Below, piece by piece: positions 1-64,000 of a stretch of 64,000 nt of DNA; position 1 is the stretch's first letter; every line of letters begins with the position of its first letter. Source of the stretch: Fodinibius salipaludis (GTDB lineage: Bacteria; Bacteroidota; Rhodothermia; Balneolales; Balneolaceae). The stretch covers positions 124,001 through 188,000 of the forward strand of contig NZ_NSKE01000006.1 of the NCBI RefSeq assembly GCF_002287075.1, written 5' to 3'. The notes under the pieces were generated by a model. That model was not told the origin of the DNA. It worked only from the letters and a program-made list of their open reading frames with translations, and did not search any database. Made by a program: the position numbers and the translations under genes.

Positions 1-2216
1 TGTTGACTAAATGGCTGTAAACGATGCTTAGTAATCAGATCATCGGGATTTATATCATAGCCTTCTTCGAGGTAATCGATAAATTCCCTGAGCACCACCG
101 ATGGAGGAAAATCGGTATCCTGGCGGTTACTCTGTCCCACATAACTGAAATAAAGATGAGATCGAGCCGAAAGCAGGGTTTCCAGAAACAGGTAACGATC
201 TTGTTGTGATTCTACCGGATCTCCAACCTCAGGATCCAGATGCATCAGATCAAATTCGATAGGTATTTTCGATCGCGGAAAAGCCCCTTCATTCATCCCA
301 ATCATTCCAATTACCTCGAATGGGATACTTCGCATAGGCATCAGTGAACTAAATGTCACCCCCCGGCCAATACGTCCACCGCCTGTGGATTGTGACTTGA
401 GTTGTTCGGCAAGCCATCGTCGTATAATTGAAAAAGAGATCGGTCTTTCAAACTCCACCAATTTCGACTGCTCGGCCAATGCTGATATTCCCTCCCTAAT
501 CTTGTTGATCTCCCAAAAATAATCACGATTATCCGGAAGAAAACCCTTTATGACCTCAAGTAAGACTTCACGCCACTCTTCCGGTTTCCGGGAGGTATCC
601 ATACGATTGGAAATATCGAACAACCGGTTGAGAAAAAATGATATTTTCCCGGCCAAATTTGCGTCATCGGAAGTCTCAACTTCGTTATACGCATAAATAT
701 TGTTGTAGAGCCGGTCATCTGATGAACGCATGGCATACCCCAGAAGAATACGCCGCAACCCCGCTCGCCACGTAAAGTGATCGCTCTCGGGCAAATCCAA
801 GTCCTTTTTGTCCTTTCCATCAATACCCCAGCGGATTTTGTTATCTCCCACCCACCGTTCGATACGGTTTAACTCATCTTCAGTAAATCCAAACCTTTCC
901 CGAATGGGATTGCTATCCAGCAAATCAAGCACATCGGTGACTTTAAATCGACTTTCACTGAGCTCCAGAATGTTCAAAAAGGTATCGGTAGCCGGTTGTT
1001 CTCCCCCTATCGCACGATCTGCAATAGCGTATGGAATCTTTGGCTGCCCTTCATCCGGAGTGGCAAAAACAGCTTCAATGAATGGAGCATAAGTCTCGAT
1101 ATCAGGAGTCATAACTAAAATTTCATCAGGACTAAGCTCCGGATTTTCATCGAGCAGGGCCAACAGCTGATCGTAAAGCACCTCTACTTCGCGCATGGGA
1201 CTGTGACAGTTGTGTACCTGTATGGATTGATCAGCAGGCGGAACTTCTAACTTGTGCCCCGACAGGGAATCATCATTTCTAAAATCAAATTGAACAGCCG
1301 TAAATAAAGACTGTTTCGATGGCTTTGATCCACCAACAAGTTTAACATCTACATTCGTGTTGTCCGAAAACAGGGACATAAAATTCGCCCCTTCCTGCCC
1401 CATTGACTGTAGCAATGGATTGTTGAACTGCTCACTTTCGTTAATACCGGGATCAACAGAGAGATGATAAAAATGGACCTCTGTCAGTTTTGAAAGCTTA
1501 GTCATCGTTTTGATAAAAGCCCGAGAAACAGACGACACCCCAAATACCGAAATGCGATCGGGCAATTCATCTACAGGTAATTTATCTTCCTTTTTATCTT
1601 CTATATTTTGCCAAACGTGATTTTGTAACTTGGCTCGATGCAGATGGGACCCCTCGTAAGTTTCTTGCCAATGACTTATTAACCTTCTCCAAAGTTCAGC
1701 CTGCCATTTTTCGGCCTCCGTATTTTGTGTATTTAATTCTTCATCTGTTTCCCAGTCCAGTATCATTTGCGGGCGATAAATGAGGTACTGATCAAAGACA
1801 TCGGCAATTTTGGAAGCCAGCTTCCAACTTCTCATCGCACGTTGTTCAGGATCTTTTTCATCGATATAATGGCGTAAATTCTCAAATTGATCCAAGAACT
1901 GTTCATCTTCAAAAAGCTCCATCAGCGTCCACGTCATGGGGCCACGATCAGACGGCAGGATTTGGGGAATATCCTCATCCATAAGACGAATGAGACTCCA
2001 GATACGCTCAGAAGGAAATTCAAACTCCAAATTCGCGGCAATTCCATTTCCGTTTGGATGTTCCGCCATCCGCAAGGAAAGCCACTGCCCAATACCATGA
2101 TTCTGAACCACAAAAATTTCCTTATCCAGCGGATTTGAGAGCGGATTTTCATCCAGCTCCCGAAAAAGCCGGTCTGCCAGTTCTTCCAGTTCAGTACCGT
2201 AATAAAATTTGAGCAT
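1..2216 (-). CDS. recC: Exodeoxyribonuclease V gamma subunit RecC (partial, C-terminus outside window)
   Basis: RecC is the Chi-recognising scaffold of the RecBCD helicase-nuclease, which processes double-strand breaks in the cytoplasm for RecA loading. The visible 738 residues start MLKFYYGTELEELADRLF and contain the family's early signature FVVQNHGIGQWLSLRMAE. A later block, VEVLYDQLLALLDENPELSP followed by DEILVMTPDIE, is typical of the inactive helicase-like core of RecC. The open frame runs off the left edge without a stop; full-length RecC is about 1100 residues, so roughly a third is missing. I took the ATG whose product begins directly with this conserved N-terminus; no upstream alternative looks better. 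RecB and RecD would be expected beyond the left edge. Identification is by recognition of family motifs, not by a search. Confidence 0.85.
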   Translation of the reverse strand, partial: MLKFYYGTELEELADRLFRELDENPLSNPLDKEIFVVQNHGIGQWLSLRMAEHPNGNGIAANLEFEFPSERIWSLIRLMDEDIPQILPSDRGPMTWTLMELFEDEQFLDQFENLRHYIDEKDPEQRAMRSWKLASKIADVFDQYLIYRPQMILDWETDEELNTQNTEAEKWQAELWRRLISHWQETYEGSHLHRAKLQNHVWQNIEDKKEDKLPVDELPDRISVFGVSSVSRAFIKTMTKLSKLTEVHFYHLSVDPGINESEQFNNPLLQSMGQEGANFMSLFSDNTNVDVKLVGGSKPSKQSLFTAVQFDFRNDDSLSGHKLEVPPADQSIQVHNCHSPMREVEVLYDQLLALLDENPELSPDEILVMTPDIETYAPFIEAVFATPDEGQPKIPYAIADRAIGGEQPATDTFLNILELSESRFKVTDVLDLLDSNPIRERFGFTEDELNRIERWVGDNKIRWGIDGKDKKDLDLPESDHFTWRAGLRRILLGYAMRSSDDRLYNNIYAYNEVETSDDANLAGKISFFLNRLFDISNRMDTSRKPEEWREVLLEVIKGFLPDNRDYFWEINKIREGISALAEQSKLVEFERPISFSIIRRWLAEQLKSQSTGGGRIGRGVTFSSLMPMRSIPFEVIGMIGMNEGAFPRSKIPIEFDLMHLDPEVGDPVESQQDRYLFLETLLSARSHLYFSYVGQSNRQDTDFPPSVVLREFIDYLEEGYDINPDDLITKHRLQPFSQ

Positions 2217-2350
2217 TATGCCTTGCTTGATCGGGTCACAGCATTAATTTTAAGAGGTTTCAAAAACAGAAAAAACCGAACAAAAGTAAATACAGTTCTC
2301 ACAAAATTGTCGATGAAATAACTCCGAGAGATTGCAACTATAAAGTAGGT

Positions 2351-3097
2351 CTATTTTTGTACAGTCTCTAAATAATCCCGAATACGCTGCGCGTTAACTC
2401 CAATATCACCACGACCAATACGCGAAACGGAGCGGACATCAATTCTACTTCGATCAGCTGTCTCGGCCGTATCAATGCGAATTACCACATCATCAATAAA
2501 ACCGAACCAAGGCAACTTGTCATAGGCCTCAATAATTCCTCTTTCTTTGTCCTTTGTGACGATCTCTTCCCACGGCATCTCTTCTGCAGCTGCAAGCGCG
2601 CGGTCAAAAGCCTCACCGTACCCCTGTTCCAAATACAGTGTTTCAATATCTGGATAGGCCTCCCGCTGTAAATCAGCTTTCTCCTGATCCCCATAGGTGG
2701 TATCATTGGGAGCATCAGCCCTCAACGGCACGACATTGCGGAATTCCGGCGGATTCTCAATATCGGTGCTAATATCATGAATAGGTGGATACTTCTGCGC
2801 CTCAGTAAACCAATAGCCCAGTGTTCCCATCACCGCTATACTTAACACCACTCCGACAAATGTAATACCCACTCCTTTCACCTCGGGGTTATTGTGACGC
2901 GTAAACCCAAAAAAAAGCGCCAGTGAAAATCCGATCAAGGCCAATACCCCGCTGCCCGGCAACAGCCAGGTAAATGCAGTACCAAGGCCCCACCAATTCC
3001 ACTGATATCCGTAGCCCGAAAGAATTAATACCAACGCTCCTACAATTCCGAAACCCAAACTCGTCCATGCCCAGGTTGACGTTTTTTGTTCATCCAT
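2351..3097 (-). CDS. DUF1499 family membrane protein
   Basis: A 248-residue protein with three hydrophobic segments in its first 110 residues (about 10-30, 42-64 and 75-97), followed by a soluble DUF1499 domain. The domain begins near YPPIHDISTDIENPPEFR and ends with the hallmark DVRSVSRIGRGDIGVNAQRI. DUF1499 proteins have no settled biochemical function; the domain is widespread in Proteobacteria and Bacteroidota and is often attached to membrane helices, as here. The soluble part probably faces one side of the inner membrane. It lies 134 bases upstream of recC and just downstream of an EamA transporter, all on one strand, but the gap gives no strong reason to assume an operon. Confidence 0.8.
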   Translation of the reverse strand: MDEQKTSTWAWTSLGFGIVGALVLILSGYGYQWNWWGLGTAFTWLLPGSGVLALIGFSLALFFGFTRHNNPEVKGVGITFVGVVLSIAVMGTLGYWFTEAQKYPPIHDISTDIENPPEFRNVVPLRADAPNDTTYGDQEKADLQREAYPDIETLYLEQGYGEAFDRALAAAEEMPWEEIVTKDKERGIIEAYDKLPWFGFIDDVVIRIDTAETADRSRIDVRSVSRIGRGDIGVNAQRIRDYLETVQK

Positions 3098-3141
3098 AAT
3101 CTTGACAATATTTTCTGATTAGTTTTTGTACCTTTTAAAAT

Positions 3142-4038
3142 TTATTTAATCGTATCCGTATTTTTAAACTGTATCAACACAAAGGCAGCCAGCACCAAAA
3201 GCATTCCCACAACCTGAAAAGCTGTTAATACATCATTAAATACAAAAACCCCCAACAAAGTAGCAACTAAAGGTTCTACCGTTGCTGCTATGGAGGCCCG
3301 ACCACTTTCCACCATCGAAAGCCCCATCGTATACAGATAATACGCTAAGGCGGTTGGAAAAAATCCAAGTCCCAATATATTCAACCATACATGAGCAGAT
3401 TGCAGATCACTCGTTGAAATCGTTATGCCGCTGAAAGGCAACATTACAACCGAAGCAAAAATAAAAGTGTATGTTATAACCGTAAGCGGATGATATTTTT
3501 TGAGGGCATGCTTTCCAAAAATGCTGTAGAGCGCATAGCCAAATCCGGACCCCAGTCCCACCAACATACCATACCACGAAATGTGCTCCACACCAATAGG
3601 AAAAACTTTAACCACAAGCACACATCCCAAAAGTGTTAGAATAAGTGCTCCTATTTTTCTGGAGGTCATCGGCTCTTTAAAGAAAATGCGGGACAATATC
3701 ACCACAAAAGCAGGTCCGGTGTACAACAGTATGACTGCCACCGAAAGCGAAACTTCCTCTATAGCCGTAAAATAGGCCCAGTTGAAAAATACAACGCTAA
3801 AAATGCCAGTCCCGATAAAACTCATCGAATCTTGTAAATCAATTTTCAGCAACTCGGTATTTTTGATTGCAACAAACAAAACCAGCATCACCGAAGCACT
3901 TACAACGCGAAGTGTCACAATTTGGAACGCCGTAAAACCTGCCCGGGAAAGTTGTTCAATAAAAAAACCGATGATCCCCCATAAAGCGGCACCGAGAAAA
4001 ACATAGATGTAAGGTAGACTATATCTTGAATCAGACAA
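3142..4038 (-). CDS. EamA/DMT-family permease
   Basis: A 298-residue, very hydrophobic protein with about ten predicted transmembrane segments arranged as two EamA repeats (roughly residues 8-140 and 150-290). The motifs GAALWGIIGFFIEQLSRAGF near the N-terminus and ESGRASIAATVEPLVATLLG near the C-terminus are characteristic of the drug/metabolite transporter superfamily. Members export amino acids, nucleotides or metabolites across the inner membrane, but the substrate cannot be read from sequence. Length is normal for the family. It is divergent from the E1 dehydrogenase gene and 45 bases upstream of the DUF1499 gene on the same strand. Confidence 0.85.
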   Translation of the reverse strand: MSDSRYSLPYIYVFLGAALWGIIGFFIEQLSRAGFTAFQIVTLRVVSASVMLVLFVAIKNTELLKIDLQDSMSFIGTGIFSVVFFNWAYFTAIEEVSLSVAVILLYTGPAFVVILSRIFFKEPMTSRKIGALILTLLGCVLVVKVFPIGVEHISWYGMLVGLGSGFGYALYSIFGKHALKKYHPLTVITYTFIFASVVMLPFSGITISTSDLQSAHVWLNILGLGFFPTALAYYLYTMGLSMVESGRASIAATVEPLVATLLGVFVFNDVLTAFQVVGMLLVLAAFVLIQFKNTDTIK

Positions 4039-4169
4039 TAGAATCGAACAATTTTATTTCTTTATAACGTTGCACAGAGAATACACAGAGTTTTACGAAG
4101 AAACCAGATATCATTGACGCTACAATGAAAAACCCGATTTATGTATTAATAAGAAACTCATAAATCTTC

Positions 4170-4200
4170 CAAAAATTTGTGCAGCAAGTTGCAATTTTTG
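4170..4200. other. Bulged hairpin upstream of the E1 dehydrogenase gene
   Basis: The arms CAAAAAT and ATTTTTG pair over 7 bases, and inside them TGCA pairs with TGCA around the loop GCAAGT, with a 3-base bulge (TTG) on the left arm. The structure lies about 70 bases before the E1 start codon, between divergent genes. It could be an operator or an RNA leader hairpin; nothing here distinguishes these. Confidence 0.35.
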
Positions 4201-4267
4201 ATTAACTACTGCATGTTAGGCTTTCAAAATATGAGTTGAACAGCGTAGACATTTCCCAAAATAATTA

Positions 4268-6253
4268 ATGATTGACCCACAAAAACAAATCACTGAATCC
4301 GAAGCCCTCACTCTCTATAAAAACCTGCTTCTTCCCCGTCGTATAGAAGAACGCATGCTCAAACTCCTGAGACAAAACAAAATCAGTAAATGGTTCTCCG
4401 GTATGGGACAAGAAGCCATTTCGGTCGGAGTCACCTCCGCCCTTTCGGGGAAGGATTACCTGCTTCCTATGCACCGAAACCTGGGACTCTTTACTACCCG
4501 TGGAGTCGATCTGTACACACTGTTTTGTCAACTTTTGGGCAAGGCCAACGGTTTTACCGGCGGACGTGATCGCTCCTTCCACTTCGGGGTGCCCGAAAAG
4601 AGAATTGTAGGCATGATCTCTCACCTTGCTGCCACCATGCCCGTTGCTGATGGATTAGCTTTGGCTTCTAAACTGCGCAAGAAAAATTTTGTTGCCGCAA
4701 GTTTTTGCGGGGATGGCGGGACCAGCGAGGGCGAATTTCACGAGGCGCTGAACTTAGCTGCCGTCTGGAAACTTCCGGTCATTTTTGTGATTGAAAACAA
4801 CGGCTACGGTCTCTCTACTCCCACCAGTGAGCAGTTTGTTCCACAAGATCTTGTGGATCGCGCCCGGGGCTATGGCATGCGAGGCATTAAAATTGACGGT
4901 AATGATGTTTTTGCGGTAATGGATGCGGTATCTGAGGCCAAAGAACATGCCCTGAGCGACGGTCCCACTTTTATAGAAGCCAAAACCTTCCGCATGCGGG
5001 GTCATGAAGAGGCTTCCGGTACCTTTTACGTTCCCGATGAAAAGTTCGAAAAATGGGGAGAGAAAGATCCTATCGAACGCTTTGCCCGGTGGCTTAAATC
5101 CGAAGATATTGTTTCAGGAGATGATCAATTAGCTTCTATACAGGATGAAGTTGATAATCAATTTATGCCTGACTTGGAAAAGGCCCTCAAAGCTGATGAT
5201 CCTGAATTTAATCTACAGGAACAAACCAATCGTGTTTTTACCCCAGTCGATTACTCCCATACACCATCGTCTAATAGTTCAGATTCCGAAAAACGCTTTG
5301 TCGATGCTATTCAGTTTTCACTGCGGCAGGCATTTGAAGAGGATGAGGAATTCATCATCATGGGACAGGATATTGCCGAATACGGCGGGGTATTCAAAAT
5401 TACGGAGGGGTTTGTTGATCAATTTGGCAAAGATCGTATTCGCAACACGCCTATCATTGAAGCCGGTGCTTTAGGATGTGCCTTGGGCTTGGCTCTTGAG
5501 GGTTTTAAACCGGTGGTAGAAATGCAGTTTGCTGATTTTATTTCTTGCGGATTCAATCAAATCATTAACAATATTGCCAAGGGACAGTATCGCTGGATGC
5601 CCCCCCTTAATATTACCATTCGTGCCCCGCATGGAGCAGGCGTTGGTGCCGGTCCTTTCCACTCAGAATCCCCTGAGGGCTGGTTTATGCAACATCCGGG
5701 TCTCAAAATTGTGGTTCCTTCATCCGTTGAAGACGCGCAAAACTTACTGTACAGTGCGCTGTATGATCCCAACCCCGTACTATTTTTCGAGCATAAAAAA
5801 CTCTATCGCAGTATCCGTTCCGTAACTCCTGATCATTGTAGCCTCGAAGAACTCGGAAAAGCGAATGTAGTCCGTAACGGAACCGATGCCACCATTATCA
5901 CCTACGGTATGGGCGTCCACTGGGCACAGGAGATTGCTGATGAATACTCCTCCCAAGGGACAAATATTGAAATTGTTGATCTACGCTGCCTGGCTCCACT
6001 TGATTTAGAGACTGCCAAACAATCAGTCGCCAAAACCAATAAAGTACTGCTTCTCCAAGAACCCTCAACTACGCTGGGACCTATGAGTGAGCTTTCATCT
6101 CTTATCACCGAGGAATGCTTCGAAAAGTTAGATGCCCCGGTGATGCGCTGCTCCTCGCTGGATATTCCCGTACCTTTTAGTCCTAAGTTGGAAAAGCATT
6201 ACCTTGCAGATGACCGTCTAAAGGAAACCTTGGAAAAGTTATTAGCATATTAA
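4268..6253 (+). CDS. Fused 2-oxoacid dehydrogenase E1 (alpha+beta), branched-chain type
   Basis: Thiamine-diphosphate-dependent E1 of a 2-oxoacid dehydrogenase complex, with the alpha and beta subunits fused into 661 residues. Residues 1 to about 325 are E1-alpha: the ThDP motif begins GDGGTSEGEF at 148 and ends at the NN pair at 177-178. Residues from about 350 are E1-beta, with EYGGVFKITEGF, RNTPIIEAGALGCALG and FHSESPEGWF. It decarboxylates a 2-oxoacid and transfers the acyl group to E2 lipoate. The resemblance is to branched-chain (2-oxoisovalerate) E1 more than to pyruvate E1, but substrate choice is inferred. No E2 or E3 gene is adjacent, so it must be served by genes elsewhere. Natural alpha-beta fusions of this kind are known in Bacteroidota. 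The ATG follows AT-rich DNA with no clear Shine-Dalgarno. Confidence 0.88.
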   Translation: MIDPQKQITESEALTLYKNLLLPRRIEERMLKLLRQNKISKWFSGMGQEAISVGVTSALSGKDYLLPMHRNLGLFTTRGVDLYTLFCQLLGKANGFTGGRDRSFHFGVPEKRIVGMISHLAATMPVADGLALASKLRKKNFVAASFCGDGGTSEGEFHEALNLAAVWKLPVIFVIENNGYGLSTPTSEQFVPQDLVDRARGYGMRGIKIDGNDVFAVMDAVSEAKEHALSDGPTFIEAKTFRMRGHEEASGTFYVPDEKFEKWGEKDPIERFARWLKSEDIVSGDDQLASIQDEVDNQFMPDLEKALKADDPEFNLQEQTNRVFTPVDYSHTPSSNSSDSEKRFVDAIQFSLRQAFEEDEEFIIMGQDIAEYGGVFKITEGFVDQFGKDRIRNTPIIEAGALGCALGLALEGFKPVVEMQFADFISCGFNQIINNIAKGQYRWMPPLNITIRAPHGAGVGAGPFHSESPEGWFMQHPGLKIVVPSSVEDAQNLLYSALYDPNPVLFFEHKKLYRSIRSVTPDHCSLEELGKANVVRNGTDATIITYGMGVHWAQEIADEYSSQGTNIEIVDLRCLAPLDLETAKQSVAKTNKVLLLQEPSTTLGPMSELSSLITEECFEKLDAPVMRCSSLDIPVPFSPKLEKHYLADDRLKETLEKLLAY

Positions 6254-6552
6254 CTTTCTTATTGATGATATCATCTATTTTGAAAGGCTTCTTATCGCCT
6301 GGCTATGGGCTTATAAGTACAAAGGGATTGCTATTATAAGGCCGATGTCATTGCCCTTACTATCCCAGTGAGTCTGTCCTTATAATGCCGGAAGGAACGT
6401 ATCTATAAGCCCACGAGCAGAGAGTAAAAACGGATTCTTCTGATAGAGACACACCATAAACTGCGGCGAAATGTTAAAAGTCCACCAAATAATGGTCAAA
6501 ACTATGAAAAACCCCGGTGGACTATAACATCACTTAACGGCTTTCAAAAACA
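6254..6552. other. Intergenic region between convergent genes, with inverted repeats
   Basis: No credible coding sequence is visible in this 299-base spacer. It holds a long nested hairpin (annotated separately). It also has a second inverted repeat, GTCCACC at 6480-6486 and GGTGGAC at 6516-6522 (29-base loop), close to the stop of the mannosyltransferase gene. Neither has an adjacent uridine tract, so they are not classical terminators. Confidence 0.6.
6306..6413. repeat. Three-tier symmetric hairpin, candidate structured RNA or palindromic element
   Basis: Three nested inverted repeats share one axis. The outer arms are TGGGCTTATA (6306-6315) and TATAAGCCCA (6404-6413). The middle arms are ATTATAAGG (6333-6341) and CCTTATAAT (6378-6386). 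The inner arms are TCATTG (6348-6353) and CAGTGA (6366-6371, with one G-U). The spacers between outer and middle arms are exactly 17 bases on both sides, and the outer stem can extend by about four pairs after one mismatch. It lies between convergent genes and lacks a T-tract. It may be a small structured RNA, a REP/MITE-like element or an unusual 3' end structure. Confidence 0.5.
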
Positions 6553-7686
6553 TCAAGATAGGGCAGATATAATTTCTATATCACGGCATTCTTCAAACAT
6601 TGCATCAAATTCATCAATACGCTGTGACCAATCGAGGTGCTTGTTGATGTTTTGCAGGGACGCTTTAGGCAGCGGTTTGGATTCTTCTGTCAATAGATCC
6701 TTGAGATAATGAAAAAGATCGTCTTCGGTATCATACAAAACGGGAGCATGCAGCAAGGGTTTGTGCAGGTTTTCGGGGATCAATTCCGGGTAGTGAAGTC
6801 GATTAGGCACTAACGGGTGACATCCACAATAAATAGCTTCCATGATCGCTACGCAGAAAAACTCGTAGGTTGCCGTAGAAACCACAATATCACCACTGTG
6901 AAGTAATCGGCTGTAGTTTTCACGGTCTTCAACATATCCGAAGTGCGTAATGTGTCGACCGTATCGCTCCCAGGCTTTTTCGAACTCTTCCGGCTTCTCG
7001 TGCTGGGTATCGCCCGCTAAAATTAAATCAAAAGTAAGGTCGATGTCATCAAGACGATTCAACACGCGAAAAAACATGGCGGGGTTGCGATCAAACTGCC
7101 AGCGTTGATTCCAGACAATCACCGGATTATCATTTTCCTTACGCTGATCGGGCTGAGCATCAAAGCGCTTTAAATCAAGTCCGGGATACAGTACCACACT
7201 CTTGCCGGCAATTTTATCCACCGGATAGTAGTATTTGTCATCGGGATAACCTTCCAAAAATTCCGGCAGTGCCTTCAAAAAGTCATCCCTATGGAATTCG
7301 GAGGAGAAAATAAGTCGATCCGCCGAAAGCATGCTTAAATAGTTGAGGTAGCAGTAGGTTTGATCCCGCTCCTCTCCCTCCGGCATTGGCTGAGTAAACT
7401 GATTCTCATGCATATACATTACTTTAGGCACCTCTGAAAAGCGGGGATTTGTCAAAGACAGAAAAGCCGGCAGGTTCGTCATACTGCTGACCAATAGCAG
7501 GTCGATCCCTTCTTCAACCTCCTGAGTCATTCCCGCCAGCACCACCGAATTGCCGTGCATACGCCACTTTCGCCCCTTGTAACTAAGGTTAATCGGGATG
7601 ATATTATGCCGGGAGTATTCTTCCAATCCCTTTAAAAATGCTTTATGCGAACCGCTAAAAAACGGTTCAACGGCCAGAATGTTCAT
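6553..7686 (-). CDS. tRNA-queuosine alpha-mannosyltransferase homologue (DUF3524/QTMAN-type glycosyltransferase)
   Basis: A 377-residue GT-B glycosyltransferase. Its N-terminal half matches what I know of the DUF3524/QTMAN_N domain of vertebrate GTDC1, which mannosylates queuosine in tRNA-Asp: ILAVEPFFSGSHKAFLKGLE, KWRMHGNS, LLVSSMTNLPAFL, and VMYMHENQFTQPMPEGEERD. The C-terminal half has a GT4-like nucleotide-sugar domain (VWNQRWQFDRNPAMFFRVL, STATYEFFCVAIMEAIYCGC with the E-x7-E-type acidic pair). It probably transfers a sugar, likely mannose, to queuosine at tRNA wobble position 34. Bacterial function is inferred from homology. It lies 87 bases downstream of mutL on the same strand. Length is normal for the family. 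Confidence 0.75.
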   Translation of the reverse strand: MNILAVEPFFSGSHKAFLKGLEEYSRHNIIPINLSYKGRKWRMHGNSVVLAGMTQEVEEGIDLLLVSSMTNLPAFLSLTNPRFSEVPKVMYMHENQFTQPMPEGEERDQTYCYLNYLSMLSADRLIFSSEFHRDDFLKALPEFLEGYPDDKYYYPVDKIAGKSVVLYPGLDLKRFDAQPDQRKENDNPVIVWNQRWQFDRNPAMFFRVLNRLDDIDLTFDLILAGDTQHEKPEEFEKAWERYGRHITHFGYVEDRENYSRLLHSGDIVVSTATYEFFCVAIMEAIYCGCHPLVPNRLHYPELIPENLHKPLLHAPVLYDTEDDLFHYLKDLLTEESKPLPKASLQNINKHLDWSQRIDEFDAMFEECRDIEIISALS

Positions 7687-7712
7687 TGGTTAAATAATTT
7701 ACAACGTTATTC

Positions 7713-7738
7713 AGTTCCTGAAGCAAGTTCAGGATGAC
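7713..7738. repeat. Short dispersed-type palindrome (TCCTGAA/TTCAGGA)
   Basis: The stem TCCTGAA and TTCAGGA flanks a five-base loop and is followed by TGACA. Read on the minus strand it becomes TGTCATCCTGAAC..., a form of short repeat scattered through intergenic regions of many Bacteroidota-like genomes. It lies between mutL and the mannosyltransferase gene. The pheS-pheT spacer shows related TGTCAT-bounded arms. Confidence 0.4.
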
Positions 7739-7773
7739 ACGATAACAAAAAATTTATCACTTGTTTTCAATAA

Positions 7774-9621
7774 TTACCGGAAACGTGCTTCAATATCTTC
7801 GAGTGGAATGTACTCCAACGTAGGTTTATTAAGCGGATCTTTATACGGTTCATCACAGGCGAAAAGCTGATCCAGTAGGTTCTCCATCTCTAAATCAGTC
7901 AGTTTTTTTCCTTTAGGTATGGCCGTTTTTGAAGCAAAAGCAATAGCCAATTTTCGCCGCTCATCAAACTCAAATTTCCCGTCCAAAGCACGGTACTGCT
8001 GCAACATGGATTTCAAAACCGATTGTTCATCTCCCACGTCGATATCCGCCGGCACCCCACTGATCATAGCTGTATTACCGCTCATCAGCTGAATATTAAA
8101 ACCCATTCGTTGGATAATGGGATGCAATTCCTCAAGGAGCGAAAATTCGGAAGCCGAAAAATCCATTGTCTGGGCAAAAAGAAGTTGTTGGGTACTTGGA
8201 ATAGCAGCTTCAGTAGCACTTAATGCCTTTTCAAAAATTATGCGTTTATGTGCTGCATGCTGATCGATCATACACAGCCCGGAACGCGTTTGCGTTAAAA
8301 TATAACGGTCGTGTAGCTGCCAAAATCCTCGGTCGCGCATACGCTGTGGACGATTGTCTTCCTCAGACTCATTTTGTTCCTTTTTCTCAGTCTTATCAAA
8401 ATCGTACAGCTGTTTCGAAAAATTATTTTGGTCCCCTTTTTGTGATTTTGGTCGATCAAAGTTAATCCGTGATGGAAATTTTACCGGCTCTTTCTCTCCT
8501 CTATTTCGCTGTTTATTCTTCGATCCGCCAAAATTAAAATCAGAAGAAAATCCTTTAGAAGAAAAACTGTTTTCCTCATCATTCCTGTCAGAGACATCGG
8601 GAACCATAAATTCTTCGTGCAAGGCTTTTTTTACAACTGATTTTGTGAGTTTAATAACACTTCGCTCATCCTCAAACTTCACTTCCTCCTTGGCGGGATG
8701 CACATTCACATCTACCTGCTTGGGATCAATGTCCAAAAATATGGCATAAAAGGGGTAATCCTTTTCCCCGGTCCAGGCGTCATAAATATTGAGAATAATA
8801 TGAGTGAGATAACGATGTTGTATCGGCCGTCCGTTGACGAATAGAAACTGTTCGCCACGACTTCGTTTCGTTAGCTTGGGATCTGCCAATACCCCGTAAA
8901 CTGTCAAATAGCTGGTTTCCTCCCGGAAGTATATCAGGCTGGCCTTGTAGCTCTTGCCAAACATATCAGTGATACGTTCTTTAATATTTTGCTCTTTTGG
9001 CAAATCGTAAATAGTATCAGTATCGGCAATCATCTCAAATCCCAAATCAGGATTGGCAAGAGCCGCCTGCTGAACCGTTTTCAGGATATGCCGGAATTCT
9101 GTGGCATCAGTTTTCAAAAACTGTCGGCGTGCACGAACATTGTAAAAGAGATTTCGAACTGCTACAGAAGTACCACTTTCTACAGCAGCGGGCTCAAATG
9201 ATTTTTCTTCTCCACCCCAGATCTCATATTTCCATCCCATCTCATCACCGGGACGTTTGGTCTTGAGCGTAACCTGTGATACCGAAGCGATAGAAGCCAT
9301 AGCCTCACCGCGAAACCCAAGAGTGCGGACTTTAAACAGATCATCCACATCCTGTATCTTAGATGTGGCATGCTGCTCAAAACAAAGACGGATATCTTCC
9401 TTCCCCATTCCACTGCCGTTATCTACGACCTGAATAAGCGTGCGTCCAGCATTTTGAATAACAATCTTAAGATGATCGGCACCGGCATCAATGGCATTAT
9501 CCAGTAGTTCCTTAACTACCGAGCTGGGGCGTTGGATGACCTCACCGGCGGCAATTTTATTGGAAATTTCGGGAGGAAGTTCTCGTATGATGGACTGTTC
9601 AGATTCCGTTTCCTGGCTCAA
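7774..9621 (-). CDS. mutL: DNA mismatch repair protein MutL
   Basis: MutL couples MutS mismatch recognition to strand incision and excision. This 615-residue protein has the GHKL ATPase N-terminus: IAAGEVIQRPSSVVKELLDN (ATPase Glu), DNGSGM near residue 65, TLGFRGEA near 105, and the transducer signature FVNGRP near 270. The linker (about 350-430) is rich in K, N, S and D and has low complexity. The C-terminal dimerisation domain contains DQHAAHKRIIFE. In the canonical endonuclease motif DQHA(X)2E(X)4E the first glutamate is replaced here by lysine, and the C-terminal CPHGRP region reads CDEPYKDP, so latent nuclease activity is doubtful. The length is usual. It is preceded by a small gene on the same strand 92 bases upstream. 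Confidence 0.95.
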   Translation of the reverse strand: MSQETESEQSIIRELPPEISNKIAAGEVIQRPSSVVKELLDNAIDAGADHLKIVIQNAGRTLIQVVDNGSGMGKEDIRLCFEQHATSKIQDVDDLFKVRTLGFRGEAMASIASVSQVTLKTKRPGDEMGWKYEIWGGEEKSFEPAAVESGTSVAVRNLFYNVRARRQFLKTDATEFRHILKTVQQAALANPDLGFEMIADTDTIYDLPKEQNIKERITDMFGKSYKASLIYFREETSYLTVYGVLADPKLTKRSRGEQFLFVNGRPIQHRYLTHIILNIYDAWTGEKDYPFYAIFLDIDPKQVDVNVHPAKEEVKFEDERSVIKLTKSVVKKALHEEFMVPDVSDRNDEENSFSSKGFSSDFNFGGSKNKQRNRGEKEPVKFPSRINFDRPKSQKGDQNNFSKQLYDFDKTEKKEQNESEEDNRPQRMRDRGFWQLHDRYILTQTRSGLCMIDQHAAHKRIIFEKALSATEAAIPSTQQLLFAQTMDFSASEFSLLEELHPIIQRMGFNIQLMSGNTAMISGVPADIDVGDEQSVLKSMLQQYRALDGKFEFDERRKLAIAFASKTAIPKGKKLTDLEMENLLDQLFACDEPYKDPLNKPTLEYIPLEDIEARFR

Positions 9622-9713
9622 ATGTCTGTACTTCTTTTATTGATTTTGGATTGGCGGGATGATACAAAATTCTGACTCTGGATGTAAGGTATATAACAAG
9701 CTTAATAATAGGA

Positions 9714-9914
9714 TTACAGCAAATACATAATATAAATAACCAGTGATAACCCTACTGCATACATCATGACTGACCGCCCCTGGTGATATTTCTTACGAGT
9801 ACGACGAATTTTAATTCGTTCCCGACGGTCCATTTCCTTTTCCGGATCGTAATACCGGTACTGATACTTAAACTTCTTATTTTTGGCTCGGTAACTGAAC
9901 ATGCCTCTAATCAT
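9714..9914 (-). CDS. Small conserved basic protein with C-terminal membrane helix
   Basis: A 66-residue protein with a very basic, tyrosine-rich N-terminal half (FSYRAKNKKFKYQYRYYDPE), then REKIRI-like arginine/lysine runs, and a C-terminal hydrophobic helix (about residues 49-65). It resembles short Bacteroidota proteins that databases often mislabel as 'riboflavin synthase subunit beta' and that commonly neighbour mutL; I claim no enzymatic role. The frame is open further upstream, but I chose this ATG because GGAGG stands five bases before it. The longer reading adds 20 residues unlike the rest. It is probably co-transcribed with mutL. Confidence 0.6.
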   Translation of the reverse strand: MIRGMFSYRAKNKKFKYQYRYYDPEKEMDRRERIKIRRTRKKYHQGRSVMMYAVGLSLVIYIMYLL

Positions 9915-10077
9915 AACAGCCTCCATTTCTTTGCTAACTTTACATTCTATAACGTAATATAATGAGAATTTCATTCAATTTTTATCACTTCCCGGAGATG
10001 ACTGACTATCATGCAGATGGTATTATTTTTTGGTATACTTATTATCCCAAATTTAATCCAAAATTATTCCAAAATTC

Positions 10078-11325
10078 ATGAGTTACGAGAAGATAACACC
10101 ACCCGAATCTGGTACCAAAGTTGAAGTAAAATCTGATGGCTCGCTCGTAGTCCCTGATAATCCAATCATCCCTTTTATAGAGGGTGACGGCATTGGCATT
10201 GATATAACACCAACGATGCGCAATGTCTTGGACAGTGCTGTTGAAAAGGCCTATGACGGAGAAAAGAAAATTGAATGGTTTGAAATTTATGCCGGAGAAA
10301 AAGCTGTTGATTTTTATGGTGAAGGTGAGTGGCTTCCGGAAGATACACTACAAGCAATCGAAGACTATAAAGTGGCTATAAAAGGACCATTAACTACTCC
10401 TGTAGGCGGTGGAATTCGTTCGTTGAATGTAGCCATTCGCCAACAAAAGGATCTTTTTGCCTGTGTGCGACCGGTAAAATACTATAAAGGAACGCCAAGC
10501 CCGGTTAAACATCCCGAAAAAACGGATATGGTCATTTTCCGAGAGAATACCGAGGATATATACGCCGGTATTGAATATCAGACCGGAACACCCGAAAATG
10601 AAAAGTTGAAAAACTTTTTGATAAATGAAATGGGCGTCGATCAAATTCGTTTTCCCGATACCACATCGTTAGGCATAAAGCCTATATCTGAGGAAGGGAC
10701 TAAACGATTGGTCCGTTCTGCCATTGATTACGCAATTTCTGAGGGACGTGACAACGTTACGCTCGTCCACAAAGGAAATATCATGAAGTTTACAGAAGGA
10801 AGCTTCAAAGATTGGGGATACGAAGTTGCTCGTGAAGAATACGACGCAGAAGTTATTGGCGAAGGTCCCTGGTGTAAACTACCCAACGGCATTGTGATTA
10901 AGGATGTGATCGCTGACGCATTTTTACAGCAAATTCTTACTCGTCCCGACGAATACGATGTTATTGCTACCATGAACCTTAACGGGGATTATGTCTCTGA
11001 TGCCCTTGCAGCATGTGTAGGCGGTATTGGTATCGCCCCCGGTGCAAACATCAATTACAATACCGGATTAGCGGTATTTGAAGCGACGCACGGTACTGCT
11101 CCTAAATACACGGGACAGGATAAAGTAAATCCCGGGTCGCTGATCCTCTCAGGAGTTATTATGCTTCGATATATGGGATGGAGCGAAGCAGCAGACCTTA
11201 TCGAAAAAGGTATTGAAGGTTCAATTATGAAAAAACGAGTCACCTATGACTTTGAGCGCCTCATGGATGATGCTACACTTCTTAAGTGCTCAGAATTTGG
11301 AGAAGAAATCATTTCCAATATGTAA
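10078..11325 (+). CDS. icd: NADP-dependent isocitrate dehydrogenase
   Basis: TCA-cycle enzyme that converts isocitrate and NADP+ to 2-oxoglutarate, CO2 and NADPH. At 415 residues it matches the bacterial homodimeric type I family. The substrate loop RSLNVAIRQ carries Ser115, equivalent to the serine phosphorylated by AceK in E. coli. The phosphate-binding [30 protein letters not shown] and metal-ligand DAFLQQIL regions follow. NADP preference is supported by [10 protein letters not shown] (Lys-Tyr pair) and TYDFERLMD (Tyr and Arg), the residues that set cofactor choice in E. coli. It is monocistronic, with its own terminator downstream and an AT-rich promoter region upstream. Confidence 0.97.
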
Positions 11326-11346
11326 CTGATACTCTCCTGAAAAACT

Positions 11347-11388
11347 AAAGCCCTCAAGGTTTATACACCTTGGGGCTTTCTTTTTTTT
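11347..11388. terminator. Rho-independent terminator after icd, probably bidirectional
   Basis: The stem AAAGCCCTCAAGGT pairs with ACCTTGGGGCTTT around a short loop, with one internal mismatch, and is followed by eight T. In the other direction the same stem is followed by AGTTTTT. The element lies between the converging icd and lipoprotein genes, so it can stop transcripts from both sides. Confidence 0.88.
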
Positions 11389-11405
11389 ATTTACTGCAGA
11401 ATTCT

Positions 11406-11963
11406 TTAAAAGTCACTAAATGCTTTTGAATTCTTCATTGCATTCCAGGCTTTTTCATGGCCTCCCAGACGTTTTCCAATACGTTCTATAAGCTGATCTT
11501 TCGGAACACTAACCTCCACAAAGCCACGGACACTTTCGTATCCTCCAACACTTTTTGTCTCTGTATTACCTGTTTGAACCAAAGGTTCTACCGCATTTTT
11601 TGCCTTCCGAAGAGCCATAAGAAACTTTGCTTCATCCAATTCTGATCCACTGCCATGTTCTGTCAATGCCTTGGAGCGAATCTCTTCAAGCTTATCAGAT
11701 ATCGAGGATTTTAGTTCTTCTACGGCCCATGCTTTTGCTTTGTCAACAGAAGCTGCTGAGTCTTGGTCAATAGCCGCTGCATACGCAAAAAGATTGCTTT
11801 GTTCTGAAACGAATTCCTGTTGGGGATACCAAGATGGATAATTTGATACTGTTTCTTTTTCCTGAAACTCATCTTGTTGTTGGGTCATTTCTGCCGGACC
11901 AGAACAAGAAATAAGTACTCCCACTAAGCCCAATATCCCTACTAAAAAAATAATACGTTGCAT
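11406..11963 (-). CDS. LPP20-like lipoprotein
   Basis: A 185-residue predicted outer-membrane or periplasmic lipoprotein. The signal peptide MQRIIFLVGILGLVGVLISC ends in a lipobox (LISC, cysteine at residue 20). The mature part has WYPQQEFVSEQSNLFAYAAA, a pattern (poor-W-Y-P ... ayg-a) typical of LPP20/YfiM-like lipoproteins that form a two-layer alpha/beta domain. I start at this methionine because it gives the exact signal peptide and avoids overlap with the upstream protease gene; an upstream in-frame ATG would add 22 polar residues before the signal. It lies 16 bases after the HtrA gene, suggesting one envelope-related transcript. Function is unknown. Confidence 0.7.
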   Translation of the reverse strand: MQRIIFLVGILGLVGVLISCSGPAEMTQQQDEFQEKETVSNYPSWYPQQEFVSEQSNLFAYAAAIDQDSAASVDKAKAWAVEELKSSISDKLEEIRSKALTEHGSGSELDEAKFLMALRKAKNAVEPLVQTGNTETKSVGGYESVRGFVEVSVPKDQLIERIGKRLGGHEKAWNAMKNSKAFSDF

Positions 11964-11979
11964 TAAATAAATACCTATA

Positions 11980-13524
11980 CTATTTAGATTGAATGGTTTC
12001 TGTGTTTCCATTCTGAGTTTGTATTTCAAAAGAAAAATCTTCGTTGGACTCAGAATTTTGTGCTATAAAATGCTTCAAAGATTGCAGATCTTCAACTTTA
12101 TGGCCGTTAACTTTTAAAATTTGGTCTCCTTCTTCTAAGCCCAAGCTATCAGCATCCGATCCCTCTACTACATCAATAATCATTAATCTAATTTGTTCCT
12201 GATCAGAACTAAAAATCGCCATAACTCGGAATCCTAAATCAAAAGCAGCAAACTCAACTTCCCGAGTGCCCTCCTCATTGTTCATTTCCTCATCTCCTTC
12301 TTGTGGCTCAATAGATTCTCTGCGATCTTGTTGACGCTCGGCAAGTTCCTCTTCCTCTCGCTCCAGCATACCCAGTACTACCTGTTTGTTGATTTCTTTT
12401 CCATCTCGATAGATTGTAAGCTCCACGTTATCCCCGGGAGTCAACACCGCTATCTTCTGTTGCAGCTGATTAGACTCATTAACCTTTTCCCCGTTAACGC
12501 TTAAAATAACATCATCGGCGCGGAGACCATGTTTCTCGGCTGCACTTCCGGGAGATATCCCAGATATATATACTCCGCGAATACGGTCCATATTTAACTG
12601 TTCAGCCAAGCTAGCATCAATACTGACGATTGTTACGCCCAGCAGTGCTCGTCGCACGTGCCCATGCTCAATAATATCTTCGGCAACTTTTGATGCGAGG
12701 TTCGAGGGCACTGCAAATCCATAGCCCTGATAACTGCCGCTTTGGGATGCTATGGCCGTATTCACGCCAATAAGTTCTCCACTGGTGTTAACCAATGCTC
12801 CTCCGCTATTACCCTTGTTAATAGCAGCATCCGTTTGGATAAAACTCTCCACCCGCATCTGATCATCGATAATCTGTACATCGCGACTCAATGCACTTAC
12901 AATTCCCGCTGTAACGGTTGAACGAAGCCGAAAAGGATTTCCAATGGCAAGAACCCATTCTCCTACCCCCAACTTATCTGAATTGCCGATCGTAATGGCC
13001 GGAAGTCCACGGGCATCAATTTTGAGAACAGCCAAATCGGTAGTAGGATCCTGCCCGACAATACGTCCTTTAAATGTTCGCTTATCATTAAGTACAACTT
13101 CTATTTCATCATTTACGGCCCCATCAACTACATGATTATTCGTCAGAATATATCCGTCACTGCTTATCAGAATTCCAGAACCAACCGTTCGAGCTCGTTT
13201 GGGCAGCATATCTCCCCAAAAACTGTCCTCATCATGAAACTCATCATCCGGCACATCATTCCTCGAAAATGGAACAGTAGTTTCTATATAAACCACCATA
13301 GGCGTTACCCGCTCGGCAATACGTTCGAAGAGGAACCGGGCATCGAGTTTCTCAAGCTGTTCGCCGGTAAACAATGGCTCAGAACTGTGTTTGACTTCCG
13401 TAACTTCAACATCGGCCCGGTCATCAACAGGACTGTAAAAACTATAAAAAGCAAACAAGGTACCTGCAATAATACCTATAAGGATGAGAAGAATACCGCT
13501 TAAATATCGATTACTAAATCTCAT
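11980..13524 (-). CDS. Do/HtrA-family serine protease with two PDZ domains
   Basis: Periplasmic quality-control protease of the DegP/DegQ/DegS family, 514 residues. An N-terminal hydrophobic segment (about 8-30) acts as a signal peptide or anchor. The trypsin-like domain carries the catalytic triad His131 (NNHVVDGA), Asp163 (TTDLAVLK) and Ser240 (NKGNSGGAL). PDZ1 spans about 290-385 (LLGVTIVSIDASLAEQL, GVYISGISPGSAAEKHGL) and PDZ2 about 430-505 (IDVVEGSDADSLGLEEGD). The two PDZ domains are joined by a highly acidic E/Q-rich linker (about 385-420). It starts two bases after the recO stop, so it is probably translated from a recO-htrA-lipoprotein transcript. An acidic linker fits a salt-adapted host, which is an inference. 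Confidence 0.93.
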   Translation of the reverse strand: MRFSNRYLSGILLILIGIIAGTLFAFYSFYSPVDDRADVEVTEVKHSSEPLFTGEQLEKLDARFLFERIAERVTPMVVYIETTVPFSRNDVPDDEFHDEDSFWGDMLPKRARTVGSGILISSDGYILTNNHVVDGAVNDEIEVVLNDKRTFKGRIVGQDPTTDLAVLKIDARGLPAITIGNSDKLGVGEWVLAIGNPFRLRSTVTAGIVSALSRDVQIIDDQMRVESFIQTDAAINKGNSGGALVNTSGELIGVNTAIASQSGSYQGYGFAVPSNLASKVAEDIIEHGHVRRALLGVTIVSIDASLAEQLNMDRIRGVYISGISPGSAAEKHGLRADDVILSVNGEKVNESNQLQQKIAVLTPGDNVELTIYRDGKEINKQVVLGMLEREEEELAERQQDRRESIEPQEGDEEMNNEEGTREVEFAAFDLGFRVMAIFSSDQEQIRLMIIDVVEGSDADSLGLEEGDQILKVNGHKVEDLQSLKHFIAQNSESNEDFSFEIQTQNGNTETIQSK

Positions 13525-13526
13525 AA

Positions 13527-14264
13527 CTACTCCTGCAAAATTTGTTCAAAGATGGCATCTGACTTTCGAGCCTTAAGCCCTTCAACGTGATATTTTAAAT
13601 AACGATCCAGATGCTCAATCAGCTGTCGCAATTCACCGGTCGCAAAATCAATATCAAACAATTTAGAGCTTTTTGCTAATAGTGCTATCCGGATATAGGC
13701 AAACTGTTTAGGGGTTAACTTATATGAGTGCGACGAAACTTGTTTGTCAGTAACTAAACCGGATTCAAGGTTCAAATAGTTCGTTTTGTTATCCTCATCC
13801 TGTGCATCCAGCTGAAGTCCAATACCGGTTAACTCAGCCAGTCGAATTTGAATATACGGAAAAATTTGGGGGGGATGCACGTCAGCAGAATCCAACCAAC
13901 TGAGCATCTTTTTTGTAAAAATAAAGAGTGGCTCGTTGATTTCATTATCGTGCAGAAGCTGGCTAATGAGCTCTATAGATGAAGTCATAGTAGCCATCTT
14001 CTCAAAATCGGATCGCAAATTCTTATTTTTTACCGAATAGCTGGCCTCTGACAGAATCTGTACCGATCGAGAAGATTTGTAGTAATAAACGACATCAAGA
14101 ATATTACCAATTTCTATTAGCCCGGAAAATTTGCTTTTGGGCTTTTTAACGCCTCGAACCATCAAGGCAATTTTGCCGTGTTCAAGGGTAAAAGCAGTAA
14201 CAATTTTACTGGATTCCTGGTAATCAACAGATTTGAAAATTATTGCTTCGGTATGGGTAATCAT
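13527..14264 (-). CDS. recO: DNA repair protein RecO
   Basis: RecO works with RecR and RecF to load RecA on SSB-coated gaps. The 245-residue protein begins with the OB-fold signature THTEAIIFKSVDYQESSKIV, followed by GKIALMVRGVKKPKSKFSG. The helical C-terminal half has FIFTKKMLSWLD and LDRYLKYHVEGLKARKSDAI. The zinc-binding cysteines found in many RecO proteins are absent; the stretch YLNLESGLVTD occupies the place of the usual cysteine-containing segment, as in other Bacteroidota-like RecOs. It stands between the sigma/anti-sigma pair and the HtrA gene on one strand. Confidence 0.9.
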   Translation of the reverse strand: MITHTEAIIFKSVDYQESSKIVTAFTLEHGKIALMVRGVKKPKSKFSGLIEIGNILDVVYYYKSSRSVQILSEASYSVKNKNLRSDFEKMATMTSSIELISQLLHDNEINEPLFIFTKKMLSWLDSADVHPPQIFPYIQIRLAELTGIGLQLDAQDEDNKTNYLNLESGLVTDKQVSSHSYKLTPKQFAYIRIALLAKSSKLFDIDFATGELRQLIEHLDRYLKYHVEGLKARKSDAIFEQILQE

Positions 14265-14334
14265 CCTCTATCCATTTAAATAATAGTACATCAGATAGAG
14301 AAGTATAGAAGCTTTAGAACTGAAAAAACAGTAT

Positions 14335-15018
14335 TTAATTCCCCGATCCTGTTAGTTGAATAGACTTGACTCTGTTGTTTTGAATACTGGGTTCTTGAAT
14401 GAGCTGTAGCCTTTCAGTAGATCTCTGTAGAATAGTTTGGAACTGTTCTTGCTGATTTGAAAACTGATCCTCAAAGCGAAGAATATCTTCGCGATCAATC
14501 CACGGCTCTATGTCACTGGTCTCCGGGGTCGTTGTTGCCGGTTGACTTGATACATTGCTGCCGGCAAATTGCGCAGAGCTTGATCCCGTATTGCCGGTAC
14601 TTACCTGGTCAATATCCTGTGCCTGGGAAGCAGAAGGAGATGAAACAGATGTCGTAGCTGCTTGCTGGCGGGTTGAGTTTGTATCTTCACCACCGATAAA
14701 AAGCCATGCACCACCCGCAGAAATAGTAAGTGCCAATGTTGCAGCCACCGCATATTTAAAAGCCGGTTTAAACGTTTTATTGCGCTGCCGATTTTTCTCG
14801 GCTTGTTCAGCGGCTTTCTTCTTAATAGAATCGGTAACATGTGATGGAGGCTCAACCTCAGGCAGCTGGTCGAGCTTTTTTAGAGTCTGCCGCATGCTTT
14901 CTACTTCAATCAGCAGATCCTCATCTTCCATCATTGCTCGTTCCATCAATAGTTCCTCAGAAGGATCCATTTCCTTCATCAGATACCGAATACAGTCGTT
15001 ATTATCCTCGTTGCGCAT
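14335..15018 (-). CDS. Putative membrane-anchored anti-sigma factor
   Basis: A 227-residue protein whose start overlaps the end of the ECF sigma gene, the usual arrangement for a cognate anti-sigma factor. Residues 1-75 are acidic and helical (DDCIRYLMKEMDPSEELLM-like, near NNDCIRYLMKEMDPSEE), consistent with a cytosolic sigma-binding domain but without a HxxxCxxC zinc motif. A single membrane helix lies at about 95-115 (AVAATLALTISAGGAWLFIG). The outer part is a low-complexity S/T/Q/A-rich region (about 118-175), with a Q-rich helical tail. The chosen ATG gives a natural start (MRNEDNN) and a 17-base overlap with the sigma gene. The role is inferred mainly from context. Confidence 0.65.
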   Translation of the reverse strand: MRNEDNNDCIRYLMKEMDPSEELLMERAMMEDEDLLIEVESMRQTLKKLDQLPEVEPPSHVTDSIKKKAAEQAEKNRQRNKTFKPAFKYAVAATLALTISAGGAWLFIGGEDTNSTRQQAATTSVSSPSASQAQDIDQVSTGNTGSSSAQFAGSNVSSQPATTTPETSDIEPWIDREDILRFEDQFSNQQEQFQTILQRSTERLQLIQEPSIQNNRVKSIQLTGSGN

Positions 15019-15649
15019 AACTATTTTCTTCTTGTTCTTTTTCTTTATCAAAAAGTTTTCGAAGATTTATTAACGCATACCGCATACGTCCCAGTGCGGT
15101 GTTAATGGAAACATCAGTAAGTTCTGCAATTTCTTTAAACGGCATTTCATAATAGTGTCTAAGCATTACCACTTGACGTTGTTCCGCAGGAAGCTCGTCA
15201 ATATGACGCATCAAGCTACTTTTTGCCTCATCTTTTTCGAGCTTTTCCTGTGCGCTTACAAGATCTTCATCAGGTAAACGATCATAGAAATCAGTGTTTG
15301 ATTCCTTGTCGTAGTTAGAACTAACGTCCACAAACCGTTTTTGTTTTCTTAAATAATCGATTGTTGCATTATGAGCAATACGCATAACCCAGGCGATCCA
15401 TTTCCCCTGTTCATTATACGTATCGTCCATCTTGGTAATGACTTTCGTAAAAGTTTCCTGAAAAATATCATCAGCTTTTCCACCGTCTTTTACCATACTG
15501 TAGATATAGGAATAGATCTTCGTCTGATGACGATTCATTAACTCACTGAATGCCTGTTCGTCCCCGTTTTGACGGTAAAAACGAACCAAATCCTTATCAT
15601 CCAGTTGTTGATACTTTTTACTTATGTGATTTGACTGCTCGAGTTTCAT
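15002..15649 (-). CDS. ECF-family RNA polymerase sigma factor (sigma-70 family)
   Basis: A 215-residue group-4 sigma factor. Region 2 spans about residues 30-100 (FSELMNRHQTKIYSYIYSMV, ADDIFQETFTKVI, WIAWVMRIAHNATIDYLRKQ). Region 4 spans about 145-200 (LPAEQRQVVMLRHYYEMPFK, ELTDVSINTALGRMRYALI), with the helix-turn-helix that reads the -35 element. There is no region 1.1 or 3. The downstream overlapping gene encodes a membrane protein likely to hold this sigma factor inactive until an envelope signal arrives. A 430-base leader rich in inverted repeats precedes it. The regulon cannot be deduced from this window. Confidence 0.92.
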   Translation of the reverse strand: MKLEQSNHISKKYQQLDDKDLVRFYRQNGDEQAFSELMNRHQTKIYSYIYSMVKDGGKADDIFQETFTKVITKMDDTYNEQGKWIAWVMRIAHNATIDYLRKQKRFVDVSSNYDKESNTDFYDRLPDEDLVSAQEKLEKDEAKSSLMRHIDELPAEQRQVVMLRHYYEMPFKEIAELTDVSINTALGRMRYALINLRKLFDKEKEQEENSYAQRG

Positions 15650-16078
15650 AATTACCTCACGTCTGATTTAAGTAAATGTAGTCATTCCCGCAAGCAATAA
15701 CGAACTACTGCTTACATTTTGACCTCAACCTGTAATCAGAACAAAATTTTATTTGCAAAGAGTTCATTTTATCGTGTGATATACTTACGAACATTACAAA
15801 TATATGTTCCTCATCGGTTTAAGATCATTTATCAACATCACTACAACCATTGTAGGTGCTATTGAACCGACTTTCTATCACATGTTAATGTTACATCAGT
15901 AGTGTTTGCAATATTTATGCCGAAACCTTTATTCATGACAGAACGCATAATTAAATGAAAATAATCTCCCATTTTCAATTATCTGTACGACAAAATACCA
16001 ATAAAGCAGTTTTAAACCTTTTGAACAAGAGGATTAATTTAGATTAGTTATTACAACAAGGGTAAAAATTCTTGTTAG
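15650..16078. other. Long non-coding leader region of the ECF sigma operon
   Basis: 429 bases between uvrC and the sigma gene, both transcribed leftwards, so the region holds the sigma operon promoter and probably a long 5' leader. I see no convincing coding sequence. The first 210 bases nearest the sigma gene carry several paired inverted repeats (next entry). The sequence CAAATATA at 15797-15804, read on the minus strand, is TATATTTG and matches the Bacteroidota -7 consensus TAnnTTTG, but no well-spaced -33 element was found. Confidence 0.6.
15663..15869 (-). other. Cluster of inverted repeats in the sigma-factor leader, candidate structured RNA
   Basis: Two separate foldable modules. Near the sigma gene, CTGATT (15663-15668) pairs with AATCAG (15734-15739) and encloses AAATGTA (15674-15680) with TACATTT (15713-15719). 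Farther upstream, CGGTTTAA (15815-15822) pairs with TTGAACCG (15862-15869, one G-T wobble) and encloses the tight hairpin CTACAA-CCA-TTGTAG (15841-15855). The fragment GTCATTCCCGC inside the first module resembles a common dispersed repeat, so part of this may be repeat-derived. No terminator-like T-tract is associated. Confidence 0.4.
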
Positions 16079-17944
16079 TCACTCCTCTTCCGCCGATGAA
16101 TTATGAAAATACTGGTACACTTTCTGGCCGGTTTTTTTTCCTATTTCTTCCTGTAAGTCCTCGAGTGCAGCATTCTGCACGGATTTTACAGAACCAAATT
16201 TTTTGAGCAGCTGCTGAGCAGTTTTTTTGCCAATTCCACTTATCTGAGTAAGCTCTGTCTTTATTGTACGTTTTGAACGTTTATTACGATGAAAAGATAC
16301 TGCAAAACGATGTGCTTCATCCCTCACTTTCTGTAACAACTTAAGTGCAGATGACTTTTTGGGTATCATTATAGGGTTATCCTTTCCCGGCACAAATACT
16401 TCTTCGAGACGCTTGGCCAATCCAACGATCTCACATTCCCCGTAAAAACCAATATCTTTCAGAGCTTGCACAGCACTGCTAAGTTGGCCTTTCCCTCCAT
16501 CAACAACAATTAAATCAGGGATTTGCTGTTTTTCATCCATTACTCGTTTATATCGCCGGCTTAGTACCTCTTTCATGGATGCAAAGTCATCGGGCCCCTC
16601 TACTGTTTTTATATTGAATCGCTTGTATTCACTCTTTTTTGGGCGCGCATCCACAAAACAAACCATCGAGGCCACCGGGTCACTGCCCTGCAAATTGGAA
16701 TTATCAAAACATTCAATGCGTCGGGGTAGTCGCTGCAGATTTAATTGCTCCTTTAACTCTTTTACAGAATGAGGAATATGTTTTTTAGCTGCTTTCTCTT
16801 TCTCAAGTTTTCGTTCACCCAGCAGATATTTGGCATTTGAGAGCGCCATGCGAATCATCTTGGCCTTCTCTCCGCGTTGTGGCCGATGGATTCGCACTTT
16901 CTTACCTCGTTCCTCCCAGAGGTACTGCGCCAACGGTTCTTCATTAACTAACTCATCACTTATGTAAACCTCATCAGGGATTCCCCCTGCATGCTGACCT
17001 GTGTAGTAATCCTCAACAAACGATTGCAACATCTCCCCTTTTTCAAGGTGCTTTATGTTTTTCAGGAAGCGGTGAAACTTACTGATTAGCTTACCTTCAC
17101 GAACTTTGAACAGCACGCCGCAGGCTTCGTTAATCTCTTCATCCACTTTAACAGCAAACAAGTCGCGGTCCACCTTTTTATCGGCTACCATTTTCATCTT
17201 CTTACTGTATTTTTTGACGGCTTCGAGGCTATCCCGGATTTGAGCAGCCTGTTCGAACTCCAGGGCATCCGAGGCAATAGACATCTCCTCTTTAAGATCT
17301 TGAATAAGGGCGTTCGTTCGTCCATTGAGCATCCGTTCTACCTTGTCAATAGTCGCCTGGTATTTTTCCAGATCCCAGTCGCCGGAACAGCTTTCCAGGT
17401 AATCATCAAAACAGGAATGCCACTTAGGGGGTCCCTTGGTCCGATCAATATTTTTGCGGGATACGGCACAAGTGCACAAATCAAATGCTTTTCGGATGGT
17501 ATCAAGCATCCGCTTCATGTGAGTTACACTGTCGTACGGACCGTAATACTTGCTGCCGTCATTAATCACCGTGCGAGTAGGATATACCCGTGGACGCTCA
17601 TCATTGGTAACACAAATATAGGGATAGGTCTTATCATCCCGATACAAAATATTATATCGCGGATGATGTTTTTTGATCAGGTTGTTTTCAAGAATTAGTG
17701 CTTCGGCCTCAGAATCAGTAACAATAACTTCCAGATCATCTATCTTACGAATCATCACGCTAATACGCCCGTCGTGATCACTGGAGTCCTGAAAATACGA
17801 TCGCACCCGGTTGCGGAGCCTTTTGGCCTTGCCTATATAGAGTAGACGATCTTTCTTATCCTTAAACATATATACCCCGGGTGAAAGCGGAAGATTATCA
17901 ACCTTCTCCCGAACATCCACCTCGGCACTGTCATTATCACTCAT
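16079..17944 (-). CDS. uvrC: UvrABC system protein C (excinuclease subunit)
   Basis: UvrC makes both incisions around lesions during nucleotide excision repair. All expected domains are present in 621 residues. The GIY-YIG 3'-nuclease is at about 18-95 (GVYMFKDKKDRLLYIGKAKR, RNRVRSYF). A UVR motif that binds UvrB is at about 205-240 (DALEFEQAAQIRDSLEAV). The RNase-H-like 5'-nuclease is at about 385-540 (RRIECFDNSNLQGSDPVASM, LIVVDGGKGQLSSAVQAL, DEAHRFAVSFHRNKRSKR). Tandem helix-hairpin-helix motifs end the protein (ISGIGKKTAQQLLKKFGSVK). Length is normal and no defect is visible. It appears to be transcribed alone. Confidence 0.96.
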   Translation of the reverse strand: MSDNDSAEVDVREKVDNLPLSPGVYMFKDKKDRLLYIGKAKRLRNRVRSYFQDSSDHDGRISVMIRKIDDLEVIVTDSEAEALILENNLIKKHHPRYNILYRDDKTYPYICVTNDERPRVYPTRTVINDGSKYYGPYDSVTHMKRMLDTIRKAFDLCTCAVSRKNIDRTKGPPKWHSCFDDYLESCSGDWDLEKYQATIDKVERMLNGRTNALIQDLKEEMSIASDALEFEQAAQIRDSLEAVKKYSKKMKMVADKKVDRDLFAVKVDEEINEACGVLFKVREGKLISKFHRFLKNIKHLEKGEMLQSFVEDYYTGQHAGGIPDEVYISDELVNEEPLAQYLWEERGKKVRIHRPQRGEKAKMIRMALSNAKYLLGERKLEKEKAAKKHIPHSVKELKEQLNLQRLPRRIECFDNSNLQGSDPVASMVCFVDARPKKSEYKRFNIKTVEGPDDFASMKEVLSRRYKRVMDEKQQIPDLIVVDGGKGQLSSAVQALKDIGFYGECEIVGLAKRLEEVFVPGKDNPIMIPKKSSALKLLQKVRDEAHRFAVSFHRNKRSKRTIKTELTQISGIGKKTAQQLLKKFGSVKSVQNAALEDLQEEIGKKTGQKVYQYFHNSSAEEE

Positions 17945-18134
17945 TCTCTATGAAAAATCTTAAATTCTACTGATCAAAAAACACTGGTAAACTTACTGAT
18001 ACTGATGCTTGATTGGAAACGATTACTACTTTTTCCGAGAAAATTTGTCATTCCATTCCCACTTCGATGCTGCAATTAAAATCATTAGTTTTCTACAGCT
18101 ATAAATAGCTTGCAGACAGATATAGTTCACCGTC

Positions 18135-18824
18135 ATGAAACAGACCCAAACTGATCCCAATATTCCCATTATTTATGAAGATGAGCACCTGCTTATCATC
18201 GAAAAACCGGCCGGTGTACTCTCGCAGAAAGACCATACCGGCGACCCTGATGTTCTAACACTTTGCAAGCAATACCTCAGTAGATCTCAGAATAATCCTT
18301 TCCTGGGGCTCATTCATCGCCTCGATCGTCCCGTAAGTGGACTCATGCTTCTGGCAAAAAACCGAAATGCTGCTAACAACTTATCAAAACAGGTTCGTGA
18401 CCGGACTATTCAAAAAACATATTGGGCGATAACAGCGGGATCTCCGCCTCGAAATGGAGTCCTAACGCACCGCCTCTATAAAAACAGCGATACCAATATT
18501 GTTGAAGTCGTACCCAGCAACCAAGAAAAGGGAAAACGAGCGGAACTTTCTTTCGCAAAATTAGAAGAGTCCGATAATCTACATCTCCTTTCTGTACACT
18601 TGCAAACCGGTCGTCCCCATCAAATTCGTGTGCAACTGGCACACGAGGGCTATCCCATTTGGGGTGATTACAAATACGGACAGAACCAACCCGACGGTCG
18701 TACTATGGCCTTGCGTGCAGTAGAGCTTGTTTTTAAGCATCCTCACACAGCTCAACACGTGCAGTTTGAACTGGCTCCGCCAAGTGAACATCCATGGACA
18801 CAATTTTCCATCGCTCATCAATAG
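18135..18824 (+). CDS. RluA-family pseudouridine synthase
   Basis: A 229-residue RNA pseudouridine synthase. The catalytic motif HRLDRPVSGLMLLAKN contains the conserved aspartate in HRLDR; the family also shows GRPHQIRVQLAHEGYPIWGD near the end, as here, and the entry motif IIYEDEHLLIIEKPAGVLS. There is no S4 domain and the length fits a short RluA/RluC-like enzyme acting on tRNA or 23S rRNA; the specific target uridine cannot be told. The downstream methyltransferase starts four bases after its stop, so the two are almost certainly translationally linked. Confidence 0.93.
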   Translation: MKQTQTDPNIPIIYEDEHLLIIEKPAGVLSQKDHTGDPDVLTLCKQYLSRSQNNPFLGLIHRLDRPVSGLMLLAKNRNAANNLSKQVRDRTIQKTYWAITAGSPPRNGVLTHRLYKNSDTNIVEVVPSNQEKGKRAELSFAKLEESDNLHLLSVHLQTGRPHQIRVQLAHEGYPIWGDYKYGQNQPDGRTMALRAVELVFKHPHTAQHVQFELAPPSEHPWTQFSIAHQ

Positions 18825-18828
18825 GAAT

Positions 18829-19707
18829 ATGAAGTCCGACCAATTAAGTAAAACAGCCGCTTTTATTGCCATAAAATTTTATGGGTTAACACGCATTCCG
18901 GCATTTCGATCTCTTTTTGAAGATTCAAAAGTTGCTTTCTATGAACGCGTAGTGGAAAGCCTCCCAACACCTCTAAATTATTATCATTACTGGCTCAAAT
19001 ACGATTGGGCCCGACGGCTATATACTTGGTCTGAAGAGTTGCTTTTGCCGGGTGATCTGCTCCATATCATCGCCCGAAAATATTATATACAACAGCTTGT
19101 ACATGAGTTAAAAGAAGATCAGTATAAACAAATAGTTGTCTTGGGCTCGGGTTTTGATGACTTGGCATTTACCTATTCACAGCAAGGAATTTCTTGCTTT
19201 GAACTTGACGTTCCCAGGATGGCCAAACACAAACAACAGTTTTTTAATCGGTATTACCCGGACAGTAATCATCCCGATATCATCAGTTATCACCTTTCGG
19301 ATGATCAACAAAAATTGCCCCTAAGTTCTCATTCCAACATTGACCCGAACAAAAAGACAATAATTATTGCTGAAGGATTTTTTGACTATCTGCGAACTGA
19401 TCTTTTTGATAGCATTTTGGGTCAAATTAAATCCTTTTTTCATCAAACCCCGGCACTTATTACCACCCATTTTGCATTAAATGAGCTCCCGTTGCACCAT
19501 CGGTGGTCATTTAAAACAGGCGTTAAAACGGTGGGAGAAGAACTAAAGCTCTACCAAAACATCAATGAATTTCACAAAATGCTCGCAAGAAATGAGTTTA
19601 TTATAAAGAAACAGTTTAATCATCAATTCATGGCTACAGAACTCCAACAGATAACCGGTACAGAGCTTTCCATCTTACAGGGATTTTATTTATTGATAGC
19701 AAAATAG
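18829..19707 (+). CDS. Class I SAM-dependent methyltransferase (leucine carboxyl methyltransferase-like)
   Basis: A 292-residue protein resembling the LCM/PPM family of S-adenosylmethionine O-methyltransferases. The SAM-binding glycine loop is VVLGSGFDDLAF near residue 105, followed by the acidic strand FELDVPRMAKHKQQF. A second block, IIIAEGFFDYL near 175, fits the family's 'aEGll.YL' motif. The substrate is unknown; family members methylate carboxyl groups of proteins or small molecules. I begin at the ATG four bases after the pseudouridine synthase stop, preceded by a weak GGA; an upstream ATG would overlap the previous gene by nearly 100 bases and adds an unrelated N-terminus. Confidence 0.78.
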   Translation: MKSDQLSKTAAFIAIKFYGLTRIPAFRSLFEDSKVAFYERVVESLPTPLNYYHYWLKYDWARRLYTWSEELLLPGDLLHIIARKYYIQQLVHELKEDQYKQIVVLGSGFDDLAFTYSQQGISCFELDVPRMAKHKQQFFNRYYPDSNHPDIISYHLSDDQQKLPLSSHSNIDPNKKTIIIAEGFFDYLRTDLFDSILGQIKSFFHQTPALITTHFALNELPLHHRWSFKTGVKTVGEELKLYQNINEFHKMLARNEFIIKKQFNHQFMATELQQITGTELSILQGFYLLIAK

Positions 19708-19822
19708 ATCCCTTTTATGTAATAAAAATTAAATTTGAATTGGAACACTATATTTGTCGACTGTGTTGATTGAGTAGGTTATAAGCAAATCTTTCAAACA
19801 TCTTCCGGATGAGCTCAAAATT

Positions 19823-20728
19823 ATGAGTGGTAAATTAACAAAATCTGAGGCACTGGAGCTTTTAACGCCAGTAGTTGACAATGAAGTTAATGCCGAGGAG
19901 CGCGATGCATTTCTGGCATATATTGCTCACGATGAAGAGTTAAAGCAAGAATATGATTCGATGAAACGAATCAAAGCTCTTATGGGTAATCGATGTCCGT
20001 GTGCCAAAGCTCCCGACTCGTTAAAAGATTTCTTATCAGCATATTGCTCTTCTGAAACTTCAGCTTCCGATGGGCCCATCTATGAGATTCCCAACAAAAA
20101 ATCTGTAAGTCAGCAAAATCAACCTGACATTTCGGATCCCTCTGAACAACATTCAAAATGGTGGTATTATGCCGCCGCTGCTGTTGTTGTATTTACTGTT
20201 TCTTTATGGGGCTTTTTGAATTACGGAAATTTGGTGGGTGAAAATCCTACCTACAATATCGAAAAACATGCTTACCAACACTTCATGAAACACGATGGCA
20301 AGCTGGTCCCCCCTACCATATCCACAGCCAGCCTGGGTTCGGCTGAAATTGAACTGGCACAAAATTATGATATGGCTATGACTATTCCTGAATTGGGTAA
20401 AGCCGAATTTAAAGGGGTAGTATACCAAGAGTTTGTCCCCGATTTTAAAGCACCAATGCTGGAATACCATATGCCGGCAGAAGATCAGTATATTTATATT
20501 TTCGCCTTTCAAATTGATAGGATGGAACAATTTGGTCAGCTGGTGCGCGACCAAGATGCTGTAAAAGCATGCACAAAATCACGTGACTTTCATATCCGAA
20601 ATGTAAATGGCAAACACGTTGTTTCCTGGAAATGGAATAATATTTGGTATTCAGCTATTTCCAATCACGACGGCAATACCCTTGCCTCTCTTGTTAAACC
20701 ACTGGAATATGAGTCGTTAGATGACTAA
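19823..20728 (+). CDS. Anti-sigma-factor-like membrane protein
   Basis: A 301-residue protein with a short cytosolic domain, one membrane helix (about 112-134, WWYYAAAAVVVFTVSLWGFL) and a soluble extracytoplasmic domain. The N-terminal part (LTPVVDNEVNAEERDAFLAY, then NRCPCAKAPDSL with Cys58 and Cys60) resembles zf-HC2-type anti-sigma domains in layout, but the exact Hx3Cx2C motif is not present. No sigma factor gene is adjacent, so any partner lies elsewhere. TATATTTG, a -7-like Bacteroidota element, lies at 19749-19756. The gene converges on the next one with only six bases between stops. Function is tentative. Confidence 0.55.
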   Translation: MSGKLTKSEALELLTPVVDNEVNAEERDAFLAYIAHDEELKQEYDSMKRIKALMGNRCPCAKAPDSLKDFLSAYCSSETSASDGPIYEIPNKKSVSQQNQPDISDPSEQHSKWWYYAAAAVVVFTVSLWGFLNYGNLVGENPTYNIEKHAYQHFMKHDGKLVPPTISTASLGSAEIELAQNYDMAMTIPELGKAEFKGVVYQEFVPDFKAPMLEYHMPAEDQYIYIFAFQIDRMEQFGQLVRDQDAVKACTKSRDFHIRNVNGKHVVSWKWNNIWYSAISNHDGNTLASLVKPLEYESLDD

Positions 20729-20734
20729 GCTCCT

Positions 20735-21325
20735 TTAAAAACGAAGACTTGCGGTAAGGACTGGAGCAACTTTATCATCAACAACAGTAGGAGCCACATT
20801 AATTGAGAAATTTCTTCCTCCCGAATTATATTCCTGAACCGAAGTATTTAAGCTCATCATATTATAAATAAATCCGGCTAAGATAAGTCCTTCCCCAATC
20901 AGCATTTTGGTGTCGGTAAGCGATACTTTTTCATTATCCACATTTAAGGTATTGGCAAAACGATGTCCAAAAACCTCACGGGTAGCATCCACCATCAGGA
21001 TTGTCCCTACCGCTCTGGCACCCATTCCGATAACACCTCGCGGATAATCTTCGGCGTAAAAATTCCCGGTTGATGCCCCTCCTACAATTCCGTACAACGT
21101 AAGATAAGCACCTGTTTTTTGAATAGTATTATTATCAAAAAATGCAACAGCCGATATACCCGACCCAATAGAAAGTACCGTATTCGTTAGGGCAATACTA
21201 CGAGCTTTGGAGACCGTTTTTTGTTGGCCACTGGCAAAGGGACGATTGATACTTACCTCACTTTGCGCATCTGCCGAAAATGATATTCCAAATAGGAAAC
21301 AGAAAAAAAGAATTGTTTTTTGCAT
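20735..21325 (-). CDS. Exported protein of unknown function
   Basis: A 196-residue protein with a clear cleavable signal peptide (MQKTILFFCFLFGISFSADA, then QS). The mature part alternates small glycine/alanine-rich hydrophobic stretches (NTVLSIGSGISAVAFF, GVIGMGARAVGTILMV, IGEGLILAGFIYNMM) and ends in TASLRF with an aromatic last residue. That resembles a small outer-membrane or membrane-associated protein. I do not recognise a family. It lies 39 bases after rmuC on the same strand and may share its transcript. Confidence 0.6.
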   Translation of the reverse strand: MQKTILFFCFLFGISFSADAQSEVSINRPFASGQQKTVSKARSIALTNTVLSIGSGISAVAFFDNNTIQKTGAYLTLYGIVGGASTGNFYAEDYPRGVIGMGARAVGTILMVDATREVFGHRFANTLNVDNEKVSLTDTKMLIGEGLILAGFIYNMMSLNTSVQEYNSGGRNFSINVAPTVVDDKVAPVLTASLRF

Positions 21326-21364
21326 AAGGCAGAATATGAAAAGCTTTTCGTAAAAAGAAAACTA

Positions 21365-22747
21365 TTAATCGCTTTCGGTCTCCGAATCATCATTCCCGAT
21401 AGCATCAGGAGCATCTTCCTGATCAAGCAGATTGCTGGAAATTTTTTTACTGTTATTGGCACCTAATTTCCGCAGTTTATCAGCCTGACCAATCAAGTCA
21501 CCGCGACCTGTTTTAAGCCTATTCATCGCCTGATCATAACTTTCCTGCGATTGACGTATACGCATACCAATTTCTTCCAGACTTTCTACAAAAAGCACAA
21601 ACTTATCATACAGCTTGCCACCGCGTTCAGCAATTTTTTGCGCATTTTTATTCTGATATTCCTGCTTCCAAACACTGTCGATAGTCGCAAGCGTTGCCAA
21701 CAGCGTAGAGGGGCTTACAATCACAATATTTTTATCAAAAGCATCATAGTAGAGGCTGGAATCGTGCTGCAGGGCTACTCCAAAGGCTGACTCTATAGGC
21801 ACAAACATCAATACAAAGTCGGGACTATTTCCCCCATACAGCTGTTCGTAATTTTTGCTGCTAAGTCCCTTCACATGGCTGCGAAGTGAATTTACGTGCT
21901 GTTTTAAGGCTCGCTGGCGCTCTTCCTCATCCTCGGCAGAGCTGAACTGTTCGTACGCCTTTAGTGAAACTTTTGAATCAATAACCAGCCTTTTTTCATC
22001 AGGCAAATAGACTACCACATCGGGATACAAGTTACGTCCGTCTTCACTGCGATGGTTTTCCTGTATTTCGTACTCTCGGCCTTTCGTCAATCCCGATTTT
22101 TCGAGGATGCGCTGTAGTATTACTTCGCCCCAGCTACCCTGTGTCTTCGAATCCCCCTTTAATGCACGAGTCAAATCCTTGGCCTCCTCTGCCATCTGCT
22201 GGTTCATCTCCTTTAAATGTTCGAGATGCTGCTTCAGCGAACTGCGTCCCTCAATATCCTCTTTATGAGTCTCTTCCACTTTCTTTTTGAACTCCTCCAT
22301 CTTTTCGCCCAGCGGCTTCAACAGCTGATCCAGCTTTTCTTTATTCTGCTCAGTAAACTTTTTCGATTTTTCTTCCAGAATTTTATTTGCCAGATTCTCA
22401 AACTCATCCTTGAAGCGTTCCTGCAGATTTTCCATCTCCTCCTTTTGATCAGAAAGGCGCTCTTTGAGATTACGATAATCCGCATTAAGCTCAGCCAGCT
22501 GTTTTTCAGCTTCGTTCGCCCGCTGTTCAGCCTGTTTTTCTTCCTGCCCGGTCTCCTTGAGCTGTGCCGATAAATTTTCATTGCGCTCCTCAAGCCGAGA
22601 AATAGTCTGCAGCGCTTGCTCACGCTCCTGCTCCAAGGCTTCAGCTTCTTCCCGGCTCAAAGCCCGGCTGCTTTTATACTTAAAATGAGCAATAGCGTAG
22701 CCGAGGATAAGTCCGACGATGATAAATAGTATCGAAATCAGTTCCAT
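21365..22747 (-). CDS. rmuC: DNA recombination protein RmuC
   Basis: RmuC proteins limit DNA inversion at short repeats and carry a nuclease-like fold. The 460-residue product has an N-terminal membrane helix (ISILFIIVGLILGYAIAHF), a long coiled coil (about 28-210, E/K/Q/L-rich), and the RmuC domain at about 200-400. The domain is marked by GSWGEVILQRILEKSGLTKG, PDVVVYLPDEKRLVIDSKVS, and DFVLMFVPIESAFGVALQ. This layout and length are standard. An acidic tail (DQEDAPDAIGNDDSETESD) ends the protein. The function of the family is only partly understood. Confidence 0.92.
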   Translation of the reverse strand: MELISILFIIVGLILGYAIAHFKYKSSRALSREEAEALEQEREQALQTISRLEERNENLSAQLKETGQEEKQAEQRANEAEKQLAELNADYRNLKERLSDQKEEMENLQERFKDEFENLANKILEEKSKKFTEQNKEKLDQLLKPLGEKMEEFKKKVEETHKEDIEGRSSLKQHLEHLKEMNQQMAEEAKDLTRALKGDSKTQGSWGEVILQRILEKSGLTKGREYEIQENHRSEDGRNLYPDVVVYLPDEKRLVIDSKVSLKAYEQFSSAEDEEERQRALKQHVNSLRSHVKGLSSKNYEQLYGGNSPDFVLMFVPIESAFGVALQHDSSLYYDAFDKNIVIVSPSTLLATLATIDSVWKQEYQNKNAQKIAERGGKLYDKFVLFVESLEEIGMRIRQSQESYDQAMNRLKTGRGDLIGQADKLRKLGANNSKKISSNLLDQEDAPDAIGNDDSETESD

Positions 22748-22754
22748 CTGAGTA

Positions 22755-22841
22755 TTGGAGGTTTGAGGTTGAAAGTTGGAGGTTAGAAACTATCTATCTG
22801 AATCTGTGAAGCCAACCCTCCGAAGCTTTAGCGCAGGAGGG
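22755..22841. repeat. Short direct repeats and a CCCTCC/GGAGGG hairpin
   Basis: TTGGAGGTT occurs twice, 21 bases apart (22755-22763 and 22776-22784), with a related TTGAGGTT between. Next comes an inverted repeat CCCTCC (22816-22821) and GGAGGG (22836-22841) with a 14-base loop. Such iterated GGAGGTTGA-type and CCTCCGAAGC-type sequences are common intergenic debris in Bacteroidota-like genomes. They lie in the leader of rmuC, between divergent genes. Confidence 0.4.
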
Positions 22842-22996
22842 AATATCATGGTTCTGCCATCCAGTTTCCAGTGTGGTTTAAATAAAAAAACATGGTGACA
22901 ACGTGATGGCATACAAATAACAGCGGTCTTGCTTCAACCATGTTCCACTATTATTATTGATCTATAATATTGTAATAAAAACCATTATTAAATTTC

Positions 22997-23476
22997 ATGG
23001 CTAAGTACATTACCACCGTAAGTTGGTCACGGGATGGGCAATCCTTCACCGACAATCAATACAAACGGGTTCATCAATGGGAATTTGACAGCGGACAAAC
23101 CATCAGGGCGTCTGCTTCACCTGATATTGTGCCTGTGCCCTTATCTGATCCCTCAGCCGTTGATCCTGAAGAAGCTTTTGTGGCGGCGCTTTCAAGCTGT
23201 CATATGCTCTGGTTTTTATCCATTGCCGCTGAAGCGGGTTTTGTTGTGGAGCAGTATGTAGATAAAGCAACGGGTATACTTTCTAAAGATGAGCAGGACA
23301 AACAAGCTATTACTCAAGTCACCCTGTTCCCGCATGTAAGTTATAAATATAGCGACGCTCCGAGTGTGGAAGAACATCATAACATTCATGAACTCGCAGA
23401 CGAAAAATGTTTTATTGCTAACTCTGTAAAAACCAAAGTGGAGATAGAATCATCAATGAGCAATAAACCTATGTAA
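22997..23476 (+). CDS. OsmC-family peroxiredoxin-like protein
   Basis: A 159-residue OsmC/Ohr-type protein that reduces organic hydroperoxides with a thiol pair. Cys68 in AALSSCHML and Cys138 in EKCFIANS match the two catalytic cysteines of the family, and the fold motif ASASPDIVPVPLSDPSAVDP precedes the first. It seems monocistronic, divergent from rmuC. The distinction between OsmC and Ohr subgroups is not made; the middle segment (LSKDEQDKQAITQVTLFPHV) fits the Ohr/OsmC C-subfamily. Confidence 0.88.
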   Translation: MAKYITTVSWSRDGQSFTDNQYKRVHQWEFDSGQTIRASASPDIVPVPLSDPSAVDPEEAFVAALSSCHMLWFLSIAAEAGFVVEQYVDKATGILSKDEQDKQAITQVTLFPHVSYKYSDAPSVEEHHNIHELADEKCFIANSVKTKVEIESSMSNKPM

Positions 23477-23557
23477 TAACTTTCGCGATCCTATTTCCGT
23501 AATATCTCATTTTAGGAAACCGATCACATTTACATTTTAATCTTTAAATGAAGAGGT

Positions 23558-23767
23558 ATGCAACATCGAAACTGGCAGTGCCCGAAATGTCAAAATAACA
23601 ATTTTGAAACCGGTCAAGTATCCGGTACCGGTGGATTTTTCTCGAAATTCTTCAACGTTCAAACCCAAAAGTTTACAACCGTTACCTGCTCAAAATGTCA
23701 ATATACTGAACTGTATAAAACGGATACCAGTACCCTGCATAATGTATTGGATTTCTTTGGGAATTGA
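23558..23767 (+). CDS. Small zinc-ribbon protein
   Basis: A 69-residue protein with two CxxC knuckles, CPKC at residues 7-10 and CSKC near 45-48, forming a single zinc ribbon. It resembles COG3478-type 'nucleic-acid-binding Zn-ribbon' proteins, with CSKCQYTELYKTDTSTL after the second knuckle and FGN at the end. The biological role is unknown; binding of nucleic acid is a family-level guess. It stands alone between OsmC and a DsbA-like protein, preceded by an AGAGG-like sequence eight bases before the ATG. Confidence 0.75.
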   Translation: MQHRNWQCPKCQNNNFETGQVSGTGGFFSKFFNVQTQKFTTVTCSKCQYTELYKTDTSTLHNVLDFFGN

Positions 23768-24015
23768 TTTCCAGAGAACGTAGGCGACTCCCAGCATTTT
23801 TACCGGTGAATTTATACCACGGAGAGCACCAAAAGTTAAATGCATCAGGAGCTTAATACTCCATCCAACCGTGAAAACCACATTTTGATGAGTTTACTAT
23901 CTATATCATCGCTCCTAAATCCTCCAGTAATTTTAACGTTTTCTGTATGAATGGTTTGGGTAGCATTTTGTTTATTTTAATGTAAAAGTAATTTTAAAAG
24001 GAAGATATCATTTTT

Positions 24016-24672
24016 ATGAAAGTCGAAATTTGGTCTGATGTAATGTGTCCCTTTTGCTATATCGGAAAGCGGCGCTTCGAAAACGCTCTGAAAAACTTCG
24101 AATATGCTGATGAAGTCAAGATAAAGTGGCGCAGCTTTCAGCTCAATCCCGATATGGAAACCGATCCCAATGCCAACATTAACGAGTACCTTGCTAAAGC
24201 CAAAGGCTGGTCTCTCGAGCAGGCACAGCAGATGAATCAACGGGTCACCGATATGGCCGCCGATGAAGGATTGGAATACAACATGGATCAGGCTGTGGTC
24301 GCCAATTCTTACGACGCCCACCGATTAGCCCAATTTTCCAAAGACCGAGGAAAAGCCGATGAAATGGAGGAAGCACTTTTTAACGCTTACTTCACTGACG
24401 GGAAAAATATTGCTGACCATCAAACACTCATTGGACTGGCCAAAGACATCGGGATTGATCCCACTGAGGCCCAAAGTATTTTAGAGAGCGACAAATATGC
24501 TAATGCTGTTGACCACGATATCCAACTGGCCCAAAATATCAATATTACAGGGGTTCCATTTTTTCTATTCGATCAAAAGTTTGGCGTGTCGGGAGCCCGT
24601 GAAACTGAAGTGTTTTTGAAGGCTCTTAAACAGTCGTGGAATGCACAGCTTCAAGAGAAGCCCCGAGAATAA
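24016..24672 (+). CDS. DsbA-family oxidoreductase (FrnE-like)
   Basis: A 218-residue thioredoxin-fold protein of the DsbA/FrnE/HCCA-isomerase group. The active site CPFC sits at Cys11 and Cys14 in EIWSDVMCPFCYIGKRRFE; the inserted helical domain has ANSYDAHRLAQFSKDRGKAD, and the cis-Pro loop is ITGVPFFLFDQKFGVSGA. There is no signal peptide, so it is cytoplasmic, unlike true DsbA. Family members act as disulfide isomerases under stress. An AAGGAAGATATC leader precedes the start. It is transcribed as a single gene. Confidence 0.9.
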   Translation: MKVEIWSDVMCPFCYIGKRRFENALKNFEYADEVKIKWRSFQLNPDMETDPNANINEYLAKAKGWSLEQAQQMNQRVTDMAADEGLEYNMDQAVVANSYDAHRLAQFSKDRGKADEMEEALFNAYFTDGKNIADHQTLIGLAKDIGIDPTEAQSILESDKYANAVDHDIQLAQNINITGVPFFLFDQKFGVSGARETEVFLKALKQSWNAQLQEKPRE

Positions 24673-24821
24673 TTCGAATACTTATATTAGTCCATATTCT
24701 GTTAATACATTGTGGGACATTCGGAAGTCGTCATTCGGACGAAATTATAAAATAACTTCCTTTTTGGATCAGATTTGTTATTATTATAGTAGATTAGGCT
24801 ATAATTATTACAGACGGACAT

Positions 24822-25580
24822 ATGATTCTATTACAACGAAACGCACTGTTGGTGTACATTTTACTCTCGCTGACAACGACACCCACCTTTGCTTCTGATA
24901 CCGCTAAACCCGAGAAGCTGCCTACGCTTGTTAGCTATATGCAGGAACAGGGATTTGATATTAATCACCTGTTGGAAGACCCTCGCTTTCAAATTTATGA
25001 GGATATTGCAGAGCGATTTAAAAAATCAGCCGAAAAGAAATCGCATACTCTTGACTCATATAAAAAAATACTTGGTTTTGAGAGCAAGGCTCGTCAGTTA
25101 AATCAGTTTATTAAAGAACATTCCGAGCAGCTTAATAAAGCGGAACAACAATATGATATTTCGGCTACCGTCATTGCCGCTATTATTGGTATTGAATCTG
25201 ATTTCGGGAAGAATATAGGATCATACAATCCATTCAATGCCTATGTATCAATGTATGCCAAGGGGTATCGACAAGATTTTGCCAAAGCCCAGATCGTAGA
25301 ACTCCTTAAGTTTACAGAGCGTAACAACATTGATGTTTTTGAGCTAAAATCCAGTTACGCAGGAGCCATGGCCTACGCTCAGTTTATTCCCTATTCACTT
25401 AATAAATGGTTTGTGGGGGAAGATATTTTTGATATGAATAATAATATCATGTCCGTCGGCAATTACCTGGCATATTTTAAGGAACGAACAGGAAATATCG
25501 AGACGGCCGTCCTACGATACAATCCCAGCAGCTTATATACTCAGGCTGTTTTGGATCTTGCCCAACAGGCACATTTGTAA
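24822..25580 (+). CDS. Lytic murein transglycosylase (MltB-like, SLT_2)
   Basis: A 252-residue exported enzyme that cleaves peptidoglycan with formation of 1,6-anhydro-MurNAc. A signal peptide covers about residues 1-24 (LLVYILLSLTTTPTFA). The SLT_2/MltB domain includes VIAAIIGIESDFGKNIG with catalytic Glu125, NPFNAYVSMYAKGYRQDFA, and the substrate-groove motif SYAGAMAYAQFIPYSLNKWF. The final signature AVLRYNPSSLYTQAVLDLA resembles the family's 'YN.S..Y...V' end. The protein is shorter than E. coli MltB but complete for a minimal catalytic domain. There is no lipobox, so it is probably periplasmic rather than membrane-anchored. Confidence 0.88.
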   Translation: MILLQRNALLVYILLSLTTTPTFASDTAKPEKLPTLVSYMQEQGFDINHLLEDPRFQIYEDIAERFKKSAEKKSHTLDSYKKILGFESKARQLNQFIKEHSEQLNKAEQQYDISATVIAAIIGIESDFGKNIGSYNPFNAYVSMYAKGYRQDFAKAQIVELLKFTERNNIDVFELKSSYAGAMAYAQFIPYSLNKWFVGEDIFDMNNNIMSVGNYLAYFKERTGNIETAVLRYNPSSLYTQAVLDLAQQAHL

Positions 25581-25649
25581 CATAGAAGTATCCGGTTGGT
25601 ATGCTTTATATTTTCCGGTTGATATCCGGATATTTAACGCAATCTTAAG

Positions 25650-26594
25650 TTGAATCCCAACATTGTGAACGCAAAATTTTATTCCACTCTTTTACTTATA
25701 ACCTTCATCAGTGGATGGGTAGTATTGAGTGAGGGATTTACGTTCACTGTTACCGACCCTCCAAAGTCTGCCCCCTGCCAACAAGCACTCACCTATCAAC
25801 TTGGAGATATCGATTCCCGATTTGATGTTTCAGAGCAAGAGCTTATTGAAGTACTAAAGGAAGTAGAAACACTCTGGAGTTCCGCATTAGGTAGAAATGT
25901 ACTAAACTTTTCAGAATCGGGAAACGTATCTGTTAACCTGATCTACAGTAAAGAACAACAGCTAACCGATGCCGAACGCCAATTCTCCAATCGGATTAAG
26001 GCAAAAGAACAGCAAGAAGAAACTGCTCGTCGTGTATTTGATCAACTTTCAAAGCGATATAAAGAGAAAGAACAGGAAGTTCGTCAAACACTTAGTACCT
26101 ATAATAAAACGGCTTCTACCTATGATGACTTAGCTAATAAATGGGATGGCAAAGAAGCAAATACAGAAATAATAGATAAATTTAACAAGCTTGAACAGCA
26201 GCTGAAAAATATCGATGAGGATCTAAAACAAGAGAAACAAAATCTGGCATCACTTAGAGAGCGAACCAATGCCAAAACAGAACAGCTGAATACTCTTATT
26301 AAGGAGCATAATAACTTAATTGAAGAGTATAACAATCGTTTTAGTAAACCCAGGAAATTTGATCAGGGACAGTATGTAAAGCGTGGGGAGAATCAGGCCG
26401 TTAATATTTACCAGTTTGGCAGTCGTGCTCAGCTCAAAACAGTGCTCGCTCATGAAATGGGACATGCTCTGGGGTTAGATCATGTCGACAACCCAAAATC
26501 CATTATGCACAAAATGATGGATGCACAAAATATGGCAAACCTTCAGCTTACAGAAGAAGATATTTCAGTGCTCAAAAAACAGTGCAACATGTAA
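25650..26594 (+). CDS. Matrixin-like zinc metalloprotease with internal coiled coil
   Basis: A 314-residue exported protein. A hydrophobic N-terminus (about 10-28, STLLLITFISGWVVL) is a signal or anchor. Residues about 105-235 form a long charged coiled coil. At the C-terminus is the metzincin zinc site HEMGHALGLDH (His268, Glu269, His272, His278), followed by the Met-turn SIMHKM (Met286), which places the catalytic part in the M10/matrixin-like group. Unusually, the coiled coil interrupts the protease: the N-terminal part (YQLGDIDSRFDVSEQELIEV) looks like the start of a matrixin fold and the zinc site comes much later. The frame starts at TTG; GTG five codons later is an alternative, and no ATG fits. 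Confidence 0.75.
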   Translation: MNPNIVNAKFYSTLLLITFISGWVVLSEGFTFTVTDPPKSAPCQQALTYQLGDIDSRFDVSEQELIEVLKEVETLWSSALGRNVLNFSESGNVSVNLIYSKEQQLTDAERQFSNRIKAKEQQEETARRVFDQLSKRYKEKEQEVRQTLSTYNKTASTYDDLANKWDGKEANTEIIDKFNKLEQQLKNIDEDLKQEKQNLASLRERTNAKTEQLNTLIKEHNNLIEEYNNRFSKPRKFDQGQYVKRGENQAVNIYQFGSRAQLKTVLAHEMGHALGLDHVDNPKSIMHKMMDAQNMANLQLTEEDISVLKKQCNM

Positions 26595-26601
26595 TTCCCG
26601 C

Positions 26602-26706
26602 ATGAACATTTTCACTACGGAGCGCTTAGCATTCCAAAAATTTACGCCAGACGACATATCATTAATTTTGGATTTCCTAAATGAGCCGGCATTCCCGATT
26701 CGGTAA
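26602..26706 (+). pseudogene. N-terminal remnant of a GNAT acetyltransferase
   Basis: The 34 codons begin MNIFTTERLAFQKFTPDDIS and continue LILDFLNEPAF, which matches the first strand and helix of RimJ/RimL-like GNAT N-acetyltransferases (TERL.l..ft.dD...il..lNep). The frame then stops, and none of the acetyl-CoA-binding core (about 130 further residues) follows in any frame before the cupin gene. It is therefore a decayed or deleted gene, starting seven bases after the metalloprotease stop. A short functional peptide is less likely. Confidence 0.55.
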
Positions 26707-26815
26707 CCCAAATAAACTCTTTGAAATCGATCTTAATTAGCCTCTTCCCTTTGCAGTTGTCTCACTGCATGTTACATTACTTGGGTTAACAGACCGACAA
26801 AGAAATCTATCAACT

Positions 26816-27163
26816 ATGGCTCAACGAAAAATAAATCCCGCTGAAGTTATAAACCTTTATACACCGCCCAGCGATTTACCTGAAGACGCTACCCTCGCGT
26901 TGATGAAAACGCAGGATATGGAGGTGATACGAATGGTACTCCCCAAAGAAAAAGATATCACCGAACACAGCGTCGACGGACAAATATCGGTGCAATGTTT
27001 AGAGGGAAAAACCGAATTTAGCGTTGAGGGCGAAAAGCATGTGCTTACCAGTGGCGACTGGCTGTACTTGAAAAGGAATCAATCGCATTCTCTTCGGGCT
27101 ATCCGAGATACTATTCTATTGGTCACCATTCTATTTATTAATAACAGTTCAGGAGAAGAATAA
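26816..27163 (+). CDS. Cupin-domain protein
   Basis: A 115-residue single-cupin protein. The double-stranded beta-helix is visible from ITEHSVDGQISVQCLEGKTE (first cupin motif with one histidine) to SGDWLYLKRNQSHSLRAIRD (second motif with His). Metal-ligand spacing is degenerate compared with canonical dioxygenase cupins, since only scattered histidines remain. Small cupins like this often act as sensors, isomerases or sugar/quercetin-type oxygenases; nothing in the neighbourhood favours one of these. Transcription is on its own. Confidence 0.75.
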   Translation: MAQRKINPAEVINLYTPPSDLPEDATLALMKTQDMEVIRMVLPKEKDITEHSVDGQISVQCLEGKTEFSVEGEKHVLTSGDWLYLKRNQSHSLRAIRDTILLVTILFINNSSGEE

Positions 27164-27236
27164 AAAGGGTTCGCTTCATCTGTTACCCCTTATTTGGTAT
27201 CTTAGGCGTCAAAAATTTTAACCACAGATCGTAAGA

Positions 27237-28226
27237 ATGGATCCCGTTACGCACGGACTTATTGGCGCCTCTGCATCCCAATCCGTTGTATCAAAAGAAC
27301 AGTTACGACCAGCCGCTATCATTGGATTGGTATCGGCCATGCTTGCCGATTTGGATGTATTTATCACTGATCCTGCCGATCCCCTGCTCAATATTGAGCT
27401 TCACCGCCAGTTTTCCCATTCCCTAATATTTATTCCCGTGGGCGCTCTTATTGCCGCCGGACTTCTTTGGTATTTCTTTCGCAATAAGATGTCATTCAAA
27501 AAGATCTATGCGCTCAGCTTTTTGGGCTACGCCACAGCGGGTATTGTGGATACCTTTACCAGTTATGGGACAAAGCTGCTCTGGCCTTTTTTAGATACTC
27601 GTTATTCATGGGATCTCATCTCTGTTTTTGACCCGCTATTCTCAGCGGTTATTCTCGGACTTGTCTTTTTTGCACTCTACAAAAAGAAGTCTGAAATAAG
27701 CTGGTTTGTCTGGGGATGGATTATCCTATACCTATCTATTGCCGTAATACAGCAGCACCGTGGTAAATCCGTGGCAGAAACTATCGCCGAGCAACAGAAT
27801 CATCAGATAGAACGGTTAGTAGTTAAGCCAACACTTGGCAATCAATTACTATGGAGCATCCGCTATGAAGCCCGGGACACGCTATATGCCGGTGGAGTGC
27901 GCCTCGGCTTGAATCCCAAAATATACCCCGGGGAATCGGCCCCCTTACTCAACTGGCAACAACAATACAACCAATTTGAAGGCACTACCATCTATAAGGA
28001 TATTCAGCGATTTGACAAGCTTTCAGAGGGCTATTTGATACATCATCCCGATAAGAAAAAAGTTATTGGCGACGGACGTTATGCGATGCTCCCTACGGAG
28101 ATGAGTCCGCTTTGGGGGATTAAAGTAGATACTACGCAACCCGACAAACATCCGCCCTTTAAAACATTCCGCGAAGCATCGCCCGCTGTTAAAAATGCTT
28201 ATCTTGATATGCTATTGGACAGGTAA
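27237..28226 (+). CDS. Membrane-bound metal-dependent hydrolase (DUF457/YdjM family)
   Basis: A 329-residue membrane protein of the LexA-binding/DUF457 (YdjM, YfhO-like) 'inner-membrane metal-dependent hydrolase' group. The hallmark N-terminus is MDPVTHGLIGASAS with His6, followed by AMLADLDVFI and ELHRQFSHSLIF; these H and D residues would bind the metal. About four transmembrane helices lie within residues 60-185 (LIFIPVGALIAAGLLWYF, ALSFLGYATAGIVDTFTS, PLFSAVILGLVFFALY, WGWIILYLSIAVI). The C-terminal 140 residues are soluble and not recognised. The reaction of this family is unproven. Confidence 0.85.
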   Translation: MDPVTHGLIGASASQSVVSKEQLRPAAIIGLVSAMLADLDVFITDPADPLLNIELHRQFSHSLIFIPVGALIAAGLLWYFFRNKMSFKKIYALSFLGYATAGIVDTFTSYGTKLLWPFLDTRYSWDLISVFDPLFSAVILGLVFFALYKKKSEISWFVWGWIILYLSIAVIQQHRGKSVAETIAEQQNHQIERLVVKPTLGNQLLWSIRYEARDTLYAGGVRLGLNPKIYPGESAPLLNWQQQYNQFEGTTIYKDIQRFDKLSEGYLIHHPDKKKVIGDGRYAMLPTEMSPLWGIKVDTTQPDKHPPFKTFREASPAVKNAYLDMLLDR

Positions 28227-28309
28227 ACGGCAAAATTTGTATTGGGGAATCAAACCTAAGGCCCTTATCTTACCTCATTCATTTTTTATCCCTCATTTCA
28301 ACAACCTCC

Positions 28310-29152
28310 ATGTTCAATCTCGGCACCTACCAAACGCTCAACGTAGCTCGCATTACAGAATACGGCTACTTTCTTCAGAATACATCCACACGCGGTGATG
28401 ATGACGTCCTCCTGCCCAATAAACTGGCCTTTCGCGACCTGCAGGAAGGAGAGAATGTACGTGTATTTATCTATAAGGATGGTGAAGAGCGTCTAACCGC
28501 CACCATGCAAGATCCAAAAATAACGCTCAACAGTTTAGCTTTTTTGGAAGTAAAAGATGCAAACCTTCACGGGGCGTATCTCGACTGGGGATTGGATAAA
28601 GATCTTTTTGTGCCTCACCGTGAACAGGTTGGAAGTATGCGCGAGGGTCAGTCGTACTTGGTGTATATGTATCTGGATGATAAAACCGACCGACTGGCAG
28701 CCAGTGCAAAACTGGACAAGTTTTTAGATAACGAAAATATTACTGTCGAAGAGGGTGACGAAGTAGATCTTTGGATTTGGGATAAAACGGACTTGGGCTA
28801 TAAAGTTGTAATCAACGAGACACATGAGGGGCTTGTTTATCATAATGAGTTCTACCATGATATCTATACCGGAGAACAAACGACGGGCTACATCAAGCAA
28901 ATCAGAGAAGATAACAAGATTGATGTTACCCTTCGTCCCATCGGATATGAAAAAGTGAGTCCCAATGCTGATTTCATCTTACAGCGACTTCAACAAGTAG
29001 GAGGATTTTTGGATCTGCATGACAAAAGCGATCCTGAAGAAATTCACAACCGATTGGAGATGAGCAAAAAGACGTTTAAAAAAGCAATCGGTCGACTCTA
29101 TAAAAAGAATATTATCCGCATTGAAGACGACGGTATTTACCTGGAAGAGTAA
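28310..29152 (+). CDS. CvfB-like S1 RNA-binding protein with winged-helix end
   Basis: A 280-residue protein matching the CvfB/YitL family: tandem S1-like OB folds followed by a winged helix. Segments supporting this are GTYQTLNVARITEYGYFLQN (first S1), LNSLAFLEVKDANLHGAYLD with KDLFVPHREQ (second S1), TDLGYKVVINETHEGLVYHN (third), and the terminal LHDKSDPEEIHNRLEMSKKT with FKKAIGRLYKKNIIRIED (winged helix). CvfB proteins bind RNA and affect virulence regulators in Staphylococcus; here a role in post-transcriptional control is only inferred. Length is standard. Confidence 0.9.
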   Translation: MFNLGTYQTLNVARITEYGYFLQNTSTRGDDDVLLPNKLAFRDLQEGENVRVFIYKDGEERLTATMQDPKITLNSLAFLEVKDANLHGAYLDWGLDKDLFVPHREQVGSMREGQSYLVYMYLDDKTDRLAASAKLDKFLDNENITVEEGDEVDLWIWDKTDLGYKVVINETHEGLVYHNEFYHDIYTGEQTTGYIKQIREDNKIDVTLRPIGYEKVSPNADFILQRLQQVGGFLDLHDKSDPEEIHNRLEMSKKTFKKAIGRLYKKNIIRIEDDGIYLEE

Positions 29153-29278
29153 TACCTGCAGAAGGTATGATTTTAATAACCCGAATATCTTTTTATTTAT
29201 TTCTTAATGGCGGGAACATTTCTTAATCTGTAGACTATAATGCAGGTACTTTAAATCTCCAAATTGATCCCTGCAGTT

Positions 29279-29425
29279 ATGATTGACAAATGGCTAAATC
29301 TACTGGAAGCTTATATTGGTAAAGGCCTTGAATTTGTTCTCACCCACCTGATGACCGTGGAAGGAATCGTTGTCCTCGTTTTTGGTATTTTTTTTGTAGG
29401 ACTATTGGCTCAATTACGCTCATAA
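29279..29425 (+). CDS. Small single-span membrane protein (48 residues)
   Basis: A short open frame coding MIDKWLNLLEAYIGKGLEFV at the amino end and, at about residues 29-44, a strongly hydrophobic helix (GIVVLVFGIFFVGLLA) capped by QLRS. An amphipathic N-terminal helix followed by one membrane helix is a common design for small membrane proteins. It follows the CvfB gene by 126 bases. There is no clear Shine-Dalgarno, and it stands before a long AT-rich gap, so the call rests on composition and the orderly stop. Function is unknown. Confidence 0.45.
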   Translation: MIDKWLNLLEAYIGKGLEFVLTHLMTVEGIVVLVFGIFFVGLLAQLRS

Positions 29426-29845
29426 TTGAGTGGGCAATTTCTGCTATTTCCTTAAGCAAAAGAGTAGGATCAGCACAACATTTACAATAATGTATAAATA
29501 TTATAGTATATATTAATTATTTTGTTGGCAGGCAATAGTTTATAACACTTTACTTAATAAACAGTCATAGACGATATTTCTTGCTGACTTATTCATAAAG
29601 TTAATATTTTCATTTACTTACATGAATTTTCCAAATATCCCTTTATAAGGTACTTTTAAGGGGATTGTATTCGAAAAAAATAGAAGATCTATTCTCTCTG
29701 TTTATTCTATTTTATGTTGGTCTCCCCCCCCCCTGTTTATCTTATTGCCTATCACTTTCAGAAATGCTTTTTGAGTATTTTGTCGTCAACTTTTAGTCGT
29801 TTTTGATATCTAAAAAAACCTTCCAGCCTGGGGCCCTACCTACAA
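29426..29845. other. AT-rich intergenic region with a C10 tract
   Basis: About 420 bases between convergent genes, clearly more AT-rich than the surroundings, with no convincing open frame. Ten consecutive C lie at 29724-29733. Short foldable sequences such as CCCTTTATAAGG...AAGGGG (near 29640-29662) and AATAGA-AGA-TCTATT are visible but none is followed by a T-tract. No promoter or RNA gene can be supported. Confidence 0.55.
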
Positions 29846-30583
29846 CTATAGAACTACCTTTACCAAAAAAGCAATTCCCATAGCCAGGAGTGCCGAAAGC
29901 AGTGTTCCAATCAATACATACTCAGCAAAGGTGCGACTTTCAAAATCTTTGAATCGCGTAACACCTTTGGCAGCTAAAATAAATCCTATCGCCGCAAATT
30001 GATTTAAGAGTACAAAAAGAAATACAAAGGTGCGCTCAAGTAATCCAATAATCCGTCCCGTGTTGTATTCCTTTTGATCAACCTCTTCTGTCTTACCCAG
30101 TGATTTTAATCCCACCAGCTTTAATATATACCGCAATATGATATTGGTTTCATTAAGTACCATTAAAAAACCAAAAATAAATAGATAGACAGCGGTTACC
30201 GTTCCATCAGTTATAGCAATACCGGGTAAGAATACTACATTAATACCAGCTAAAAGATTGGCTGCTAACTCATTCGCTGATAACTCAAATATGGGACTAC
30301 ATAAGACAGCTACCGACATTATATGCAATATCAGCATCAATATGCGGTTTCGATTTAGCCTTTTTTTCCGCTTTTCAAGCATCCAAATTAAGGCCGGATT
30401 ACCAACTAAATAGAAAGCGAGTAATATCCAACCCAAGCTTACCTCTAAAAATGGTAGCCCCAATAATGGAATAATGGTCATCACCCACAGGTCTGATCGA
30501 GTTATTCCATCATCCCGTAACATAAGGCGCAGCCTGGACAGCAGAATTAGATTAAGGATCCCTAAAAATATAGCGTAGTTCAT
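29846..30583 (-). CDS. DUF3307-like multi-pass membrane protein paired with SatD
   Basis: A 245-residue membrane protein with about seven hydrophobic segments. The C-terminal motif NTGRIIGLLERTFVFLFVLL followed by AAIGFILAAKGVTRFKDFES and RTFAEYVLIGTLLSALLAM resembles the end of DUF3307 proteins. These commonly accompany SatD-family genes in Bacteroidota-like genomes. The biochemical role is unknown; the SatD/SatE naming comes from an acid-tolerance and secretion locus of Streptococcus mutans, which may not transfer. Its ATG overlaps the SatD stop by four bases (ATGA), so the two are translationally coupled. Confidence 0.75.
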   Translation of the reverse strand: MNYAIFLGILNLILLSRLRLMLRDDGITRSDLWVMTIIPLLGLPFLEVSLGWILLAFYLVGNPALIWMLEKRKKRLNRNRILMLILHIMSVAVLCSPIFELSANELAANLLAGINVVFLPGIAITDGTVTAVYLFIFGFLMVLNETNIILRYILKLVGLKSLGKTEEVDQKEYNTGRIIGLLERTFVFLFVLLNQFAAIGFILAAKGVTRFKDFESRTFAEYVLIGTLLSALLAMGIAFLVKVVL

Positions 30584-31224
30584 GATTTTAATTTTTGATT
30601 TATTACCACCGTAATATTATCGCTCAATTCCTCCACAACATCCAGCATACCGGCATCTTTATTTTTATAAAAAGCCGGTGTTGATATTTCCAGGGCCTCC
30701 GAAATTTCTTTATAGTCATACCCTTCCTTCATCATATGTAAGATAATGAAACGTCTCTTGTTCCATCCTCTTATTCGTCCCGATAAAAGTTGTAAACTGT
30801 TGTTTATGATTTTTAATCCAGGTGATTCTTCATCCTCAAAGCCGATGTTAAATATATATCCGCTTTCTTTAAGCATTTCGATTCCATTCCGAGCCTCATG
30901 AAAAGCCGGGCCGTCCATCCCAATAGCTTGCTCGCTGTTAATGGGGGTATCTATCTCCCCCACAGCCAGCGAGAACCGTACGCCCATTGGATGTATGGCA
31001 GACATTATCTTCAACATTTGCACAAAAATGGCGTCTGCGCTGTCAAAAACGGCCTGAAATTCATCCCCGAGCGTAATTGTATAAGGAGATACAATACCCT
31101 CCTTGTACTCCTCATTAAGAGCCTGCAGATTATCCGACAATACCTCTTGCAGAGTCTCTCTATCCCCATCTTGAACCGATTTAGAATCTTCTATATCTCC
31201 AATTAATACCAGTAGTTTATCCAT
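30580..31224 (-). CDS. SatD-family protein with C-terminal helix-turn-helix
   Basis: A 214-residue soluble protein. The first 130 residues form the SatD domain: VLIGDIEDSKSVQDGDRETL, PYTITLGDEFQAVF, HPMGVRFSLAVGEIDTPINS, AIGMDGPAFHEARNGIEML. These motifs resemble a degenerate nucleotide-cyclase-like fold. The C-terminal 60 residues read as a helix-turn-helix (MKEGYDYKEISEALEISTPAF with YKNKDAGML), suggesting DNA binding. An intracellular signal sensor that controls transcription is a reasonable hypothesis but not shown. It overlaps and is coupled to the DUF3307-like membrane gene, and an AT-rich promoter region is shared with the divergent UPF0182 gene. Confidence 0.82.
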   Translation of the reverse strand: MDKLLVLIGDIEDSKSVQDGDRETLQEVLSDNLQALNEEYKEGIVSPYTITLGDEFQAVFDSADAIFVQMLKIMSAIHPMGVRFSLAVGEIDTPINSEQAIGMDGPAFHEARNGIEMLKESGYIFNIGFEDEESPGLKIINNSLQLLSGRIRGWNKRRFIILHMMKEGYDYKEISEALEISTPAFYKNKDAGMLDVVEELSDNITVVINQKLKS

Positions 31225-31382
31225 ACGATATTCTTTTTTCTATATATAACCATAACAGTTTAAAATATCAATTTTTAACCTAAGTGGTTTAATAATAAAA
31301 TTTTAAGCCATTATAGTTAAAAACATAGTTGGATAATAAATTTTAATTATCAACGAAATTCTTATTTGTATAAAATGGTTGC

Positions 31383-31403
31383 TATTTTACGTTTCCTAAA
31401 ATA
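31383..31403. other. Perfect 7-bp inverted repeat upstream of the UPF0182 gene
   Basis: TATTTTA and TAAAATA flank the seven-base loop CGTTTCC, about 40 bases before the start codon. TTGC before the left arm can pair with GCAA shortly after the right arm. Either an operator or the tip of a 5'-leader hairpin is possible. Confidence 0.3.
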
Positions 31404-31441
31404 AACGGTGGCAAATAAAACCAGAGATTAACAAATACAAC

Positions 31442-34150
31442 ATGAATAAGTCGTTAGGATCATCAAAACTGTTTCGGATTATTATCCCCCTCCTGCTTAT
31501 AGTAGTACTTATCGGAGTGTTTTCGGATTGGATCATTGAATGGATGTGGTTGGATAACCTGGGATACGACCAGGTATTTTGGACCATCAAGATAACTCAA
31601 GCTCTGCTTCTTATTTCTTCGCTGGTTATAGCCTTGCTATATGTACTGCCAAATATGGGCAAATTGGGCAAGAAGTTTAGTACCATGCATTTTGGTCAGT
31701 CCCCATTGGCTCAGCTAAAACTGCACGAGATTGACTCCAAAAAAATTAAAACAGTTTTTTACGGTGCCGGCGCGGCAATAAGTGTCTTCTTTTCGCTGGC
31801 GTTTTTCATGCGCTGGGATACCTATTTTCGGTTTCACTGGAGTGAAATGTTCGGGCAGATTGATCCTATCTTCGGTCACGATATTGGCTTTTATATTTTT
31901 CGGCTGCCTTTTTTAGAGCTCATTCAAAACAGTTTAACATCCCTGGTCTTTTTTATCACCTTAGGGGTAATTATCCTCTATATTTATTCAGGCGCTTTAT
32001 CTTTGCAATCGATACGTAGCTTGAGCGCCAGCAAAGATGTCAAAAAACATATTTTTATTAACCTGGGTATCTGGTTTCTGTTACTTTCGTGGGGATATTA
32101 TCTGGAGCGATACAATCTGCTTTACAACTCGACCGGAGCAGTTTATGGGGCCAGCTACGTAGACATAAATATTAAATTACCGGTTATCTGGCTTCTTTGT
32201 GGACTCACATTCCTAATGGGATTATTTTCCTTCTTTCAACTATATAAAGATCGATTGAAATGGATCATCTACGCCGCTGCCGGAACTATTTTAATTGGCG
32301 TAATAGGTAATGGATTATTACCGGGCATGGTTCAACAGTTTATAGTACAACCCAGTGAGCTACAGCTTGAAGAACCATATATCGAGCACAGTATTGAGCA
32401 AACCCGCAAGGCCTATGCACTCGATAAAATGAAAACACAGCCCTACAGCGCACAACCGTCCGAAGAGATGGGCTGGCCTACGATTGAAGAAAATGAAGAA
32501 ACCATTGAAAATATCCGTCTCTGGGATCCACGGCTGTTGATACAAACGTATCGCCAACTGCAGGAAATCAGGCTTTATTACCAATTTTATAATGTAGATG
32601 TCGATCGCTATCAAACCAATGAAGGATACCTCCAAATGATGGTAGCCGCACGTGAGCTTTCGGAGGAAATGCCCGAAGGATCCGACACCTGGGTGAACCG
32701 AAGATTGCAATATACACACGGCTATGGCTTGGTGATGAGTCCAGTAGCACAAGAGGGTTCGCAAGGTGATCCCCGCCTTGCCATCAAGGATATTCCGCCG
32801 GTAAGTGATATAGGACTGGAGATTGATCAACCGGCCATATATTACGGAGAACACAACGACGACTATAAAATCGTCAATACGAATATACGGGAGCTCGACT
32901 ATCCCCAGGGAGACCAAAATGTATATACCAATTATCAAGGAACCAGTGGCGTGCCAATCGGTAATATTTTCTCGCGCCTTCTTTTTGCTTGGAATTTCGG
33001 GGATATCAACATCCTGCTGACTGATTACATAAAAGATGACAGTAAAATTATTTTCTGGAAGCGTATTCAGGAGCGTGTCAGAAATATTGCCCCATTCTTG
33101 CGAATGGAAGATGATCCCTATATAGTATTAGATGAGGGTAAATTATACTGGATTCAGGATGCTTATACGACCTCTTCTAATTTCCCGTATGCCGAACCTT
33201 TTAACAATTCCTTTAACTATATCCGAAATTCGGTTAAAGTAGTTGTAGACGCCTATAACGGCTCGGTAGAGTTTTATGTTTCCGACGAAAACGATCCCAT
33301 ATTGAACATGTATGAGGATATTTTCCCAAATATGTTTCAGCCCATTGATGATATGCCGGGTACGCTTAAACAGCACGTTCGATATCCAATCTATTATTTT
33401 AAGGCTCAGTTAGATAAGTACAACAAATATCATATGACCGATCCTCAGGTATTTTACAATAATGAAGACCTGTGGACCCGACCGAATGAAAAGTATGGCG
33501 GTCGATCTATCAAAATGGAACCTTATTATGTCCTTACAAAGCTTCCGGATCAACAAGAACTGCAGTACTTGTTGATTAGTCCGCTGACGCCGAACAACCG
33601 TGACAATATGATCGGCTGGATGGCCGCAAATTCGGATTATCCCAATTATGGAGAAGTATCGGTTTATCAATTACCCAAAGATCGCCTTATCTTGGGTCCG
33701 GCCCAGATTGAGGCACGTATCGATCAGGATACCGAAATTTCACGTCAGCTGGCGCTTTGGGATCAGCGAGGATCACGGGTTATTCGTGGTAACCTGATGG
33801 TAATTCCGATCGAGGATTCCTTCATCTATGTAGAGCCGGTCTTTCTTATTGCCGAAGGAGTCGATATCCCGCAGCTGCAGCGTGTTATTGCTACAACAGG
33901 CGAAAAAATTGCCATGCAGCCCACGCTCTGGCAATCTATTGAAGCACTCTATGGCAAACGTGATGAACGCATTGCCACTGCAGAAATTGATACCACTACA
34001 GCCCCGCCCGAACAACCCACAGCAAATGTAACGCAAGATTATTCGCAGCTGCAAACCCTATGGAACGAGGCTCAAGAAGCGCTTCAAGATGGAAACTGGG
34101 AAGAGTTCGGCAGAAAAATGAAAGAAATCGAAGATCAAATTAACAAGTAG
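31442..34150 (+). CDS. UPF0182 family membrane protein
   Basis: A 902-residue protein of the UPF0182/COG1615 family. Seven membrane helices lie within the first 300 residues (for example IIIPLLLIVVLIGVFSDWII, AAISVFFSLAFFMRWDTYFR, LVFFITLGVIILYIYSGAL). A large extracytoplasmic region follows, with family blocks EPYIEHSIEQTRKAYALDKM, NIRLWDPRLLIQTYRQLQEI, YTHGYGLVMSPV, and YYVLTKLPDQQELQYLLISP. The acidic, Gln-rich tail (about 850-902) is typical. The molecular function is unknown despite broad conservation. It appears monocistronic and ends just before a bidirectional terminator. Confidence 0.95.
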   Translation: MNKSLGSSKLFRIIIPLLLIVVLIGVFSDWIIEWMWLDNLGYDQVFWTIKITQALLLISSLVIALLYVLPNMGKLGKKFSTMHFGQSPLAQLKLHEIDSKKIKTVFYGAGAAISVFFSLAFFMRWDTYFRFHWSEMFGQIDPIFGHDIGFYIFRLPFLELIQNSLTSLVFFITLGVIILYIYSGALSLQSIRSLSASKDVKKHIFINLGIWFLLLSWGYYLERYNLLYNSTGAVYGASYVDINIKLPVIWLLCGLTFLMGLFSFFQLYKDRLKWIIYAAAGTILIGVIGNGLLPGMVQQFIVQPSELQLEEPYIEHSIEQTRKAYALDKMKTQPYSAQPSEEMGWPTIEENEETIENIRLWDPRLLIQTYRQLQEIRLYYQFYNVDVDRYQTNEGYLQMMVAARELSEEMPEGSDTWVNRRLQYTHGYGLVMSPVAQEGSQGDPRLAIKDIPPVSDIGLEIDQPAIYYGEHNDDYKIVNTNIRELDYPQGDQNVYTNYQGTSGVPIGNIFSRLLFAWNFGDINILLTDYIKDDSKIIFWKRIQERVRNIAPFLRMEDDPYIVLDEGKLYWIQDAYTTSSNFPYAEPFNNSFNYIRNSVKVVVDAYNGSVEFYVSDENDPILNMYEDIFPNMFQPIDDMPGTLKQHVRYPIYYFKAQLDKYNKYHMTDPQVFYNNEDLWTRPNEKYGGRSIKMEPYYVLTKLPDQQELQYLLISPLTPNNRDNMIGWMAANSDYPNYGEVSVYQLPKDRLILGPAQIEARIDQDTEISRQLALWDQRGSRVIRGNLMVIPIEDSFIYVEPVFLIAEGVDIPQLQRVIATTGEKIAMQPTLWQSIEALYGKRDERIATAEIDTTTAPPEQPTANVTQDYSQLQTLWNEAQEALQDGNWEEFGRKMKEIEDQINK

Positions 34151-34160
34151 GCAGAACCTA

Positions 34161-34191
34161 AAATCGCCGGGAGATTTATTCTCGGCGATTT
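34161..34191. terminator. Terminator hairpin between convergent genes
   Basis: AAATCGCC and GGCGATTT form an eight-base-pair stem, extended inside by GAG/CTC with a two-base bulge, around a T-rich loop. The stem is flanked by A-rich and T-rich DNA on both sides, so it can serve both the UPF0182 gene and the opposite histidine kinase. Confidence 0.7.
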
Positions 34192-34200
34192 ATTGTTTGG

Positions 34201-36672
34201 TTAACTCTCTAAAGTAAACTGTAACGCGAATTTTGTGCCTGGCTTTTCATTGCTGAATTCAGCCTCGGCATCCAATTGCTTCGAGAGTGTGCGTATTAAT
34301 TTAATACCCAATGACTTTGGCTTCTCAAGGTTCACCTCTTCCGGTATCCCAATACCATCATCAAGAATAGAAAGATAAACGTCGTCACCTCTTCTATTCA
34401 AATTGATTTCAATTTTGCCTTTTTCTTTTTCGGGATAGGCATGTTTAAACGTATTCGTAATAATCTCATTTAAAATGAGTCCACACGGTATGGCCTGATT
34501 TACCGTAAGGTTGACGGAATCAACATTCATACAAACATCGATTTCAGTTTTTGATGTGCTCATCGAAGACAAAATTACATCAGTTAATTCTTCCAGATAT
34601 TGTTTAAAGCCAATTTCCGATAAGTTTTTATTTTGATAAAGCTTCTCATGAATCAAGGCTATTGAATTCACCCGCATCTGGCTAATTTCAAGTACATCCT
34701 TTGCTTCTTGTGAGCTGGTATTAAACGCTTGCAGCTCGAGCAGCCCGGTAATAACTGCTAAATTATTTTTCACGCGGTGATGAATCTCTGCTAACAGCAC
34801 TTCTTTCTCTTTCAGAGATTTTTTAACCTTCTCCTCAGCCTGCTTTCGTTCACTTATATCCACATAAATCCCAAAAATAGCGACTGTTTTGTCATTTACA
34901 ATTACCGGAACGCCATAGATTAGTACATCAACATAGCTTCCATCCTTGCACAATCGTTTACCCGAGTGGAAGGCCGGCTTACCCTCAAAAATAGTATTTG
35001 AAATTTCAAGCGCCTCTTTTTTCTCGTGCTCAGGAACAATAAGCTGATCAATATTGAGACCTTTAATTTCATCAGTTCCATAACCAAAGGTTTCACTAAA
35101 AGCCGCATTCACCTGCCTAATCTCCTGTCGCTTATCCAATAGTGCAATAGAAATAGGAGAATTTTGAAACAGTTGACGAAACATTTCTTCATTTTTTCGC
35201 AGCTTTTCCTCGGCTTCAAAGCGTTCACTTATATCACGAGCAATAGTTATTACAGCATCTTCCCCAAAATAACTGCCTTTACTAATGACAACCTCCTGCG
35301 GAAACACTTCTCCATTTTTACGCTTTCCCCACCATTCAAAGCTTTCTGTTTTCTCATCAAGAGCTTTCTGGATATGGGTTTTCATTTTATCCATATCAAC
35401 TTTCCCGGGTGCAGCCAACACCTGCGGTTTTTTACCGATAAAATAGGATTGGTCATATCCATACATCTCCACCGCACCGCAATTTGCCTCGAGAAAACGT
35501 CCCTTGCTATCTTGTATATATACGGCATCACTAATGGAATCAAAGAGGTTTTGAAACGTCTCCACACTGGAACGGTACTTGCGAAAGATCTCTTTATCTT
35601 TGGTAATATCGACCAGCGTACCTACAATCGCAGGTTTCCCCTGGTACATCGTCTTGGAACCATATATACTTGTAACTATAACACGCCCGCCCTTAGTGAC
35701 TCCCTTAACTTCATACTCCTCTTCGGCCTCGGGATTTCCATTGAGGCGATCCCTCATATTAGCAATAATCAGAGCCCTATCATCAGGGTGAGTAAGATCC
35801 CGGGGATGAAATTCTTCTATTATTTCTTGTTGCTCATATCCAAAAATTTCTGCAAATCTCGGATTAACATACTTGAACTTGCCATCCTGTATAAGAAATA
35901 CACCTACCAACGATTTTTCGGATAGTTTTCGGAAAAGATCTTGAGACTCTTTACGCTCAGTGATATCCGAAACAAGAGAATACACCGAGTGAAGGTCACC
36001 ATTCTCATCATAAATTAAAGAATTGTGCCATTCACAGAAGATTGTTTCTCCACTTTTCGTTACCGATTTTCCCTCTACTGAATAATGCGTTTTCTGATTC
36101 GCAATAGCTTTTTGCAGATTGCTTTTTGCCTGATCTATTTCTTCATCCACAATTAGCTCATCCACAAAGTTATCCCACCCAATAACTTCATCTTCACGCC
36201 ATCCAAAAAGTTCCTCGGCCTTTTCAGACCAGTCCTTAATTTTGTTGTCGGCATCCCATTCTATTCGTGCCAGCGGATAATTTGACTCGTGAGTAATAAA
36301 TTTTGGAAAAGCTGTACGTCGAACCTCGTTCTCTTGAACTAACTCGCTAACGTCATGAGCAATAGCTATTTTGGCAGGCCTACCCTTATGATAGAAAGTA
36401 TGATAGGTAAATTGAACATAAAGCGTATCTCCATCCTTGGTATGTTGAATCCAAATCTTATCTACGCTTTTAGTTTCATCCGATAATTCATCGATTAACT
36501 CAACTCTTTTTTTCTTGTCTCCCAGGTCATAGACATCCATCGAAAGGAATTCCTCTCGAGAATAACCATAACATTCTTTTGCCGCCTTGTTAATGTCTAA
36601 AATTGCTAACGACTTATGATCGAGAATAAATATAGGTTGATCATCAAAGAATGAAGCGTAATCCCTGTCCAT
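34201..36672 (-). CDS. Multi-PAS sensor histidine kinase (HisKA_2 type), cytosolic
   Basis: An 823-residue hybrid-free kinase. Five PAS domains occupy about residues 5-112, 130-240, 245-365, 372-490 and 495-615; examples are YASFFDDQPIFILDHKSLAI, LVGVFLIQDGKFKYVNPRFA, and ISIALLDKRQEIRQVNAAFS. The HisKA_2 dimerisation helix follows with EIHHRVKNNLAVITGLLELQ (phospho-acceptor at His631/632). A HATPase_c domain with NEIITNTFKHAYPEKEKG and DDGIGIPEEV ends the protein. There is no transmembrane segment and no receiver domain, so it senses an internal cue. No response regulator is adjacent, so it is an orphan. The first 115 residues are an unusual N-terminal PAS without a leader. Confidence 0.92.
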   Translation of the reverse strand: MDRDYASFFDDQPIFILDHKSLAILDINKAAKECYGYSREEFLSMDVYDLGDKKKRVELIDELSDETKSVDKIWIQHTKDGDTLYVQFTYHTFYHKGRPAKIAIAHDVSELVQENEVRRTAFPKFITHESNYPLARIEWDADNKIKDWSEKAEELFGWREDEVIGWDNFVDELIVDEEIDQAKSNLQKAIANQKTHYSVEGKSVTKSGETIFCEWHNSLIYDENGDLHSVYSLVSDITERKESQDLFRKLSEKSLVGVFLIQDGKFKYVNPRFAEIFGYEQQEIIEEFHPRDLTHPDDRALIIANMRDRLNGNPEAEEEYEVKGVTKGGRVIVTSIYGSKTMYQGKPAIVGTLVDITKDKEIFRKYRSSVETFQNLFDSISDAVYIQDSKGRFLEANCGAVEMYGYDQSYFIGKKPQVLAAPGKVDMDKMKTHIQKALDEKTESFEWWGKRKNGEVFPQEVVISKGSYFGEDAVITIARDISERFEAEEKLRKNEEMFRQLFQNSPISIALLDKRQEIRQVNAAFSETFGYGTDEIKGLNIDQLIVPEHEKKEALEISNTIFEGKPAFHSGKRLCKDGSYVDVLIYGVPVIVNDKTVAIFGIYVDISERKQAEEKVKKSLKEKEVLLAEIHHRVKNNLAVITGLLELQAFNTSSQEAKDVLEISQMRVNSIALIHEKLYQNKNLSEIGFKQYLEELTDVILSSMSTSKTEIDVCMNVDSVNLTVNQAIPCGLILNEIITNTFKHAYPEKEKGKIEINLNRRGDDVYLSILDDGIGIPEEVNLEKPKSLGIKLIRTLSKQLDAEAEFSNEKPGTKFALQFTLES

Positions 36673-36875
36673 CTCTATAGTACCATTTCTTTGTTAAAAT
36701 ATGCCATCCATACCGTTATTATCGGTGATAATCTATAATTCTATAACAATAATTAAAACCCATACTTTCATTTTATCAATTAACTTAAAATGCCTCTGTG
36801 CCTGTTTAGTAAATTTTATATCTTTAGAAGCTTCATTACAAGTATTAACTCTTTCTAAACGTATATTTTCTCTTA

Positions 36876-38822
36876 ATGGCTGAACAGATAACCATTACTT
36901 TCCCAGACGGGAATGAAAAAAAGTATCCTAAAGGAATAACCGGACGTGAAATTGCAGAATCTATTTCGAAAGGCTTAGCGCGTGAAGCGCTCAGCATTAC
37001 CCTGGACGATGATATTATGGATTTAGATCGTCCCATTAACCGCGACGGTACAATTACAATTAACACTTGGGATAGTGAAGATGGCAAATATACGTTTTGG
37101 CACTCCTCGGCCCATGTTTTGGCCGAAGCTATTCAAGAACTGTATCCGAACGCGAAGTTTGCTATCGGCCCGCCCGTAGAAAATGGCTTTTATTATGATA
37201 TCGACTTTGGAGATCAAGCTGTTGGTCAGGATGATCTTGAAGAGATCGAGAATAAAATGATCGAGCTGGCACGTGAGAAAAATGAGTTCACTCGCAAGCC
37301 AATCTCTAAAGATGATGCCCTCGATTTTTATAAAGATGTTGGTAATGAATATAAAGTTGAACTTATTGAAAATCTCGAAGATGGCAATATCACCTTTTAT
37401 GAACAAGGTAATTTTACCGATCTCTGTCGTGGTCCGCACATTCCTGATACCGGTCGTATTAAAGCAGTTAAATTAACCAGTTTAGCCGGAGCGTATTGGC
37501 GGGGGGATGAAAACAACGAACAGCTTACACGAATTTACGGTATCTCCTTCCCCAAGCAGAAGCTGCTCAACCAGTACATCGAACAAGTGGAAGAAGCCAA
37601 AAAACGAGATCACAAAAAGCTGGGGAAAGAGCTCGGTATTTATATGATCGACCAGATGGTGGGTCAGGGCTTACCGGTTTGGTTGCCCAACGGTACCGTT
37701 TTGCGACGTACTCTTGAAGCGTTTCTGCGTGAAGAACAAAAAAAACGGGGCTATCAAGAAGTCATCACACCCCATATTGGAAATCTGGAATTGTACCGAA
37801 CTTCAGGTCACTTCCCCTATTACCGAGAGTCGCAATACAATCCCATTGAAATGGGAGAAGAAGGTGAAGGCTACCTGCTTAAGCCGATGAACTGTCCGCA
37901 CCACCACCGGATATACTCGAACGAGCTGCGTAGTTATCGCGACCTCCCACTACGACTGGCGGAGTTCGGAAGTGTGTATCGCTACGAACAATCCGGTGAA
38001 TTAAATGGACTCTCACGCGTTCGCGGATTCACCCAAGATGATGCTCACATCTACTGTACGCACGATCAGCTTAAAGATGAAATCATCAATGTAATTGAAT
38101 TGACGGAACTTGTATTCGGTACTTTTGAAATGCCGGTGGACATCCGCCTCTCCTACCGTGATGACAATGAAGATAAATATGGCGGTGCCGAGGAGTTTTG
38201 GGACCGGGCAGAACGTGAAATTAAAGAGGTTGCCGATGAAATGGATCTGGATTACAAAGTTGCCCGGGGCGAAGCAAGCTTTTACGGACCCAAAATTGAT
38301 TTCATTATCCGTGACGCCATTGGTCGAAAGTGGCAGCTGGGCACTATACAGGTAGATTATGTAATGCCCGAACGCTTTGACCTAACCTATGTGGGATCTG
38401 ATAACAACAAACATCGTCCGGTCATTATTCACCGTGCGCCATTTGGTTCCATGGAACGATTTACCAGCATCCTGATAGAACATTTTGCGGGTGATTTCCC
38501 CGTGTGGTTGGCTCCTAAACAAGTACAGATTATACCTGTTTCTGATGATTTTAATGAGTATGCCTATAAATGTGCTTCGAAGTTAAAAGAGAACGATGTC
38601 CGCGTTGAGGTTGACACTCGTAGTGAGCCAATGGGTGGAAAAATTCGAGATGCTGAAACGAGCAAGATTCCATATATGTTAATAGTAGGTGGTGATGAAA
38701 AATCGGATGGAACGGTATCGGTTCGTCGCCACAAAGAAGGAGATATTGGAACTTTTGATTTTTCTAAATTTCTTTCTAATCTCACTACTGAGATTGACAA
38801 CAAAGAAGTTCCCGAACATTAG
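36876..38822 (+). CDS. thrS: Threonyl-tRNA synthetase
   Basis: Class II aminoacyl-tRNA synthetase of 648 residues. The TGS domain covers about 1-62 (ITITFPDGNEKKYPKGITGR). The editing domain lies at about 70-230 (HSSAHVLAEAIQ, FTDLCRGPHIPDTG). The catalytic core contains class II motifs and zinc ligands (KPMNCPHHHRIY, RGFTQDDAHIYC, FGSMERF), and the anticodon-binding domain (VDTRSEPMGGKIRDAETSKI) ends the protein. Length and domain order are standard. It leads the block thrS-infC-rpmI-rplT-pheST. No T-box or other leader could be recognised upstream. Confidence 0.98.
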   Translation: MAEQITITFPDGNEKKYPKGITGREIAESISKGLAREALSITLDDDIMDLDRPINRDGTITINTWDSEDGKYTFWHSSAHVLAEAIQELYPNAKFAIGPPVENGFYYDIDFGDQAVGQDDLEEIENKMIELAREKNEFTRKPISKDDALDFYKDVGNEYKVELIENLEDGNITFYEQGNFTDLCRGPHIPDTGRIKAVKLTSLAGAYWRGDENNEQLTRIYGISFPKQKLLNQYIEQVEEAKKRDHKKLGKELGIYMIDQMVGQGLPVWLPNGTVLRRTLEAFLREEQKKRGYQEVITPHIGNLELYRTSGHFPYYRESQYNPIEMGEEGEGYLLKPMNCPHHHRIYSNELRSYRDLPLRLAEFGSVYRYEQSGELNGLSRVRGFTQDDAHIYCTHDQLKDEIINVIELTELVFGTFEMPVDIRLSYRDDNEDKYGGAEEFWDRAEREIKEVADEMDLDYKVARGEASFYGPKIDFIIRDAIGRKWQLGTIQVDYVMPERFDLTYVGSDNNKHRPVIIHRAPFGSMERFTSILIEHFAGDFPVWLAPKQVQIIPVSDDFNEYAYKCASKLKENDVRVEVDTRSEPMGGKIRDAETSKIPYMLIVGGDEKSDGTVSVRRHKEGDIGTFDFSKFLSNLTTEIDNKEVPEH

Positions 38823-38852
38823 ATTTTAAATCGATTATTTTCAATTAAAAAT

Positions 38853-38859
38853 AAGAGGT
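38853..38859 (+). promoter_or_regulatory. Shine-Dalgarno sequence fixing the infC start
   Basis: AAGAGGT lies with AGG ending seven bases before the ATC start codon of infC. An in-frame TAA (38859-38861) immediately upstream shows that initiation cannot begin earlier than the CTT/ATC codons that follow it. Confidence 0.8.
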
Positions 38860-38864
38860 AACTT

Positions 38865-39428
38865 ATCGCAAGAAGAACAAGAAGAAGACGACCACGTGGC
38901 AACGATGATCGTCCAAATGCTAACGAGGAAATCCGTGCATCAAAAGTAAGGGTTGTTCATCCTGAAGATGTCGAAAAGGAACACGAGGTTGTACCCATCG
39001 ATCGTGCATTAGAGATTGCAGAATCATATGGTATGGATCTCGTCGAAGTAGCACCCAATGCCAAACCACCGGTTTGCAAAGTGCTGGATTTCGGTAAGTA
39101 TATGTACAAAAAGAAAAAGAAGGAAAAGGAAGCTAAAAAGAAGCAGCACACCGTTCAGGTTAAAGAGCTTCGCTTCCGACCTAATACCGACGATCATGAC
39201 CTGGAATTTAAAACACGTCATGCTCGTGAATTCCTCGAAGGTGGAGATAAAGTCAAAGCTACAGTTCAGTTTCGCGGCCGCGACATGCTTTACACCGAAA
39301 AAGGAAAAGAATTACTTCATGATTTGGCTGAAGAATTAGATGACGTTAGTGAGATCGAATCCAAGCCGAATATGGAAGGTCGCCGAATGATTATGATGTT
39401 GGCACCTACCGGCAAGGGAGGTTCATAG
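38865..39428 (+). CDS. infC: Translation initiation factor IF-3 (ATC start codon)
   Basis: IF-3 binds the 30S subunit, keeps it free of 50S and rejects non-canonical start codons. The 187-residue product carries an R-rich N-terminus (ARRTRRRRPRGN), NEEIRASKVRVVHPEDVEKE, LDFGKYMYKKKKKEKEAKKK, and the C-terminal domain FKTRHAREFLEGGDKVKATV with NMEGRRMIMMLAPTGKG. The first in-frame ATG is 56 codons inside the N-terminal domain, so it cannot be the true start. The codon placed correctly after the AAGAGGT Shine-Dalgarno is ATC, directly behind an in-frame stop. As with the AUU start of E. coli infC, a poor start codon would let IF-3 repress its own translation; that part is inference. Confidence 0.92.
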   Translation: MARRTRRRRPRGNDDRPNANEEIRASKVRVVHPEDVEKEHEVVPIDRALEIAESYGMDLVEVAPNAKPPVCKVLDFGKYMYKKKKKEKEAKKKQHTVQVKELRFRPNTDDHDLEFKTRHAREFLEGGDKVKATVQFRGRDMLYTEKGKELLHDLAEELDDVSEIESKPNMEGRRMIMMLAPTGKGGS

Positions 39429-39485
39429 TTAGCCCAGACTATCTGAGCTAACCATAATTACATTCAGATATTATTTCTTAGAATC

Positions 39486-39519
39486 ACCCTGCTGAAGAAC
39501 ACCTTCAGCAGGGTTTTTT
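39486..39519 (+). terminator. Strong Rho-independent terminator after infC
   Basis: ACCCTGCTGAAG pairs perfectly with CTTCAGCAGGGT (12 bp) around a five-base loop, followed by six T. It separates infC from rpmI-rplT, although these three are usually one operon. Confidence 0.9.
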
Positions 39520-39661
39520 AATATATTAGATATAAAGATGTATTAATTGAGTGAAGCTCTGGATTATTCCGAGAATAACTTTGGATTAAGAGTTTAATCT
39601 GTACCCTTAATTACTTATCTTCCAAGCCATAATTCTAAGAAAGTTAAAAAGGTATTTAGTT

Positions 39662-39859
39662 ATGCCAAAAATGAAATCACATAGTGGGGCTAAAAAGCGC
39701 TTTAAGAAAACCGGTTCCGGTAAGTATATGCGTAAAAAGGCCGGAAAGGGTCATCTCCTCACAAAGAAAAAAAGCAGAAAGAAGCGTAAGCTCGGCAAAT
39801 TTACTGAGGTTAACGAAACTCAGAAAAAGGATGTCGAACAAATGCTTCCCTATAGCTAA
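39662..39859 (+). CDS. rpmI: 50S ribosomal protein L35
   Basis: A 65-residue basic protein of the large ribosomal subunit. The sequence opens [20 protein letters not shown], contains [20 protein letters not shown], and ends QMLPYS, all standard for L35. It precedes rplT by 34 bases in the conserved rpmI-rplT order. Unlike the typical infC-rpmI-rplT operon, a terminator and 230 bases separate it from infC, so it probably has its own promoter. Confidence 0.97.
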
Positions 39860-39893
39860 TTAATTTAATACTAACTCTTAAACATTAGACAAA

Positions 39894-40241
39894 ATGCCAC
39901 GATCAAGAAATAAGGTGGCTTCCCGTCGCCGTCGCCGTAAGATTTTAAAACAGGCGAAAGGTTACTGGGGCAAGCGAAAGAATGTTTATAAGTTTGCGAA
40001 GAACACGATCGAAAAAGGGATGCTGTATCAGTATCGCGATCGTAAAGTCCGCAAACGTGAATTCAGAAAACTCTGGATCACACGCATTAATGCTGCTGCC
40101 CGTCAAAACGGTACTACCTACTCGCGACTGATGGGAGCCTTAGGACAAAAAGATATTCAGATCAATCGCAAGGTCTTGGCTGATCTTGCCGTCAATGATC
40201 CGGAGACATTCACCGCTATTGTTGAAGAAGCTCAAAGCTAA
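39894..40241 (+). CDS. rplT: 50S ribosomal protein L20
   Basis: A 115-residue rRNA-binding protein needed early in 50S assembly. Hallmarks are [40 protein letters not shown] and [15 protein letters not shown]. In several bacteria L20 also represses its own operon by binding an mRNA structure, but I could not find such a leader here. It follows rpmI and ends just before a terminator. Confidence 0.98.
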
Positions 40242-40260
40242 TAGCGTGCAATGATTTTAA

Positions 40261-40302
40261 AAGCCGGTCCCCTCGTTTCTTCGGGAGGATCGGTTTTTTT
40301 TT
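40261..40302 (+). terminator. Terminator after rplT
   Basis: CCGGTCCCCTCG and CGGGAGGATCGG pair over 12 positions with G-U wobbles, around a short TTTCTT loop, followed by nine T. Confidence 0.85.
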
Positions 40303-40349
40303 ATTTCTATTGAAGGGTTCCCCCGAATTAAATAGATTCCACTTATTAT

Positions 40350-40396
40350 TACGCAATACGTCGTGCGCCCTATTTTTGCGTAAAGCGTATTGCGTA
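40350..40396. repeat. Inverted repeat TACGCAATACG upstream of pheS
   Basis: The arms TACGCAATACG and CGTATTGCGTA are perfect complements (11 bp) with a 25-base loop. A further TTGCGTA precedes the right arm, giving a direct repeat of TTGCGTA. The element lies about 40 bases before pheS. Similar ACGCAATACG-type sequences occur as dispersed repeats in many genomes, so a regulatory role is uncertain. Confidence 0.5.
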
Positions 40397-40435
40397 TTTC
40401 ATATATAGCTGAAATCATTTTCGACCAATATTTTT

Positions 40436-41446
40436 ATGCTCGACGATATAAAACAATTAAAACAAGAAGTTACCGACTACAGCATAACGAACGAAGAAGA
40501 GCTTGAATCGTTCCGCCTGGAGTTTCTATCCCGAAATGGCAAGGTGCAATCGATGTTTTCGCGGATGAGCGAAGTACCCAATGAAAAGAAAGCCGAAGTA
40601 GGCCGGGCCATGAATGAGGTAAAAAATATTGCCGAACAAACGTTTAAAGAAGCTGAAAAACGATTAGAGCGTGAAGAAGCGGCCGACTTAAACGCAACGG
40701 ATGACATCACCCTTCCGGCCCCACCCTTTTCATCAGGCTCATACCATCCACTTACGCAAACGATGGAAGAGATGAAAAATATTTTCTACCGGCTTGGATT
40801 TTCTATTGCCGACGGACCGGAAATTGAGGATGACTTTCATAACTTTACAGCGTTGAACTTTCCGCCGAACCATCCGGCCCGTGATGAACAAGACACCTTT
40901 TTTATTGAGAAAAATGAAGATGATCAGGACTTGGTATTACGCACACACACCTCTCCTGTTCAGATTCGCCTGATGCAGGAAAAAGAACCTCCAATTCGCT
41001 CCATCATGCCGGGCCGTGTATATCGCAATGAGGCGGTATCCCCAAAATCATACTTTTTATTCCACCAGGTAGAAGCACTCTATATAGATACGGATGTTAG
41101 TGTCGCTGAGCTCAAAGAAACTCTTATAAGCTTTGCCAAACTGATGTTTGGAAGTGATGTAAAATATCGATTACGACCGGGATTCTTTCCCTTTACAGAA
41201 CCAAGCCTTGAAATGGATATCTGGTGGAATCCACCTAATTCAGATGGTGACGGAAAGTGGCTGGAAATTTTGGGGTCAGGGATGGTCGATCCCAACGTGT
41301 TGAAGGCGGTGGATATCGATCCTGAAGAATACACCGGATTTGCCTGGGGAATGGGGGTTGAACGTATTGCTATGCTTCATCATCAGATCGACGATATCCG
41401 TATTTTTTACGATAATGACGTACGATTTTTGGAACAATTTCATTAA
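40436..41446 (+). CDS. pheS: Phenylalanyl-tRNA synthetase alpha subunit
   Basis: The catalytic alpha subunit of the (alpha-beta)2 enzyme that charges tRNA-Phe, 336 residues. The N-terminal coiled coil (about 1-85) is followed by the class II catalytic domain: HPLTQTMEEMKNIFYRLGFS, FNALN-like FTALNFPPNHPARD, LRTHTSPVQIRLM, and PGRVYRNEAVSPKSYFLFHQ. The last motif, EYTGFAWGMGVERIAMLHH, carries the conserved GMGxER glycines and arginine. Its length and layout are normal. Confidence 0.98.
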   Translation: MLDDIKQLKQEVTDYSITNEEELESFRLEFLSRNGKVQSMFSRMSEVPNEKKAEVGRAMNEVKNIAEQTFKEAEKRLEREEAADLNATDDITLPAPPFSSGSYHPLTQTMEEMKNIFYRLGFSIADGPEIEDDFHNFTALNFPPNHPARDEQDTFFIEKNEDDQDLVLRTHTSPVQIRLMQEKEPPIRSIMPGRVYRNEAVSPKSYFLFHQVEALYIDTDVSVAELKETLISFAKLMFGSDVKYRLRPGFFPFTEPSLEMDIWWNPPNSDGDGKWLEILGSGMVDPNVLKAVDIDPEEYTGFAWGMGVERIAMLHHQIDDIRIFYDNDVRFLEQFH

Positions 41447-41458
41447 GAACCTCTACAC

Positions 41459-41533
41459 TGTCATCTCGATCAATGGGGGAATCTTTACATGATTAACCAT
41501 AACAAAGATATCCCGCTCACACTCGTTATGACA
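41459..41533. repeat. Imperfect palindrome of two TGTCAT-bounded arms
   Basis: The left end TGTCATCTCGA and the right end ATGACA, with CGTT next to it, mirror each other. Inside, GGGGAATCTTT faces AAAGATATCCC. The element resembles two inverted copies of a dispersed TGTCATnnCGA-type intergenic repeat. It fills most of the gap between pheS and pheT and has no T-tract. Confidence 0.45.
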
Positions 41534-41559
41534 TCTTCTTTAAAAACAGCTTTAACTAC

Positions 41560-43968
41560 ATGAAGATTTCTCACAACTGGTTAAAAGAATTTGTTGATCT
41601 TGAGTTATCACCGGAAGAAACGGCTGAAAAACTTACACTCATTGGACTTGAAGTTGAAGAAGTAACAGATTTTGGCAGTAAGCTTGAGGGCGTTGTCGTT
41701 GGTGAAGTTCTGGATGTCAGCGATCACCCTAACGCCGATCGTCTCCGGATCTGCCAGGTAGATATCGGCGCCGAAAAGAATCAAATCATTTGCGGTGCAG
41801 ATAATGTAGCAAAAGGACAAAAAGTACCGGTTGCCACTGTTGATACTACCCTGCCGGTTGAAACGGATAATGGTGAGCCGTTTACTATCCGTAAGGCAAA
41901 ACTTCGGGGAGAAAAGTCCAACGGCATGATCTGTGCCGAAGACGAACTCGGACTCGGTGAGGGTCACAGCGGTATTATGGTTCTCGACAACAGTCTGAAG
42001 CCCGGTACCCCGATGAATGAAGCAATCGATTTGTATGAGGACTTTATTATCGATATTGAACTCACTCCAAATCGTCCCGATGCCGCTTGTCACCTGGGCG
42101 TCGCCCGTGATCTGGCAGCCGCACTAAATCTGGATCTCAACAAACCTTTTTCAACTCATTTTGAAGAGACCAAGCCGCTGGATGAAATTGAAATTGGGAT
42201 TGAATCCCCTGAAAAGTGTCACCGGTATGTAGGCAAGCAGGTCACCGATGTTACTGTTGAGGAATCACCCGATTGGCTGCAGAATCGTCTTAAAGCTATC
42301 GGTGTTCGTCCGGTAAATAACATTGTAGATATTACAAACTACGTGATGTTTGAACTGGGACAACCGCTCCACGGCTTCGATGCCGATACAATCAAAGGAA
42401 ATAAAATTGTAGTAAAGGATTTTGATAAGGAGATAACATTTGAAACGCTTGATCACGTAGAGAGAAACTGTTCACCGGGTACGCTATTCATTTGTGACGG
42501 CGAAGAGCCTGTCGCTATTGCCGGTGTTATGGGCGGCGTTGATTCTGAAGTAAGTGACAAAACACAAAATGTTTTGATAGAAAGCGCCTATTTTGATCCC
42601 GCGAGCATCCGAAAAACAGCCAAAGAACAGATGTTACAATCCGATGCCTCCTATCGGTTTGAACGGGGCGTAGATCCTCAACTACAGCGTATAGCAGCAG
42701 AACGAGCCGCTGAATTAATGGGCGAAATTGCAGGTGGTACAGTCGTAGATGCCTGCACGGACCGACATCCTATAAAGACAGAAGCTAAAGAACTTACCCT
42801 TCGAAAATCGTACGTTAACCGTCTGTTGGGCACTGACTTTAGTACTGATAAGATTGAGAACATATTGCATGGGCTGGAGTTTGAACTGCTTGATAAAGAT
42901 GAAAATACACTTACTTATTCTATTCCAACCTTTCGACCTGACTTGGAGCGCGAAGTGGATCTTATAGAAGAAGTGGGACGCCTGTTCGATTACAATAATA
43001 TTCCCACGCCCAAGCACGGAAAGTTCACCTCTCCCGAACCGCTAACCGACTGGGAGCAGTTGTTGAGCAAGGCCAAGGAAACGGCTAAAGGCATGCAGTT
43101 TCGGGAAATCTACTCTAATTCATTGATGCCTGAAGAAGATGCTAAGTTATTGGGTGATCTGGACGAAATGATTCATACACTCAACCCAATATCTACGGAT
43201 ATGACGACTCTACGTCCTTCCCTGTTGTACGGTTTTTTGTCATCGGTGGCCTATAACTTCAACCGGAAGGTTAAACAGGTACGTTTCTTTGAAGTCGGTA
43301 ATGTTTTTGAGAAAACAGATGATGGAACCTATCATCCGAATATAAAAGAACAAACCAATATTTTATTTGGTTTGGCCGGATTTAAAACTATCGAACACTG
43401 GAAAACCGATCCGGAGCACTACGACGTTTTTGACTTAAAAGGACCCGTTGAAAACTTCTTGAAACAGTTTGATACATTTGATGTTTTGAGCTTGGAGGCT
43501 GATGATGAAAATGTTCTCCACTATGAATTTGATGAACAAGAAGTTGGAAGAATTTTTGAAGTTCCTACAGATCTCACAGAAAATTACGATATCGAACTAC
43601 CTGTTTTTGTGGCCGAAATCTCCTTAACACAAATACAGCATGTTCTCGAACAAGTTGGAGAAACGCAATACGAGCCGGTATCTAAATACCCTGCATTTGA
43701 TTTCGATTTTGGAGTTGTAGTTGATTCCCATATCAAGGCTGGTGACCTGTTGAAAACCATTGAAGACACAGCCGGAGATTCACTCAAAGAACTGGACGTT
43801 TTTGATGTTTTCGAGGGAGAATCACTTGGAGAAAACAAAAAAAGTATCGCATTCAGACTATCTTTCCTTGATAAAGAAAAGACATTGACTATCAAGGATG
43901 TAGAACCTATAATTAATAAAGTTCTAAAGGTGCTTGAAAATAAGTATTCAGCAAAACTCCGACAATAA
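41560..43968 (+). CDS. pheT: Phenylalanyl-tRNA synthetase beta subunit
   Basis: The 802-residue beta subunit. It has the N-terminal tRNA-binding (EMAP-like) domain (about 40-150: VVGEVLDVSDHPNADRLRIC), the B3/B4 editing domain (about 210-390: NRLKAIGVRPVNNIVDITNY, GVMGGVDSEVSD), the B5 domain (about 400-470), a catalytic-like core (RPSLLYGFLSSVAYNFNRKV), and a ferredoxin-fold anticodon-binding domain at the end (YPAFDFDFGVVVDSHIKAGD). Domain order and length are standard. It is followed after nine bases by the coiled-coil/zapA pair. Confidence 0.98.
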   Translation: MKISHNWLKEFVDLELSPEETAEKLTLIGLEVEEVTDFGSKLEGVVVGEVLDVSDHPNADRLRICQVDIGAEKNQIICGADNVAKGQKVPVATVDTTLPVETDNGEPFTIRKAKLRGEKSNGMICAEDELGLGEGHSGIMVLDNSLKPGTPMNEAIDLYEDFIIDIELTPNRPDAACHLGVARDLAAALNLDLNKPFSTHFEETKPLDEIEIGIESPEKCHRYVGKQVTDVTVEESPDWLQNRLKAIGVRPVNNIVDITNYVMFELGQPLHGFDADTIKGNKIVVKDFDKEITFETLDHVERNCSPGTLFICDGEEPVAIAGVMGGVDSEVSDKTQNVLIESAYFDPASIRKTAKEQMLQSDASYRFERGVDPQLQRIAAERAAELMGEIAGGTVVDACTDRHPIKTEAKELTLRKSYVNRLLGTDFSTDKIENILHGLEFELLDKDENTLTYSIPTFRPDLEREVDLIEEVGRLFDYNNIPTPKHGKFTSPEPLTDWEQLLSKAKETAKGMQFREIYSNSLMPEEDAKLLGDLDEMIHTLNPISTDMTTLRPSLLYGFLSSVAYNFNRKVKQVRFFEVGNVFEKTDDGTYHPNIKEQTNILFGLAGFKTIEHWKTDPEHYDVFDLKGPVENFLKQFDTFDVLSLEADDENVLHYEFDEQEVGRIFEVPTDLTENYDIELPVFVAEISLTQIQHVLEQVGETQYEPVSKYPAFDFDFGVVVDSHIKAGDLLKTIEDTAGDSLKELDVFDVFEGESLGENKKSIAFRLSFLDKEKTLTIKDVEPIINKVLKVLENKYSAKLRQ

Positions 43969-43977
43969 TTCCAAATA

Positions 43978-44235
43978 GTGTTATCAAATAAAAATCCATA
44001 TCAGGAGCAGTTCCACGAGTTACTTGATGAGATTCGTGAGGAGGTACAATCTCTGAATGATGAAATAAAGGAGCTCAAAAAAGAAAACAGTGATCTGCGG
44101 TCAAAATTAAAAGAAATTCAGGATGGACAAACTGATATCTATTCTGCTATCTCGGAATCCGAGCGGCTTTCCCTTCGTCACCAGGTACTGGGTTTAATAT
44201 CAAAAATTGATAACCATCTGGAGGACAATCAATGA
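43978..44235 (+). CDS. Small coiled-coil protein coupled to zapA
   Basis: An 85-residue acidic protein that is almost wholly coiled coil: FHELLDEIREEVQSLNDEIK followed by ELKKENSDLRSKLKEIQDGQ with heptad spacing. It starts with GTG nine bases after pheT and its stop overlaps the zapA ATG by four bases. The arrangement recalls ZapB, the small coiled-coil partner of ZapA, but the sequence does not match ZapB clearly, so a division role is only a context-based guess. Confidence 0.7.
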   Translation: MLSNKNPYQEQFHELLDEIREEVQSLNDEIKELKKENSDLRSKLKEIQDGQTDIYSAISESERLSLRHQVLGLISKIDNHLEDNQ

Positions 44236-44525
44236 AATCGATAAAAATTACCATACTTGGCAAACAGTATCCGCTCAAAGTTGAAGAATCCGAAGAGGAG
44301 TCGATGCAACGTATTGCCGGATATGTTGACGATAAATTTCGGCAATATAAAAAGGAACTCAACAAGCAGCCCGATACCACCATTATGACCCTTGCTGCTC
44401 TTAGTATTGCTGAAGAACTCTTCGAAGAGCGTAAACGCAATCGAGAGCTCAACCAGCAAGAGGATAAAGTACTCCAAAATGTCAACGAATCTCTTGAAAA
44501 TTTTATTGAGGAAATTCGTGAGTAG
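44232..44525 (+). CDS. zapA: Cell division protein ZapA
   Basis: ZapA crosslinks FtsZ protofilaments and stabilises the Z ring. The 97-residue protein has the globular head IKITILGKQYPLKVEESEEE, then MQRIAGYVDDKFRQYKK, the conserved TIMTLAALSIAEELFEERK, and a C-terminal coiled coil. Length fits. The four-base overlap with the preceding coiled-coil gene implies translational coupling. No 6S RNA gene was found in the 89-base gap after it, where some bacteria have one. Confidence 0.92.
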   Translation: MKSIKITILGKQYPLKVEESEEESMQRIAGYVDDKFRQYKKELNKQPDTTIMTLAALSIAEELFEERKRNRELNQQEDKVLQNVNESLENFIEEIRE

Positions 44526-44614
44526 TCCGGTAATTCAATTCTGATAAGGTCATTATTTTCCTTACTTTTACAGCTTCATTTTGAAAGCTATTTTGGGATT
44601 TAATTATCTGTGGC

Positions 44615-45436
44615 ATGTCTAAAAATCTGATAAATATACTTTTTGTTGGTGATATTGTAGGTGAGCCAGGCCTGAGTCTACTTGAAACAGTGCTACCCGG
44701 TTTTATTGACAAATATGATGCTGATTTTGTGATCGCCAATGGCGAAAATTCGCACGAAGGAAAAGGTATTAACCGATCTATTATTAAACGCCTTTACGAT
44801 CTGGGGGTGCATGTCATTACCGGTGGGAATCACTCTTTTGCCAAGTGGAAAGTGTTCGATTACATGAAAGAGGACGGAAATATTTTGCGTCCCATGAACT
44901 ATCCCAAAGGTAATCCCGGTTACGGTTTTGGGATATATGACATCCCCCATTTCGATCATAAAATCGGTGTACTCAATCTGCAGGGACGTACGTTTATGCC
45001 GGATATTGACTGCCCCTTCAATACAGCCGACTGGGTTATCGAGCGCCTGAACGAAGAAACCGATCTCGTTTTTATTGATTTTCATGCCGAGGCGACTGCT
45101 GAAAAGCTTGCCCTGGCCTGGCACCTCGATGGCGACATTTCGGTGATGGTAGGTACACACACGCATGTCCCCACCAATGACGCTCGCATATTTCCACAGG
45201 GAACCGGTTACATCAGTGATGTGGGAATGACCGGCTCTTTTGACTCGGTATTAGGCATGGATAAAAATGTATCCATGAATCGGTTTAAGTTAGCAACGCC
45301 CCATCGTTACCGGTTGGCAAACGGTAATAATCACCTTTGTGCTATTCTTGCCAAAGTTGATACCGAAACGGCCAAATGCGAATATATTGAACCTATTGTC
45401 TATCCCGGATTTAATAGAAGTAATCTTGAAGAGTAA
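44615..45436 (+). CDS. YmdB-type metallophosphoesterase (TIGR00282 family)
   Basis: A 273-residue phosphoesterase of the YmdB family, which in Bacillus is a cyclic-nucleotide phosphodiesterase that affects biofilm and RNA turnover. Metal-binding motifs are ILFVGDIVGEPGL, VIANGENSHEGKGI, VITGGNHSF, VFIDFHAEATAEK and MVGTHTHVPTNDARI. The C-terminal PHRYRLANGNNHLCAIL completes the fold. The gene is often linked with rny, which is not in this window. It starts 89 bases after zapA and ends nine bases before the ABC ATPase gene. Confidence 0.92.
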   Translation: MSKNLINILFVGDIVGEPGLSLLETVLPGFIDKYDADFVIANGENSHEGKGINRSIIKRLYDLGVHVITGGNHSFAKWKVFDYMKEDGNILRPMNYPKGNPGYGFGIYDIPHFDHKIGVLNLQGRTFMPDIDCPFNTADWVIERLNEETDLVFIDFHAEATAEKLALAWHLDGDISVMVGTHTHVPTNDARIFPQGTGYISDVGMTGSFDSVLGMDKNVSMNRFKLATPHRYRLANGNNHLCAILAKVDTETAKCEYIEPIVYPGFNRSNLEE

Positions 45437-45445
45437 GATCCTCCA

Positions 45446-46129
45446 ATGTCGATAATTCTAGAAGGAAAAAATATCACCAAACAGTATAAAACAGAGTCCG
45501 GCAATGGTACCTTAACCGTACTTGATGATACCTCTATAAGTATCGAGAAGGGATCTATTTCAACAGTGATCGGTGTCAGCGGAAGTGGTAAGAGTACGTT
45601 GCTTCACATTCTCGGTGGACTTGATAAACCCAATACCGGAACAGTGCTATGGAAAAACGATTCTATTTATGATATGAACCGGGAATCACTGGCAAGTTTT
45701 AGAAACAACAAGTTAGGATTTGTTTTCCAGTTTCATCATCTGCTCCCTGAGTTTACAGCTCTTGAAAACATTATGATGCCTGCCCTTATTCGGGGGAAAA
45801 CCCCTGAAAAGGCCGGCCAGAGAGCCAACTACCTATTAGAGGAGTTCGGTATACCTGATCGGGCCGAACATCGTCCTACACAGCTATCAGGCGGCGAGCA
45901 GCAACGTGTGGCCATGGCCCGGGCGCTGATGAATAGCCCCGACCTGATACTTGCCGATGAACCAACTGGCAATCTTGATGAAGATAATACCTCAGTGATT
46001 TTAGACTACCTTTTTAATCTCAGGGAGATTGAGGAAGTAAGTATTCTCCTCATTACCCATGAAAAAGAAATTGCCAACAGATCTGATACTATCTATCAAC
46101 TTTCTAAAGGTAAGTTGGAAATTCTTTAA
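45446..46129 (+). CDS. ABC transporter ATP-binding protein, LolD/MacB type
   Basis: A 227-residue ATPase of the LolD/MacB group. Walker A is GVSGSGKST near residue 42, the signature [15 protein letters not shown] near 145, and Walker [13 protein letters not shown] near 165, followed by the H-loop in LITHEKEIA. The Q-loop [20 protein letters not shown] is typical of LolD. It most likely energises lipoprotein release by LolCE from the inner membrane, but no permease is adjacent, so the assignment is by family resemblance. Confidence 0.88.
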
Positions 46130-46198
46130 ATTTTACTATCAAAGAAAACAATCATATTTTCAGCTACTCCTGAAATTAACAGACAACAAGTTTAAACC

Positions 46199-46882
46199 AT
46201 GAGTAAGAAACAAGTAAAAGAAGAATTAGAACAAGACGTACTCCTTGAAACTTTTTCAAAGGCACAGAGTTTTTATGACCAAAATAAAAACACGGTCATC
46301 GGTGCGGCTATAGCGGCAATTATTCTCATCGGTGGATCGGTAGGATATTATTACTATGCCGAAGCCCAAGAAAATGAGGCGCAAGAATTGATGGGACAGG
46401 CTTCACAGGCCTATCTGCAAGGGAATTACGAAGAAGCTCTAACAGGATCTGACGCCAATTTTACTGTGGGATTTAAACAGATCATCAACAATTATGGCAT
46501 GACGGATGCTGCAAACCTTGCCCGATATTATGCGGCAGTAAGTTCCTTCAAACTTGGGAATAATCAGGAAGCTTTAAAATATATAGAAAATTATGAGGTC
46601 CCTGAAGGAATTATGGGCGTTGGTCCCCTCTCCTTTCATGCTGTAATACACACCGAACTCGGTAACCATGCCAAAGCAGCAAAACTGTATGTAAAAGCAG
46701 CCGAATGGGATGTTAATGATTCTACAACGCCCTATAATTATCTGGAAGCTGCCAACGCTTTTCACGATGCCGGCAATGCTGAAAAAGCTCAACAGTATGC
46801 TCAAAAAATTGTCGATGAATATGATGACAGCGACCAAGCAACAGAAGCACAACAGCTATTGGGTATGTTGGCAACTAAGTAA
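46199..46882 (+). CDS. Membrane-anchored TPR protein (YfgM-like)
   Basis: A 227-residue protein with a short cytosolic N-terminus, one membrane helix (about 35-53, TVIGAAIAAIILIGGSVGYY) and a periplasmic TPR domain with at least three repeats (AQELMGQASQAYLQGNYEEA, AANLARYYAAVSSFKLGNNQ, NYLEAANAFHDAGNAEKAQQ). This is the layout of YfgM/TPR_21 proteins that associate with the SecYEG translocon. The exact partner here is unknown. It follows the ABC ATPase by 69 bases and ends the block. Confidence 0.8.
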   Translation: MSKKQVKEELEQDVLLETFSKAQSFYDQNKNTVIGAAIAAIILIGGSVGYYYYAEAQENEAQELMGQASQAYLQGNYEEALTGSDANFTVGFKQIINNYGMTDAANLARYYAAVSSFKLGNNQEALKYIENYEVPEGIMGVGPLSFHAVIHTELGNHAKAAKLYVKAAEWDVNDSTTPYNYLEAANAFHDAGNAEKAQQYAQKIVDEYDDSDQATEAQQLLGMLATK

Positions 46883-46990
46883 TTTTTTATCTTTATCACT
46901 GTAATTCTTTAAGGTAATCAATCAGCAATAATATTGGTTATCTTTTGTATTTGAAAAAATTACTTCTTTTATAAGTAGGATCCCCTTGCT

Positions 46991-47593
46991 CTATGATTGG
47001 TCTAAATCCAGATGTTCAAGTGCCTCATCCGAACATCCCTGCCAATTGTAAGGCTGATTACCCCTATAGCCAATATCCCGAATCCCCATTTTACTGGACC
47101 AAAATCCGGTAGCAACCAGATCTCGAAATTGATTAAAGAAATTCACGCCAGCTTGCATTTCGGGCTTTGCACTATCAGGATAAGCAATCTTATCAAGTAT
47201 TTTTCGCTTCTGCTGATCACTACAATTAATGAAACGATCTTCAAACATTTTCTGACACTGCACATCTAACCAACTGAGTCCTCCACGCATAGGCGTTTGG
47301 TTTTCAGGACGATCGAGCATCATAAAGTCAATAAATTCAGGAACTCCCGCATCCTCGGCATTACCGGAATGCTCATCAGCAGGAATTACCATGTTGGCTA
47401 ACTGTCGTACAGTTTCGAACTCGTGATCAGTAAAAAATTGCGTTTCCCATTTTTCCAGATCTTCCTCAGTTACGTGTTTCCAAAACTTATGTTCCTTGGC
47501 CGTCTCCTCGGGACTAATTTTACACCCTGTCATAGCAAAACCGGCGGCCAACGTTCCCAGCGAAAGCGTTTTTAAGAGTTCTCGTCTATCCAT
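46991..47593 (-). CDS. Gluconate 2-dehydrogenase subunit-3-like protein with Tat signal
   Basis: The 200-residue small partner of GMC-type sugar dehydrogenases. The N-terminus MDRRELLKTLSLGTLAAGF is a twin-arginine signal, and MTGC (Cys24) could be a lipobox. The body matches the subunit-3 family: TDHEFETVRQLANMVIPADE, then GVPEFIDFMML and GGLSWLDVQCQKMFEDRFIN. The protein probably escorts the GMC subunit through the Tat pathway and stabilises it. It lies 16 bases after the GMC gene and is clearly part of the same transcript. Confidence 0.88.
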   Translation of the reverse strand: MDRRELLKTLSLGTLAAGFAMTGCKISPEETAKEHKFWKHVTEEDLEKWETQFFTDHEFETVRQLANMVIPADEHSGNAEDAGVPEFIDFMMLDRPENQTPMRGGLSWLDVQCQKMFEDRFINCSDQQKRKILDKIAYPDSAKPEMQAGVNFFNQFRDLVATGFWSSKMGIRDIGYRGNQPYNWQGCSDEALEHLDLDQS

Positions 47594-47609
47594 TATTCAT
47601 TAGTTGGTT

Positions 47610-49322
47610 TTATAAATTTCCTTTATTCATTTGATCTGCAATATAATCTGAGGTTCTCATCGAAAGAGCCAGAATGGTCCACGTAGGATTTTTATGGGGC
47701 TGTGACACAAAAGAACCACCATCCGCTACAAACAAATTATCAACATCGTGGGCTTGGCAATATTTGTTGAGCACCGAACGATCAGGATCATTCCCCATTC
47801 TCGTAGTACCGACTTCGTGTATAATCTGCCCCGGATTAGTGATCCCATACCCCTCCTCTTTCGATGGCATATCGCCCAGTGGCTCACCGCCCATCTCATC
47901 AATAATATTACGAAACGTCTCTTGCATATGCTTCACTTGTTTATACTCATGATCTCCCCATTCATAATTAAAGCGAAGGACAGGTATACCCCATTCATCA
48001 ACAACATTGGGATCAATTTCGCAGTAATTATCTTCATAGGCAATACTCTCTCCTCGACCGGAAAATCCCACAACAGAACCATAGTATCGCCGATAATCCT
48101 CTTTGAGCTGTTTGCCATATCCACCGCCACCTCTGGGACGATCCTGTAAAAGATCATTATAATTTTGGATACCTCCCATAAATCCATAGCTGGGCATCCC
48201 ACGTCCTCCCCACAATTCTACGTGATAACCGCGCGCAAAATCCAGATCGCTGTTATCTTTCCACCAAGGGATATACAAATGAGCTCCTCCTGTGCCATCC
48301 TCATTGTGGGCCGGCATATCCATCAAATCGGGAATTATCCCCGCAACCGATGTCCCGGTCGAATCCATCAGATATTTGCCAACTATTCCACTCGAGTTTG
48401 CCAGCCCGTTGGGAAAGTCCGAAGATTTTGAATTCAATAACAGTCGGGCCGACTCGCAGGCACTGGCAGCAAGTACCACAACCCGTGATTTTACCTTGTA
48501 TTCTTTGCCATTTTCTTTATTAACGTAAGAGACTCCCGTTGCTTTTCCATCGCTATAGGTTACTTCGCGTACCATCGCGTTGTTAATAATCTCCAGATTG
48601 CCGGTTTCGAGGGCCGGTGGTAACAACACAGAAGGACTAGAAAAATTGGAATGCGTCGAACAACTTCGATTGCACTGTCCACAGTAGTGACAGGCAGCCC
48701 GGCCATTATGAGGTTCCGTTATTATCGAAAGTCGAGATGGGATAGCCGGAATACCCATATCATCGCAGGCACCTTTTATCAAATGCTCGTAACAACGTGG
48801 TTCCGGGGGATCCATATAAATGCCCCCCGGCTCATTAGGTATACCCTCATTGGTTCCGAACACGCCAATTAGCCGATCAACACGATCATAATAGGGCTTG
48901 ATATCTTGATAACTTATGGGCCAATCATGTCCAAGGCCATCCTTACTTCTCACCCGAAAATCATCCGGACCAAAACGCAGTGATATACGTCCCCAATGAT
49001 TCGTTCGACCGCCCAGCATGCGCCCGCGAAACCAGTCGAAGTTCGTATTTTCGGTTGTCGTATACGGTTCACCATCAATATTCCACCCGCCAAAGCAGGC
49101 ATCGAATTCACCGAAGGGTTGACGCTCAGTGCCGGCACCACGTCTGGGAGACTCGTAAGGCCATGTAAACATCGCAAAGTCTTCCGAGTCGAACCATCCA
49201 CCGGCCTCCAACATCAAAACATTTGCTCCGGCCTTTGTAAGCTCATGGGCAGCCATCCCACCACCGGCTCCCGATCCAACGATACAAACGTCATACTTCT
49301 CTTGGCTTTCAATGATCTGCAT
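47610..49322 (-). CDS. GMC-family FAD oxidoreductase with CX2CX2CX3C motif (probable sugar 3-dehydrogenase)
   Basis: A 570-residue flavoprotein of the glucose-methanol-choline family. The FAD-binding loop is VCIVGSGAGGGMAAHEL at 12-28, followed by MLEAGGW. The GMC C-terminal motif VADGGSFVSQPHKNPTWTIL holds the catalytic histidine. An uncommon feature is CHYCGQCNRSC with Cys211, 214, 217 and 221, whose ferredoxin-like CX2CX2CX3C spacing suggests an Fe-S cluster, as in bacterial FAD-glucose dehydrogenases (whose cysteine spacing differs). It has no signal of its own and would travel with the Tat-targeted small subunit. Sugar oxidation at C3 is inferred from its neighbours. Confidence 0.88.
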   Translation of the reverse strand: MQIIESQEKYDVCIVGSGAGGGMAAHELTKAGANVLMLEAGGWFDSEDFAMFTWPYESPRRGAGTERQPFGEFDACFGGWNIDGEPYTTTENTNFDWFRGRMLGGRTNHWGRISLRFGPDDFRVRSKDGLGHDWPISYQDIKPYYDRVDRLIGVFGTNEGIPNEPGGIYMDPPEPRCYEHLIKGACDDMGIPAIPSRLSIITEPHNGRAACHYCGQCNRSCSTHSNFSSPSVLLPPALETGNLEIINNAMVREVTYSDGKATGVSYVNKENGKEYKVKSRVVVLAASACESARLLLNSKSSDFPNGLANSSGIVGKYLMDSTGTSVAGIIPDLMDMPAHNEDGTGGAHLYIPWWKDNSDLDFARGYHVELWGGRGMPSYGFMGGIQNYNDLLQDRPRGGGGYGKQLKEDYRRYYGSVVGFSGRGESIAYEDNYCEIDPNVVDEWGIPVLRFNYEWGDHEYKQVKHMQETFRNIIDEMGGEPLGDMPSKEEGYGITNPGQIIHEVGTTRMGNDPDRSVLNKYCQAHDVDNLFVADGGSFVSQPHKNPTWTILALSMRTSDYIADQMNKGNL

Positions 49323-49369
49323 AAAAATAATTCTAAATCAAAAGGTTATTTTGGGAAAGAGTTGGATGT

Positions 49370-50167
49370 TCAATTCTCCATCTCCTTAATTTTAATATTT
49401 CGAAACCAGACATCATTACCGTGATCCTGCAAGCCTATATATCCCTCTTTGGCTACATCAGCAAATCCTTCATAATCGGCGAACTTACTGTTTTCTACCA
49501 TTTCTTTCCAGTCATCAGTCCATAGATGATATTCCAGTATCTGCTCTCCATTCTGGAAGTGAACAACCGTTCCCTGGTACACCAAGATTCGCGCTTCGTT
49601 CCATTTGCCGTGCGGCTTAGTGTTTTGCGGATCAGCAGGCATCATATCATAAAGCGCACCCGCCTTACGATTTCCATCTTCGCCAAGTCGGGCATCAGGA
49701 TGATTTTCGTTATCCAAGATCTGCATTTCTGGGGCTGACTTCCAGATAGGTTCGCCATTTTCACCGCATTGTTCTTCGGCCAGATAGAGGATACCACTGT
49801 TTCCTCCCTTTTCAACCTTCCACTCGAGCTTTAGCTCAAAGGCACTATATTTTTTCTTGGTGATGATATCCCCACCACCACCGGCTTCACCAGCTCCAGA
49901 TCCGATCACCTTTAATGCATTATTCTCTACCGTCCATCCACTATCGGGGAAAGCTTCCTTACAATATCCGCGCCACTGCTCACCTGGATTTTCTCCATCA
50001 AATAACAGCTGCCAACCATCTTCCTTTTCTGCTTCTGTCAAGGTATTAACCGCCGCTTCTTTTTCATTTTCTTGACTCATCTGATCATTTTCTTCTTCTG
50101 AAGATTGGCAACTGCTTAACAATAGTCCCAATCCAATTATAACTATTAACAGTTTATTCGTTGTCAT
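49370..50167 (-). CDS. DUF1080 lipoprotein (3-keto-disaccharide hydrolase family)
   Basis: A 265-residue secreted lipoprotein. The signal peptide LLIVIIGLGLLLSSC ends in a lipobox with Cys20. The DUF1080 domain, now named 3-keto-disaccharide hydrolase in Pfam, runs from GWQLLFDGENPGEQWRGYCK to VWFRNIKIKEME. Typical blocks are KLEWKVEKGGNSGILYLAEE, GALYDMMPADPQNTKPHGKW and GYIGLQDHGNDVWFRNIKI. In characterised members this fold cleaves glycosides that have been oxidised at C3 of the sugar. It lies directly between a Gfo/Idh oxidoreductase and a GMC enzyme, which is consistent with that pathway. Confidence 0.88.
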   Translation of the reverse strand: MTTNKLLIVIIGLGLLLSSCQSSEEENDQMSQENEKEAAVNTLTEAEKEDGWQLLFDGENPGEQWRGYCKEAFPDSGWTVENNALKVIGSGAGEAGGGGDIITKKKYSAFELKLEWKVEKGGNSGILYLAEEQCGENGEPIWKSAPEMQILDNENHPDARLGEDGNRKAGALYDMMPADPQNTKPHGKWNEARILVYQGTVVHFQNGEQILEYHLWTDDWKEMVENSKFADYEGFADVAKEGYIGLQDHGNDVWFRNIKIKEMEN

Positions 50168-50188
50168 GACAATATTTTTAATTTAAAG

Positions 50189-51685
50189 TTAATAATTCCA
50201 TCCTTTGCGATACGAACGTTTGATATAACTCCTTGCCGCTTCTTGAGCATTTATCGTGTCATAGGAAGTTTCAAACTTGGGATCTCCATCTACGACTTCA
50301 AACTGATCACTGCTTACCACGCTAATTTCATCATCCTTGCCGATATTGGTAATTTCCATATTTTCACCATCCCATTGCAATGTACGTTTTAGGTCCTGCA
50401 ATCGCACGGCCAAGTTCCCCATTAAAACAACTTCTGTAAGCGGCCCTGCGTATTCAAAATTTGAACTCGGCATCGTCCTGTCACCCTCTGGTTCCTTACA
50501 TGCACGAACCCAGTCCATTTCATGGCCGCCCTCCATTGCATCGGGGATACGCCGAAACTGTTTTGAAACTTTGGGAGGATCATTTTCACGTCCAATTATG
50601 TAGGGGTCCAATGCATAGGTGCTGCAAATAAGCGTTCCTTTGGAGCCGACAAACATAGCTCCGCCCCCATTATCGCCCATTGTTTTACCATCAGGAATAC
50701 CATCGGGACGTTCAGGCATCAGTCCACCATCATACCAAGTAAATTCAACCGGGGGCATCTCGATATTACCTTTCCCTGGCCGACGCGGGAATTGATAGAT
50801 TACTTTTTCGGCCCGTGGGGCGCTCTCAGTATTGATCTGCGTAGAGCTGCCCTCAATTGTTCCGGGAGCTCCTAACTGCAATGCCTTAAATACCGGATCA
50901 ATAATGTGACATCCCATATCACCCAAGGCACCTGTTCCATAATCCCACCAAGCACGCCAGTTCCAGGGCGTATACGATGGATGATAGGGTCGCCACGGTG
51001 CGGGTCCCACAAACAAATCCCAATCCAAAGTTGGAGGAGTCGAGGGTGTCTCTGTTGGCCGCTCCAGTCCTTGCGGCCAAATGGGACGGTTAGTCCATGC
51101 ATGAACCTCTTCAACCTCCCCAATTTCTCCGTTCCAAATCCACTCACAGATTTTTCGGATGCCGTCGGCTGAATTGCCCTGATTTCCCATTTGAGTAACA
51201 ACACCAGTTTCGCGAGCTATCTCAGTCAGTTTACGAGACTCGTATACAGAATGTGTCAACGGCTTCTGCACAAAAACGTGCTTGCCACGCCGCATAGCCT
51301 CTGCCGCAGCCACATAGTGCGTATGATCCGGAGTAGCAACCACAACAGCATCAATATCATCCCCCATGTCATCAAACATGCGGCGGAAGTCTTTAAATTT
51401 CTGTGCATCCGGAAAATCATTAAAGGTATTGGCCGCATAATCCCAATCTACATCACACAGAGCTACGATATTTTCGCTGCTCATACTATTAAGATTACCC
51501 CTTCCAATTCCGCCAACGCCAATACCGGCAATATTGAGTTTATCGCTGGGTGCTTTACCTCCTATTCCCGAAACAATTGAACTGGGTAAAATAGTAAACC
51601 CGGCAGCTAAAGTACCGGATGTTTTTAAGAAATCTTGCCTTGAAATACCGTTATTTCCCGAATGATCATTATTATTCTGATCCAT
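50189..51685 (-). CDS. Exported Gfo/Idh/MocA-family oxidoreductase
   Basis: A 498-residue NAD(P)-type oxidoreductase. The N-terminal targeting stretch GISRQDFLKTSGTLAAGF is Tat-like except that the second arginine of the pair is glutamine, so export by Tat is probable but not certain. The Rossmann motif is IAGIGVGGIGRGNLNSM, the catalytic EKP-type motif is VFVQKPLTHS, and TPDHTHYVAAAEAM precedes it. The C-terminal domain has GALGDMGCHIIDPVFKAL. I start at MDQNNNDHSGN because it gives the expected leader; an upstream ATG adds 14 residues. It is probably co-transcribed with the DUF1080 and GMC genes. Confidence 0.85.
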   Translation of the reverse strand: MDQNNNDHSGNNGISRQDFLKTSGTLAAGFTILPSSIVSGIGGKAPSDKLNIAGIGVGGIGRGNLNSMSSENIVALCDVDWDYAANTFNDFPDAQKFKDFRRMFDDMGDDIDAVVVATPDHTHYVAAAEAMRRGKHVFVQKPLTHSVYESRKLTEIARETGVVTQMGNQGNSADGIRKICEWIWNGEIGEVEEVHAWTNRPIWPQGLERPTETPSTPPTLDWDLFVGPAPWRPYHPSYTPWNWRAWWDYGTGALGDMGCHIIDPVFKALQLGAPGTIEGSSTQINTESAPRAEKVIYQFPRRPGKGNIEMPPVEFTWYDGGLMPERPDGIPDGKTMGDNGGGAMFVGSKGTLICSTYALDPYIIGRENDPPKVSKQFRRIPDAMEGGHEMDWVRACKEPEGDRTMPSSNFEYAGPLTEVVLMGNLAVRLQDLKRTLQWDGENMEITNIGKDDEISVVSSDQFEVVDGDPKFETSYDTINAQEAARSYIKRSYRKGWNY

Positions 51686-51725
51686 AAGTAATAAATAAAT
51701 TGTCTTATCATTGAATTTTCCCATC

Positions 51726-51743
51726 ACCTATCTACTGATAGGT
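51726..51743. other. Hairpin upstream of the exported Gfo/Idh gene
   Basis: ACCTATC and GATAGGT form a perfect seven-base stem with a TACT loop, about 40 bases upstream of the chosen start codon. Eight G residues follow at 51768-51775. It may regulate translation or processing between the isomerase and oxidoreductase genes. Confidence 0.35.
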
Positions 51744-51864
51744 CCTCAATTTTGGAATAATATATCCGGGGGGGGATCAGTACTTAAAAAATATTGCCGC
51801 AAGATTCAATTAATAATAAGTCTTGAAAAATAATTTTATCACAGATAAATAACTGAACAGAAAA

Positions 51865-52812
51865 TTACTGAGAGAGTTTTTTACCAACTTTCACTAATAA
51901 GTCTTTTGTCGCTTTAATGCCCTCGAACTCACTGAGTTTACTGCCCTCATATTCAATACCAAAATGTGCAGTGTAATCAGCATCGCGGATAATTCGGCCC
52001 ATCTTCATAAAATTGATGGTAGTCTCTCGTCCCGTCTCATCAAAATCATAACTTTTGGCACTAACTGCCTTGGCAAAAGGCACCATTTCCTTAACCCCAT
52101 TGTATCGATTGTACTCTTCAATGCACGGGGCATCCCCTCCCTTTCCATCTTTTCTCTGGATACAAAAATTACCAAAGTCAGGAAGCGTACCACAGTTTTT
52201 CATTCCAACCTCTCTCATCACATCAACCAGCCATTTCCCATCAGAGGAATATCCGCCGTGATTTTCCACGAGAATATTAATATCAAAGTCTTTCGCAAAT
52301 TCGGATAATCGTCCCAAGCTATCGACGGCAGCTCGTTTTTGGTCAGCACGGTTTCCGTCCCCAAAGAGGTTCACGCGGATAGAATGACACCCAAGATGTT
52401 GTGCCGCCCTAACCCATTTGTAATGTTTTTCAACCGCACTTCGGCGCTCCTTTTTGTTGGTACCGGCAAGATCCCCCTCACCGTCAACCATTATCAATAA
52501 CTGATCAACCCCCAAATCAGAACAGCGGGAGTTCATCTCATTAAGATATGAGATATCCTCAGCCTTATCGGCAAAAAACTGGTTTACATACTCCACCGCA
52601 CTAATTCCAAACTCCTTTTTAGCCACGACAGGAAATTCCAAGTGATCTATTTTCCCAGCTCTCAGTGTACGATGCAGGCTCCACTCGGCCAGCGAAATAT
52701 TAAAGAATAGATCAGTTTCAGCTGTAGTTTCATAAATCGAATGCACCAACCCCGGAATACCAACCGATGCTGATGCAAAACTGCAATATTTTAGAAATTG
52801 TAACCTATTCAT
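51865..52812 (-). CDS. Sugar phosphate isomerase/epimerase-like TIM-barrel protein
   Basis: A 315-residue AP-endonuclease-2-like (xylose isomerase-like) TIM barrel. The N-terminus NRLQFLKYCSFASASVGIPG resembles a weak, non-twin-arginine leader and may direct export. The metal-binding residues fit VNLFGDGNRADQK, ILVENHGGYSSDGKW, and DFGNFCIQRKD, ending with HFGIEYEGSKLSEFEG. In 3-keto-sugar loci, proteins of this family isomerise or cleave keto-sugars; here that is an inference from position next to two oxidoreductases and a DUF1080 protein. Confidence 0.8.
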   Translation of the reverse strand: MNRLQFLKYCSFASASVGIPGLVHSIYETTAETDLFFNISLAEWSLHRTLRAGKIDHLEFPVVAKKEFGISAVEYVNQFFADKAEDISYLNEMNSRCSDLGVDQLLIMVDGEGDLAGTNKKERRSAVEKHYKWVRAAQHLGCHSIRVNLFGDGNRADQKRAAVDSLGRLSEFAKDFDINILVENHGGYSSDGKWLVDVMREVGMKNCGTLPDFGNFCIQRKDGKGGDAPCIEEYNRYNGVKEMVPFAKAVSAKSYDFDETGRETTINFMKMGRIIRDADYTAHFGIEYEGSKLSEFEGIKATKDLLVKVGKKLSQ

Positions 52813-52831
52813 GTTATCCCCTTTATTTAGT

Positions 52832-53995
52832 TCAAGCTACATGATCATCTATTTTTACCCAAACGCCCTTTTTTCCACTTTCAATAGCTTTGCGGATAAA
52901 GCGTACCCCCTCCAAACCATCATAAACGGTCGGAAAATCGTAGGCATCCAAATTCACCTCATCACCATCTTCTCGACCAACAATTGCATCAGCTACAGCA
53001 GAATAAATATTCGCAAATGTTCCGATAAGTCCTTCGGGGTGTCCCGGCGGAATACGTGTATTATTTTTAGATAATGCTGATAAATACAGATTCCCCTTTT
53101 TATAGATTTCTTCGGGCTTGTCGGGGTATTTCATCCGCAGATAATTGGGATTTTCTTGTTTCCATTCCAGTGATGCTTCATTACCATAGATTCGAATATT
53201 TAAATTATTCTCTTCCCCCACGGATACCTGCGACGAAATAAGAACTCCGCGAACGCCCTCTTCGTAGTGCACCAGCATGTTCGCATCATCCTCGAGGGGA
53301 CGTCCTTCTACAAAGGTATTAATATCGGCATAAAGTTCTTCGATCTGCAGCCCCGTAATATATTCCACGAGGTGTTCAGCATGCGACCCAATATCTGCAA
53401 CCGTAGATGAAATGCCTGCCCGATCGGGATCGGTGCGCCACGAAGCCTGCTTATTCCCCTCCTCTTCAACTTTTTGGGACAACCATCCCTGTGAATATTC
53501 CACGACCACTTTTCGGAGATTCCCCAACTTGCCGGAATTAACCAAGCTTTTTGCTTCTTTCACCATGGGATAGCCAGAATAGTTATGCGTCAATGCAAAG
53601 ATAGTATTGTTTTTTTCAACAAGGCGGCAAAGTTCTTCGGCCTCCTCCATGGTATTCGTCATCGGCTTGTCACAAACGACATGAATTCCAGCTTTGATAA
53701 ATGATCTGCATACATCAAAATGGAGATGATTCGGCGTTACGACCACTACAAAATCAATGCGTTTCTCCTCGGGAAGATCCGCTTCCTTTTCGGCCATCTT
53801 CTGATAGGAATCATAAAGGCGGTCTTCTGATAGTTGCAACTCACTTCCAAATGCAACCGACTTCTGAGAATCGGATGAAAAGACTCCACTGACAAGTTCT
53901 ATATTTCCATCCAAACGAGCAGCCATGCGGTGAACTTCTCCAATAAGAGCATTCGGTCCACCGCCGACCATGCCATAGCGAATTTTGCCTTCCAT
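52832..53995 (-). CDS. Cytosolic Gfo/Idh/MocA-family oxidoreductase
   Basis: A 387-residue NAD(P)-dependent sugar or inositol-type oxidoreductase. The Rossmann region is RYGMVGGGPNALIGEVHRMA, the substrate loop VVTPNHLHFDVCRSFIKAGI, and the catalytic motif VCDKPMTNTMEEAEELC. The C-terminal domain has ADIGSHAEHLVEYITGLQIE. There is no signal sequence, so it would act inside the cell, for instance to reduce a keto-sugar after uptake, while its neighbour with a leader acts outside. It is the first gene of the run and lies behind a region with a palindromic operator-like site. Confidence 0.88.
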   Translation of the reverse strand: MEGKIRYGMVGGGPNALIGEVHRMAARLDGNIELVSGVFSSDSQKSVAFGSELQLSEDRLYDSYQKMAEKEADLPEEKRIDFVVVVTPNHLHFDVCRSFIKAGIHVVCDKPMTNTMEEAEELCRLVEKNNTIFALTHNYSGYPMVKEAKSLVNSGKLGNLRKVVVEYSQGWLSQKVEEEGNKQASWRTDPDRAGISSTVADIGSHAEHLVEYITGLQIEELYADINTFVEGRPLEDDANMLVHYEEGVRGVLISSQVSVGEENNLNIRIYGNEASLEWKQENPNYLRMKYPDKPEEIYKKGNLYLSALSKNNTRIPPGHPEGLIGTFANIYSAVADAIVGREDGDEVNLDAYDFPTVYDGLEGVRFIRKAIESGKKGVWVKIDDHVA

Positions 53996-54091
53996 AAATA
54001 TTTATCTTAGCTCATCTATTGTATGTTGAGCCTTGAAATAAATATGATTTTAATACTTTTCAAATTTTAAATACGATCTAATCAAAATTTG

Positions 54092-54104
54092 TACGATAAT
54101 CGTA
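54092..54104. promoter_or_regulatory. Palindromic site TACGAT-A-ATCGTA, candidate operator
   Basis: A perfect 13-base palindrome (6-bp arms and one central base) about 100 bases upstream of the first Gfo/Idh gene. A half-site, TACGAT, occurs 20 bases away at 54072-54077. This pattern fits a dimeric regulator (LacI or GntR-like), but no regulator gene is present nearby. Confidence 0.4.
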
Positions 54105-54226
54105 AAGGTTGACTTGAATTTAGTCCTACATAGATCACAAGTTTTTTGGATTTTATAATGCTCCAAGAGTTATACAATTGAGAAACTTTAGGGAGTATAA
54201 AACCAAGAAAATGGTTCCTATAAAAA

Positions 54227-55015
54227 TTAATTATCAGAATCTCTCTCTTTGTTAAATAACCATTCATAAAGGTGTGGGTTGCTGTAAGCTTGAACCCAAG
54301 CTCCTACATGTCCCTCGTCTGGATATTCCGTATAACCAGGAGAACCACCCGCGATACGAATTGCCTCAACCATTGACCTCGAAAACTTTGGATGTACAAC
54401 CTCATCCTCTGTCCCATGGAATACCCACAAGGGAATATCGACAAGCATAAAAGCACGGGACAAATCCCCTCCTCCACAAATGGGTACAGCCGCAGCAAAC
54501 TTATTTGGGAATCGCTGTATCAGGTCAAACGTACCAAACCCTCCCATCGAAATTCCGGTTACATAAAGACGATCAGAATTTATGGAATACTTATTCTGAA
54601 GTTTTTTTAACAATCCAATCGTCAACCTCATTGGCTCGGTTGGAGTTTCACCCATCGAAGCCGTAAAAGTGGTAGTATCACGAGTTGTAATAAGCTGGGA
54701 CCAAACCTCACCCTCCTGCATTTGCGGGGCAACAACAAAAGCAGGGTATCGCTCTCTGAATTTAGGCTCCGCAAAATGTGAAACGCCCCATTTTAGTTGA
54801 CTGTAGTTATCATTGCCTCGTTCACCGGCGCCATGCAGAAATAAAACAAGCGGATAACTTTTTGTACTGTCATAATTAGCGGGTTTTAACATCCTATACT
54901 GTAATTCCTGTTCAGTACTATCGGTAAATGTTCTGGGCTCAAAATCAGTAATCTGAGCATTCGCAATACTGATAGACAGAAATAGAAATCCTATTACAAC
55001 TACTATTCTCTTCAT
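54227..55015 (-). CDS. Secreted alpha/beta-hydrolase (esterase-like)
   Basis: A 262-residue hydrolase with a signal peptide (about 1-20, VVVIGFLFLSISIANA). The oxyanion loop is HGAGERGNDN, the nucleophile elbow GISMGGFG with Ser146, and the acid/histidine end HGTEDEVVHP ... DEGHVGAW. The family includes dienelactone-hydrolase-like and polyhydroxybutyrate-depolymerase-like carboxylesterases that act on polysaccharide esters, which would fit the sugar locus. It ends 231 bases before the first Gfo/Idh gene and follows IcmF by 26 bases, so it may belong to either group. Confidence 0.85.
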   Translation of the reverse strand: MKRIVVVIGFLFLSISIANAQITDFEPRTFTDSTEQELQYRMLKPANYDSTKSYPLVLFLHGAGERGNDNYSQLKWGVSHFAEPKFRERYPAFVVAPQMQEGEVWSQLITTRDTTTFTASMGETPTEPMRLTIGLLKKLQNKYSINSDRLYVTGISMGGFGTFDLIQRFPNKFAAAVPICGGGDLSRAFMLVDIPLWVFHGTEDEVVHPKFSRSMVEAIRIAGGSPGYTEYPDEGHVGAWVQAYSNPHLYEWLFNKERDSDN

Positions 55016-55041
55016 TTGTATTATCTGTAATTAGAAATGAT

Positions 55042-58000
55042 TTACATATTTCGACGATATTGACCGCCCACTTCATAAAGCGCATCAGATATCTGTCCCA
55101 ATGAAGCAACTTTTACCGTCTCCATCAGCTCTTCAAAAATATTACCGTTATTACGAGCCACTTCTTTCAGGTGTTGAATTGCTTCCTCAGCTTCATCCTC
55201 ATTACGCTCCCAGAAAGCTTCAACTCCTTGAATCTGCTGCTCTTTTTCCTCTTTGGTGGAACGGATTAAATCGACCTCTTTTTCATCTTCCACACTTTCA
55301 GAATCTTCATTTTTAAAGGTGTTAACACCAATAATTGGCATTTCACCACTGTGTTTTTTGGATTCATAGTAAAGACTTTCATCCTGAATCTTACCCCGCT
55401 GATACATATTCTCCATTGCACCGAGTACGCCGCCCCGTTCCGTTAGACGATCAAATTCAGAAAGAATAGCCTCTTCTACCAAATCGGTCAATTCTTCAAT
55501 AAAGTAGGAGCCTTGATTAATATTTTCGTTTTTAGCGGGTCCCATTTCCTTGTTGATGATCAACTGAATAGCCAAAGCTCGACGTACGGATTCTTCGGTC
55601 GGTGTAGTAATGGCCTCATCATAAGCATTCGTATGTAGCGAATTACAGTTGTCATAAATAGCCATCAACGCCTGCAGCGTCGTACGTATGTCATTAAACT
55701 GGATTTCCTGCGCATGCAGCGAACGCCCACTGGTTTGAATATGATACTTCAGCTTCTGCGATCGTTCACTTGCACCATATTTTTCTCGCATTGCTACCGC
55801 CCAAATGCGTCGTGCTACCCGACCAATTACCGCATATTCGGGATCGAGTCCATTGCTAAAGAAGAACGACAGATTATGAGCAAACTCATCTACATCCATG
55901 CCGCGTGATAAATAATATTCTACATACGTAAATCCGTTAGCCAGCGTAAAAGCGGCCTGTGTAATCGGATTGGCTCCTGCTTCGGCGATATGGTATCCCG
56001 ATATAGAAACCGAGTAGTAATTGCGCACCTCATGTTCAGTAAAATACTGCTGGATATCGCCCATCATCTTCAACGCAAATTCGGTAGAGAAAATACAGGT
56101 ATTTTGCGCCTGATCTTCTTTAAGGATATCGGCCTGAACGGTGCCGCGAACAACCGAAAGGGCTTCTTCTTTTATCTCCTCATATACTTCATCATCTATC
56201 AACTTATCACCGGTTATTCCCAGAAGTCCGAGGCCAAAGCCATCGTTGGTATCCGGTAACTCATTATGATATTCGGGAGCCTCTACATCACGTTCTTCAA
56301 AATACTCTTCTATTTTTTGCTGCGCCTCTTCCCACTTGTCATTTTCTTTAAGATAACGCTCCACCTCCTGATCGATCGCCGTATTCATAAACATTGCTAA
56401 AATCATCGGGGCCGGACCGTTAATCGTCATCGAAACCGACGTTTTGGGGGATGTAAGCTCAAAACCGGAATACAGTTTCTTCATATCATCCAGTGTACAA
56501 ATACTCACCCCTGAGTTCCCAACCTTGCCATATATATCAGGGCGATGATCAGGATCTTCTCCATACAGTGTCACCGAATCAAAAGCCGTTGACAACCGGG
56601 CTGCAGGCATGCCTTCACTCAAATAATGAAAACGCTTATTGGTCCGTTCGGGGGTACCTTCACCGGCAAACATACGAGTCGGATCTTCTCCTTCCCGCTT
56701 GAACTCAAACACTCCGGCCGTAAAGGGATAGTAGCCGGGCAAATTCTCTTTAAGAGCAAACTTAAGTTGTTCCCCTTGGTGTTTCGTTTTCGGTAGCGCT
56801 ACACGCGGAATTTCAAGTCCGCTCAGCGACTCGCGATACATTTTATTTTTGAATGTCTTATCACGAACCTGTACTTCTACATAATCCTGCTGATATTCCT
56901 CATAGAGATCATCCCATTGCTCAAGAATCTTCTTACAACGAGAGTCTAACTTGCTGAGCCAATGCTCCCGCATCGATTTTAGCTTCACTTTCAGCTCATC
57001 TTTCTCATCAGGATCCCACCGTTCAATCTGTTCGATGGTACCGGTTACATTTTCCAGTTTACTGGCAATATCCACCTGTTGTTCTGCCCAACTGTGATAA
57101 TCACGAATTGTTTCCGAAATATCGGACAGATAGCGCTGACGCTTACCCGGAATAATCGCCTGTGTTTGAATATCTTCGGCCGGCTCGGGATTATTATATA
57201 GCTTTGTCTCCCAGCTGATGCTATAATAATTATTCACTTTATCAACAATGGCCTTAAACAACCTATTTACGCCCTCATCATTAAACTGGGCCGCAATGGT
57301 GGGATATACCGGCATTGCTTCGGGATCAAGATTCCAAGCGCCCCTGTTGCGTTTCATCTGCTTACGCACATCCCGAAGGGCATCGAGTGAACCTTTCTTT
57401 TCGAATTTATTTAAAACTACCAGTTCGGCCAGATCCAGCATATTAATTTTTTCGAGCTGCGTAGCCGCTCCATATTCGCTGGTCATCACATACAGCGGAA
57501 TATCAGAGATATTTACAATTTCAGTATCACTTTGACCAATTCCGCTGGTTTCCACAATCACCAGATCGAAGCCGGCTGTTTTGCAGATCTCAATAGCTCC
57601 TTTAATGGCTTCACTGGTCGTTCTATTACTAGCCCGAGTTGCCAGGCTGCGCATATACACGCGCTCAGGATCAAGGCTGTTCATTCGGATGCGATCACCC
57701 AGCAAAGCTCCCCCCGTACGTATTTTAGAGGGATCAATAGAAATGACAGCAATATTAATATCTTCAAATTCCGTTAAAAAACGTCTGACAAGCTCATCTG
57801 TAAGTGAACTTTTACCTGCCCCCCCGGTTCCGGTAATCCCTATCAACGGAATAGGATTACCATTTTTCTGGGCAGGAATCATATTGCCTTTACCATCAAA
57901 GAGCTTATCGTCTTTAAATGTGATAATATCTTCGTGTTCGTTCTCCAGCGCTGAAATACAACGAGCAATGGCTTTAGGATCTTTTTGAGTAATATCCTGG

Positions 58001-58548
58001 GCATCAACTTCTTCAATTTTAGCAGTATCGTAATCACATTTTTCGAGCATATAGTTGATCATACCCTGCAGCCCCATTTCGCTGCCATCTTCAACAGAAA
58101 ATATTCTGCAGACCCCGGCCTCGTGCAGTTCCTCTATTTCTTCTCCCACAATTACACCGCCACCGCCGCCAAATACATTAATGTGTGAAGCTCCACGTTC
58201 TTCAAGCAGCTCCACCATATATTTGAAGTACTCCATATGTCCGCCCTGGTACGAGCTAACGGCAATGCCCTGTACATCTTCCTGGATGGCGCAATCAACA
58301 ATCTCTTGCACAGAACGATTATGTCCTAAGTGGATTACCTCTGCCCCACTGCTCTGCAAAATACGGCGCATAATGTTAATACTGGCATCATGACCGTCAA
58401 AGAGGCTGGCAGCCGTTACAAAACGAACATTATGATCAGCCTGATAAACTTCCGGCTGACTATTATCCTTCGTCTCTGAATGCTCTTTAGAATTGGTTTC
58501 TGTTACTTGATCTGAGGTCACGGTGTCTTCAGACATAATATTACTCAT
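55042..58548 (-). CDS. icmF: Fused isobutyryl-CoA mutase IcmF
   Basis: A 1168-residue adenosylcobalamin enzyme that interconverts isobutyryl-CoA and n-butyryl-CoA. The fusion order is diagnostic. The B12-binding domain is at about 40-170 ([20 protein letters not shown], with [13 protein letters not shown]). The MeaB-like G-protein chaperone is at about 205-500 ([40 protein letters not shown]). The mutase barrel occupies about 560-1168, with [20 protein letters not shown] and [20 protein letters not shown]. Methylmalonyl-CoA mutase lacks the internal G-protein. It links the valine/isobutyrate pathway to butyryl-CoA, and the branched-chain E1 elsewhere in the window could supply its substrate. 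Confidence 0.95.
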
Positions 58549-58624
58549 TTTCTGTTCGATGGGTTAGACGGAAAGGTAAGAAATTTAAGGAACATTATTT
58601 ATTCCTTGATACCCCAAAGTTCGT

Positions 58625-61180
58625 CTACTTTTCACTCATGATACTATTGAATCCGCCGGAAACAATATTTGTCAGATTGGAAAGCGCACGCGGCATCGAC
58701 CATCCCCCGGGACCCACCAGAAATTTAGGCTCCCAAGTGGGATTAAACTGGCTTTTATATCTCCTGACTTTTTTAAAGCCATAGATATTCTCACCGTAGG
58801 TATATACAAAATCTGCCAACTTATTCCATCCCGGGGAAAAGTCATGCTCATCCATTCCCGATAGCGGAGCCATTCCTAAATTGAACCATTCAAAATTCTC
58901 CTGTTTTCCCCAAAGCATCGTATGGATTAACATATAATCAATAATACCTGCTGGTGATTCCGGTCGATAACGAAGTAAATCGGTCGTTAACTCATGCTTG
59001 TGAGCCCCTTGCAGAATATTAGCAAATGCCAGCAGGTTTCCCCCCTTTTTAACAACTGCTATCGGAAACTGACTTAGGTATCCCTTATCAAAATAGCCCA
59101 CCGAAAAGCCGCGTTCTTTTTGATCCCTGGCACTAAGGCTGGCATCTGAAATAGCCTTAAGTTCGGGTAAATATGCTGCAACTGATTCTTGTGGAATAAT
59201 TTCAAAGCTATAATCCTGTTTTTCCAGCTCTCGATAGCCCGACCAAACCTTATTATGGATAGATTTTTCCGGATCAAAATTGGGCAGACTAATACGGGCT
59301 TCCTCTCCCAATTTATATAGCGTAAGTCCTAAATCAACATATTGTTCTAAATACTCCTCTCCCACCTGATAAAATAGCGGTCCATATCCCTGTTTAGAAC
59401 ATTCATCATAAAACTCCCAAATGAGTTCCTCCGCCTCATCGGCAGGCCCGACCGGATCGCCAAAAGTAACCCAATTTTGTCCTTCTCGAGTGAACATTAT
59501 GAATGAAGAGTTCGCCTCATTTATTAATACCTCTTTATCTCCCAACAATACCAGGTTGGAATCCGAACTTGGGGACCTGCTGCTAATATCTTTTGCAATC
59601 AGAAGTTCCTTTTTACCGGGTTCTTTTGTCTCTTTATTCTTAGGACGAATTAACTTTAAAAGCCCCACAATAACAGCAAAACCTAATACAGCAACCATTG
59701 CCCGCATATATCGTGGCCCATCCCCCATCAAAGAAAACTGCCACCAAAGATCTTTCTGATATTCTACGTGTCCGTACGAAAACATGCCAAGCCAAATAGC
59801 ACTGGCCAGCACCATCAGAATTAATGTAAACCAGCGGGCTGAAAAAAACTGATCCATCAATGATGTTTTACGGTGAAACTCATCACGGCAGGGTATCAAC
59901 GCAATAAGCATTACTGATAATATCGACGCCTCCTCATAATCAGCTCCCTTCAACAGGGAAAACAAAATGCCAAACACAAGCAGCCCAATTGTTAAATGAT
60001 ACGCCCCATCACTTCGTCGCTGCAATCCACTGGCCAATACCAGCAACGCGGCCCCCACCAAGCTGGCCAAAAAGTGCGACATCTCGATAACCGGGAGCGG
60101 AATAAAATGTTGTAACCATTCCATGCGAGGCACTTCTGAGGGAACAGCTCCCGAAAAAAGAAGAATAGCACCACCTATAAAAACAGAAAAACTCATGACC
60201 TGTGGCACAACGCGCGGCACCCAATTGGCGGCCTTACGCTGCAATACTTTAACCTTGCGTCGGTTGACAATATACTCTTGATAGCCCAATACAATTAATG
60301 CCCCGAGCAGTGGCAGGATATAATATATGATGCGATATACCACCAGGATTCCCAACACTTGTGAGCCGGGCATAAAGTTGGTCAGATACATCAGCATGAT
60401 AGATTCAAAAACACCAAGTCCACCCGGTACCTGACTAAATAATCCCACAATTTGTGCCAATAAAAACGCTCCTACAAAACTGAAGAAACTGATTCCCAGA
60501 TCCGGCAGTAATACATACAGTACAGATGCTGCCAATAACCAATCTACCGATGCTATTGCTACTTGCTGGAATGCCAGTTTTGAACTGGGAAATTGAAATG
60601 ACCAACTTTTAAAGGTGATCTCTTTTTTAAACTTATAACTCGCTACAATATAGGCCAGCACCATTACCAATAATATTGCTCCTAAAATGCGGAGTGATAC
60701 AAACGGAAGTACTACATCGTTTGGCAATTCGGGCGTAGCAAAAAGCAGTGCCATACCGGCTACAGCACAAAAACCTATCCAGAGTGTAAATGCACTAAAT
60801 GCGACAATCTGTGTAACCTGCATGCCCGTAAATCCCCATACCGAATAGATGCGATACCGAATAGAGCCGCCGGTGATTAAAGCCATCCCCATATTATGAC
60901 TAAATGCATACCCTACGTAGCCCGCGCGGATAATCTTTCCGGCTCCCAGATCCTCACCGATATACCGTACACCGAGCCCATCATATCCCGTTAGTAAAAG
61001 ATAGCTTAAAAAGGAAAGTACCAGCGAAAAAAGAATATACTGGTTGGGAATGTCCGACAACTGCGTCATCACTTCCGACATCTCGTACTGCTGCAGCTCT
61101 TGATCAATGAACCACAACGCAAAAGCGAAGAAAATGATGCTTATGAACGGCGTTAGTTTTTTGAGCTTCTTCTTCATCAA
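58625..61180 (-). CDS. mprF: Lysylphosphatidylglycerol synthetase/flippase MprF
   Basis: An 851-residue membrane protein that adds lysine from Lys-tRNA to phosphatidylglycerol and flips the product, giving resistance to cationic peptides. The N-terminal flippase has about 13 membrane helices within residues 1-520 (RYIGEDLGAGKIIRAGYVGY, FSQVPGGLGVFESIMLMYLT). The cytosolic LPG synthase with a GNAT-like fold follows (GPADEAEELIWEFYDECSKQ, FQVGEEYLEQY-type FYQVGEEYLEQYVDLGL, RYRPESPAGIIDYMLIHTML, WFNLGMAPLSGM). Both halves look intact. The amino acid transferred is not certain. It lies 23 bases after the Ig-like lipoprotein gene. Confidence 0.92.
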   Translation of the reverse strand: MMKKKLKKLTPFISIIFFAFALWFIDQELQQYEMSEVMTQLSDIPNQYILFSLVLSFLSYLLLTGYDGLGVRYIGEDLGAGKIIRAGYVGYAFSHNMGMALITGGSIRYRIYSVWGFTGMQVTQIVAFSAFTLWIGFCAVAGMALLFATPELPNDVVLPFVSLRILGAILLVMVLAYIVASYKFKKEITFKSWSFQFPSSKLAFQQVAIASVDWLLAASVLYVLLPDLGISFFSFVGAFLLAQIVGLFSQVPGGLGVFESIMLMYLTNFMPGSQVLGILVVYRIIYYILPLLGALIVLGYQEYIVNRRKVKVLQRKAANWVPRVVPQVMSFSVFIGGAILLFSGAVPSEVPRMEWLQHFIPLPVIEMSHFLASLVGAALLVLASGLQRRSDGAYHLTIGLLVFGILFSLLKGADYEEASILSVMLIALIPCRDEFHRKTSLMDQFFSARWFTLILMVLASAIWLGMFSYGHVEYQKDLWWQFSLMGDGPRYMRAMVAVLGFAVIVGLLKLIRPKNKETKEPGKKELLIAKDISSRSPSSDSNLVLLGDKEVLINEANSSFIMFTREGQNWVTFGDPVGPADEAEELIWEFYDECSKQGYGPLFYQVGEEYLEQYVDLGLTLYKLGEEARISLPNFDPEKSIHNKVWSGYRELEKQDYSFEIIPQESVAAYLPELKAISDASLSARDQKERGFSVGYFDKGYLSQFPIAVVKKGGNLLAFANILQGAHKHELTTDLLRYRPESPAGIIDYMLIHTMLWGKQENFEWFNLGMAPLSGMDEHDFSPGWNKLADFVYTYGENIYGFKKVRRYKSQFNPTWEPKFLVGPGGWSMPRALSNLTNIVSGGFNSIMSEK

Positions 61181-61203
61181 ACAGAGAGACTACTAATTCT
61201 GAT

Positions 61204-62835
61204 CTAATTGGGAAATTCGATGGTAAGATCGCCGGTCAGTCCTTTTTCTACCGGCACCTGTTTTCTAATATAATAAGGTTCGGGCTTTACGTACGGTTCA
61301 ACCTGTCCGTAATCCCAGCGTCCGTTGGTGTTTTCATCGTGATAAACCATTATTTTATAACTGAGCGGTGGTAAATTATCGATTTCTATCTGGTCTGTAA
61401 ACAAAGTATCCCTTTCAAAACCCGACTCCTCATTCTCAATACGCAATCGAACATTCTTCAGCGTAGAATCTTCCATCATGATATTCAACGATCCCATTTG
61501 TGAGGAATGCCAAATTTTCGGATCAAACTTGCGATAGTCTTCCACTCCGGGATCCCAAACCCGAACTTCATATGCCACCCCGTCTTTCCATTGGTCATCC
61601 GGATTAATACGCAATATATTTTGTTCGGTATCCACATTTGGCCACGATTCAATAAGGGAATCACCTTCGACAATTTTAAGCGAATCAGTAATTACGGATT
61701 CATCAATAGGTTTGGCATACGTAACTTCAAACGGTTCGCCGGGGTAATATCCGGAAACCGTATTTCTCTTTATGATCCTTTGTCGGGTCGTATCTTCTTG
61801 TGCAGAGCCGGTAAAAGAATCCGTGTAATCGGCAATGGAATTTTCCGATCCGTCAAAGATGCCTGTCGTAGTTAGGCTGTAACTCGATTCCGGCGCCAAC
61901 GAATCATTGCTGTGAGCAAATAAAATATAGGGTTCGTTGGGTTGTACATATAGTGGCCAAACCTGACTGTATTCATTCCCAAGCGTATCTGTTATTACAA
62001 TATTAGCGCTGTCAGACAGCGTAATATCCTCACTAAATCGCATTCTCATACGGTTTGAAGAAAATAAACCAACTCCTTGTATGGTCGGCTTTGTGGTATC
62101 TACAGAGGTAGAAAATAGCGTTCCAAGTGAATCTTTCCCTCCTTTCTCCAGCGTTATAAACTCTTTTTTAAAGGGTTGTGCTCTTTCCTGCTGCCGATCC
62201 CAAATTTTATTTCTGTTGCGGTCATCCACCCAAAAAAGTTTAAATTTCCCCTGAGGCAGATATGAGAATTGAAAGTGTCCCGATGTATCAGTAGAAGCAA
62301 TATAATCGGCCTTTTTTGTTAAATCATAAGGCTCGCGATAGAGCAAAATACGCTTACCTTCTGACCTTTCTCCCGTCGCTGCATCAATGACATTACCGAC
62401 AATCTCTCCTTTGTCGATTTCAGAGCCTGTGGAAACGGCAATCTTTTTAGGAGAAGACATTCCGTTATTGTTTGTATCGGTTAAATCAGTATCAATGGTT
62501 AATATAAGTGTCGTTGAATCAGGGATTTGACTATCGAATTCCACTTCAGCTGATTTCCGTCCCCAGTCAATATTATAAGAAATACCGATATCCGGCTCGA
62601 TTACGATAGCTTGATTGAGAGAAGAGCGCTCCACAAACTCAGAAAAATGAAGCGTAATACTTTCTCCCCTGAAATTAGTAGTACCGGTTTCAGGTTCGGT
62701 CCGTATAATTTCGGGACCCTTTTCATCGGGAGGTCCCCCTGTGGGCGATGTTGGCGTTGCACAACTTGCCATCACAATCCCCACTAAAACCAATAAGGCG
62801 ATAATCCAACCGCTGTTATAATTCACAAATATCAA
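61204..62835 (-). CDS. Ig-like domain lipoprotein (SbsA/Big_5-like)
   Basis: A 543-residue predicted lipoprotein with a lipobox VMASC (Cys25) followed by ATPTSPTGGPPDEKGPEIIR. The first 120 residues match the Big_5/SbsA Ig-like domain widespread in Bacteroidota (GTTNFRGESITLHFSEFVER, WGRKSAEVEFDSQIPDSTTL). A CNA-B-like or carboxypeptidase-regulatory repeat follows (GEIVGNVIDAATGERSEGKR), then more beta-rich repeats. It is likely an outer-membrane-anchored surface or periplasmic protein. Function is unknown. It heads a short transcript with mprF. Confidence 0.85.
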   Translation of the reverse strand: MIFVNYNSGWIIALLVLVGIVMASCATPTSPTGGPPDEKGPEIIRTEPETGTTNFRGESITLHFSEFVERSSLNQAIVIEPDIGISYNIDWGRKSAEVEFDSQIPDSTTLILTIDTDLTDTNNNGMSSPKKIAVSTGSEIDKGEIVGNVIDAATGERSEGKRILLYREPYDLTKKADYIASTDTSGHFQFSYLPQGKFKLFWVDDRNRNKIWDRQQERAQPFKKEFITLEKGGKDSLGTLFSTSVDTTKPTIQGVGLFSSNRMRMRFSEDITLSDSANIVITDTLGNEYSQVWPLYVQPNEPYILFAHSNDSLAPESSYSLTTTGIFDGSENSIADYTDSFTGSAQEDTTRQRIIKRNTVSGYYPGEPFEVTYAKPIDESVITDSLKIVEGDSLIESWPNVDTEQNILRINPDDQWKDGVAYEVRVWDPGVEDYRKFDPKIWHSSQMGSLNIMMEDSTLKNVRLRIENEESGFERDTLFTDQIEIDNLPPLSYKIMVYHDENTNGRWDYGQVEPYVKPEPYYIRKQVPVEKGLTGDLTIEFPN

Positions 62836-63082
62836 TGCTTACAGTTAGTAAAATTTCGGTGCAAAGATACAAATTTTCACTGCCTTTACAGATATAAAAT
62901 CTTTGATCGTATTCCACCATAAATTAATCTATAAAGAAGCTGAAGAACAATATATACGACAATACAATATCAATGATCAACCAACTACAATATTAAGCAA
63001 TCGGTTAATCAACTAAATTGTTACACCTTCTATATTCTATTAGTTATCTTTAGTTGGTTTTAATTGTAACTGTAAAAATATT

Positions 63083-64000
63083 ATGACTTTAGTCAAAACC
63101 GACCATTCGACACTGCTTGAACGTCCTGCGCTATATACCGATTATTATGAGCTTACAATGGCTCAGGGATATCTTCTGGCAGGCAGACAAGATGAAAGAG
63201 CCAGCTTTGATTACTTTTTTCGTGACATCCCTTTTGAAGGAGGATATGTTATTTTTGCCGGTATTGCCGACCTACTTAAGACCTTGCAAAACTTTCGCTT
63301 TCACGAAGATGAAATAGCATACCTGGCTAACCAGGGGTTTCATAAAGAGTTTCTCAATTACCTCCGTAACTTTGAGCTCACCGCCGATATTTATGCAGCA
63401 AAAGAGGGAGAAATTGTTTTCCCCCGTGAGCCTATAGTCCGCATAGAAGGAAGTATAATTGAAGCTCAAATTTTAGAAACGCTATTATTAAATTTTCTAA
63501 ACTTTGAGTCGCTGATTGCCACAAAGGCTTCTCGAATGAAATATGCCGCAGGGAATCGTAAAGTGCTTGATTTTGGTCTCAGGCGGGCACAGGGATACGG
63601 TGGGATCCAAGCAAGCAAAGCAGCTTATATTGGTGGCGTAGAAGCCACCTCAAACGTCTATAGCTCTTTTAGAGATAATATCCCTGCAAGTGGTACGATG
63701 GCACACTCCTGGATACAATCATTTGATGATGAGCTGACCGCTTTTCGCAAATATGCCGAATATTATCCGGATGATTGCATTCTTTTGGTTGATACCTATG
63801 ATACTCTCAATATTGGAGTCCCCAATGCCATTAAAGTAGGTAAAGAGCTGGAAAAAAGGGGACATAAATTAAAAGGCATCCGATTGGATAGTGGAGACTT
63901 GGCTTACTTTTCTCGTCAGGCACGCAAACAGCTTGATGAAGCCGGATTGGAATACGTTAAAATAGCAGCATCGAACCAACTCGACGAGCGACTTATCAAG
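63083..64000 (+). CDS. pncB: Nicotinate phosphoribosyltransferase (partial, cut by window end)
   Basis: The first 306 residues of an NAPRTase, which forms nicotinate mononucleotide from nicotinate and PRPP with ATP in NAD salvage. Conserved parts include LYTDYYELTMAQGYLLAG at the N-terminus, DFGLRRAQGYGGIQASKAAY, GTMAHSWIQSF with the histidine that becomes phosphorylated, LLVDTYDTLNIGVPNAIKVG, and LKGIRLDSGDLAYFSR. The remaining roughly 180 residues are beyond the right edge. The gene is divergent from the Ig-like lipoprotein gene, with an AT-rich promoter region in between. Confidence 0.93.
   Translation, partial: MTLVKTDHSTLLERPALYTDYYELTMAQGYLLAGRQDERASFDYFFRDIPFEGGYVIFAGIADLLKTLQNFRFHEDEIAYLANQGFHKEFLNYLRNFELTADIYAAKEGEIVFPREPIVRIEGSIIEAQILETLLLNFLNFESLIATKASRMKYAAGNRKVLDFGLRRAQGYGGIQASKAAYIGGVEATSNVYSSFRDNIPASGTMAHSWIQSFDDELTAFRKYAEYYPDDCILLVDTYDTLNIGVPNAIKVGKELEKRGHKLKGIRLDSGDLAYFSRQARKQLDEAGLEYVKIAASNQLDERLIK

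Follow-up and report, generated by a model that had tools for sequence, protein, structure and literature searches.

The chromosomal gene under study, in a 64,000-nucleotide stretch of Fodinibius salipaludis DNA (the window), belongs to the enzyme family of the animal tRNA-queuosine mannosyltransferase QTMAN (GTDC1). Its product of 377 amino acids is a genuine QTMAN-family homologue and a probable glycosyltransferase for queuosine at position 34 (Q34) of tRNA. As an overall explanation we propose, and consider fairly probable, that it is a Q34-tRNA hexosyltransferase acting after TGT, QueA and QueG. In such a pathway, a cytoplasmic retaining GT-B glycosyltransferase of family GT4 would attach a hexose to the queuosine that occupies the wobble position of tRNAs with a GUN anticodon. 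TGT would put preQ1 into the tRNA, QueA and QueG would then convert preQ1 to queuosine (Q), and the enzyme would finally transfer a sugar to Q, most likely an alpha-mannose with GDP-mannose as the donor. The target would most likely be a hydroxyl of the cyclopentene diol of Q in tRNA-Asp, as with animal QTMAN. The parts of this proposal carry different weight: Q34 is the likely acceptor, mannose has an even chance of being the sugar in F. salipaludis itself, and tRNA-Asp as the substrate falls slightly short of even.

Family assignment and predicted structure

The reading frame opens with an ATG codon, and Pfam recognizes two domains in its product (Table 1). The N-terminal domain, PF12038, is matched over positions 1-168 of the 168 positions of the model with 156.1 bits (cut-off 25; E 9.4e-46), which is far outside the range of chance. 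The DUF3524-type N-terminal domain that the original prediction had claimed is thus present at full length, since we take PF12038 to be the former DUF3524; the present Pfam name of the family is QTMAN_N, 'tRNA-queuosine alpha-mannosyltransferase N-terminal'. The C-terminal part matches Glycos_transf_1 (PF00534) with 43.7 bits against a cut-off of 26.4 (E 2.9e-11). The homology to the tRNA-queuosine mannosyltransferase, also claimed originally, holds as far as membership of the Pfam family goes, and a resemblance to vertebrate GTDC1 would follow from the Pfam model and its name. The same family search detected one copy of PF12038 in the F. salipaludis genome (3.58 Mb in 39 contigs, completeness 98.94%) and none in 14 control genomes, E. 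coli among them. No NCBIfam model reached its cut-off with the protein, the top match being HpsP with 25.7 bits against 550; the models hit weakly describe polysaccharide and thiol glycosyltransferases, each match falling far short of its cut-off, and no curated NCBIfam equivalog for a GT4 enzyme of polysaccharide or exopolysaccharide synthesis scored above threshold. Among PDB sequences we found no solved structure of the PF12038 family, a profile search returning four remote chains only.

Table 1. Positions in the window of the glycosyltransferase gene, its domains and conserved residues, and the upstream neighbour
Feature	Position	Strand	Basis
Glycosyltransferase gene (GT4), bacterial QTMAN homologue	6553..7686	minus	ORF, Pfam (PF12038 + Glycos_transf_1), AlphaFold2 model, GT-B fold
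QTMAN_N domain, N-terminal, acceptor side, residues 2-170	7177..7683	minus	full-length PF12038 match
Donor (nucleotide-sugar) domain, C-terminal, PF00534, residues 178-309	6760..7155	minus	Pfam
Arg195, invariant	7102..7104	minus	present in 56/56 homologues
E-x7-E motif, Glu275 to Glu283	6838..6864	minus	56-homologue alignment
mutL, upstream neighbour	7774..9621	minus	Pfam MutL_C + DNA_mis_repair

An AlphaFold2 model calculated with 56 homologues as input (mean pLDDT 93.3, pTM 0.91) predicts a full GT-B glycosyltransferase, in which the catalytic residues are conserved. The GT-B fold spans the whole chain and is matched best by sucrose-phosphate synthase (6kih; Z 32.1, 338 aligned residues, 2.8 A); other matches include MshA (Z 30.0), the methylmannose polysaccharide mannosyltransferase 7qsg (Z 29.5), PimB' (3oka; Z 26.7) and PimA (2gej; Z 25.3). 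Because the closest solved folds mix GDP-mannose enzymes with UDP-glucose, UDP-GlcNAc and other enzymes, the donor sugar is unreadable from the fold. By analogy with GT4 enzymes in general, Arg195 presumably contacts the donor diphosphate, and we take the E-x7-E motif to be the donor-binding motif of retaining GT4 enzymes; within it, 43 of the 56 homologues carry E and the other 13 carry D at position 275, and 55 have E at position 283. In the same alignment, conservation of at least 90% is reached in 34 of the 169 columns of the QTMAN_N domain and in 29 of the 200 columns of the donor side (residues 171-370), with a mean conservation of 0.60 in the acceptor-side domain versus 0.53 in the donor domain. 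The acceptor-side domain is therefore conserved at least as well as the donor domain, which fits one fixed, common acceptor.

Distribution and gene neighbourhood

PF12038 occurs in 78 of 296 genomes of the phylum, 74 of them, counting F. salipaludis itself, from its class or nearer and the remaining 4 from other parts of the phylum. The 20 genomes listed from the 218 without the domain all fall outside this class, and the presence of PF12038 throughout the class is likely, if not proven. At least 577 stretches of DNA were confirmed as belonging to the PF12038 family; among the best 80 of these, the named relatives are mostly from Balneolia and Rhodothermia, others from Chloroflexota and Flavobacteriales, and the nearest are an uncultured Aliifodinibius (91%) and Fodinibius salsisoli (87%). 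Since PF12038 proteins are widespread among bacteria, the gene in the window is no isolated oddity. Neither the protein nor the profile matched any viral contig in IMG/VR, and there were no matches in plasmids and phages, which speaks against a mobile or viral origin.

For construction of a tree, 81 rows were chosen by hand from the 181 loci with a homologue; two weak matches (G514, G566) and one split match (G519) lie outside it. The window type, with 18 rows from the class, forms a single clade (support 100/100), and a second PF12038 subfamily, referred to here as type B, forms a separate clade (100/99). Type B proteins mostly have an insert behind the HENQ motif, carry D in place of the first E and differ from the window type in the surroundings of the active site. 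Of the 36 genomes listed from the organism's own family, 15 have two PF12038 matches; in this family, type B was seen at loci L015, L010, L007, L013, L016, L017 and L021. Type B may represent a further Q-glycosyltransferase that uses a different sugar or tRNA.

The placement of the gene beside mutL, pointed out in the original prediction, is correct as an adjacency, mutL lying 87 bases upstream and running in the same direction, but it is local, lineage-specific synteny and carries no evident functional information. Within two genes of the homologue, mutL is found in 29, DnaB in 25 and a ComF-like phosphoribosyltransferase in 16 of 106 neighbourhoods, several of which are one genome region fetched twice, so that they are not 106 independent cases. 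The mutL and DnaB neighbours belong to relatives of the same order and ComF to Rhodothermales, and neighbours differ between orders. As named by Pfam on one representative each, the most frequent neighbours have housekeeping roles (mutL, dnaB, icd, uracil-DNA glycosylase and the ComF-like phosphoribosyltransferase). With one representative scanned per gene cluster, no run of glycan genes was seen; 7 of the 106 neighbourhoods have a GT2 glycosyltransferase and 6 a glgC-type gene no more than two genes away. Neither TGT nor queA was found within any of the 181 PF12038 loci, 114 of which are longer than 6 kb, and the neighbours thus give no support to a functional linkage. The 64-kb window contains no tRNA genes.

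Co-occurrence with queuosine and GDP-mannose genes

The original prediction was to fall if the genome lacked the queuosine pathway. The three genes checked are all there, and the prediction stands on this point: TGT is matched with 9.7e-156 and displays a preQ1-type pocket (LDEC and GGLSVGE), queA is present twice, both copies scoring above the QueA equivalog cut-offs, and QueG is matched with 6.7e-104. A ManC beta-helix domain in a frame of 366 amino acids (1.4e-14), the sole marker examined, indicates probable GDP-mannose synthesis in this genome. Across 19 tested genomes of the phylum with PF12038, QueG is present in 18 (absent from G147) and a ManC match in all 19, 18 of these being above the cut-off. 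The two queA genes of F. salipaludis are divergent (L003:1495-2541 on contig C35 and L004:1495-2496 on contig C23, both on the minus strand), and the second adjoins a gene for a DNA polymerase of the Y family (Pfam IMS). Two queA genes each are likewise found in Fodinibius, Balneola and their nearest relatives (G313-G317), and one each on the Rhodothermia side (G318-G324).

Among 330 Chloroflexota genomes, drawn evenly from those at least 90% complete, PF12038 was found in 43, queA in 187 and TGT in 263 (262 above the cut-off). A simple co-occurrence of PF12038 with queA had been expected and failed here, as queA is present in 14/43 genomes with PF12038 versus 173/287 without, a negative association (Fisher 8e-4). 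The gene that tracks PF12038 is TGT, present in 42/43 versus 221/287 (positive; Fisher 8e-4), with G620 as the exception. Among the 143 Chloroflexota lacking queA, TGT accompanies PF12038 in 29/29 genomes versus 51/114 without PF12038 (Fisher 4e-9), a value that overstates the evidence, since the 29 genomes count as some three lineages: 28 were placed in the tree, 26 of them in a single clade with G403 and G443 apart, and G519 is unplaced. PF12038 was never found in a genome devoid of both queA and TGT among the 330. Dropping G514 and G566, whose PF12038 matches are weak (41-46 bits) and come without a GT1 domain, leaves queA in 12/41 and TGT in 40/41. Weak N-terminal PF12038 matches without a recognized GT donor domain are located at L258:5985-7202 and L259:5354-6484, both in queA-positive Chloroflexota.

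Of the genomes reached via named loci, 29 in number with locus L074 left out, 25 have a queA match, that of G312 being partial. The remaining four are Chloroflexota (G297, G298, G301 and G305), with TGT present in three and absent from G297. PF12038 genomes without a TGT match are accordingly G620, where queA and queG are present, and G297, whose completeness is unstated; as a TGT match is missing in 4 of the 187 queA-positive genomes, G620 included, assembly gaps are possible in these.

QueG scores above its cut-off in 0/29 of the queA-less versus 11/14 of the queA-positive Chloroflexota with PF12038, and the 29 genomes, lacking both genes, would contain Q only through salvage of queuine. The ManC domain is absent in 27 of these 29 and present in 10 of the 14 queA-positive ones, so that the sugar may differ in the genomes without this marker. 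ManC is no specific mark of PF12038 genomes, because 12 of 18 PF12038-lacking Chloroflexota searched also carry the domain (7/9 queA-positive, 5/9 queA-less). An acceptor created by TGT, with Q either made or salvaged, fits the persistence of PF12038 where queA and queG are missing, and the link between the family and TGT in Chloroflexota supports an acceptor at the tRNA wobble base.

Two publications relate the substrate of TGT to its pocket: preQ1 specificity is tied to Cys158 and Val233 (PMC3660597), and queuine-inserting TGTs typically carry GG[LS][AS]G in place of the GGLAVG of the E. coli-type enzyme (PMC11570991). Using alignment to the F. salipaludis TGT, we located the pocket positions by motif in 29/29 queA-less and 3/14 queA-positive PF12038 genomes as well as in 10/12 chosen controls. 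The best-scoring TGT in all 29 queA-less PF12038 genomes features the loop GG-SLG, one residue shorter and free of valine; in sequence it resembles that of queuine-inserting TGTs, having the same length as the published pattern but matching it inexactly. Position 158 is Leu in 27 of these enzymes, Cys being kept in G403 and G443. The canonical pocket is found in F. salipaludis and in the three of the 14 queA-positive PF12038 Chloroflexota that were aligned. It is also found in G298, which has PF12038 and no queA match and is either a contrary case or an incomplete genome. The ten aligned controls, which have TGT and lack both queA and PF12038, show GGLAGDE in eight cases, the canonical loop in one (G407) and GG-SLG in one (G334); as nine of the ten are valine-free too, the altered loop goes with the loss of queA generally and not with PF12038 alone.

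Of the 29 queA-less Chloroflexota with PF12038, 14 have a second, divergent TGT, as does the control G407. Such genes encode the motifs CLDDCTH and GGWPLD (e.g. L203:6104-7231, L200:6140-7315 and L135:292-1461), and G296 has a gene of this type directly downstream of queA. The queuine-releasing gene Qng1 occurs in 72 of the 330 Chloroflexota, in only 3 of the 43 with PF12038 (G299, G403 and G443) and in 2 of the 29 that also lack queA, too few for it to be the general salvage route. In G443, Qng1 lies directly upstream of the short-loop TGT on the same strand, its match ending 56 bases ahead of the TGT match. In G403, a methyltransferase-like gene (L218:7002-7841; Methyltransf_25, 2.9e-8) follows the short-loop TGT after 12 bases, and a further tRNA modification is possible there.

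Candidate acceptors and sugars, and relation to known enzymes

The nearest competing explanation keeps Q34-tRNA as the substrate and lets the sugar (e.g. glucose, GlcNAc or galactose) or the tRNA differ from those of animal QTMAN, so that the product would not be manQ. We regard it as unlikely, though worth serious consideration, as the UDP-glucose and UDP-GlcNAc enzymes among the closest folds, the missing ManC domain in most queA-less PF12038 Chloroflexota and the occurrence of type B beside the window type, as if for two products, all speak for it, whereas the ManC matches in F. salipaludis and 18 tested relatives from the phylum and the mannosyltransferase name of the Pfam family speak for mannose. 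More improbable is a bacterial GT4 enzyme with an altogether different acceptor, be it a small molecule, a lipid or a polysaccharide, to which the QTMAN name was carried over from the animal branch. GT4 acceptors diverge readily, and the sub-threshold NCBIfam matches as well as the occasional GT2 and glgC-type neighbours point in this direction; against it stand the conserved acceptor-side domain, the mostly housekeeping neighbours that change from order to order, the association of PF12038 with TGT in Chloroflexota, the presence of the gene in the 74 members of the class listed with a match, and a tree that groups the 18 rows of the class in one clade.

Very unlikely, finally, is an acceptor such as preQ1 or epoxyqueuosine, that is, another 7-deazaguanine or a nearby anticodon nucleoside. 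It would explain how the gene persists without queA and queG, and it draws on the 29 of 43 PF12038 Chloroflexota in which queA and QueG are missing and TGT is retained, and on the second TGT in about half of them (14). The argument against preQ1 is the short, valine-free loop in the best TGT of every one of these genomes, which in published enzymes goes with queuine and not with preQ1 (PMC11570991, PMC3660597). Glycosylation of Q34 itself remains the explanation that we prefer.

Animal QTMAN, reportedly identified by Zhao et al. in Cell in 2023, and the protein from the window share the full-length N-terminal Pfam domain and a GT4 donor domain, and F. salipaludis has genes for both acceptor and donor in its own genome (tgt, queA, queG and the ManC domain). 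Unlike animals, which are characterized by queuine salvage, this bacterial host has its own queA and queG. The predicted fold is shared over the whole chain with PimA, PimB', MshA, BshA and sucrose-phosphate synthase (Z about 25-32), enzymes with different, well-defined acceptors, although the identity to solved GT4 enzymes is 10-19% in the 50 matches listed. A further decoration of Q34 in bacteria is the work of GluQRS (YadB), an aminoacyl-tRNA-synthetase-like enzyme with tRNA-Asp as its target. The two enzyme classes are unrelated, and GluQRS adds an amino acid, not a sugar. Queuosines that bear a sugar are generally described from animals. A 2020 review describes this attachment of an amino acid to Q34 in bacteria and assigns ManQ and GalQ to eukaryotes, not bacteria (PMC7694415). 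Among the matches listed from titles and abstract openings of the open-licence PMC literature, we found no report of a bacterial sugar-queuosine or manQ, and in that literature no paper on DUF3524.

With the queuosine genes and a sugar-donor marker in one genome, sugar-decorated Q in a bacterium can be stated as a concrete prediction open to test. If bacterial PF12038 enzymes glycosylate Q, the animal enzyme would have a family of bacterial counterparts behind it. We tentatively suggest, at less than even probability, that sugar-decorated Q is an old bacterial wobble modification and that some Chloroflexota run the whole animal-style route of queuine salvage, queuine-type TGT and QTMAN homologue, for which the Qng1-TGT pair of G443 would be an example. 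Genomes without queA that combine a queuine-type TGT with a QTMAN homologue offer a cheap set for testing. Should the proposal prove true, the role of sugar-Q in decoding would be open to study in simple knockout strains, and bacterial tRNA may serve as a source of glycosylated Q.
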